From: Psychromonas hadalis ATCC BAA-638 | GTDB lineage: Bacteria; Pseudomonadota; Gammaproteobacteria; Enterobacterales; Psychromonadaceae | Reading direction: 5' to 3' | DNA: 36,841 nucleotides | Assembly (NCBI RefSeq): GCF_000420245.1 | Contig: NZ_ATUO01000016.1 | Span: forward strand, 1 to 36,841 | The notes under the pieces: model-generated | What the model was told of the DNA's origin: nothing | What the model saw: the letters and a program-made list of their open reading frames with translations, nothing else | Database searches by the model: none | Shown: piece by piece, positions 1-36,841 of the stretch | Numbering within the stretch: the stretch's first letter is position 1 | Layout of the letters: every line of letters starts with the position of its first letter | Translations under genes and position numbers: made by a program

Positions 1-12
1 CGAAATGCAGGC

Positions 13-41
13 ACAAAAAAGCCCACGCAAAACGTAGGCTT
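13..41 (-). terminator. Rho-independent terminator of gapA
   Basis: Read on the minus strand, AAGCCTACG and CGTGGGCTT (33-41 and 19-27) form a 9-bp stem with one U-G wobble and a short T-rich loop. It is followed by a run of six T (15-20). It lies about 25 bases past the gapA stop codon. Confidence 0.85.
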
Positions 42-65
42 AAAAAATTTTGACTAGGTTATTAC

Positions 66-1061
<996 letters not shown>

Positions 1062-1101
1062 TTAGATCCTTTTGGATGGTTTGATTTTAAAACTTGGCTT
1101 C

Positions 1102-1107
1102 ATTATA
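1102..1107 (-). promoter_or_regulatory. Possible gapA -10 element
   Basis: TATAAT reads on the minus strand 44 bases before the gapA start codon. The -10 match is perfect, but the -35 region is poor, so this is only a candidate. Confidence 0.35.
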
Positions 1108-1408
1108 GATATCAAAAAAAACGTAGACTTGATGTTGGTCAAGTTACTTGCTCTGAAAACTACAATTAATTAATAAAATTACCAATTTACAAACAAATTT
1201 TATCATTCTGTTGTTTTTTTAAACGAATGACCCTGTAATTAAATTACGTAGCCATATTAAGTGCAATTTCACATAAAAGAAAGTAAAACCCTATTTTTAC
1301 TGATAATTGTCACTTTTTAAGGAATTTGTTGGTGCACTTTATTTTATTGCGTGATTAAGAGATCAAAAAATGAGATTTATAAGAACAAATTGAGTGATTT
1401 AATTAAGC

Positions 1409-1439
1409 AAGAAGGGATAACTAACCGTTATCCCTTCTT
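1409..1439 (-). terminator. Terminator after yeaD (perfect 13-bp stem)
   Basis: AAGAAGGGATAAC (1409-1421) and GTTATCCCTTCTT (1427-1439) are perfect complements around a 5-base loop. The hairpin lies 30 bases past the yeaD stop. The better T-run (TGTTTTTG) is on the plus-strand side, so it may work in both directions or act as an mRNA-end stabiliser. Confidence 0.7.
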
Positions 1440-1469
1440 CTGTTTTTGTGTAATTAAATAACGAAATGG

Positions 1470-2363
1470 TTATTTAATGAGTGTCGATAGGGTGTGTTTT
1501 TTACCCGCTTGAACAGCTTGACCCGTTTTTTCTGTAATTGTTGATTCAATACAAAGCATTGTTTGGTAACCGTCATCGGGCATATCAGCAAAGGCTTTTG
1601 CGCCTGCTATCCAAGGACTCCACAATACTTCAGAGTCATTGCCTTTATTGGTAATGGTTAACGTGCGTTGCAGTTGCTTATCTTCAAGTAAGATATCACA
1701 GTTTGATTTTTTATAAATAGAGTCGATTGCTTGATCAATTAAGAGTGTCTGACCGCCTGTTTCTAATTGCCCTTTATTGAGGGAATTATAAAATTGCTCA
1801 TTTAAACCCGACACGGTGATCGCGTCTGGCGTACTAATATTAAGGTAGGTGTGTAATGCACTGCGATAAGTAAATGGTGTATCACCTTTGTTTTCAGTGA
1901 TTAATTCAAGTTTTAAGTGCTTATTAAGGGTCGCTTTTAGCGTTAATTCAAATGGATAGGGCCACAATTTGAGCGTTTCTTTACTACTATATAGCTTTAG
2001 TTCTAATTCAATGCCCAAATCTGACTCAGTTATCTGACCAATGCTCCATTTACTGGTGCGTGCGAAGCCATGTGAAGGCAATCCTTCTCCTAATTCAGGT
2101 GATGCCGCACCAAACCAAGGCCAACAAATAGGCACGCCACCACGAATCGCTTTTTTATCATCAAAAATAGCGGTTTTGCTTAACCAGATAATAGGTTGTT
2201 GCTGTGTTGGCTGAAAATGGATCAGGTGACCGCCATGCAGTGAAAATACCGCGTTTAATTGTTTATGCTCAATGACTAAGAATTCAAAACCTTCATTATT
2301 TGCTTTTAAGCTAACAGAAGGAGAAAGTAATTTTAGGGTATTAAAAGAGAGATGAGAAATCAT
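1470..2363 (-). CDS. yeaD: D-hexose-6-phosphate mutarotase (aldose 1-epimerase family, YeaD type)
   Basis: Predicted cytoplasmic enzyme that interconverts alpha and beta anomers of glucose 6-phosphate and related sugars. The 297-residue length fits the YeaD subgroup of galactose-mutarotase-fold proteins. Family marks are RGGVPICWPWFG (residues 74-85), the LPSHGFAR stretch with His98, the likely catalytic His171 in SALHTYL, and the likely catalytic Glu273 in CIES. It sits beside gapA, as in enteric bacteria, which supports the YeaD rather than the GalM assignment. The ribosome site before the chosen ATG is weak (TAGGC), and no better in-frame start is visible. It is divergent from malQ, so it borders a sugar-polymer operon whose products feed glucose phosphates. 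Confidence 0.9.
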   Translation of the reverse strand: MISHLSFNTLKLLSPSVSLKANNEGFEFLVIEHKQLNAVFSLHGGHLIHFQPTQQQPIIWLSKTAIFDDKKAIRGGVPICWPWFGAASPELGEGLPSHGFARTSKWSIGQITESDLGIELELKLYSSKETLKLWPYPFELTLKATLNKHLKLELITENKGDTPFTYRSALHTYLNISTPDAITVSGLNEQFYNSLNKGQLETGGQTLLIDQAIDSIYKKSNCDILLEDKQLQRTLTITNKGNDSEVLWSPWIAGAKAFADMPDDGYQTMLCIESTITEKTGQAVQAGKKHTLSTLIK

Positions 2364-2654
2364 AAATAAGCCTATACAATGAATTGTAACAAGGGGTTAA
2401 GTTGGTTTTTATTTACTCTATTATGAACGGCGACTCGATGAAAGTAATAAATGAACTTGTGCAAATACTCTCTTAATAATCGTTGTTATATATCATTAAA
2501 TGGCCAGTTTTTTAAAGCAGTTAGCTATTTACCCCCTTTTGTATTGATAATGAATTCACAGTACATCAAAATATGATATAAACGTTCTAGTATTAATCAA
2601 AAGTTAATCTGATACTGTGTTAAACAGTAATATGAATAAATACAAAGGTGTTAT
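2364..2654. other. Divergent yeaD-malQ control region
   Basis: These 291 bases must hold promoters for yeaD (minus) and the malQ operon (plus). A candidate malQ promoter is listed separately. I looked for a MalT-type box and for a symmetrical CRP site and did not find a convincing one. Confidence 0.45.
2555..2582 (+). promoter_or_regulatory. Candidate sigma70 promoter for malQ-glgB-glgX
   Basis: TTCACA (2555-2560) and TATAAA (2577-2582) each match five of six consensus bases and are 16 bases apart. They lie about 75 bases before the malQ start. No upstream activator site was recognised. Confidence 0.45.
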
Positions 2655-4859
2655 ATGACCCGTTCTACTTTAGATATGTTTATGGAATTAAAAGGAATTG
2701 ATCCAAATTTTGTTGATGCTTGGGGAAAACCTGCTGTTGTTTCTGAACAACACATAAAAAATCTTATTAATAAGATGGGTTATGATGCAGATGATGAAAA
2801 AGCGTTACAACTTCATTATAAAGAGCAAGAGAAACAACATTGGTTATCACTGTTGCCCCCTGTGATTGTTGCACAACAATCAGAGAGTTATACCATTGAT
2901 GTTTGTTTACCTATTGATTTTGTAACTGATGCACTTATCTACCAAATTAGCACTGAAGATAAAAAACAAATAAAACAAACGATTACTGCGACGGATTTTC
3001 CGCTTGTTGCGGTAACAGTGATCTCAGAGGTTGAGTTTCAATGTTATCAAGTTGAATTAAAAGCGACTCTGCCACAGGGATATCATCAACTTGAACTTTT
3101 TGAAAAGGGCAATGACGAGCCTCTTGCAACTACCGCCCTGATTATTACACCCTCTGCCTGTTTCACGCCCTCTGATATGGAGCAAGGTAAAAAAATATGG
3201 GGTACCAGTGTGCAACTGTACGGCATTAAAAGTGAGGATAATTGGGGGATAGGAGATTTTAGTGATCTTAAATCATTATTAAAAAATACAGCCGCGCATG
3301 GCGGTGACTTTATTGGTCTTAACCCCATTCATGCACTTTCTCCTGCACTGCCTAATAATGCTAGCCCTTATAGCCCTTCATCACGTAAATGGTTAAATAT
3401 TTTATACAGTGATTTAACCAATATTGCTGAATTTAAAAATGATAAAACAGTACAACAACATGTTAATAATCAAGAATTTAAAGACAGGTTAACAGCGCTG
3501 CGTGAGACACAATGGGTTGACTATCAAGGGGTCACGTCGATCAAGCTTGAGGTTTTACGCTTACTGTTTACTGTTTTAAACAGTGGCGCTGTAAAAAGTA
3601 AAAAGCGTTTAACGACATTTAACCAATATGTAAAAAATAAAGGTGCATCTCTTTTACAGCAAGCGAGTTACGATGCATTGCAATTTAAATTTGTAAAGGA
3701 GGATGAAAGTGCATGGGGCTGGCCAGCATGGCCTGAAGCATTTCAATCATACCAAAGCGCTACAACACAATATTGGATAGAAACGAATAAACAAGAGGTA
3801 TTATTTTGGTGTTACTGCCAGTGGGTTGCTGAGTTGCAACTTGAAGAGGCTGATAAACTTGCAAAATCATTAGGGATGACATTAGGTATATATCGTGATT
3901 TAGCGGTTGGTGTAAGTAAAGGCAGTTCTGAAATATGGGCAAACCATGACCTTTATTGTGAACAGATCAGTGTGGGTGCACCACCTGATATTTTAGGCCC
4001 GCTAGGTCAAAGTTGGGGATTACCTCCTATCTCCCCTGATCAGATGTTTCAAAACGCTTACCAGCCATTTATTGAATTATTACAAGCGAATATGAGCCAT
4101 TGTGGCGCACTGCGTATTGATCATGTGATGGCTCTATTGCGTTTATGGTGGGTACCAGATAATGCAACAGCAGAAGCGGGTGCGTATATCTATTATCCCG
4201 TGCAAGATTTGTTGAATCTACTTGCGTTAGAAAGCCAACGTAACCAGTGTTTAGTTATTGGGGAAGATTTAGGCACAGTGCCTGAGGGCATTGATGTTTT
4301 ATTAGAAGAAGCGGGTGTTTACTCTTATAACGTTTTCTTTTTTGAGCAGGCGGATGATGGCGGTTTTATCTCTCCTGCACATTATAAAAATCAAGCGATG
4401 GCAACACTTTCAACGCACGATATGCCAACCATTAAAGGTTATTGGCATTGTGATGACTTATACCTTGGTAAAGAGTTAGGTTTATACCCTGATCAAGAAG
4501 TACTCGATAAGTTAATAGAGAATCGCGTCTATTGTAAGCAGCAAATTTTAAATAGCGTACATGGTCATAACAACTTACCTGCTGAGTATAATCGTGATGC
4601 GACCCAAACAGGCATGGATCAAACCTTAAATTTTGGCTTGCAAACACACCTTGCACAGGGTAATTCAGCACTGCTTAGCTTGCAATTGGAAGACTTCTTA
4701 GAGATGGAAAAACCCGTTAATGTACCGGGAACCTGCGATGAATATCGCAACTGGCAACGTAAGTTAAGTCAAAATATTGAACAGTTATTTAGCAATAAAG
4801 AGATTAAAACATTACTTGGAAAGTTAACCGAAGCGCGTCAAAACGCATCAGATAAATAA
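2655..4859 (+). CDS. malQ: 4-alpha-glucanotransferase (amylomaltase)
   Basis: Transfers alpha-1,4-glucan segments between maltodextrins, releasing glucose (glycoside hydrolase family 77). At 734 residues it is somewhat longer than E. coli MalQ (about 694), with the usual MalQ N-terminal region of about 165 residues before the catalytic barrel. Family marks are WGTSVQLYGIKSEDNWGIGD, GGDFIGLNPIHALSP, the nucleophile Asp489 in ALRIDHVM, the acid/base Glu537 in IGEDLGTVPEG, and the third carboxylate Asp589 in STHDMPT. The ATG is preceded by AAAGGTG. It is the first gene of a plus-strand operon: glgB begins 7 bases after its stop. Pairing with branching and debranching enzymes suggests it recycles the short maltodextrins released from glycogen. 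Confidence 0.96.
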   Translation: MTRSTLDMFMELKGIDPNFVDAWGKPAVVSEQHIKNLINKMGYDADDEKALQLHYKEQEKQHWLSLLPPVIVAQQSESYTIDVCLPIDFVTDALIYQISTEDKKQIKQTITATDFPLVAVTVISEVEFQCYQVELKATLPQGYHQLELFEKGNDEPLATTALIITPSACFTPSDMEQGKKIWGTSVQLYGIKSEDNWGIGDFSDLKSLLKNTAAHGGDFIGLNPIHALSPALPNNASPYSPSSRKWLNILYSDLTNIAEFKNDKTVQQHVNNQEFKDRLTALRETQWVDYQGVTSIKLEVLRLLFTVLNSGAVKSKKRLTTFNQYVKNKGASLLQQASYDALQFKFVKEDESAWGWPAWPEAFQSYQSATTQYWIETNKQEVLFWCYCQWVAELQLEEADKLAKSLGMTLGIYRDLAVGVSKGSSEIWANHDLYCEQISVGAPPDILGPLGQSWGLPPISPDQMFQNAYQPFIELLQANMSHCGALRIDHVMALLRLWWVPDNATAEAGAYIYYPVQDLLNLLALESQRNQCLVIGEDLGTVPEGIDVLLEEAGVYSYNVFFFEQADDGGFISPAHYKNQAMATLSTHDMPTIKGYWHCDDLYLGKELGLYPDQEVLDKLIENRVYCKQQILNSVHGHNNLPAEYNRDATQTGMDQTLNFGLQTHLAQGNSALLSLQLEDFLEMEKPVNVPGTCDEYRNWQRKLSQNIEQLFSNKEIKTLLGKLTEARQNASDK

Positions 4860-4866
4860 TTAGGTT

Positions 4867-7287
4867 ATGAATATTATGAAAGCAACACAAAAAGAAAAAG
4901 CACCTAAAAAAACGAGTGTAAAAAAAGCAGCTTCTAAAAAATCGGTCACTAAGAAAGCGACCGCTAAAAAGGCGGCACCTAAAAAAATAACCACAAAAAA
5001 AATAACGGCTAAAATAAAGGTAACTAAAAAAGTGAGCAAGAAAGTATCAACCAATGTGGTTAAAAAACAGGAATCACTGCATGTTGAGCATGCTTCATTA
5101 ATTAACCTATTAAAAGAGGCTAAATTAGATAACCCCTTTGAACGTTTAGGTTTGATTCCATCAACTTCTGGTGGCTTTGTATTACGCGTTTGGTTACCCG
5201 ATGCACAAAAAGTAGAACTGTTTGAATTAGGTGCTAAAAAAGCAAAAGCGACATTTGATAAGATAGATAATGCAGGACTGTTTGAGTTGGCATTACCTAA
5301 GCTTAAAGAGAAATTTAGCTATGAGCTAAACGCTTTTTATCAAGATGCAGAGCATCGTTTTATCGACCCTTATCAGTTTCATGATATTGCTTTTGATGGT
5401 TTATCAACACTGCACGAAGCACCACAGAATGTGTATAAAACATTAGGCGCACAGCTGAAAACGGTTACTTGTCATGATCTTGATATTAGTGGTGTGCGTT
5501 TTATCGTTTACGCCCCTAATGCATCAAGTGTAAGCCTTATTACTGAACTTAATCAGTGGGATGGTCAACGCCAACCGATGCAACGCAGTTGGTGTGGGCA
5601 TTGGGTATTGTTTGTGCCTGATATGAAAGTGGGCTGTGCTTATAAATTTGAGCTTAAAGATGGCTTAGGTAACCGCTTACCACATAAAGCCGATCCTGTT
5701 GGCTTTCAAGCAGAGCAATATCCATCACACTCATCGATTGTGGTTGATCACGAAAAATACCAATGGAACGACAGTGAGTGGCGCGCTTCACAAGCGGGTG
5801 ATAAACGTTTCACTGCGATGAGCATCTACGAGGTACATTTAGGCTCGTGGAAACGTAAAAGTGAAAATGGTGTTGAGCGCATGCTTACCTACCGTGAATT
5901 GGCTGCCGATTTAATCCCTTATATGGTGGATATGGGTTATACCCACCTTGAGTTAATGCCAATATCTGAGTTCCCGTTTAACGGTTCATGGGGCTACCAA
6001 CCTGTTGGTTTGTTTGCCGCCACGAGTCGTTTTGGTGATGCTGACGATCTTAAATTCTTTATTGACCAAGCCCATCAAGCAGGTATTGGTATTATTATTG
6101 ATTGGGTACCCGCGCATTTCCCCGCTGACCCACACGGTTTAGCACGTTTTGATGGTACACCGCTGTATGAGTATGAAGATCCTCGTCGTGGTTGGCATCC
6201 GGATTGGAACTCGTATATCTATGATTTTGGTCGCGATAATGTACGTCAATTTTTAGTTGCAAGTGCGTTAATCTGGCTTGATAAATTCCATGTAGATGGG
6301 TTACGTGTTGATGCGGTCGCTTCTATGCTTTATTGGGATTACTCACGTGATGAGGGTGAGTGGGTACCTAATGTCGATGGTGGTAATCATAACTATGAGG
6401 CGATTAGTCTGCTTAAATGGTTTAACGAAGAAGTTTATGGGCAATATCCTAATGCGATGACCATTGCAGAAGAATCAACCGCCTTTACGGGTGTGTCTAA
6501 ACCCACTTTTGAAGGGGGATTAGGGTTTGGTTTCAAATGGAATATGGGCTGGATGCACGATACATTAAGTTACTTGCAACAAGATCCAATGTACCGAAAA
6601 TATCATCACCATGAGATGACCTTTGCAATGGTTTATCACTACAACGAACATTTTGTTTTACCTATTTCACACGATGAAGTGGTACATGGTAAAAAAAGCA
6701 TGATTGATAAAATGCCTGGTGATGAGTGGCAAGCGGCTGCTAATTTACGTGCTTATATGGGCTATATGTATGCACATCCGGGTAAAAAACTCAATTTTAT
6801 GGGCACTGAATTTGGGCAGAGCAGAGAGTGGAATCATGATGGTAGTTTAGATTGGCACCTATTAGATTTTGACAAACATGCAGGTCAGCAACAGTTAGTA
6901 AAAGATCTTAACCACTTTTATAAAAACAACAGTGCTTTTTATGAAACGGATTATCAAACAGAAGGATTTGAGTGGTTAGACCATAGCGATGGTGAAAACA
7001 GCGTATTCTCATTTGTACGTAATAATGCCAAGCAAGATAAACAGATCATCTGTATTTCTAATTTTACCCCTATTCCACGTGAAGGTTATCGTATTCCAGT
7101 GAGTGAATTGGGTGAGTATGAAGTTATCTTAAATACTGACAGTCACTATTACTGGGGTAGTAACTTTTCAATGGGTGACAAACTCGGTGTATTTAATGCA
7201 ACAGAGCAAGAGTGGCAGGGCAAGCCATGTTCATTCACTGTTAACTTACCGCCGTTATCGACTGTTTATCTACGAAAAAAAGGCTAA
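4867..7287 (+). CDS. glgB: 1,4-alpha-glucan (glycogen) branching enzyme with lysine-rich N-terminal tail
   Basis: Forms alpha-1,6 branches in glycogen (family GH13 with an N-terminal CBM48 module). Catalytic residues are Asp482 (GLRVDAVAS), Glu535 (TIAEEST) and Asp603 (SHDEVVHG). Their spacing, 53 then 68 residues, equals that of E. coli GlgB (D405, E458, D526), so this protein is offset by 77 residues. The extra length is mostly residues 1-67, a low-complexity tail rich in Lys, Ala and Thr with recurrent KKA, KKIT and KKVS units, resembling histone H1-like tails. After it come the two N-terminal beta-sandwich regions (about 85-290) and the barrel (about 310-680). The second Met, residue 4, is an alternative start and would keep the tail. 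The ribosome site is weak, suggesting coupling to malQ. Function is secure; the tail's role is unknown. Confidence 0.96.
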   Translation: MNIMKATQKEKAPKKTSVKKAASKKSVTKKATAKKAAPKKITTKKITAKIKVTKKVSKKVSTNVVKKQESLHVEHASLINLLKEAKLDNPFERLGLIPSTSGGFVLRVWLPDAQKVELFELGAKKAKATFDKIDNAGLFELALPKLKEKFSYELNAFYQDAEHRFIDPYQFHDIAFDGLSTLHEAPQNVYKTLGAQLKTVTCHDLDISGVRFIVYAPNASSVSLITELNQWDGQRQPMQRSWCGHWVLFVPDMKVGCAYKFELKDGLGNRLPHKADPVGFQAEQYPSHSSIVVDHEKYQWNDSEWRASQAGDKRFTAMSIYEVHLGSWKRKSENGVERMLTYRELAADLIPYMVDMGYTHLELMPISEFPFNGSWGYQPVGLFAATSRFGDADDLKFFIDQAHQAGIGIIIDWVPAHFPADPHGLARFDGTPLYEYEDPRRGWHPDWNSYIYDFGRDNVRQFLVASALIWLDKFHVDGLRVDAVASMLYWDYSRDEGEWVPNVDGGNHNYEAISLLKWFNEEVYGQYPNAMTIAEESTAFTGVSKPTFEGGLGFGFKWNMGWMHDTLSYLQQDPMYRKYHHHEMTFAMVYHYNEHFVLPISHDEVVHGKKSMIDKMPGDEWQAAANLRAYMGYMYAHPGKKLNFMGTEFGQSREWNHDGSLDWHLLDFDKHAGQQQLVKDLNHFYKNNSAFYETDYQTEGFEWLDHSDGENSVFSFVRNNAKQDKQIICISNFTPIPREGYRIPVSELGEYEVILNTDSHYYWGSNFSMGDKLGVFNATEQEWQGKPCSFTVNLPPLSTVYLRKKG

Positions 7288-7291
7288 TTAA

Positions 7292-9403
7292 GTGCAAGGA
7301 AATTTACTTGAATTAGATACTCATAATCACCCTTTTTCGGTAGCAAGTGGGCAATTTTTGCCCCTTGGTGCCATCTTAGATAAACACAAAGGTGGCTGTC
7401 ATTTTTCAGTGTACAGCTTAGGTGCTTATCGTGTTGAGCTGTGTCTATTTGATCACTGTGAAAAAGAGATCGCCAGCTATGCACTGGATGTGAAACAGGG
7501 ACATTTATGGAGTGTCTTCATCAACAAAGTACAAGCGGGACAGTTTTATGGCTATCGTGTGTTTGGTGAAAACCGTCCAGATAAGGGTTATCTGTTTGAT
7601 GAAAAAAATCTATTAATTGACCCTTATGCCAAAGCGCTAAATCGTGTACAGCACTCTTTTGAAAACCTTGAAAACCGTCATGATGGTGGTCATATTGTAA
7701 AATCGGTGGTGGTTGATGATGCATTTGATTGGGCATCGACTCAAAAACCCTTTATCAGTGATGAACAGCGTATTCTTTATGAAGTACATGTAAAAGGTTT
7801 TAGCCAATTAAACGCTAAAGTGCCACTTGAAAAACGGGGTAAATACCTCGGTTTATCTGATCCTGCGAGTATTAAACATTATAAAAAATTGGGCATTACC
7901 ACGTTACAAATTATGCCTATTTTTAGTTTTATGAGTGAGCCAAGATTAAAATCGTTAGGGCTGACGAATTACTGGGGTTATAACCCGATTAACTTTTTTT
8001 CGCCTGAGTGTCGTTATGCACAATACGATGCGGTTAAAGAGTTTAAGACCATGGTCAAAGAGCTACATGTCGCTGGCATCGAAGTGATCCTTGACGTGGT
8101 TTATAATCATACTGCGGAATCGGGCTTTGATGGCGCGATATTAAGCTTAAAAGGGTTTGATAATTGTAATTATTATACTTTTGAAAAACAGCGTGATAAT
8201 CAAGCATTAGATTACACAAATTACAGTAATCATTCAGGCTGTGGTAATACGGTTAACCTTAATCATCCTTGGTCATTAAAGCTTGCTTTAGACTCATTAC
8301 GTTATTGGGTAACAGAGATGCAGGTTGATGGTTTTCGTTTTGATTTAGCGGTTACTCTAGCGCGTGAAAGTCAGGGCTTTAATGAGCAAAGTGCCTTTTT
8401 TAAAGCATTACTGCAAGATCCCGTTTTAAGCCAAATTAAACTGATCGCTGAGCCTTGGGATATTGGCCCCGGTGGCTACCGTTTAGGCGGATTCCCAAGT
8501 GATTGGCTTGAGTGTAATGATCGTTATCGCGATACAATGCGCTCATTTTGGCGTGGCGATACAGGTCATGTTGCTGATGTTGCAACGCGCCTGTTAGGGT
8601 CGCGTGATATGTTTACCAAACGCTATCGTTCAAATTCAACCAGTGTGAATTATATCTGTTATCACGATGGTTTTACCTTGGATGATCTTGTTTCCTACGC
8701 TGAACGTCATAATTTGGCTAATGAGGAAAATAACCGCGATGGTCATGGTAATAACCTTTCAGGAAATTATGGTGTTGAAGGGATCACTGATAACAAACGT
8801 ATCAATGCACTGCGTCAACAACAAAAACGTAATTTGATCACCACGTTACTGCTTTCACAGGGAACACCTCACTTTTTGTCAGGTGATGAGATGGGTAATC
8901 ACCAATCAGGTAACAATAATGCTTATTGCCAAGATAATAAGCTAACATGGCTTAATTGGACGCTTTCAAAGGTCGATCAGCAATTACTTGATTTTACTTC
9001 ACAGATAATTGCCTTACGCCAAGAGTCGCGTCTGTTTGGTAACCTTGCTTTGTCTGATGATTGTTTAGACGGTTGTGAAAATTCGGACCTGGTTAAATGG
9101 TATCATCCAGATGGTTATTTAATGGACGATGTTGACTGGCATGCTAGTAATTCACAGGCGATTGCGGTTGAACTGCATGAATCTGTTTCTAGTGGAGAGC
9201 ATTGGTTTTTGATTTTAAATGCATCGAGTTATCAAATAGGTTGTCAGTTACCAAAACTTGAAAAAGGACTTATTTGGAAGGTTAAGGTTGATACTGCTTG
9301 TGCAACGGGAGCATTAACCGAGAAGCAAAAAAACATAAAACAGTGTGTTCAACTTAATGGTCATTCATTGATGTTATTAAAGTGTGTGCGCCACCTGACT
9401 TGA
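7292..9403 (+). CDS. glgX: Glycogen debranching enzyme GlgX (isoamylase type)
   Basis: Hydrolyses alpha-1,6 branches of phosphorylase-limit glycogen, releasing short maltodextrins for MalQ. It has 703 residues, against 657 in E. coli. It has an N-terminal CBM48 region (about 18-115) with the family phrase GYRVFGENRPDKGYLFD, then the GH13 barrel with DVVYNHTAESG, nucleophile Asp351 (DGFRFDLAV), acid/base Glu387 (LIAEPWDIGPGGYRLG) and Asp459 (YICYHDGFTLDDLVSY). The start is GTG, 4 bases after the glgB stop, with AAGG about 9 bases before it; no nearer ATG fits. It is the last gene of the operon and ends in a strong terminator. glgC, glgA and glgP are not in this window, so glycogen synthesis must be completed by genes elsewhere. 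Confidence 0.95.
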   Translation: MQGNLLELDTHNHPFSVASGQFLPLGAILDKHKGGCHFSVYSLGAYRVELCLFDHCEKEIASYALDVKQGHLWSVFINKVQAGQFYGYRVFGENRPDKGYLFDEKNLLIDPYAKALNRVQHSFENLENRHDGGHIVKSVVVDDAFDWASTQKPFISDEQRILYEVHVKGFSQLNAKVPLEKRGKYLGLSDPASIKHYKKLGITTLQIMPIFSFMSEPRLKSLGLTNYWGYNPINFFSPECRYAQYDAVKEFKTMVKELHVAGIEVILDVVYNHTAESGFDGAILSLKGFDNCNYYTFEKQRDNQALDYTNYSNHSGCGNTVNLNHPWSLKLALDSLRYWVTEMQVDGFRFDLAVTLARESQGFNEQSAFFKALLQDPVLSQIKLIAEPWDIGPGGYRLGGFPSDWLECNDRYRDTMRSFWRGDTGHVADVATRLLGSRDMFTKRYRSNSTSVNYICYHDGFTLDDLVSYAERHNLANEENNRDGHGNNLSGNYGVEGITDNKRINALRQQQKRNLITTLLLSQGTPHFLSGDEMGNHQSGNNNAYCQDNKLTWLNWTLSKVDQQLLDFTSQIIALRQESRLFGNLALSDDCLDGCENSDLVKWYHPDGYLMDDVDWHASNSQAIAVELHESVSSGEHWFLILNASSYQIGCQLPKLEKGLIWKVKVDTACATGALTEKQKNIKQCVQLNGHSLMLLKCVRHLT

Positions 9404-9438
9404 AAATAGAGCCCCTGTAGGGGCTCTATTTTTTATTT
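9403..9438. terminator. Bidirectional terminator between glgX and the DUF2989 gene
   Basis: AAAATAGAGCCCC (9403-9415) and GGGGCTCTATTTT (9420-9432) form a perfect 13-bp stem with a TGTA loop. T-runs follow on both strands. It overlaps the last base of the glgX stop and ends where the convergent gene stops. Confidence 0.93.
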
Positions 9439-10275
9439 TAAAAGCGGTGCTTTAATGTTAAAAATACCCTCTTCTAATTGTTCATAATAGTGTTCAGCTC
9501 TCTCTTCTAAAGCATCCTCATTAAGAATTACTTTGTCACTGCTTGAGATTCCTTTTTTTAAGATTAACTCTAAATTGATTGGAAACTCATCCTCTTTATC
9601 CTCTTCCTCTGCAATTATTGCCCATACATAAGCTTCTTCAAACTGTTTGTTTTGATAAAAAAGGGTCATCATAGTTGAAAAACTGGAGTGGGGGATTTGA
9701 TTTAATGATGTAGTCATGCTTAATGCTTTATAAAATATATTTAATGCCTCTTGTGGATCATTTTTGGTGTTTACGGCTGCAAGTTTAAACAGCAGGCGAC
9801 TATCGGTAACCTCACTATTTTTCGCGGCTTTCAAGAATATATTACGGGCTTGAAGATTTTGGTGACGAGTCCATAAATAATAAGCAAGCATTGGGTCTTG
9901 CGTGTCTTTGATCTCTTTTAGTTGCTCCTGCATCAACTCTTGCGTTTTAAGGTAGTTATCTAAACGGCGCTGTTTACGATCTTTATTGCGTGTAAATTGC
10001 AGAAAAAGTGTCAGTTCAAGGCATAACTCATACTCTTCAAGCTCTGTAAGTAGTTTTCGTTTATTGATTTCAGAGGGTTCTATTTTATCGTAATAACGAG
10101 CGCGGATCATGGTTGTTCTTTTATAGGGACAATCACCTATTTTATGTATATCCGTACACAGCTCGGGTGAGTGCTTGCAAATACTGCCTATATCATCACT
10201 CCATAGTACATCACATGCGCTTAGTAGCATCGTAGAGAAAACAATTGAGATCTTAATCGCTGTCTTAATAATCAT
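9433..10275 (-). CDS. Predicted outer-membrane lipoprotein, DUF2989 family
   Basis: Function unknown. I start it at the Met of MIIKTAIKIS (10275), giving 280 residues with a clear lipoprotein signal: basic start, hydrophobic core, lipobox LSAC and the acylated Cys21. The longer reading frame to 10407 would put a lipobox deep inside the protein, and its extra 44 codons run through a family-C repeat, so it is rejected. After the signal comes a Cys-rich segment (ICKHSPELC...GDCPYKRTTMIRARY), which I recognise from memory as the DUF2989 hallmark of marine gammaproteobacterial lipoproteins. The rest is helical and charged with TPR-like spacing (about 130-250). It is convergent with glgX and divergent from yeaC. 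The ribosome site is weak. Confidence 0.72.
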   Translation of the reverse strand: MIIKTAIKISIVFSTMLLSACDVLWSDDIGSICKHSPELCTDIHKIGDCPYKRTTMIRARYYDKIEPSEINKRKLLTELEEYELCLELTLFLQFTRNKDRKQRRLDNYLKTQELMQEQLKEIKDTQDPMLAYYLWTRHQNLQARNIFLKAAKNSEVTDSRLLFKLAAVNTKNDPQEALNIFYKALSMTTSLNQIPHSSFSTMMTLFYQNKQFEEAYVWAIIAEEEDKEDEFPINLELILKKGISSSDKVILNEDALEERAEHYYEQLEEGIFNIKAPLLK

Positions 10276-10307
10276 TACTAGAAATATTCCATTTAATAGA
10301 CACACAT

Positions 10308-10360
10308 TTCCGTTGTTACTCAAAATTCTGAATTTTGCATCTTGAATGGCAACGCGTATA
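10308..10360. repeat. Family-C repeat, copy 1 (short, degenerate)
   Basis: The right end GCATCTTGAATGGCAACGCG runs on to TATA at 10360 and matches, inverted, the start of the element at 33557. Bases 10308-10328 look like a decayed opposite end. A small hairpin CAAAATT-CTG-AATTTTG sits at 10321-10337. It lies between the DUF2989 gene and yeaC. Confidence 0.7.
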
Positions 10361-10400
10361 CTCACCATAGAACAATTTACTACAGCCACGGAGAATTTGA

Positions 10401-10673
10401 TTGTCAAATATTACTGAGTATGCAAAAAAGTTATCTCCATCACTATATCAACAATTAAAACAAGCGGTTGAGACAGGAAAATGGTTAGATGGTCAGGCAC
10501 TTAACGATCAGCAAAAAGCGGATACATTACAGCTTATAATGACTTATCAAAGTTTGTATAATGATAAACCAGATCACTTTACGATTGCTCAAGGAGGGGA
10601 AATCTACATGGAAAAAAAATCGGTGTTACAGAAACAGTTCTCAAATGATGATATCCATAAACTTGATTTATAA
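10401..10673 (+). CDS. yeaC: YeaC family protein (DUF1315)
   Basis: Small cytoplasmic protein of 90 residues, the same length as E. coli YeaC and of unknown function. Shared family features are the opening segment with LSPSLYQQLKQAVETGKW, then LDGQALNDQQKADTLQLIM, and the C-terminal EKKSVLQKQF stretch. The start is TTG, with a good GGAGA ribosome site at 10390-10394 and spacing of 6. No ATG is available without losing conserved sequence. In E. coli yeaC lies next to msrB-gapA-yeaD. Here it is about 8 kb from yeaD, with the glycogen operon and a lipoprotein gene between, so the old neighbourhood is partly kept. Confidence 0.88.
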   Translation: MSNITEYAKKLSPSLYQQLKQAVETGKWLDGQALNDQQKADTLQLIMTYQSLYNDKPDHFTIAQGGEIYMEKKSVLQKQFSNDDIHKLDL

Positions 10674-10770
10674 TAAAATTATAAACAATTAAGGCTATTT
10701 TCTTTCGCTATTTTCAAATCAGAAGTAAGCTAAAGTTACTGATTAAGGAAGAAAGGTTCTCTCTATCTTT

Positions 10771-11478
10771 ATGTTTAATATCCCATTCATATTTACATTG
10801 TTACTTATGTTCACTGCGCCTCTCTCTGCAGAGGTCTATAAGTGCAATGATGAAGAGGTTGTCCACTACTCTACGATACCTTGCGACAATCAAGTCATCG
10901 ATTTAGATTTGACATTGGATGATGAGCCCATCGAGCAAGCGATTAGCCAAGAGGAGTTGTTTATTACGCCTGTCTATTCAGGTTGGCCGAATGGCTGGAA
11001 AAAAACCAAAAACCTCAAATTAGCACGTTTCTTTGAGGTGGTTTATGAGCCAATACGGCCTACAGCAGCCACCAAACGTAGTCATATTAACCGACAGAAA
11101 TTAACTAACTTACCTCAATCAATGAGTGTTGATCGGTTTGCTATCTCTGTTGAAGATATTATTGAGAGTATCTGTGCGAGTGCTATTATTTATCAGCCTG
11201 AAATAAATAAAAATTTACCTGAAACTATTTTTTATGGACAGTATGCTTGCTCATATAGGCGTGATACGAAACAGGGAGAGTTAGGTTATTACAAAATAAT
11301 GCGTGGTGAGAACAGTATCTATATGATAGCGATTAAATGGCAGGTTGAGCGTTTTAAGATTGAGGAAAATAAACCTCTGCTTATTCTTGAAGATAAACAG
11401 CAAAAGAAGAAAATTCGTATAGCGAAAAAATATCTACAAAATGAAGTTAAATTATGCCGAGCAGGAAGCTGTTTATAA
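10771..11478 (+). CDS. Secreted protein with N-terminal DUF4124-like domain
   Basis: I do not recognise a specific function. The 235-residue protein begins with a Sec signal peptide (hydrophobic residues 4-17, probable cut after PLSA at 20). Then comes a short segment, EVYKCNDEEVVHYSTIPC, that fits the DUF4124 pattern of envelope proteins (a YK-D-G-V-YS-PC outline). The middle (about 65-200) has no motif I know, with a Cys pair around 135 and 159. The C-terminus ends in CRAGSC, so disulphides in the periplasm are plausible. The best ribosome-like sequence (GAAAGG) is about 14 bases before the ATG, which is far, but later Met codons would destroy the signal peptide. It follows yeaC by 97 bases. 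Confidence 0.75.
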   Translation: MFNIPFIFTLLLMFTAPLSAEVYKCNDEEVVHYSTIPCDNQVIDLDLTLDDEPIEQAISQEELFITPVYSGWPNGWKKTKNLKLARFFEVVYEPIRPTAATKRSHINRQKLTNLPQSMSVDRFAISVEDIIESICASAIIYQPEINKNLPETIFYGQYACSYRRDTKQGELGYYKIMRGENSIYMIAIKWQVERFKIEENKPLLILEDKQQKKKIRIAKKYLQNEVKLCRAGSCL

Positions 11479-11495
11479 TTTACATTGGTAACTAA

Positions 11496-11705
11496 TATCA
11501 ATTCGGCTAAGTAACTGATCGTTTTTACTGGTTTAAATGACTAATGCCTGCGTTGCATTCAATCGTAATAGCTAACTGCTCTATTTGACTTCGTCAAACA
11601 GTACGCAGTACAAAAATGACCGTTTTGCTTATTACTCAATCATGCGCCTTGACCTTAGCAATTTACCTTACGTAAAACCTGATCATTATATTAAGCGGAA
11701 TGGTA
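11496..11705. mobile_element. MITE-like element, family A copy 1 (210 bp)
   Basis: Non-coding element with imperfect terminal inverted repeats. The left end begins TATCAATTCGGCTAAGTAAC, and the right end inverted begins TACCATTCCGCTTAATATAA. It is flanked by TAA on both sides (11493-11495 and 11706-11708), a probable target duplication. It matches the 32790-32946 element in opposite orientation, with about 53 extra internal bases that include a TTTGAC-TTC-GTCAAA hairpin at 11584-11598. It has no transposase. It fills most of the gap from 11479 to the nlpI start at 11821. Confidence 0.85.
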
Positions 11706-11820
11706 TAATTTAGTGCTCATTTTCTTTAAGTCATCTCTTTTTTATCTGAAGTCATTATCAGCCTTTACTTTGTTATTATTATGGTTCACTCTTAAAACTC
11801 TTATCTATAAGGCTTTATTC

Positions 11821-12741
11821 ATGAAATTGTTTTTATCAACACTCACTTTACTGCCTGTTATTTTATTTTTAACTGCGTGTACATCTCTGCCTCAAAATGA
11901 CAATGCCAGTAATGAGCATAATAATTCGATCGTTGTATTACCCCTTGCAACTGCGGTGCAGATTGACTATCAAGATGAAGTGAAATTACTGCGTCTAAAT
12001 CAATTGATTGTTGAATACAAGGGTGATAACAGGGGGAAGGCATTGCTTTTTTATGAGCGTGGTATTATCTATGATCGCATGGGTCTTAGCGCACACAGTC
12101 GTTACGATTTCACCCAAGCGATTAACACTGATCCTTCCTTTTCTGCCGCTTATAATTCGTTAGGTGTTTATCTGTTATTAAGCCAATCTTATGATGAAGC
12201 ATTTGATGCTTTTGATTCTGCTATCGAGCTTTCAGACTCGGTGCAATATAGTTATCTACACCGTGCTATCGGTCTTTATCAAGTGAAACGTTATCCGTTG
12301 GCCTCTCGAGATATCAATCGATTTTATGAGTTGGATAAAAGCGATCCTTTTCGTATATTGTGGCGCTACATTATTGACAGTAAAATGGATGAGTCAAAGG
12401 CATTATCGTCATTACAAGTGGAAAAGCCAAAAGGCGATGATAGCCATTATGCTTGGCTGATTATTGATGTTATTGCCGGTCGACTCTCAGAAAAAGACTT
12501 TTTTAAAGAGATTAGTCGTGGTGTTAATAGTAATAAAGAGATGGCACAGCGTCTTTGTGAAGCTTATTTTTATTTAGGTCATATGCATAAGTTAGCGGGT
12601 AATGTAGACAAAGCCATCTATTATTTTAAATTAACAACAACGACTAATATTCATGAGTTTATTGAATATAAATACGCATTAATTGAGTTAGCCGCTATTC
12701 AAAAAGAGTTTCAAACGAAAACTGAAAATGGCATTTACTAA
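11821..12741 (+). CDS. nlpI: TPR lipoprotein NlpI
   Basis: Outer-membrane lipoprotein that in E. coli acts as an adaptor for the Prc protease and for peptidoglycan hydrolases such as MepS. I start it at the ATG of MKLFLSTLTL (11821), with AAGG 8 bases upstream. This gives 306 residues, with lipobox LTAC and acylated Cys20. An upstream in-frame GTG (11713) would add a second hydrophobic stretch and run nearly into a MITE, so it is rejected. E. coli NlpI (294 residues) matches along the length: LLFYERGIIYDRMGLSAHSR, AAYNSLGVYLLLSQSYDEAF, and the C-terminal HEFIEYKYALIELA. TPR repeats cover about residues 65-165 and 240-290. NlpI would work beside envelope growth enzymes that are not in this window. 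Confidence 0.92.
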   Translation: MKLFLSTLTLLPVILFLTACTSLPQNDNASNEHNNSIVVLPLATAVQIDYQDEVKLLRLNQLIVEYKGDNRGKALLFYERGIIYDRMGLSAHSRYDFTQAINTDPSFSAAYNSLGVYLLLSQSYDEAFDAFDSAIELSDSVQYSYLHRAIGLYQVKRYPLASRDINRFYELDKSDPFRILWRYIIDSKMDESKALSSLQVEKPKGDDSHYAWLIIDVIAGRLSEKDFFKEISRGVNSNKEMAQRLCEAYFYLGHMHKLAGNVDKAIYYFKLTTTTNIHEFIEYKYALIELAAIQKEFQTKTENGIY

Positions 12742-12742
12742 T

Positions 12743-12800
12743 GCCAATGTTAACGATTCAATATCCCCTTAACTTTGCATCTTGAATGATAACGGGTATA
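12743..12800. repeat. Family-C repeat, copy 2 (about 58 bp)
   Basis: The right end, inverted, begins TATACCCGTTATCATTCAAG and matches the element at 33557 over at least 26 bases. The left part (12743-12764, ending ATTCAATAT) resembles that element's opposite end. It begins immediately after the nlpI stop codon. Confidence 0.75.
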
Positions 12801-12812
12801 AACACCTTTCAA

Positions 12813-12841
12813 TTTGAGGTGCACTCTGTGCCTCAAATTTT
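12813..12841 (+). terminator. Terminator after nlpI
   Basis: TTTGAGG (12813-12819) pairs with CCTCAAA (12831-12837). The stem is extended by CAC/GTG after a 2-base bulge and followed by TTTT. It lies about 70 bases past the nlpI stop, beyond the repeat. Confidence 0.72.
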
Positions 12842-12888
12842 ATCTGACTACTTGGAAATTAACCTACCAACACGTTGCTGGAGTGCAT

Positions 12889-13092
12889 TTAATCGTTATC
12901 GTTGTAATCACTTAATACTAAATTAGCGGCTGCAAAAGCAGCATCTTCACGTGTTGTATCATCTAGTTGTTCATTAGCTGCAATCGTATCTAATGCTTTA
13001 ATTGCACAAGTGATTGCTTTGGGTATATAAGCCGCATCACCACTTCCAATTAGGTTAATCATCTTTTTTGTTTTATCACTGTACGGGTACAT
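12889..13092 (-). CDS. Small protein of unknown function (67 aa)
   Basis: I do not recognise this family. The 67-residue protein is hydrophilic, with a predicted helical middle rich in Ala (IPKAITCAIKALDTIAANEQ and the later AAFAAANLVL) and an acidic tail (DYNDND). There is no signal peptide or membrane segment. The ATG has a GGAAA ribosome-like site 8 bases upstream on the minus strand. It lies alone between nlpI (opposite strand) and the sulA-like gene on the same strand; the 44 bases between them show no terminator. It could be read through from the SOS promoter upstream of sulA, but that is only inference. Confidence 0.55.
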   Translation of the reverse strand: MYPYSDKTKKMINLIGSGDAAYIPKAITCAIKALDTIAANEQLDDTTREDAAFAAANLVLSDYNDND

Positions 13093-13136
13093 AAGTCATT
13101 TCCAGAATCATTATTATAGAGCATTCAGTATAACGT

Positions 13137-13553
13137 TTATTGTGTGCAATAGATAAAGCAGTGAGTATTCGAATCTTCGGTTAATTGATTTATCTCATTG
13201 ATTAATGGTTTATCACAGCGATTAACCCAGCGAATAATCGCCGCATAGTTGTTACTACTGAGTGACTCTCTAAAAAGTTTGTCGGGATTAGCTAGTTGCT
13301 TTTGATGCAAAGTAATAATGCGACTTTTATCAATTCCGGCTTGTAAAAAAAATTGTAAATTAGGTTTACCCGGGGGAGCAATAAATAGGATCCAGCGGGG
13401 ATCATCCGATGTTTGTAGATGGCTTAATAGTGGCTGATAGTCATTCAAATCATAACTTAACGTTAATCGCTCTGTTGTTTGACCTATTTTCTGAGCGGAT
13501 AAGTTTAGCTTAAATGGTTTGTTGATTGTCTGTTGTGGATAACTTGATAACAT
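13137..13553 (-). CDS. sulA: SulA-like SOS cell-division inhibitor
   Basis: Predicted inhibitor of FtsZ ring assembly after DNA damage. I start it at the ATG of MLSSYPQQTI (13553), with AGAGGTG 7 bases upstream, giving 138 residues (E. coli SulA has 169). A longer frame to 13628 would start upstream of the LexA box and is rejected. SulA-like features lie in residues 50-120: DDPRWILFIAPPGKPN, the LQAGIDKSRIITLHQKQ segment, and SNNYAAIIRWVNRC, which matches the GNYSVVIGW region of E. coli SulA. Sequence alone would give only moderate support, but a perfect CTGT-N8-ACAG box over the promoter makes the call strong. The tail is shorter and has paired cysteines (HCFIYC). Degradation by Lon is expected from the family, not shown here. 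Confidence 0.82.
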   Translation of the reverse strand: MLSSYPQQTINKPFKLNLSAQKIGQTTERLTLSYDLNDYQPLLSHLQTSDDPRWILFIAPPGKPNLQFFLQAGIDKSRIITLHQKQLANPDKLFRESLSSNNYAAIIRWVNRCDKPLINEINQLTEDSNTHCFIYCTQ

Positions 13554-13573
13554 AAATAACACCTCTACAAATA

Positions 13574-13604
13574 CTGTACGAATAAACACTGTATAAATCA
13601 ACAG
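13574..13604 (-). promoter_or_regulatory. LexA (SOS) box and promoter of sulA
   Basis: CTGTATAAATCAACAG (13589-13604) is a perfect CTGT-N8-ACAG LexA box. A second, weaker site, CTGTACGAATAAACAC (13574-13589), abuts it. On the minus strand, TTGATT and TACAGT, 17 bases apart, form a candidate promoter overlapping both boxes. That is the expected layout for repression by LexA. Confidence 0.9.
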
Positions 13605-13672
13605 TATATTATTTTGTTTATATTTCAAGCTTTATCTCTATTTTTAGGCTACAAATCGTCTATTTTGTGTTC

Positions 13673-13732
13673 TATACCGATGTTACCTCAAGATGCCTTG
13701 CTGACTTTGCATCTTGAAGTATCATGGGTATA
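13673..13732. repeat. Family-C repeat, copy 3 (60-bp palindromic pair)
   Basis: Two family-C ends face each other. The left begins TATACCGATGTTACCTCAAG; the right inverted begins TATACCCATGATACTTCAAG. The arms match at about 20 of 24 positions around a 12-base centre, CTTGCTGACTTT. It lies between the sulA-like gene and the purT terminator. Confidence 0.85.
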
Positions 13733-13750
13733 TCACTATTTTTTAGGCAT

Positions 13751-13777
13751 AAAAAAAGGTAACCGAAGTTACCTTTT
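13751..13777 (-). terminator. Terminator of purT with UUCG tetraloop
   Basis: On the minus strand, AAAAGGTAAC-TTCG-GTTACCTTTT forms a perfect 10-bp stem with a stable UUCG loop, followed by a T-run (13751-13757). It lies about 20 bases past the purT stop. Confidence 0.92.
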
Positions 13778-13796
13778 GGGCCGTTAGAAAGCCACT

Positions 13797-14987
13797 TTAG
13801 TAGTGTACCTGGACGAATTTTGACACTAATTTTGCATTAGTTACTGCGCTATCTGTATCTTCACCACGCGCGATAGCAACACCTAAACGGCGTGAACCGT
13901 TAATATCGGGTTTTGCAAATAGACGAATTTGTGAACCCTTCACCTGCCCGAGTGCTTGCGCTATATTGCTGTATTGGAGATCTTGGGATTTACCATTACC
14001 TAAAATGACACTTGAAGCAGTTGGCCCATATTGGGTGATGCTACCAATTGGAAAGCCTAAAATGGCACGCACATGCAGTGCAAACTCTGAAGCATCTTGT
14101 GAAAGTAGGGTAACTAAACCTGTATCGTGTGGACGGGGTGAGACTTCATTAAAATAAACGTCATCACCTTTTACAAAGAACTCCATACCAAACAGACCGT
14201 ACCCTCCCAGTTCAGTCACAACTTTTTGTGCAATCTGTTGGGCTTGTTTAAGTGCCACTTCTGACATTACCTGTGGTTGCCATGATTCACGGTAATCACC
14301 ATTTTCTTGACGATGGCCAATCGGCGCACAAAAATGTATGCCATCAATGGCGCTGATTGTCAGTAGGGTGATCTCATAATCAAATGCGATAAAACCTTCC
14401 ACAATGATACGGCCTGCACCTGTGCGTCCTCCCTCTTGCGAGTAGTCCCATGCTCGGTCTAAGTCAGCTTCTGATTTAATCACGCTTTGGCCTTTGCCTG
14501 AGCTACTCATAACTGGTTTGACGACACAAGGCATGCCGACCTCTTTAACCGCGTGTAGATACTGCTCTTTTGTATCAGTAAAGAAATAAGGGGATGTTTT
14601 AATATCAAGGGTTTCTGCCACAAGACGGCGAATACCCTCTCTGTCCATGGTCAGTTTAGTTGCGCGGGCAGAGGGGATAACATTAAAGCCTTCAGACTCT
14701 AATTTAACCAATGTATCGGTGGCAATCGCTTCTACTTCTGGGATGATAAAATCAGGCTTTTCAGCGCGAATAATCGCTTCTAGCTTGTCACCATCTAACA
14801 TGGAAACAACATGTGATGAGTGTGCAACTTGCATTGCTGGAGCATTGGCATAACTGTCAGTGGCCACCACTTCAATGCCAAAACGTTGTAATTCAATGGC
14901 AACCTCTTTACCTAATTCACCCGATCCAAGTAGCAGCGCTTTTGTGGCGCTAGGGGATTTAGCACTACCAAAAATAGAAACACTCAT
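13797..14987 (-). CDS. purT: Formate-dependent phosphoribosylglycinamide formyltransferase
   Basis: ATP-grasp enzyme that uses formate and ATP to formylate GAR in purine synthesis, an alternative to folate-dependent PurN. At 396 residues it is close to E. coli PurT (392). It has the N-terminal GSGELGKEV (21-29), the ATP-grasp loop [10 protein letters not shown] (160-169), and the metal and phosphate-binding [14 protein letters not shown] (279-292). No truncation or missing motif is seen. The ATG has a modest TGAGAT ribosome site. A PurR operator was looked for in the 238 bases upstream and not seen. It lies downstream of rdgC on the same strand, separated by a terminator-like hairpin, so it is probably transcribed alone. 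Confidence 0.97.
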
Positions 14988-15152
14988 ATTACAAATCTCA
15001 TCTAATTAATTAAAAAAATAGAGTGGCGATAATAGCAGAAATCATAGGGGGAAATAAAAAAAACGCTTATTTAAACAATACCTTCGCCAATTTTCATTTA
15101 AACTTAAATTGAATTTTACACCAGTAAAAATCAATCTCTACAGGTGAAAATG

Positions 15153-15184
15153 CAGCCAAAATGGGTTAGTTTCCATTTTGGCTG
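15153..15184 (-). terminator. Terminator-like hairpin after rdgC
   Basis: CAGCCAAAATGG (15153-15164) and CCATTTTGGCTG (15173-15184) form a perfect 12-bp stem with an 8-base loop. It lies about 40 bases past the rdgC stop. The T-run that should follow on the minus strand is short (CATTTTC). Confidence 0.65.
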
Positions 15185-15225
15185 AGGTATTGCTAAAGCG
15201 GTTTTTTAGAGGGAATAGCTAATTA

Positions 15226-16134
15226 CTACAGGCTTTGTTCGCCACCAAAGGCATCGATCACTGCGGGTACAAGTTGTTTTATTTCACCTGTCATCAATGC
15301 AAAATCTGCATCAAAGCGGGCCGCGAAATCATCTTTTTCGATATCTTCATTTTGCTCTTGTAATACATCAGAAAATTTAAGGCGTTTGAGCATAAACTCT
15401 TCACCAATGATAAAGGAGATACTATCCGCCCAGTTTAATGCCAGCTTAGTGACAAATTTATCGGCCGCTAAATGGTTTTTAATCTCATCAGAAAGTAGGT
15501 CTTGCTGTTTACAACGAATAATACCACCACCCTCTAATGCAGAGCATAACTCCGCTTCATCTTCTAATTTAAAGTTCGCGGGAATATTACCCTCAACAAG
15601 CCAATCGGTCATGATGACATCGGCTTGATTTTTTAGCTGAATGGGCACAACAGGTAAACTGCCGAGTGTTTTACGTAGCAGTGAGATTAACTCCTCCGCT
15701 TTACGCGCACTTGAAGCATCCACATAAAGCATGTCAGACTCTGGATCAATCCAAGCAAACGTGTGTGAAGTCCGACTAAATGCACGCGGTAAAAGTTGCA
15801 TCATAATATCTTCTTTAAGCGCATCTTTTTCTTTCTTTTTCAATGCGCGTCCTTGCTCTGCTTCAATGGATTCAACGCGCTCATTAAGCTGATCTTTAAT
15901 GACGCCTGCAGGTAACATCTTTTCCTCTTTTTTGAGGCAGATAAGGATCTGTTTGCTTGCGATATGAGTATACATTGAACCCACTTTGCCCATCGGAAAG
16001 ACCCAGCCTAACTTTGAGATATCTTGGCTTCCGCAGGCTTTAAATTTAAACTCTTCTAAGTTTCGCTCCAAAGCATTCTCATCTTGTTCTAGCGGACGGG
16101 TAAAACGATAAACTTGTAGGTTTTTGAAAAACAT
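15226..16134 (-). CDS. rdgC: Recombination-associated protein RdgC
   Basis: Nucleoid-associated protein that forms a ring around duplex DNA and, in E. coli, limits RecA-promoted recombination. I start it at MFFKNLQVYRF (16134), with AAAGGTG about 6 bases upstream. This gives 302 residues (E. coli 303) and matches the E. coli start. The frame extends 9 codons further but has no reason to. Family features include CGSQDISKLGW, HIASKQILICLKKEEK, LPRAFSRTSHTFAWIDP, KTLGSLPVVP, GGIIRCKQQDL and FAARFDADFALMTGE. It is divergent from phoB, sharing the 187-base region that holds the Pho box, so phosphate control of rdgC is possible but not shown. Confidence 0.96.
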   Translation of the reverse strand: MFFKNLQVYRFTRPLEQDENALERNLEEFKFKACGSQDISKLGWVFPMGKVGSMYTHIASKQILICLKKEEKMLPAGVIKDQLNERVESIEAEQGRALKKKEKDALKEDIMMQLLPRAFSRTSHTFAWIDPESDMLYVDASSARKAEELISLLRKTLGSLPVVPIQLKNQADVIMTDWLVEGNIPANFKLEDEAELCSALEGGGIIRCKQQDLLSDEIKNHLAADKFVTKLALNWADSISFIIGEEFMLKRLKFSDVLQEQNEDIEKDDFAARFDADFALMTGEIKQLVPAVIDAFGGEQSL

Positions 16135-16251
16135 GGGAAACACCTTTAAATAAAAAAACATCGCGGTAGTGTAAATGAAATTTTAAAAAGAGTTTAATAT
16201 TTTTATATTAAATAGCGTTTAATCATCAGTTTTATGACAGTTTATGATTTC

Positions 16252-16285
16252 CTGTCATATAAGTGTCACAATGCGCCGTGATAAT
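16252..16285 (+). promoter_or_regulatory. Pho box and promoter of phoB
   Basis: CTGTCATATAAGTGTCAC (16252-16269) is a near-consensus PhoB box made of two 7-base repeats. A -10 element GATAAT (16280-16285) follows after 10 bases, the usual layout where PhoB replaces -35 contacts. A reverse-oriented CTGTCATA half-site lies at 16233-16240. It predicts autoregulation of phoB-phoR under phosphate limitation. Confidence 0.88.
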
Positions 16286-16321
16286 AGCGTCACTTTAAAT
16301 TGAGATAGACAGGTAAGTCGA

Positions 16322-17005
16322 ATGGCAAGTCGTATATTAGTGGTCGAAGATGAAGTGGCAATCCGTGATATGTTGTGTTTTGTACTAGAGCAACATGGTT
16401 ATGAGTGTTTAGAAGCGGACAGTTATCAAAGCGCGTTAAATCAACTTAGCGAACCTTACCCTGATCTTATTTTATTAGACTGGATGTTTCCGGGGGGGAG
16501 TGGCATTAAATTGCTCAAATATCTTAAAGTTGATGAGATGTTACGCCAAATTCCAGTGGTGATGTTAACTGCACGCGGTGAAGAAGAAGACAAAGTACGT
16601 GGCCTTGAGAATGGCGCTGACGATTATGTGACGAAACCTTTTTCGCCCAAAGAGCTGATGGCACGTTTAAAGTCAGTATTGCGTCGCGTTAATCCCACCT
16701 CACTCGATGATACCCTAGAAGTGGGCAAACTTAAGTTAGATCCTGTTTCTCATCGTGCCACATTGGATGAGACCCCATTGGAGATGGGACCCACGGAGTT
16801 TAAATTATTACATTTTTTCATGACCCATCCTGAGCGAGTTTATAGCCGCGAGCAACTGCTTAATAATGTATGGGGTACCAATGTGTATGTAGAAGATCGT
16901 ACGGTTGATGTCCATATTAGGCGCTTGCGTAAAGCACTAAAAGACCATGATCATCTTGTGCAAACCGTGCGTGGTTCAGGGTATCGCTTTTCAACCAAAC
17001 AGTAA
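16322..17005 (+). CDS. phoB: Phosphate regulon response regulator PhoB
   Basis: Two-component transcription activator of the phosphate-starvation regulon, 227 residues. The receiver domain (1-120) has the acidic pair Asp10/Glu11, the phosphorylation site Asp53 in [13 protein letters not shown], Thr83 in MLTARG, and Lys105 in [11 protein letters not shown], at the same numbers as in E. coli PhoB. The C-terminal winged-helix DNA-binding domain (about 130-225) ends with [13 protein letters not shown] and TVRGSGYRF. The ATG is preceded by AGG 8 bases upstream. It is the first gene of a phoB-phoR operon with 15 bases between the genes, and is preceded by its own Pho box. Identity is very secure. 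Confidence 0.98.
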
Positions 17006-17020
17006 TATTGAGATTATCAC

Positions 17021-18310
17021 TTGAAAATATATACATGGAAGGGATTAATGTTTGGGCTGATATTTGTTTATCTCCCTGTGCTGATCATCGGTTTACTATT
17101 TCACTGTTTAACAGAGTTGTTACTTGTCTCTTTTTTTATCCATATACTTTGGCACTACTATTACCTGAAAATTTTAAACGATTGGTTATGGAACAGTAAA
17201 AGTACCGTACTTCCACACGGAAAATCGGAGTGGGAACATGCCTTTATTGGTATTCATAATATGCAACAGCGTCATCGTAAAAGGCGTAATAGCTTAGCCT
17301 CTGTGATCAGCCGTTTTCGTGAGGGCTCAGAGGCACTGCCTGATGCGGTAGTGGTGTTTCATAAAAGTGGTGAAATTATTTGGTGTAACCGTTTAGCGCA
17401 ATTTTTATTGGGTTTTAAATGGCCAGATGATTCCGGTGATAATATTACTAACCTTATTCGTAACCCACTGTTTGTTGAACACCTTAAAAGTCGTGAATAC
17501 GATCAACCCATTGATCTTATCTCTCCCATCAACGCTGATAAAACCCTTGAATTTCGGGTGATGCCCTATGCAAAAAGTCAACGTATTTTGATTGTGCGTG
17601 ACGTTACTACTTATCGACAGTTAGATGAGCAACGCCGCCAGTTTGTTGCCAATGTTTCCCATGAACTACGTACCCCATTAACTGTTTTACAGGGGTATAT
17701 CGAAATTTTAGCGATGCAGAGTGAAGCGGGCACACGACAAGAAAAAGCGATCAGCGTATTAGATCAGCAAACGACGCGCATGTGTTCGTTAGTTGAACAA
17801 TTAATGACGCTGTCTAAAATAGAGGGTGCACCAAGCATTAACCTTGATGAAAAAGTGAATGTCCCTGCACTGTTAAAACAGATTGAAAATGAAGCATTAA
17901 CATTAGCTAAAAAGAAAAGATTACAGATAAAATTTTCAATCGAAGATAAGTTACAGCTACTTGGTGATGAGATGCAACTGCGCAGTGCGATGGCAAATTT
18001 AGTTTATAATGCGGTTAACTACACCCCTAAAAATGGTGCTATCAAAGTGATTTGGCGCACTTGTGAAACAGGCGCTTATTTCTGCGTCATGGACAACGGT
18101 GATGGCATTGCTCCTGAGCATATTTTGCATCTAACTGAGCGTTTTTATCGTGTTGATGATTCGCGCTCTCGTGATACGGGTGGCTCAGGTTTAGGTTTAT
18201 CAATTGTGAAACATGCATTAAGTCATTATGATAGTGAGCTTAATATTGAGAGTAACTTAGGTGAGGGCAGTCAGTTCTCGTTTGTTATACCAAATAGTTA
18301 CCTTATTTAA
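17021..18310 (+). CDS. phoR: Phosphate regulon sensor histidine kinase PhoR
   Basis: Membrane histidine kinase that phosphorylates PhoB when phosphate is scarce, signalled through the Pst transporter. It has 429 residues (E. coli 431). A hydrophobic hairpin spans residues 10-48, followed by a basic linker (RHRKRRN). Then come a PAS domain (about 100-195), the dimerisation domain with phosphorylated His214 in ANVSHELRTPLTVLQGY, and the ATPase domain with NLVYNAVNYTP, DNGDGIAPEH and GGSGLGLSIVKH. The start is TTG with GAGA upstream; an ATG 9 codons later (17048) is an alternative, but E. coli PhoR aligns from the earlier start. pst genes are not in the window. Confidence 0.97.
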   Translation: MKIYTWKGLMFGLIFVYLPVLIIGLLFHCLTELLLVSFFIHILWHYYYLKILNDWLWNSKSTVLPHGKSEWEHAFIGIHNMQQRHRKRRNSLASVISRFREGSEALPDAVVVFHKSGEIIWCNRLAQFLLGFKWPDDSGDNITNLIRNPLFVEHLKSREYDQPIDLISPINADKTLEFRVMPYAKSQRILIVRDVTTYRQLDEQRRQFVANVSHELRTPLTVLQGYIEILAMQSEAGTRQEKAISVLDQQTTRMCSLVEQLMTLSKIEGAPSINLDEKVNVPALLKQIENEALTLAKKKRLQIKFSIEDKLQLLGDEMQLRSAMANLVYNAVNYTPKNGAIKVIWRTCETGAYFCVMDNGDGIAPEHILHLTERFYRVDDSRSRDTGGSGLGLSIVKHALSHYDSELNIESNLGEGSQFSFVIPNSYLI

Positions 18311-18312
18311 GT

Positions 18313-18504
18313 GTGACTACTCAGACCGTTGCCATTTAAGCCTATTTCGTCGTTAAAAAAAGCTCACAAATTCATCGGGAATGAATTTGAACATCCGTAG
18401 GATGGCCCGCAGGGCGAAGTACAGGATGTACGTAGTATTTAAACTACTAAACTGCGCTTTTTTGCCTTGAACTAGACATAAATGGCTTAGCCCTGAGCAC
18501 TTAC
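18313..18504. mobile_element. MITE-like element, family B copy 1 (uninterrupted)
   Basis: Non-coding, hairpin-rich element filling the phoR-nif3 gap. Its ends are imperfect inverted repeats of about 40 bases (CTCAG..C...GCCATTTA shared). Internal palindromes are CAAATTCAT-CGGGA-ATGAATTTG, CATCC-GTA-GGATG, GCCC-GCA-GGGC and GTAC-AGGAT-GTAC. Inverted, its outer parts match 32766-33044, where the second copy has lost the internal hairpins and carries a family-A insertion. Its hairpins may also serve as the end of the phoR transcript. Confidence 0.8.
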
Positions 18505-18538
18505 TTACTGCCAACGCAAAGCTAATACTGAGCCAATA

Positions 18539-19294
18539 ATGAAAAACAGAAAACTTGCTAATAAACTCGATCAACTGCTTGAAATCCACCAGTTCAAAGA
18601 TTACTGCCCAAACGGTTTACAAATAGAGGGGCGAGAGCAGGTAAAAAAAATCATCACGGGGGTGACTGCAAATCAAGCATTGATTGATGTTGCCATTGAG
18701 CAAAATGCCGATGCTATTTTGGTGCATCACGGTTTCTTTTGGAAAGGCGAGAAACAAGAGATTGTCGGCATGAAATACCAGCGCATTAAAGCGCTCATTG
18801 AAAATGGTATCAACCTTTATGCATATCACCTACCACTTGATGTGCACTCAGAGTTTGGCAACAACGCCCAATTAGCTAAATTATTGCAGATAACCGATAG
18901 GCGCCCCCTTGAGCCTTGGGACAAACGCAGTGTGGGTCGAGTGGGTAAATTTGAAGAAATAATCACACCTGATGATTTAACCGCGCGCATTGAACAAGTG
19001 TTAGATCGCAAACCATTACATATTGATGGTGGCAAAAAAGAGATAAAAACCATTGCATGGTGCACGGGTGGCGGACAAGATTACATCACTATCGCTGCCG
19101 AGCAGGGCATTGATGCGTTTATCAGTGGTGAAATATCAGAGCGCACCACCCACATTGCACGTGAAATGGGCATTCATTATTTTGCGGCCGGCCACCATGC
19201 GACAGAACGTTATGGTGTACAAGCGCTAGGGCAGTGGTTAAATGATGAACTTGAATTTGATGTGACTTTTGTTGATATTGATAACCCAGTTTAA
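18539..19294 (+). CDS. Nif3-like dinuclear metal centre protein (YbgI family)
   Basis: Conserved protein of the Nif3/YbgI family, a hexameric ring with a two-metal site and activity still poorly defined (hydrolase roles have been proposed). It has 251 residues, near E. coli YbgI (247). The metal ligands are all present: His63 and His64 (LVHHGFFWKG), Asp101 (YHLPLDVHSE), His219 and Glu223 (GHHATERYG). The first three fall at the same numbers as in YbgI and the last two are shifted by 4. The C-terminal GGGQDYI and DAFISGEISE phrases are typical. The ATG lies just past a family-B element with only a weak TGAG ribosome site, so the promoter must be in or very near the element. It is followed by its own terminator. 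Confidence 0.93.
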   Translation: MKNRKLANKLDQLLEIHQFKDYCPNGLQIEGREQVKKIITGVTANQALIDVAIEQNADAILVHHGFFWKGEKQEIVGMKYQRIKALIENGINLYAYHLPLDVHSEFGNNAQLAKLLQITDRRPLEPWDKRSVGRVGKFEEIITPDDLTARIEQVLDRKPLHIDGGKKEIKTIAWCTGGGQDYITIAAEQGIDAFISGEISERTTHIAREMGIHYFAAGHHATERYGVQALGQWLNDELEFDVTFVDIDNPV

Positions 19295-19324
19295 TATTCA
19301 CCAAAACTGCATAAATAATCATTC

Positions 19325-19362
19325 AAAGCGCAACTAAGTTTGAAACTCAGTGCGCTTTTCCT
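19325..19362 (+). terminator. Terminator after the nif3-like gene
   Basis: AAAGCGCAACTAAGTTT (19325-19341) and AAACTCAGTGCGCTTT (19343-19358) pair with one bulge and one mismatch, followed by TTTTCCTT. It lies 30 bases past the stop codon. Confidence 0.8.
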
Positions 19363-19427
19363 TATCATGCAGTTAGAAATTAAATCTATCTAAAAAAACA
19401 TCTAAAATAATCATTTAGGGAAATAAA

Positions 19428-20531
19428 ATGACAACATATAACATCGCATTACTTGCGGGTGATGGTATCGGCCCAGAAGTAATGGCTGAGGCCGTGAAAG
19501 TATTAAAGTTAGTTGAAAAGCGTAACGCTGATGTAAACTTTGAATTAAACGATGTATTGTTTGGTGCGGTTGCTTATTTTGCAACAGGCAAAGCATTCCC
19601 TGATGAAACAAAAGCCGCTTGTGATAAAGCTGATGCAATTCTTAAAGGGACTATCGGTCTTAGCCATGAAGATTCTAAAAAAATTCCAGTAGACGAGCAA
19701 CCTGAGCGTGGCGCGCTATTACCATTGCGTCGTCGTTACAATACCTACGCTAACTTTCGCCCTGTATACTTGCCTAAATCGATTGCACATTTCTCGCCAT
19801 TAAAAGCGTCTGTTGTCGGTGAAGGCATCGATATCATGTTAATCCGTGAGCTTGTGGGCGGTTTATACTTCGGCAAAAAAGAGACGGGTATTAATAGCGA
19901 AGGTAAACGTTATGTACATGAGACGCTTGAATACGATGAAGATCAAATTCGCCAAATTGTGCGTGTTGGTTTTGAAGTTTCAATGAAACGTAAAAAAGTG
20001 ATGCACAACATCCATAAATCAAACGTACTGAAATCAAGTGTACTTTGGAATGAGATTGTTGAAGAAGAGAAGAAAAACTTCCCTGAAGTTGAAGTTATCA
20101 ATATTTTAGTGGATGCTGCTGCCACTTATCTTTGTTTAAAACCAACCATGTTTGATGTCATGGTCATGGAAAACATGTTTGGTGATATTTTAAGCGACCA
20201 AGCGGGCGGTATCTTAGGCTCTTTAGGTTTGATGCCTTCTGCGTGTAAAGGTCCTGAAAAATCTTACTACGAACCATCACATGGCTCTGCACCAGATATC
20301 GCAGGTAAAGGGATTGCAAACCCATATTCAATGATTGGTTCGGTGGCATTAATGCTTGAGATGAGCTTTGGCATGGAAAAAGAAGCGAAGAACCTTTGGG
20401 CTGCCATGCAGGGTGTATTTGAAGATGGTTATTCAACCTCTGATCTTTCTAAAGAGGGTGACGCGAACCTTGTAAGTACCGCTGAATTTGGTGATATGGT
20501 TTGTGAGAAATTGGCTAAAATGCCTGTTTAA
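19428..20531 (+). CDS. Orphan LeuB-like beta-decarboxylating dehydrogenase
   Basis: Isocitrate/isopropylmalate dehydrogenase family, closest to 3-isopropylmalate dehydrogenase (leucine synthesis), 367 residues. The nucleotide motif is LAGDGIGPEV. Substrate-side residues are in ERGALLPLRRRYNTYANFRP and IRELVGGLYFG, including Tyr147. The catalytic lysine is Lys197, and metal ligands are Asp229, Asp253 and Asp257 in MFGDILSDQAGG. HGSAPDIAGKGIANP indicates NAD use. Oddities are HKSNVL, where LeuB usually has DKANVL (isocitrate dehydrogenases have HKGN), and a chromosomal position away from leuA, leuC and leuD. It may be the only LeuB, a second copy, or an enzyme for another 3-hydroxy acid. The ribosome site AGGGAA is good. 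It is a single-gene unit between two terminators. Confidence 0.85.
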   Translation: MTTYNIALLAGDGIGPEVMAEAVKVLKLVEKRNADVNFELNDVLFGAVAYFATGKAFPDETKAACDKADAILKGTIGLSHEDSKKIPVDEQPERGALLPLRRRYNTYANFRPVYLPKSIAHFSPLKASVVGEGIDIMLIRELVGGLYFGKKETGINSEGKRYVHETLEYDEDQIRQIVRVGFEVSMKRKKVMHNIHKSNVLKSSVLWNEIVEEEKKNFPEVEVINILVDAAATYLCLKPTMFDVMVMENMFGDILSDQAGGILGSLGLMPSACKGPEKSYYEPSHGSAPDIAGKGIANPYSMIGSVALMLEMSFGMEKEAKNLWAAMQGVFEDGYSTSDLSKEGDANLVSTAEFGDMVCEKLAKMPV

Positions 20532-20547
20532 TGACACACTGTCACTC

Positions 20548-20592
20548 ATAAAAAACCACGTTATTTTATATAAAAAGTAACGTGTTTTTTTT
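20548..20592. terminator. Bidirectional terminator between leuB-like gene and fatty-acid operon
   Basis: CACGTTA (20557-20563) pairs with TAACGTG (20578-20584), with an inner TTTTATATAAAA palindrome. A run of T (20585-20592) follows on the plus strand and a run of A precedes, so it also fits the minus-strand operon ending at 20609. Confidence 0.85.
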
Positions 20593-20608
20593 TGCGCTGT
20601 TTAACGTA

Positions 20609-22510
20609 TTAATAATCAACCCATGCAATGCCTTCTTCTAACCATTTCATCTCCCCATTTAAGATACTTTTCGCCAACTTATTTTCTTTGTGAACATCAT
20701 TGTCAGTGAGTTCATTGAACAGTTGATTAATTTTTCGTTTGCTGTTTAAACAGAAAACATCGGCAAGATATTGTGGCGTGAGGTCGGTAGGATTAGCATC
20801 GAGTTTAGATTGGGCAAAGGAGCAGGTGGCAGAGATAGCAAATAACTCAGTGCCTATCTCCATTAACAATCCTAAAATATGCTGTTTACGCTCTAATCTA
20901 TCTTGATATAAACCGATATAGTGAAAAATAGTACGCGCTAATTTGTGCGCGGTCATTTCTACAAAAGAGATATGTTTTGCCAGTTTCCCAAGTTCAGGGT
21001 GTGAGCTCCACAGTGTGCTATTGACCCACTGTGTGGGATACCAACGACTGTAAAAAGCAGCCAGTTTGACACCCGCTTTAATTTTTTCATCAACGGGAAC
21101 ATTTTTCTTAAGCAGATTAGCCGCCACTTTTAAATGTGGATCCATCGCTTCACGCGCTAAAAATAGCTTCATGATATCGGTGGTACCTTCAATAATGCGA
21201 TTAATACGACAATCCCGCATTAAGCGCTCAATGGGGTAGGGTTTTTCACCACGCGCTTTGAGTGATGAGGCTTTCTCGTAACCACGACCGCCACGCAGTT
21301 GCATAGTGGTATCCACCACTTGCCAAGCAAGCTCCGAGCAGAACAGTTTTGCCATGGCCGCTTCAATGCGTAGGTCGAGTTTGGGATCGTCCGCCATATG
21401 TGACGTTAAATAAGTAATGGCTTCCATGGCAAAGGTGCTCGATGCAATAAAGGCAATTTTTTTAGCGCCTGCTTCATGTTTACCAATTGGCATACCCCAT
21501 TGTACGCGCTCACTGCCCCAATCTCGAGCGACGGCCAAGCAATATTTTGCCATGCCTGTGGCTGCCGCCGGCAGCGTTAACCGCCCAGTATTGAGGGTGG
21601 CGAGTGCCAGTTTTAGCCCTTTTCCTTCTCCCAAGATAATATTTTCAATGGGCACTTTAACGTTGATGAATTTCATTAAACCATTTTGAATACCACGAAT
21701 ACCCATAAAATCACAGCGGTGTAATATCTCCATGCCGGGCATCTCTTTTTCAACAATAAAGGCGGTGATCTGTTTTGCCTGTTGACCATTTTTTAAAGTT
21801 TTAGAGGCAGTTTGTGCCATCACCACTAATACATCGGCAATCAATCCATTGGTACACCACAGTTTAATGCCGTTGATTAAATAGTGTTTTCCATCTTTGG
21901 TCAGGGTCGCAGTGGTTTCCATTTTTGCGGGATCAGAGCCAACCTCAGGCTCAGTGAGCGCAAAGGCGGATATTTTACCGGCTCGAAATTGTGGTAGGTA
22001 TTTCTCTTTTTGCGCCGTGGTGCCAAACATTTTTAGTGGTTGAGGCACGCCAATGGATTGATGTGCGCTTAGGAGAACGGCTGTACCACCACAATGCGCA
22101 GAAATAGCCATCATCACGCGATTGTAGTTAACTTGAGATAACCCCAAACCGTTATACTCTTTAGGGACTTTCATGGCAAACAGTCCCATTTCGGTTAAGC
22201 CTTTAATCACCTCATCGGGAATGGTTTGTGTGGCATCAACCAACTCTGCATCAAGATGATTAATCAGAAAGTCACAGACCTGTTTAACCAATTTATCACC
22301 CACTCTTTTATCTTCAACGCTTTGGGTTGGAAAAGGAAAGATAAGGTCGCTTTGAAAACTGCCCATAAACAGTTGCCCTGCAAAGCTACTTTGTTGGCGA
22401 CTATTGTCACGGGCAGCTTCCGCAAGTTGCATGGCAGCCGCTTTTGCACTGTTCATTTTAGAGGTATCAATCACAGACTCTTCTTCAGGTGTTTGGTTAT
22501 TTTCGCTCAT
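20609..22510 (-). CDS. Acyl-CoA dehydrogenase, long form with C-terminal extension
   Basis: FAD enzyme for the first step of beta-oxidation. It has 633 residues, against about 380-400 for a simple acyl-CoA dehydrogenase. An N-terminal extension (1-60) has Ala-rich and Gln-rich stretches. The catalytic core (about 65-455) has FALTEPEVGSDPAK, INGIKLWCTNG, the flavin-binding QLRGGRGYEK and the catalytic base Glu441 in RIIEGTTDIMKL. A further 175 residues follow, a layout like vertebrate VLCAD/ACAD9 and unlike the larger FadE of E. coli. Long-chain specificity is therefore inference. It is the last gene of the four-gene operon, 9 bases past the FadJ-like gene, with a strong AGGAG site. Confidence 0.93.
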   Translation of the reverse strand: MSENNQTPEEESVIDTSKMNSAKAAAMQLAEAARDNSRQQSSFAGQLFMGSFQSDLIFPFPTQSVEDKRVGDKLVKQVCDFLINHLDAELVDATQTIPDEVIKGLTEMGLFAMKVPKEYNGLGLSQVNYNRVMMAISAHCGGTAVLLSAHQSIGVPQPLKMFGTTAQKEKYLPQFRAGKISAFALTEPEVGSDPAKMETTATLTKDGKHYLINGIKLWCTNGLIADVLVVMAQTASKTLKNGQQAKQITAFIVEKEMPGMEILHRCDFMGIRGIQNGLMKFINVKVPIENIILGEGKGLKLALATLNTGRLTLPAAATGMAKYCLAVARDWGSERVQWGMPIGKHEAGAKKIAFIASSTFAMEAITYLTSHMADDPKLDLRIEAAMAKLFCSELAWQVVDTTMQLRGGRGYEKASSLKARGEKPYPIERLMRDCRINRIIEGTTDIMKLFLAREAMDPHLKVAANLLKKNVPVDEKIKAGVKLAAFYSRWYPTQWVNSTLWSSHPELGKLAKHISFVEMTAHKLARTIFHYIGLYQDRLERKQHILGLLMEIGTELFAISATCSFAQSKLDANPTDLTPQYLADVFCLNSKRKINQLFNELTDNDVHKENKLAKSILNGEMKWLEEGIAWVDY

Positions 22511-22519
22511 AAAAATCTC

Positions 22520-24673
22520 CTAATAAAATGTTTGCTGATTTTTGGCTTTATCAAGTAGTAACTGTGCAGGGATAAAACGCTGGCCATATAACTCACTTAA
22601 TTCCGTTAATTTATCGCAGACATTTTGCAAACCACGGTTGTCCGCATATTTCAGCAATCCCCCTCGAAAAGCGGGAAAACCTGTGCCCATCAACATTGCC
22701 ATATCTAAGTAAGCTGGGTTTTTAATAATATCTTCTTGTAAACAGCGCACGGCTTCGTTAACCATCACTAAAATACAGCGATCAACGATCATCTCTGCGT
22801 TAAACGATTGGGGCTTGATATGATTATCTGCTTGGTAAAAGGTTAAGATACTGTCGATACTTTTGTTATAACGAATAGGTGATTTCTCTACATGTTTATA
22901 GAAGCCTAATCCTGATTTTTTACCCAGTAGTTTTTCTTCCTTAAAAAGATGAGTAAAAATGCCTGCAACTTTCATGCGTTCGCCATAGGCCTGTTCTAAA
23001 ATAGTGGCCACATGAAAACCGATATCAATGCCCACTTCGTCCGCTAAAACAAAAGGTCCCATGGGTAAACCAAACTGTTTTATCGCTTTATCAATCTCAA
23101 TCACCGAGCCTCCCTCTTGCAAGATAAGCGCTGCTTCATTAAGCATGGGAATAAGAATGCGATTGACTAAGAATCCTGCACAATTACCCACTACAATCGG
23201 TGTTTTCCCTAACTGTTTGGCAAGTTGTACGGTACTCGCAATTGTCTGTTGACTGGTTTTTTCACCAGGAATAATTTCAACCAGTGGCATACGGTTCACG
23301 GGATTAAAAAAGTGCATGCCGATCATGTTTTCTGGGCGTTTGAGATCTGTCGCCATGTCGGTGATGGAAAGACTTGAGGTATTAGACGCTAAAATAGCAT
23401 GCTCAGGTAACTGCGCTTCAACCTCGGCAAGTACCCTTTTTTTCACCTCCATATTTTCAACCACCGCTTCCACAACCACATCTATCTGCTTGAAACCGTT
23501 GTAGTTGATGCAACCTGCAATATGGCTCATTTTATAACGAATTTGATCTTCTTTGATTTTACGGTGTTTTTTCATCTGCTGATAATAGAGATTGGCGGTT
23601 TGATATCCTTTGGCGACGGCATTCCATTCGATATCTTTAAGACGTACATTTTTATCATTTTTAGAGAATAACCACGCAATGCCTCCTCCCATTACACCTG
23701 CGCCTAGTACTGAAGCTTGATGGATGGTTTGCGCTTTTATAGTAGTATCACTAATGCCACTCTCTTTTTTAAGGGCTTCGTTAGTGAAGAACAGTTGAAT
23801 CAGGTTTTTACTCACATCGGTGATAGCAACCTCTGCAAAACCGTGTAACTCCTCTTCCAGTGCATCTTCTGTGTGCATATTCACGATGCGCTCAATCACT
23901 TTTAATGCTTGTAAGGGAGCAGGGTAGTGCCCTTCTGTTTTTTGTAATAAGTTTTGAGTGGCTTTTTTAAAGATAAGTGAGCGACCTAATGGATTATCTT
24001 CAAGGAGTTTTTGACTAAATGATTTATTACGTTTGGCTTTTATCTGTTTGCTAAATTTGACGTCGTTGAGTAGCTTGCCAATAAAGGTATCAATGGCATC
24101 ACGTGCTAATGAGTGGTTATAAATGGCATCAATGAGTTTTAAACGTAATGCTTGTTTAGCCGGGATAAGTTTGGCGGTTAAAATGAGTTGCAGTGCCGCT
24201 TGCAGGCCAATCAGTTTTGGCAGACGTACACAGCCACCAAACCCGGGAATAATGCCTAAACTCACCTCGGGTAAGCCGATGATTGCTTTTTTATCGTCAC
24301 TCATTATTCGATAACGACAAGCCAGTGCCAGTTCACATCCGCCTCCGACACAAGCCCCATTGATCACGGCTAAAGTGGAAAAAGGCAGTTGTGATATTTG
24401 ATGCAGAATCTGCTGTCCAAAACGTGCTTTTTGGTAGGCTTCATCAAGCGTAATAATATCTTTTATCTCATTGATATCGGCGCCCGCAATAAAAATACCT
24501 TCTTTAGCGCTTTCAAAAACCAACAGTTTGATGTCTTGATTTATGGCTAACACACTGAGATGATCTTTTAATTCAAGCAGTGTGTTAGCATCGAGTTTAT
24601 TGATTTTTTCATTTTCAACATCAAATAACAGGGTGGCAACACCTGAGTCATTGATAGATAGATTAAAATTCAT
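22520..24673 (-). CDS. FadJ-like multifunctional enoyl-CoA hydratase / 3-hydroxyacyl-CoA dehydrogenase
   Basis: Carries out hydration of enoyl-CoA and NAD-dependent oxidation of 3-hydroxyacyl-CoA, 717 residues (FadJ 714, FadB 729 in E. coli). The N-terminal hydratase domain (1-190) has IAGADINE, Glu114 in GGGCELALA and Glu136 in GLPEVSLGIIPGFGG. The dehydrogenase domain has SVLGAGVMGGGIAW (321-334), NTSSLSI, and the His454-Glu466 pair in GMHFFNPVNRMPLVEI. A C-terminal helical domain follows (about 510-717, with GTGFPAFRGG). All catalytic residues are intact. I leave the symbol blank because FadB and FadJ types cannot be separated safely by eye, though the length and the thiolase beside it favour FadJ/FadI. 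GGGAG lies upstream of the start. Confidence 0.93.
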   Translation of the reverse strand: MNFNLSINDSGVATLLFDVENEKINKLDANTLLELKDHLSVLAINQDIKLLVFESAKEGIFIAGADINEIKDIITLDEAYQKARFGQQILHQISQLPFSTLAVINGACVGGGCELALACRYRIMSDDKKAIIGLPEVSLGIIPGFGGCVRLPKLIGLQAALQLILTAKLIPAKQALRLKLIDAIYNHSLARDAIDTFIGKLLNDVKFSKQIKAKRNKSFSQKLLEDNPLGRSLIFKKATQNLLQKTEGHYPAPLQALKVIERIVNMHTEDALEEELHGFAEVAITDVSKNLIQLFFTNEALKKESGISDTTIKAQTIHQASVLGAGVMGGGIAWLFSKNDKNVRLKDIEWNAVAKGYQTANLYYQQMKKHRKIKEDQIRYKMSHIAGCINYNGFKQIDVVVEAVVENMEVKKRVLAEVEAQLPEHAILASNTSSLSITDMATDLKRPENMIGMHFFNPVNRMPLVEIIPGEKTSQQTIASTVQLAKQLGKTPIVVGNCAGFLVNRILIPMLNEAALILQEGGSVIEIDKAIKQFGLPMGPFVLADEVGIDIGFHVATILEQAYGERMKVAGIFTHLFKEEKLLGKKSGLGFYKHVEKSPIRYNKSIDSILTFYQADNHIKPQSFNAEMIVDRCILVMVNEAVRCLQEDIIKNPAYLDMAMLMGTGFPAFRGGLLKYADNRGLQNVCDKLTELSELYGQRFIPAQLLLDKAKNQQTFY

Positions 24674-24689
24674 TATTTAGCGCTCCCGT

Positions 24690-25979
24690 TTATTCAACTT
24701 CTAATGCTAATGCTGCACCTTGTCCGCCACCAATACACAAAGTCACTAAGCCACAATTTTGTTTTTTGGCACGTAGCGCTTTAAGCATGGTAATCACTAA
24801 CCTTGTACCTGTTGCACCGACTGGATGACCTAATGCAATTGCGCCACCGTGAATGTTGAGTTTGTTTGCATCAATCATACCCAGTGCTTTATCTTTTTTA
24901 AGATAGGTTTGTGAAAACAAATCTGAGTCAAAAGCGCGCTCATTAGCGATAACTTGTGCCGCAAACGCTTCATTAAGCTCAATTAAGTCAAAATCACTCA
25001 TGCCCATGCCCGATTTATCAAGTAACTTGCTGGTGGCATAAACAGGGCCCAATCCCATTCTATTGGGGGCAAGTCCCGCGTAGCTATAATCTTTAAGGTA
25101 GCCTAATGGCTGATAACCTAATGCTTTGGCTTTGCTCTCAAGCATAATAAGTACCGCCCCTGCACCATCGGTGATGGGACAAGCATTAGCAACGGTGATA
25201 GTGCCTGCTGCTCGGTCAAAGAAGGGTCTTAATTTAGCTAATTTTTCAAGGCTTTGATCGGCGCGGATTGAATTATCATTTTTTTGTACATTATTGTAGT
25301 GGGGAGGCAGTAAAATGGGGTGGATCTCATCGGCAAAAAATCCTGCTTGCTGTGCACTGGCCGCTTTAAGGTGAGAGTTAAGTGCATAGTTATCTTGCTC
25401 TTCGCGACTAATACTAAATTCACGAGCAAGCACTTCAGCAGTTTGCCCCATGTTTAACCCACAGACTGGATCGGTCAACCCTTCAACAATAGAGATGATA
25501 GGCTTGAGATAAGTGGGGCGAAATTGAGCCAATGTTGCTAATTTTTGTGGCGTGGTTTTGGCTTTCATTAAATCAGCAAACAGTTTGCTCATTTTAACGC
25601 CAAATTTAAGTGGGTATTGACTCATGTTTTCCGTGCCACCCGCAATCAGGATTTCACCATTGCCAGCCAGTAGTTTTTCAAACCCCGTGGTGATAGATTG
25701 CAACCCAGAAGCGCAATTTCGATGCACGGTATAGGCGATAAGCGCCTCTGGTAAACCTGCTTTTAGCGCGATAACCCGCGCGATATTACAGGCATTTGAG
25801 GGTTGACCAACATTACCCATGATCAGTTCATCAATTAAGTTAAGCTCAATGTCTGTTTTTGCTAATAACTCTTTAACAATCACAGCCCCTAAATCATCGG
25901 GTGCAATGGTTGCCATCTCACTGCCTGCTTTACAAAATGGTGTGCGAACGCCTTCGACAATCGCTAATCTCTGTTTCAT
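24690..25979 (-). CDS. Acetyl-CoA C-acyltransferase (thiolase, FadI-like)
   Basis: Final thiolytic step of beta-oxidation, 429 residues (E. coli FadI 436, FadA 387), so the longer FadI-type subgroup fits. The nucleophile is Cys89 in HRNCASGLQS. GGTENMSQYP and the proline-rich loop of the FadI type follow. The second-site motifs are DLIELNEAFAAQ, NIHGGAIALGHPVGATGTRL (catalytic His) and TLCIGGGQGAA (second Cys). It is the second gene of the operon, 23 bases after the ligase gene and 16 bases before the FadJ-like gene. Together these are probably subunits of a trifunctional-like complex; that is family knowledge, not visible in sequence. Confidence 0.94.
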   Translation of the reverse strand: MKQRLAIVEGVRTPFCKAGSEMATIAPDDLGAVIVKELLAKTDIELNLIDELIMGNVGQPSNACNIARVIALKAGLPEALIAYTVHRNCASGLQSITTGFEKLLAGNGEILIAGGTENMSQYPLKFGVKMSKLFADLMKAKTTPQKLATLAQFRPTYLKPIISIVEGLTDPVCGLNMGQTAEVLAREFSISREEQDNYALNSHLKAASAQQAGFFADEIHPILLPPHYNNVQKNDNSIRADQSLEKLAKLRPFFDRAAGTITVANACPITDGAGAVLIMLESKAKALGYQPLGYLKDYSYAGLAPNRMGLGPVYATSKLLDKSGMGMSDFDLIELNEAFAAQVIANERAFDSDLFSQTYLKKDKALGMIDANKLNIHGGAIALGHPVGATGTRLVITMLKALRAKKQNCGLVTLCIGGGQGAALALEVE

Positions 25980-26002
25980 ATTGAACTCCCAGCTTAAAAT
26001 AC

Positions 26003-27763
26003 CTATTCACTATAAAAATCATCTATTACCTGTTTAAATTTTTCTTCAATGATATGACGGCGTAGCTTCATGGTGGGGGTGAGTTCACCTGTTTCTACAC
26101 TAATGGGATGTTTTACAAATTTATATTTTTGAATTTTTTCCCATGCACTGAGTTGTGCATTGACCGCTTGCACCGCCTCTTTTATCTCGTTGCGTACTTC
26201 ACTGGAGTTTAAAAATGCGCTATTACTCATGTCGCTATAACCACGGTGTTCTCGAATGGCATCAAGGTTTTCATAATCAGGAAACAGTAAGCAGGAGACA
26301 AAATGGTGGTTTTCGCCAATAATGGCCGCCATGTCAATAAGGGGGAATTTACATAACATCTGCTCAATGGGAACGGGGCTGACATATTTTCCGTTGGAGG
26401 TTTTAAATAGCTCTTTTTTTCGCCCTGTAATGGTCAGGTAATTATCACTGTCCAGCGAGCCTAAATCACCCGTGTGTAACCAACCCTCACTGTCGATAAT
26501 CTCATCGGTGGCACTTTTGTCATTATGATAACCGATCATGATATTGGGGCCACGAGCTAATATTTCGTTATCATCGGCAATTTTCACTTCCATATCAGGA
26601 AATATTTTTCCGACGGTACGATAGCGAACATGACCCGGATAATTCACCGCAAGTACGGGGGAGCTTTCTGTTAATCCATAACCTTGATAAACATTAAAAC
26701 CCACATTTTTAAAGAAATGCTCCATGCTTTCACTCAGTGCTGAGCCACCTACAATTAACATTTTTAAATTTCCACCAAGGGCCTCACGTAATTTGCTGTA
26801 GATAAGTTTATCAAACAGTTTATCTGAAAAATTGTTTTTAGCGGGAACCTTGTTGATTGCGCGCTCAAAAGCGCGACTCATCAATTTTCTTTTTAAACCA
26901 CTTTGGTCATCAATACGGCTATACATCTTGGCGTACACTTTTTCAAGCAGACGTGGCACAAGGGTAATAACGGTGGGTTTTATCTCGCGCAGTAGCTCGC
27001 CCACTTTTTTAATGTCATCAGCAAAATAGAGCGGCGTGCCGGTGGAGATATAATAGTAACTTACCATACGTTCAAAAACGTGTGCCAGTGGTAAGCAAGT
27101 TAGAATTTTATCTTTACTGGGATCAAGTGGAAAACATTGTCCCGTTGCTTTAATTTGTGAAATAAGATTGCTATGACGAAGCTCAACTCCTTTGGGCATG
27201 CCTGTTGAACCACTGGTATAGATAATGGTGGCGATATCTTCAGGTTGCACTGCATCGCGCATTTGAGCGAACAATTGTGGTTGTTGATTTGATAACCGAT
27301 CACCCAATTCGAGTAATGTTTGATAACTCAGTCCATTTTTAGCGCTGTAGCTATTTTCTAATGAGATAACTTTGGTGAATGATTTTAATGCATGGCAAAT
27401 ATTATCATCAAGCAAGTTACTGTCATTGATGAAAATATATTTAATGTTGGCATCTGTTTTCTGAAATTCAAAATGACTGCTAGAAACATTGGCAAACATC
27501 GGTACTGAGATGGCGCGGTTAAGCATAATGGCCAGATCAACCATCATCCATTGTGGCGATGAATTAGATATAATAGCAAATCCATCCGATTCTTTAACGC
27601 CCAATGCACGTAAACCCAGTGCTAATCGACGAATGGTTTCCATGAATTTTTCACTTGAAATCGATTGCCATTGGCCCTGTTTTTTGTAGTTCAGTGCTGA
27701 GGAGTTCATGTAGGTATTGACCACATATTGGATCATCTCTGGCAATGTACTGTAGTTTGGCAT
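26003..27763 (-). CDS. Long-chain fatty-acid-CoA ligase (AMP-forming)
   Basis: Activates fatty acids to acyl-CoA using ATP, feeding the downstream beta-oxidation genes. It has 586 residues, in the range of the FACS/LACS-type ligases that differ from E. coli FadD. The P-loop is IIYTSGSTGMPKGVE (180-194), then YGLTESSPVLAVN and GWLHTGDLGSLD, with the hinge and C-terminal motif GRKKELFKTSNGKYVSP. The C-terminal end LTPTMKLRRHIIEEKF is typical. It is the first gene of the operon, with AAGGA about 6 bases upstream, and divergent from polB. A FadR or PsrA site was looked for upstream and not recognised. Confidence 0.93.
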   Translation of the reverse strand: MPNYSTLPEMIQYVVNTYMNSSALNYKKQGQWQSISSEKFMETIRRLALGLRALGVKESDGFAIISNSSPQWMMVDLAIMLNRAISVPMFANVSSSHFEFQKTDANIKYIFINDSNLLDDNICHALKSFTKVISLENSYSAKNGLSYQTLLELGDRLSNQQPQLFAQMRDAVQPEDIATIIYTSGSTGMPKGVELRHSNLISQIKATGQCFPLDPSKDKILTCLPLAHVFERMVSYYYISTGTPLYFADDIKKVGELLREIKPTVITLVPRLLEKVYAKMYSRIDDQSGLKRKLMSRAFERAINKVPAKNNFSDKLFDKLIYSKLREALGGNLKMLIVGGSALSESMEHFFKNVGFNVYQGYGLTESSPVLAVNYPGHVRYRTVGKIFPDMEVKIADDNEILARGPNIMIGYHNDKSATDEIIDSEGWLHTGDLGSLDSDNYLTITGRKKELFKTSNGKYVSPVPIEQMLCKFPLIDMAAIIGENHHFVSCLLFPDYENLDAIREHRGYSDMSNSAFLNSSEVRNEIKEAVQAVNAQLSAWEKIQKYKFVKHPISVETGELTPTMKLRRHIIEEKFKQVIDDFYSE

Positions 27764-27817
27764 AAAGATCCTTCTTGGAAAATGATTGATTTATGAAGAT
27801 GTTAGCAGTTTATATTT

Positions 27818-27845
27818 AATATAGTCTAGTTCATTGTTTTGTGAA
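27818..27845 (-). promoter_or_regulatory. Candidate promoter of the fatty-acid oxidation operon
   Basis: On the minus strand, TTCACA (27840-27845) and TATATT (27818-27823) are 16 bases apart, each one mismatch from consensus, 55 bases before the ligase start codon. Confidence 0.5.
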
Positions 27846-27892
27846 CCACCAACATACGTTAAACTTAATTTCTCTTTTAATGATGAGTGTTT

Positions 27893-30292
27893 ATGAAAAC
27901 ATTAATACAACTTGAAGGTCTGATTTTATCAAGACAACAACAAGACAGCGCAGCGGGTATTAACCTTACTTTGTGGGTTGCGACTGAGCAGGGGGCTTGT
28001 CGAATTGTTGTGACAGGACTCCGTGCGGTATTTTTAATTAAACAGGATGATTTAAAAGCAGCAATGGCTGTTTGGGAACATCAGCAGTTGTTCGCACATG
28101 AGGTTCGTCCTCTCTCCCTGACTACTTTCAATCAGCAAGATGTTGTTGCTATCTACAGCTTATCAACTAACTACTCGCGACTTTTACAATGCGCTTTATT
28201 GGATCTTGAACTGGCTATTTTTGAAGCGGATATTAAAGTCAGCGATCGTTACCTGATGGAACGATTTATCTACGGTAGCGTCAAAATAGAGGGAAAAATT
28301 ACTCAGCAGGGCAAAGGTTGGTTTGTTCAGAATCCCAAATTAACTGCCGGAAAAAGTAACTGCTCACTTAAAACTGTGTCGCTTGATATTGAATGTAGCC
28401 CAGAACAATCACTTTACAGTGTGGGCCTGACGGTAGGGGATGAATCCCAAAATAGGGTGATCATGGTGGGGCAACCTCAAGCTTGTGACAGTGTTAATAT
28501 AACGTGGGTAAAGGATGAAGTCGCGTTACTGATCGCGTTGCAACGTTGGTTTGAAACCTTTGACCCCGATATTGTGATTGGCTGGGCGGTAGTGAATTTT
28601 GATATGCGTTTATTAGCAGAGCGCGCAAAATTGCATCGTTTAACGCTCTGTTTAGGGCGAGATAAACGTCCACTACAGTGGTTTTCACACCGTGATACAA
28701 CAGAGCAAGGCACGTTACTGTTAAATGGTCGCGTGGTGCTTGATGGCATTGAGCAACTGAAAAACAGCAGTCGGCATTTTGACAGTTACAGTTTGGAATT
28801 TGTCAGCCAAAACCTCTTTTCACAGGGGAAATTGATCACGGCAGAAAACAGTCAGTTTGTTGATAAAGGATTAGAGATAAAACATCAATTTGAAAATAGC
28901 CCACTTACATTAGCCGCGTATAACTTGCAAGATTGTCTGCTGGTGGAGCGTGTCTTTAATCATGCACAACTCATTGAATATGCGATTAAACGTGCCGAAT
29001 TAACGGGGCTGGCACTTGATAGACGTGGCGCATCGGTGGCCGCCTTTACTAACCTTTACCTGCCACTATTGCACCGCAGTGGCTATGTCGCGCCTAATAT
29101 AGGAGATATTGAAGCACAGCACTCACCCGGTGGATTTGTGATGGACTCCACCCCCGGCCTTTACGATTGGGTGATTGTGCTTGATTTTAAATCACTGTAT
29201 CCCTCCATTATTCGTACTTTTAAAATTGACCCGATGGGTTTGATAGAGGGACTTAAAGAGGATGAATCACAAAGTATCGCAGGTTTTCGAGGCGCTCGAT
29301 TTAGCAGAGAAAAGCATCATTTACCGCTGATTTTAGATAAGTTAACGGCTGCCCGTGAGTTAGCTAAAAAAGCCAATAATCAACCTTTCTCACATGCGAT
29401 AAAGATTATTATGAACAGCATGTATGGTGTGTTGGGCTCAGCAGGCTGTCGTTTTCATGATACCCGTTTAGCCAGCTCTATTACCTTGCGCGGGCATCAA
29501 ATTATGATTGAAACGGGCAAGTTTATTGAAAATCTTGGATTTGAGGTGATCTACGGTGATACCGATTCCACCTTTGTGTGGTTAGAAGGTTGTGATTCAC
29601 TGCAAAGCGCCAATCAAAAAGGAAAAATGTTAGAGGCGAAGATAAACACGTTTTGGACAGATAAAATAGCCACTGAATTTGATTTACCTTCGTTATTAGA
29701 GATTGAATATGAAACCTGTTTTAGTCAGTTTTTTATGCCCACTTTACGTGGCTCCGACTCAGGCTCTAAAAAACGTTATGCAGGACTTAAAAGTGATGAG
29801 AAAGGCAGTGAAATCATCTTTAAAGGGTTAGAAAGTGTGCGCAGTGATTGGACCGCACTGGCGCGAGAATTTCAAGAAACATTGTTTGAAAAGGTTTTTA
29901 GCCAACAGAGCGTGACACAATTTATTATCGATACGGCAAGCCAATTAAAAGCGGGGCAATTAGATGACAAATTGATTTACCATAAGCGCTTAAGACGACC
30001 GCTCGATGCGTATGTGAAAAATGTTCCCCCACAGGTACGCGCAGCACGCCTTGCCGATAGCCAAAATAGAAAATTGGGTCGGCCACTGCGTTATCAGCGC
30101 CGTGGGCGTGTCGCTTATTTTATAACCAGCAATGGCCCTGAGCCTGTTGAGTATCTGCAATCAAACATCGACTATCAGCATTATATCGATAAACAACTGA
30201 AACCGATTGCCGATGCTATTTTGCCTTTTTTAGACTTAGGCTTAAACATTGATTTTGAAACACTTGTTTCAGAACAGATGCCTCTCTTTTAA
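27893..30292 (+). CDS. polB: DNA polymerase II (family B)
   Basis: Repair and translesion polymerase with 3'-5' proofreading. I start at the ATG of MKTLIQLEG (27893), giving 799 residues (E. coli 783); a GTG two codons earlier is possible. Exonuclease motifs are Asp165/Glu167 (SLDIECS), Asp237 (VNFDMRLL) and Asp347 (YNLQDCLLVE). Polymerase motifs are Asp431 in LDFKSLYPSIIRTF, KIIMNSMYGVLGSAG, and Asp556/Asp558 in YGDTDSTFVWLEG. All are intact, so it should be active. E. coli polB is under LexA, but I found no CTGT-N8-ACAG site in the 120 bases upstream here. Its end is 7 bases from the convergent lysE-family gene, with no terminator between. Confidence 0.97.
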   Translation: MKTLIQLEGLILSRQQQDSAAGINLTLWVATEQGACRIVVTGLRAVFLIKQDDLKAAMAVWEHQQLFAHEVRPLSLTTFNQQDVVAIYSLSTNYSRLLQCALLDLELAIFEADIKVSDRYLMERFIYGSVKIEGKITQQGKGWFVQNPKLTAGKSNCSLKTVSLDIECSPEQSLYSVGLTVGDESQNRVIMVGQPQACDSVNITWVKDEVALLIALQRWFETFDPDIVIGWAVVNFDMRLLAERAKLHRLTLCLGRDKRPLQWFSHRDTTEQGTLLLNGRVVLDGIEQLKNSSRHFDSYSLEFVSQNLFSQGKLITAENSQFVDKGLEIKHQFENSPLTLAAYNLQDCLLVERVFNHAQLIEYAIKRAELTGLALDRRGASVAAFTNLYLPLLHRSGYVAPNIGDIEAQHSPGGFVMDSTPGLYDWVIVLDFKSLYPSIIRTFKIDPMGLIEGLKEDESQSIAGFRGARFSREKHHLPLILDKLTAARELAKKANNQPFSHAIKIIMNSMYGVLGSAGCRFHDTRLASSITLRGHQIMIETGKFIENLGFEVIYGDTDSTFVWLEGCDSLQSANQKGKMLEAKINTFWTDKIATEFDLPSLLEIEYETCFSQFFMPTLRGSDSGSKKRYAGLKSDEKGSEIIFKGLESVRSDWTALAREFQETLFEKVFSQQSVTQFIIDTASQLKAGQLDDKLIYHKRLRRPLDAYVKNVPPQVRAARLADSQNRKLGRPLRYQRRGRVAYFITSNGPEPVEYLQSNIDYQHYIDKQLKPIADAILPFLDLGLNIDFETLVSEQMPLF

Positions 30293-30299
30293 AAACGTT

Positions 30300-30908
30300 T
30301 TAATTAAGAATAAAAAACAGCGTGGTCACTGTCATCAGGCCCATTGTATAATTGAACACTTTTTTACGCTTGGGTGTGGTCAGTTGCTGACGAATAGCCA
30401 CGCCTAAATACGCCCATAAACTGATCGCAAAAAATCCCGTGATGGCAAAACAGAGCATGATCCATAATCCTGATTCAAGATAACGATCCCCCGCTAAGGT
30501 AAAACTACTGATGCTGCCAATGACCATTGCCCATGCTTTGGGATTGACAAATTGAAAGAGCAATGCATTCACTAATGTCATGGGGCTGTTGTTACTTTGC
30601 TGATGACTAAAACTATTTTCATCGGTGGGTGCTGTGGTTATTTTCCACGCAAGCCACAATAAATAAAGTGTGCCCACCACTTTTAAAAGATCATAAAACG
30701 CAGGGTAGCGATCAAAGATCAAACCTAACCCTAACAGTACCGAAGCAAGTAATAGCGCGATGCCAATCAATATGCCAAAAATATGTGGCAAAGTACGTTT
30801 GTAACCAAACTGTGCGCCCGAGGCGAGCAACATAATATTGTTTGGCCCAGGTGTTACCGACATGACAAATGCAAACAGTGAAATCGCCAATAGCAGTGAA
30901 ATTTCCAT
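30300..30908 (-). CDS. LysE/RhtB family amino-acid exporter
   Basis: Inner-membrane exporter of amino acids or related compounds, 202 residues. About six hydrophobic segments are seen (roughly 4-24, 38-60, 68-86, 112-135, 145-170, 182-200). The family signature SVTPGPNNIMLLASGAQFG is at 17-35, and FVNPKAWAMVIG is at about 123. Substrate cannot be told from sequence. The ribosome site GGAGAT lies inside the last codons of the DUF1127 gene, and only one base separates that stop from this ATG, so the two are translationally coupled. A MocR-type regulator is divergent from the pair, a common arrangement for regulated exporters. Confidence 0.93.
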   Translation of the reverse strand: MEISLLLAISLFAFVMSVTPGPNNIMLLASGAQFGYKRTLPHIFGILIGIALLLASVLLGLGLIFDRYPAFYDLLKVVGTLYLLWLAWKITTAPTDENSFSHQQSNNSPMTLVNALLFQFVNPKAWAMVIGSISSFTLAGDRYLESGLWIMLCFAITGFFAISLWAYLGVAIRQQLTTPKRKKVFNYTMGLMTVTTLFFILN

Positions 30909-30909
30909 T

Positions 30910-31089
30910 TTAATCTCCTTTTATGAGACGTTTTAAGAGTGGAAAAAAGGCCATTTTTTTAGTTTCGATTAATCGCTGTTCCGCACTGATAGCAATATCT
31001 TTTAACAGGTGCTCAGGTAAATTTAATAGTTGTTTACGTGTATCAAACAAACTGATTTGTCTATTGATTCTGGTTATAATTTTTCTCAT
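30910..31089 (-). CDS. DUF1127 small basic protein
   Basis: Small protein of 59 residues from my chosen start, the ATG of MRKIITRINRQ (31089), which has AAGGAAG about 8 bases upstream. The open frame extends 19 codons further into the regulator's promoter region, which I reject. The middle, TRKQLLNLPEHLLKDIAIS and the EQRLIETKK after it, is the DUF1127 pattern (R..L..L..R.L.DIG-type). Function is mostly unknown; members elsewhere are linked to RNA turnover and to metabolism. It precedes and is coupled to the lysE-family gene and is divergent from the MocR-type regulator. Confidence 0.8.
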   Translation of the reverse strand: MRKIITRINRQISLFDTRKQLLNLPEHLLKDIAISAEQRLIETKKMAFFPLLKRLIKGD

Positions 31090-31141
31090 TTTTATTCTTC
31101 CTTGATAACTCATTGAATTGTCATTGTAAGCAAGTGAGTAT

Positions 31142-31228
31142 TTCAATACAGATTCAAAATGATTTTATTTCTTCAATACAGATGGGCAAAAAAGAGACTG
31201 TATGGCATTATTTTGTGTTATCTGTATG
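31142..31228. promoter_or_regulatory. Probable operator region of the MocR-type regulator
   Basis: TTCAATACAGAT occurs twice, at 31142-31153 and 31172-31183, exactly 30 bases apart (near three helical turns). The reversed core CTGTATGG occurs twice more, at 31198-31205 and 31222-31229, 24 bases apart. MocR proteins typically bind such spaced direct repeats. The region separates the DUF1127-lysE pair from the regulator gene. Confidence 0.6.
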
Positions 31229-31289
31229 GGAAAATAGATGGCATGTTCAGTATGAGAGAGATGGTTGTTATCAAATAGGTGATAAAAAA

Positions 31290-32711
31290 ATGAAACTATA
31301 TGAAAAAGTTGCAAAGGGTTTACGTGAAAGCATGGAAGCGGGATTGTTTATTGCTGGCGACAAATTACCCTCTATTCGCCAATTAGTGATTGAACACAGT
31401 GTCAGTATATCAACCGTGCAACAGGCTTATCATCAACTCGAGATGGAGGCATTGATTGAAGCGCGTCCCAAATCGGGTTACTTTGTTTCCCAACGCAGCG
31501 TTTTACCCGCACAGCCTGAAACCTCTCGTCCTGCGCAACGTCCTATTGATGTTTCACAATGGCAAGAGGTCTTAGAGTTATTACTCAGCAAAGCGGGTGA
31601 CGATTCAGTGCAGTTACAACATGCGATGCCTAATATGAGTGCACCGACATTAAAACCACTGTTAAAAAAGATGACCGAATTGATGCGTCATCAGGTTGCT
31701 TTGAGTTTACCTTACGGTGACATTAAAGGCTCACTTGTATTACGCGAACAATTGGCTAAATTAGCGCTCAATTCGGGGTGTTCATTACACCCTGATGATC
31801 TGGTGGTAACCTCTGGGTGCCAAGAGGGATTATCGGTTTGTTTACGCGCAGTGACTGAGCCGGGCGATATTGTTGCGGTTGAATCACCGAGTTTTTATGG
31901 GTCGATGCAAGCGATAAAAACCGCTAATTTAAAAGCGATGGAGATTCCCACCCATTCTGAACATGGTCTGAGTTTAGAAGCGCTAGAATTAGCGTTAGAG
32001 CAATGGCCGATTAAAGCGATTTTGGTCACTCCAACCTGTAATAATCCAATGGGTTATACCATGCCAGAAGAGGCAAAAAAACGGCTTTACCAACTAGCGC
32101 AAAGTTACGATATCTGTATTATTGAAGATGATATTTACGGGGATATTAGTTATCAATCACCGCGCCCTAAAACCATTAAATCGTTTGATGAAGATGGCCG
32201 TGTTTTATTATGTAGCTCATTTTCTAAAACCGTCGCGCCGGGCATTCGTGTTGGTTGGATTGCCCCCGGTCGTTATCGTGATAAAGTCACCCATATTAAG
32301 TATGTCAGTAGCTCAATGTGTCCGCTTTTACCTCAGTTAGCGGTTGCTGACTTTATTAAATCAGGCGGTTATCATCGTCACAGTCGTCGTGTGCGTCTGT
32401 TATATAAACAGGGACGCGATCATCTGGTACAATCTATTAAGGAACATTTTCCAGACGATACTCGCATCAGTTTTCCGCAAGGAGGATATATCCTGTGGGT
32501 TGAATTAAACAAAAAAATTGATACCGTAAAGTTAGCAACACAGTGTAAAGCAGGTGGGGTAAGTATTGCCGCTGGTCCACTCTTTTCAGCAACAGGAAAA
32601 TATCGCAGTTGCATGCGTTTGAATTTTAGTGAACAAACAGAGATTGAGCGTGAGAAGGGTATTCGCCAATTAGCTGTTTATATCAACCAACAAATACAAT
32701 TAATTAAATAA
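31290..32711 (+). CDS. MocR/PdxR-type regulator (GntR HTH fused to aminotransferase-like domain)
   Basis: Predicted transcription regulator. I start it at the ATG of MKLYEKVAKGL (31290), with AGGTGAT about 8 bases before, giving 473 residues (E. coli YjiR about 470). The longer frame from 31113 would cover the operator repeats and is rejected. The winged-helix GntR domain covers 1-75 (AGDKLPSIRQL, VSISTVQQAYHQLE). The fold-type I aminotransferase-like domain covers about 105-470, with TPTCNNPMGYTMP, IIEDDIYGDISYQ and the PLP lysine Lys313 in SSFSKTVAPGIRVGW. PLP, or an amino acid bound to it, is the likely effector. It most likely controls the divergent lysE-family exporter and itself. Confidence 0.93.
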   Translation: MKLYEKVAKGLRESMEAGLFIAGDKLPSIRQLVIEHSVSISTVQQAYHQLEMEALIEARPKSGYFVSQRSVLPAQPETSRPAQRPIDVSQWQEVLELLLSKAGDDSVQLQHAMPNMSAPTLKPLLKKMTELMRHQVALSLPYGDIKGSLVLREQLAKLALNSGCSLHPDDLVVTSGCQEGLSVCLRAVTEPGDIVAVESPSFYGSMQAIKTANLKAMEIPTHSEHGLSLEALELALEQWPIKAILVTPTCNNPMGYTMPEEAKKRLYQLAQSYDICIIEDDIYGDISYQSPRPKTIKSFDEDGRVLLCSSFSKTVAPGIRVGWIAPGRYRDKVTHIKYVSSSMCPLLPQLAVADFIKSGGYHRHSRRVRLLYKQGRDHLVQSIKEHFPDDTRISFPQGGYILWVELNKKIDTVKLATQCKAGGVSIAAGPLFSATGKYRSCMRLNFSEQTEIEREKGIRQLAVYINQQIQLIK

Positions 32712-32765
32712 TAAAATATAACTATTCTGATTTATTCTTGTGATGCTTTATGCAAAATAAAGGGT

Positions 32766-33044
32766 AAATGCTCAGGGCTAAGTCATTTATACCATTCCGC
32801 TTAATATAATGATCAGGTTTTACGCAGGGTAAATGACTAAGGTCAAGGTGCATGATTGAGTAATAACTGGCTATTGCGATTGAATGCAACGCAGATATTA
32901 GTCATTTAAACCAGTAAAAACGATCAGTTACTTAGGCGGATTGGTATTATGTCTAGTTCAAGGCGAAAAAGCGCAGTTTAGTCGTTTAAATGAGCATTTT
33001 CAACGATGAAATGGGCTTAAATGACGACGGCCTGAGTAGTTACA
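32766..33044. mobile_element. MITE-like element, family B copy 2, interrupted
   Basis: Both outer parts match the inverse of 18313-18504: TGCTCAGGGCTAAGTCATTT at the left, and TGTCTAGTTCAAGGC with AAAAGCGCAGTTTAGT after the insertion. It ends CCTGAGTAGTTACA. The hairpin-rich middle of copy 1 is missing here. A family-A element occupies 32790-32946. It fills the gap between the MocR gene and trxC, ending just before the trxC ribosome site. Confidence 0.8.
32790..32946. mobile_element. MITE-like element, family A copy 2 (157 bp), nested in B
   Basis: Begins TACCATTCCGCTTAATATAA and ends GGCGGATTGGTA. The ends are inverted repeats of about 25 bases with a few mismatches. TTA flanks it on both sides (32787-32789 and 32947-32949). 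Removing it with one TTA restores the sequence of family-B copy 1 across the joint (CATTTATGTCTAG). It is the inverse of 11496-11705, lacking about 53 internal bases. Confidence 0.9.
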
Positions 33045-33059
33045 ATAAAAGGAATATCT

Positions 33060-33491
33060 ATGACCACTATCACCACCCGTTGCCCACACTGCCAATCGAT
33101 GAATCGTTTACCGGTTGAACGTATCGACGCTTCTCCGACTTGTGGGCGCTGTAAAATGCAACTCGTTCAAGGTAAACCGATTGAGGGAACACCTGTTAAC
33201 TTATCCGCTTTAATCAAAGCTGATTTACCTGTTATTGTTGACTTTTGGGCACCTTGGTGTGGTCCTTGCAAAAACTTCGGCCCCATTTTTGAAGAACTTT
33301 CAACACAAGACAAATCGGCGCGTTTTGTAAAAGTAGATACGCAGGCGCAGCAACAGTTGGGGGCTTTGTATAATATTCGTAGCATCCCTACGTTAATGTT
33401 ATTTAAAAATGGCAAAGTGGTTGATACGCTAAATGGTGCGTTGCCTAAAACACAATTTAAAGCGTGGTTAAGTCAAGCGTTGTTGAAGTAG
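33060..33491 (+). CDS. trxC: Thioredoxin 2
   Basis: Cytoplasmic disulphide reductase with a zinc-binding N-terminal domain, 143 residues (E. coli TrxC 139). Zinc ligands are Cys8, Cys11 (CPHC) and Cys28, Cys31 (CGRC). The thioredoxin active site is WAPWCGPCK with Cys67 and Cys70, and the cis-proline is in RSIPTLMLF. The ribosome site AAAGGA is about 7 bases before the ATG and lies right at the end of a family-B element, so its promoter may be inside that element. E. coli trxC is under OxyR; I saw no OxyR site. A weak hairpin (TGGCAG/CTGCCA, 33519-33541) follows the gene. Confidence 0.95.
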   Translation: MTTITTRCPHCQSMNRLPVERIDASPTCGRCKMQLVQGKPIEGTPVNLSALIKADLPVIVDFWAPWCGPCKNFGPIFEELSTQDKSARFVKVDTQAQQQLGALYNIRSIPTLMLFKNGKVVDTLNGALPKTQFKAWLSQALLK

Positions 33492-33556
33492 CTTTTAGTA
33501 CATTATTCATAAATATAATGGCAGCAGAGCAATATCTGCCACCATACTATTTAGTG

Positions 33557-33821
33557 TATACCCGTTATCATTCAAGATGCAAAATTCAGCAAGCTGTGAG
33601 GTGAACAGATTCTAGGCAGGAAGTTGAAGGTCTAACGGGTTCAATCAAAACTTCCTAACAACGAAGATGTTTGCCTCAAAGCTTGCCCTGCGGGTCGCCA
33701 GCTCGAACACTAATTTGGCGTTACAGTATTCGATAAGGGCTAACCATTGTCATCATACTGCGTCTTGCCTTAATGCCCGAGCTGACGACTGAATAAAGCA
33801 ATATTGATTGGTAACGGGTAT
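33557..33821. mobile_element. Family-C element, copy 4 (about 265 bp, both ends)
   Basis: Left end TATACCCGTTATCATTCAAG; right end inverted ATACCCGTTACCAATCAATA. The ends agree at about 18 of 23 positions. The interior has no coding frame of note. It fills the gap between trxC and the convergent radical SAM gene, ending 3 bases before that gene's stop codon. Short copies of the same ends occur at 10337, 12777, 13673 and 36633. Confidence 0.8.
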
Positions 33822-33823
33822 CG

Positions 33824-35416
33824 TTACTGTTTATGCTGCTTTTGTCGCTGTAACAATTTACTTTGACGCGTCGGTTTTTTCTCATTTCCAGCATATAAGT
33901 CAAGTGTATCAAAACGACTTTTAAGTTGCGTTGCTGTGTAATCTAATTCAAGTTTTTTAATGACCAATTGATGCTTTTCAGGAAATAAAACTTCAACGGC
34001 TTGTGATAGAAGTTCAAATAAGCGCTTTAGGTTAATTTTATGCGTTTGATCTGTTTTATCAAACAGCCAAGCGGAGATGGCCATAAAGTCATCAAAGGGG
34101 TGAGCAGATAAAATCTCGACTAAGGAATGTTTGAAACGGCCTGAGTTGCCTATCATATCCCAGTATCGTGCAAAGCGATTTACCCGTTGCATGGTCGGAA
34201 AATCGATGCGATCAGTGCTTAATATATTAAACGGTGGCAGAGGGTTAAAACGCAGATCAAATGCTTTAGTATGCCTAATAATCGGCGTACCTCTGAGGCG
34301 TTTTAAAATGCCCATTTGAATCTCATGAGGTTGGCAGAGATACAGCTCGTCGAAGCTTTCCCCAAATGTCTCCAAGGTTTCGCCCGGTAAGCCAAAAATC
34401 AGATCCGCATGAATATGTGCATGGGTATTTTCTTTTAACCACAGCAAGTTTTGTTTTGATTTAGCATTATTCTGCTTACGACTAATATTTTCCTGCACCG
34501 TTTGGTTAAAAGTTTGGATGCCAATTTCAAATTGCAAACTGCCTTCTGGGAACAGCGTTAACATCTCTTTTAATTTTCTTGGTAAGTGATCCGGTACGAC
34601 TTCAAAATGCAGATACAGACCATCAGTCATTCTGTCCAAGAAAAACTGCATTATTTTAAGAGAGGTATTAATGTCTAAATTGAAGGTTCTATCAATAAAT
34701 TTAAAATTACGCGCCCCACGTTGATACAGTGTTTCCATTTGCCCGAGGAACAGGTCTAATTCATAGGGATTAGATTTAGTGTCTAAAGATGATAAACAAA
34801 ATTCACACTTAAAAGGGCAACCTCGGGACGCTTCAACGTAGAGTATGCGATTTTTTAAATCTTCATCACTATAATACTGATAAGGCATTTCAAGATTTTT
34901 TAATTCAACAGGTTTAGATTTAATGATTTTTTGAGTCGGCGCGTTGTTATTGATAATATCTCTGCATAACTCATAAAAGCTGATTTCAGCTTCACCTGTT
35001 AATACATAATCTGCTGTATGAACAATCGCTTGCGATTCTGATTCATAACTTACTTCAGGACCACCTAAGACCACCTTAATGTCTGGGGCAATGACTTTTA
35101 ACAAATTAACTACATTGGTGGTTTCCACAATGTTCCAGATATAAACGCCAAAACCGACGATATCGGGTTTCGATGCTAATATTTTTTCAACAATATCAAT
35201 GGGGCGCGTTTGAATAACAAATTCTTTGACTTCACAACATGCTTGCAACTCTTTTAAATTAGCGTACAGATAACGTAACCCTAAACTGGCATGAATAAAT
35301 TTTGAATTAAGCGTTGCCAACACGATTTTAGGGGAGGAGATGACGTTTGTGGCTAATACTGTTTTTTCACTTACATCTGTGGATTCAATGGTGAGGTCAT
35401 TTCGGAATGGTTGCAT
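33824..35416 (-). CDS. B12-binding-type radical SAM protein (DUF4080 C-terminus)
   Basis: Predicted radical S-adenosylmethionine enzyme of unknown substrate, 530 residues. An N-terminal cobalamin-binding-like Rossmann domain (about 29-160) has LNSKFIHASLGLRYL, DIVGFGVYIWN and VVLGGPEVS. It lacks the classical DxHxxG cobalamin motif. The radical SAM core (about 190-400) has Cys200, Cys204 and Cys207 in EASRGCPFKCEFCLSS, and GARNFKFIDRTFN. The remaining C-terminal region (about 410-510) fits my recollection of DUF4080, and the protein ends in a basic tail (TRQSKLLQRQKQ). The ribosome site is poor. It stands alone, and nothing nearby suggests its substrate. Confidence 0.85.
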   Translation of the reverse strand: MQPFRNDLTIESTDVSEKTVLATNVISSPKIVLATLNSKFIHASLGLRYLYANLKELQACCEVKEFVIQTRPIDIVEKILASKPDIVGFGVYIWNIVETTNVVNLLKVIAPDIKVVLGGPEVSYESESQAIVHTADYVLTGEAEISFYELCRDIINNNAPTQKIIKSKPVELKNLEMPYQYYSDEDLKNRILYVEASRGCPFKCEFCLSSLDTKSNPYELDLFLGQMETLYQRGARNFKFIDRTFNLDINTSLKIMQFFLDRMTDGLYLHFEVVPDHLPRKLKEMLTLFPEGSLQFEIGIQTFNQTVQENISRKQNNAKSKQNLLWLKENTHAHIHADLIFGLPGETLETFGESFDELYLCQPHEIQMGILKRLRGTPIIRHTKAFDLRFNPLPPFNILSTDRIDFPTMQRVNRFARYWDMIGNSGRFKHSLVEILSAHPFDDFMAISAWLFDKTDQTHKINLKRLFELLSQAVEVLFPEKHQLVIKKLELDYTATQLKSRFDTLDLYAGNEKKPTRQSKLLQRQKQHKQ

Positions 35417-35768
35417 AGTTATTGAGAGTCTTAAATGTAGGGAAAAATTATTGTGTGATAATACAGTAATAGTGGAAGTGTTTCAGTATCTGTTTTGAAT
35501 GGGGGAATAGGATCATTTATTAATAACTGCACCATCGTTTTTTGTTAATTGTGAGCCAAAAAATAAAACTGATTATATGGTTTCTCCACTGATTTAGTTA
35601 AATTTCACTGACAGTGAATCATAACATTTTGGGCTCATTAGTGAGAGAGTGAAGTAATGCACTCCTTTTTGTTATTTTGAAATTCCGCAACTTTCATCAT
35701 GTACCATTCGATGAAAATGAGTAACTTATTGTTACCGATGTGCTTGCTCTAAAGGATATTATTAAAGA
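35417..35768. other. Intergenic region before the AraC-type gene, with inverted repeats
   Basis: No gene is seen in these 352 bases. There is a perfect TTCACT-GAC-AGTGAA repeat at 35604-35618, nested inside a wider TGAGCC.../...GGCTCA pair (35552-35560 and 35629-35637). Close to the AraC-type gene, GTAAC-TTATT-GTTAC (35721-35735) is a possible operator. A weak 5-bp hairpin followed by CTTTTTG is at 35647-35670. Confidence 0.5.
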
Positions 35769-36629
35769 ATGAATTATCAAACACGTTTTCATCAATTATT
35801 AGACTACATCGATTTTCATTTAGATGAAGAATTAACTGTCGATAAGCTAAGTGGTATTGCCTGCTTATCTAAATATCATTTTCACAGGCAGTTTTCTTCG
35901 CTCTTTGGTCTTTCTGCATTTTCTTATATTAGGCTTGCAAGGATGAAACGAGCTTCATATCAATTGGTTTTTAAGAAAGAGATGAGGATTGTTGATATTG
36001 CAGTGGCTAATGGTTATGAAAGTTCAGAAGCGTTTTCTCGTGCTTTTAGTCAGTCGATTGGCCAGAATCCATCTCAATTTAGAGATCAACCACAATGGAC
36101 TTTATGGCATGAAAAATATCACCAGTTTAAAAACTTGAGGATTCAACGTGCATCGTCAGTGTCACATCACGTTGACGTTGTCAATTTTAGTGAGATAAAA
36201 GTTGCTGCATTAGCACATCTTGGTGCGCTTGAATCACTTGGAAATACTATTAACTTATTCATTAACTGGCGTATAAATAATAACTTATCACCTAAGATAA
36301 GTAGAACATTTAATATTGTTTATGATGATCCTGCTGTCACTGAAGCAGATAAATATCGCTGTGACATCTGTGCATCAATTAAATCTGATGTAATAAAAAA
36401 TGATGATGGTATTTTTACCAAGATCATACCAGCGGGTCGTTGTGCACTTATTCGGCATATAGGATCTGATGATACTATTAGTGAAACGATAACTTATTTA
36501 TATTCAGATTGGCTTGTACAAAGCGAAGAAGAGTTACGTGATTATCCTATTTTTTTTGAAAGGATTAATTTTTTTCCTGATGTGCCAGAGACTGAAATAA
36601 TTACAGATATTTATCTACCCTTGAAGTGA
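35769..36629 (+). CDS. AraC family regulator with GyrI-like effector domain
   Basis: Predicted transcription activator, 286 residues. The order is the reverse of AraC itself: the DNA-binding domain comes first (residues 5-107), with two helix-turn-helix motifs (LSGIACLSKYHFHRQFSSLF and VDIAVANGYESSEAFSRAF). Then a GyrI-like effector-binding domain (about 130-286) starts at VNFSEIKVAALAHLG and ends with ETEIITDIYLPLK. This is the layout of Rob and related regulators of drug or toxin response; the ligand is unknown. AAGGAT lies about 11 bases before the ATG, rather far. No likely target gene is adjacent, since the window ends soon after. Confidence 0.92.
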   Translation: MNYQTRFHQLLDYIDFHLDEELTVDKLSGIACLSKYHFHRQFSSLFGLSAFSYIRLARMKRASYQLVFKKEMRIVDIAVANGYESSEAFSRAFSQSIGQNPSQFRDQPQWTLWHEKYHQFKNLRIQRASSVSHHVDVVNFSEIKVAALAHLGALESLGNTINLFINWRINNNLSPKISRTFNIVYDDPAVTEADKYRCDICASIKSDVIKNDDGIFTKIIPAGRCALIRHIGSDDTISETITYLYSDWLVQSEEELRDYPIFFERINFFPDVPETEIITDIYLPLK

Positions 36630-36632
36630 TTA

Positions 36633-36841
36633 TATACCCATGTTACTTCAAGATGCTTTGTCAGGCACAAGCTCGATAATCAGAGCAAGGCACAACACGA
36701 GGTAATGGTTATTCCCTTTCCGCTTGTTGTAACGTAGGGCTGATTTTCGAGCTTGCGCCCCGTAGGGCAAGGCAACTTGTACCAATCTACGTCGTTATGA
36801 AATTTCGACTTAGAATGACTAGGCTTCAATTTTATGCCTAG
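36633..36841. mobile_element. Family-C element, copy 5, with large internal palindrome (runs to window end)
   Basis: Starts TATACCCATGTTACTTCAAG, nearly identical to the inverted right arm of the 13673-13732 copy. Inside, CAAGCTCGATAATCAG (36668-36683) is the inverse of CTGATTTTCGAGCTTG (36740-36755) with one mismatch, and shorter pairs lie between them. A CTAGGC/GCCTAG pair is at 36819-36841. No coding frame is seen. The other end, if any, lies outside the window. Confidence 0.65.

Follow-up and report, generated by a model that had tools for sequence, protein, structure and literature searches.

How did one short repeat come to lie inside another, and which enzymes put the two of them there? 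The question arises at positions 32764-33043 of the window, by which we mean the whole 36,841-nucleotide stretch of DNA analysed, contig C16 of the Psychromonas hadalis ATCC BAA-638 genome (G000; 3.98 Mb in 351 contigs). At this locus an element of 157 bp (A, 32790-32946) with the termini TACCATTCCGC...GCGGATTGGTA is found inside a B element and is abutted by TTA on both sides. Both sit in the gap that separates reading frame 31113-32711 from reading frame 33060-33491, and neither frame is broken. The features involved are the following.

32764 to 33043, plus strand: B element, putative IS66-type MITE in its short form, host of the insertion; ends GTAAATGCTCAG...CTGAGTAGTTAC, flanks AATAAAGG/AATAAAAG (7 of 8 bases identical).
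32787 to 32789, plus strand: TTA, left half of the target duplication of A.
32790 to 32946, plus strand: A element, putative IS630-type MITE of 157 bp; its joined flanks fit the other B copy.
32947 to 32949, plus strand: TTA, right half of the target duplication of A.
18313 to 18504, minus strand: second B copy with the joint unbroken, the empty site within the window; it has a central module that is absent from the first copy.
11496 to 11705, minus strand: long form of the A element, 210 bp, with TAA at 11493-11495 and 11706-11708.

When A is removed and a single TTA is kept, the joined flanks of B read GTCATTTATGTCTAGTTCAAGGC, and without the insertion and one TTA the B element is 120 bp long. 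The second B copy reads GCCATTTATGTCTAGTTCAAGGC at the same joint, also with a single TTA, and agrees with the joined flanks in 22 of 23 bases round it, with more differences further out. The original prediction of a 157-bp family-A element interrupting a family-B copy, with the TTA duplicated and the other B copy running through the joint, is thus borne out by the exact ends, the joint and the empty site; only the extent given for B (32766-33044) had to be corrected, since the true span starts two bases and ends one base earlier. The long A copy had been said to have flanks in agreement with those of the nested one and this proved right, TAA/TAA being TTA/TTA in the orientation of the 157-bp copy. 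The arms of the two copies (80 nt each) are 94% and 93% identical, and the long form exceeds the short one by about 53 bp in its central part. The nested insertion of A into B is confirmed, as is the claim that these are two MITE families. We consider it very probable that cut-and-paste transposition put the 157-bp A into a TTA of an older B, duplicating this TTA, with an IS630-type transposase acting on A and an IS66-type transposase on B, so that A and B look like relics moved by the enzymes of larger elements. The observed parts of this explanation are the joint together with its empty site, the recurrence of a 3-bp TNA duplication from copy to copy, and the ends and duplication rule that A has in common with autonomous IS630 elements.

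The genome-wide search that had been suggested for the ends gave a clear answer, with 184 A-type ends (94 + 90, at most one mismatch) in the P. hadalis genome versus 2 for the reversed control pattern. From a subset of the copies in this genome, 42 distinct A-type copies of several subfamilies with both ends present, 34 had identical 3-bp flanks (TTA 18, TAA 13, TGA 2 and TCA 1), and TNA was present on both sides in 38. Chance does not account for this, since 10,000 shuffles of the flank pairs gave 16.1 identical pairs on average and never more than 26. The expectation that copies would end at TACCA...TGGTA and be flanked by a 2-3 base duplication therefore held for these 34, but not for the other 8, which had no identical flanks. 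The commonest length was 157 bp (19 of the 42 copies). A matched 21 of the 23 other genomes of the same genus that were searched and, in the rest of the order, 2 of 36 genomes; the plasmid search gave no match of A. Being short and numerous, without a transposase gene, and provided with terminal inverted repeats and a target duplication, A is a prokaryotic MITE. Many A copies are located at contig ends of this assembly (e.g., C26, C138, C162 and C211). The MITE is therefore a probable cause of breaks in the assembly, and the numbers of copies counted may be inaccurate. The window also contains five copies of a third repeat, about 30-40 bp long (TTTGCATCTTGAATGATAACGGGTATA), at 10328, 12768 and 13701 on the plus strand and at 33589 and 36664 on the minus strand.

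As an RNA, A is predicted to fold strongly (-55.4 kcal/mol; mean of shuffles -30.4; z -7.96), and this together with its spread through the genus would fit an element that is kept for a function in the host, as a hairpin RNA or a transcript processing site, and is not merely a parasite. We regard this as unlikely, since near-palindromic MITEs fold for structural reasons and neither A nor B was seen in the two orthologous gaps that could be compared by eye. These come from a search of named genomes with the regulator gene beside the locus, which found nine Psychromonas loci (74-85% identity), followed by Marinomonas (mostly 66-69%, although the best segment of L187 reaches 85%) and then others; the same downstream gene is kept in two of the nine (L150 and L153). 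As neither A nor B is seen there, B probably arose after those splits, unless it was lost in those lineages. Psychromonas arctica (L151) has a short A-like remnant next to this regulator gene, just past the end of the match.

The B family had to be redefined to some extent. Long B copies start one module further upstream, at GTAACTACTCAGCACC, and the 8-bp flanks were at least 7/8 identical in all four outer pairs of this form caught by the pattern (L050, L052, L055 and L059), a count that leaves out long copies with altered ends. The clearest duplications are thus those of copies with the extra 5' module, and the usual B unit is longer than originally delimited. The B copy that hosts A is of the short form, and the second window copy has unlike 8-bp flanks and no duplication. 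Over all B end pairings, 5 of 16 reached 7/8 (shuffle mean 0.56, maximum 4), the alternative pairings of one copy being counted.

Matches to PF03050 were present in 13 of 24 genomes, and five of the 30 loci fetched had GTAACTACTCAG-type ends on both sides, delimiting elements of 1544-1601 bp. The 8-bp flanks of these elements are identical in L207 and in L197 (the transposase frame of the latter holds a stop), 7/8 identical in L198, and crossed between the two copies L206 and L215 of genome G005. The L207 protein matches PF03050 and the NCBI IS66 model NF033517. In this transposase, in its GTAA ends, which are an IS66 feature, and in the 8-bp duplications the partner of B is like the single-ORF type of IS66, the group ISBst12. 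IS66 elements carry a transposase whereas B carries no gene, and the ends in common identify B as a probable MITE of a single-ORF IS66-family element. An IS66-family transposase using GTAACTACTCAG-type ends, with an 8-bp duplication, would have moved B before the arrival of A. The P. hadalis genome itself has 15 IS66 matches; three of these loci were inspected as possible movers of B and rejected, as none has its ends.

Nesting would be expected of two families that are both common, and the P. hadalis genome has other cases. At C4 and C177, B contains A-type elements (159 and 160 bp); the C4 joint is clean, whereas the one at C177 differs from other B copies at two bases. At C109 one A lies within another, providing a second empty site with TTA. 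The reverse arrangement is found at L197 of genome G013 (1357-2957), where an IS66-type element with B-type ends is inserted in an A-type end and duplicates GATTGGTA, the last eight bases of that end (flanks read by eye). The age order therefore differs by locus, and the order originally proposed, B before A, stands for the window locus and not in general. Recombination or deletion between repeats might also have produced the joint, given that A and B copies are numerous, and two IS66 copies in G005 do have crossed flanks; we find this origin very improbable, because the ends are exact, TNA is duplicated, the joined flank is clean, the pattern is repeated at C4 (A-type in B) and C109 (A in A), and the two halves of B, once rejoined, give the sequence of a single B and not of two different copies. 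The terminal repeat of A-type MITEs is also occupied by an IS110/IS1111-type element (L242-L252 of G000), in which 5/5 ends of one type are continuous with inner A-type end sequence and 6/6 ends of the other type with TATGGTATAA; its assignment comes from a PF01548 match below the cut-off beside one C14 end, together with the protein start as read. Similar locations are described for IS1111 in Coxiella QMITE2 and for IS4321 in the ends of Tn21, in PMC5896051 and PMC11187229 (the latter citing other work), respectively.

A transposase with ends matching those of A, which the original prediction had proposed to look for, was found in relatives and plasmids, but not in intact form in the P. hadalis genome. 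A scan of IMG/VR with the A-end pattern returned 7 contigs, in one of which (L257) an A-type end lies 60 bp before a helix-turn-helix transposase, the contig ending inside the element. Its 129-aa protein piece, used as a query, matched 28 of 99 genomes. The own genome was among these with two matches, one with 2 internal stops and one a short piece, and no intact partner. The IMG/VR protein scan gave no contig beyond L257, and the search of phage records gave no match. In 33 IS630-type loci (30 genome and 3 plasmid loci) that were found via the protein and not via the ends, TNA-TACCA...GATC was present within 260 bp upstream in 20, compared with 0.03 expected from shuffles. The other 13 lack this defined upstream end; six of the 13 are weak matches (E above 1e-10), L271 and L274 have TNA-TACCA ends but no GATC, and in the remaining ones, some of them good matches (L277, L293), no such end was seen.

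The elements concerned are about 1.1 kb long and have ends similar to those of A. Two copies in genome G006, 99.8% identical, have the boundaries TACC...GGTA and the flanks TAA/TAA and TTA/TTA. When the better of the two ends of A was compared with ten IS ends, 16 to 22 of 25 bases were identical; the right end of A agrees in 22/25 with the right end of the G006 element (L265/L292; shuffle maximum 16 for the L265 comparison), and the left end agrees best with L285 (21/25). In both elements read, the transposase is encoded in two adjoining or overlapping frames that meet near an A7 run, and the products match helix-turn-helix families, DDE_3 (PF13358) and the NCBI IS630 model NF033545. The spacing between the second D and the E, a point of difference from the IS630 family, is 31 residues in six of the seven proteins read and 29 in the seventh. 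By these transposase matches, as well as the short inverted ends, the partner belongs to the IS630 family. The similarity of the ends makes an IS630-family element the likely mobiliser of A, and A itself, to judge from the sequence, an IS630-derived MITE. The IS630-type transposase, probably produced from the two adjoining frames by slippage on the A7 run, would have acted in trans, binding the TACCA...GATC ends of A and linking them to a TNA target with a stagger of 3 bases; we infer this mobilisation in trans from the common ends and the common duplication rule.

Other candidates were discarded. None of 14 loci with PF01609 transposases had an A-type end pair (L107 had a single end with one mismatch), and the 1.4-kb candidate L230 turned out to be two separate MITEs. 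One of the PF01609 loci, L116 (C18:22982), has just upstream of it the IS630 relative at C18:22400, which that scan missed because its end is too different. Nor were A-end pairs 0.8-3 kb apart seen in two complete relatives, a misleading negative, as the G006 IS630 copies have ends that the pattern could not match. The surroundings of unpaired A ends contained MITE-sized pairs or single ends only.

The duplication rule could be examined in the IS630 copies themselves. From 49 loci, 38 were put through an end-finder that looked for TACCA...TGGTA 1050-1180 bp apart and did not require TNA (the 11 omitted had no A-type end upstream). No pair was found in 13, mostly truncated or contig-end copies, and two of the 25 pairs (L264 and L297) were dropped as chance pairings with poor ends. 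All 46 flanks of the 23 copies left were TNA, and they were identical in 18 copies (TAA 9, TGA 4, TCA 3, TTA 2) and not in five (L269, L273, L275, L294 and L302). L300 and L301 look like a single insertion in two related plasmids. A single IS accounts for L263, L298, L304 and L307-L310, which come from records of Aeromonas, Enterobacter and Citrobacter; its flanks are identical at each of these seven sites, and all four TNA forms are represented. Identical TNA flanks were found in records of Psychromonas, Vibrio, Photobacterium, Aeromonas, Enterobacter, Citrobacter, Spartinivicinus, Acinetobacter and Moraxella.

The best single proof of the 3-bp duplication is a pair of plasmids, the filled pKAM643_2 of Aeromonas caviae (L304, 2501 bases) and the empty pJBIWA001_5 of Raoultella planticola (L306, 1396 bases), that are otherwise identical. 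They differ by 1105 bp, the 1102 bp of the IS plus 3 bp, and prefix and suffix overlap by exactly 3 bases, TGA. Among the matches listed, at least 8 records (H74-H81) have the shorter, empty length at 100% identity, of which H75 alone was read; round L263, no record with both flanks and without the IS was found among the matches listed. This is not a TA duplication, because the empty site lacks the TA of TACC and there is none within TGA. That A duplicates TA as other IS630-Tc1-mariner elements do, with the TA of TACC/GGTA as the duplication and TNA as a target preference, has next to no chance of being right, for although the parts at hand of PMC8533490 give TA as recognised and duplicated by the whole group (TATA in its new Sailor elements) and those of PMC6267812 give it for Photorhabdus IS630 elements and MITEPlu5, this would need empty sites reading TNATATNA, whereas the window B copy, C109 and the plasmid pair all keep one TNA and no extra TA, and the TGA and TCA sites of A and of the IS630 copies contain no TA.

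With the TNA duplication in place, A can be compared to known systems. The IS630 family duplicates its TA target (2 bp), whereas the partner of A duplicates the 3 bp TNA and has TA as part of its own ends. MITEPlu5/ERIC, a Photorhabdus MITE related to CCC-type IS630 elements, is like A short (123 bp), with many copies, a strong hairpin and IS630-related ends, but has CCC-type ends and a TA duplication according to the portion of PMC6267812 at hand, while A is 157 bp long with TACCA ends and TNA duplicated and does not belong with it. QMITE2 of Coxiella resembles A and B in the nesting, as a MITE that is the target of another element (including IS1111 near its end), and differs in its 7-11 nt duplications from the IS630-type A with TNA, as far as the consulted portion of PMC5896051 goes. 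In the open-licence literature, searched for IS630 with TNA or 3-bp duplications and with ISfinder outside the scope, we found no report of an IS630 element that duplicates TNA.

Nested MITEs are in themselves ordinary, yet this one supplied exact ends and an empty site, and by following these up the IS630 branch behind A was reached; what is unusual is the 3-base TNA rule of that branch. We lean towards the view that a branch of IS630-Tc1-mariner gave up the TA rule, TA having become part of its own end and TNA being duplicated, and that it seeded a genus-wide MITE load of near-constant length. If this is true, the IS630-Tc1-mariner group is able to switch from recognising TA to a 3-base stagger on TNA, and the residues that determine the stagger could be identified from a comparison of the transposases of the TNA branch with those of TA users. 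For testing, the Aeromonas-type copies would be a good start, being near-identical at seven sites and having an empty allele.
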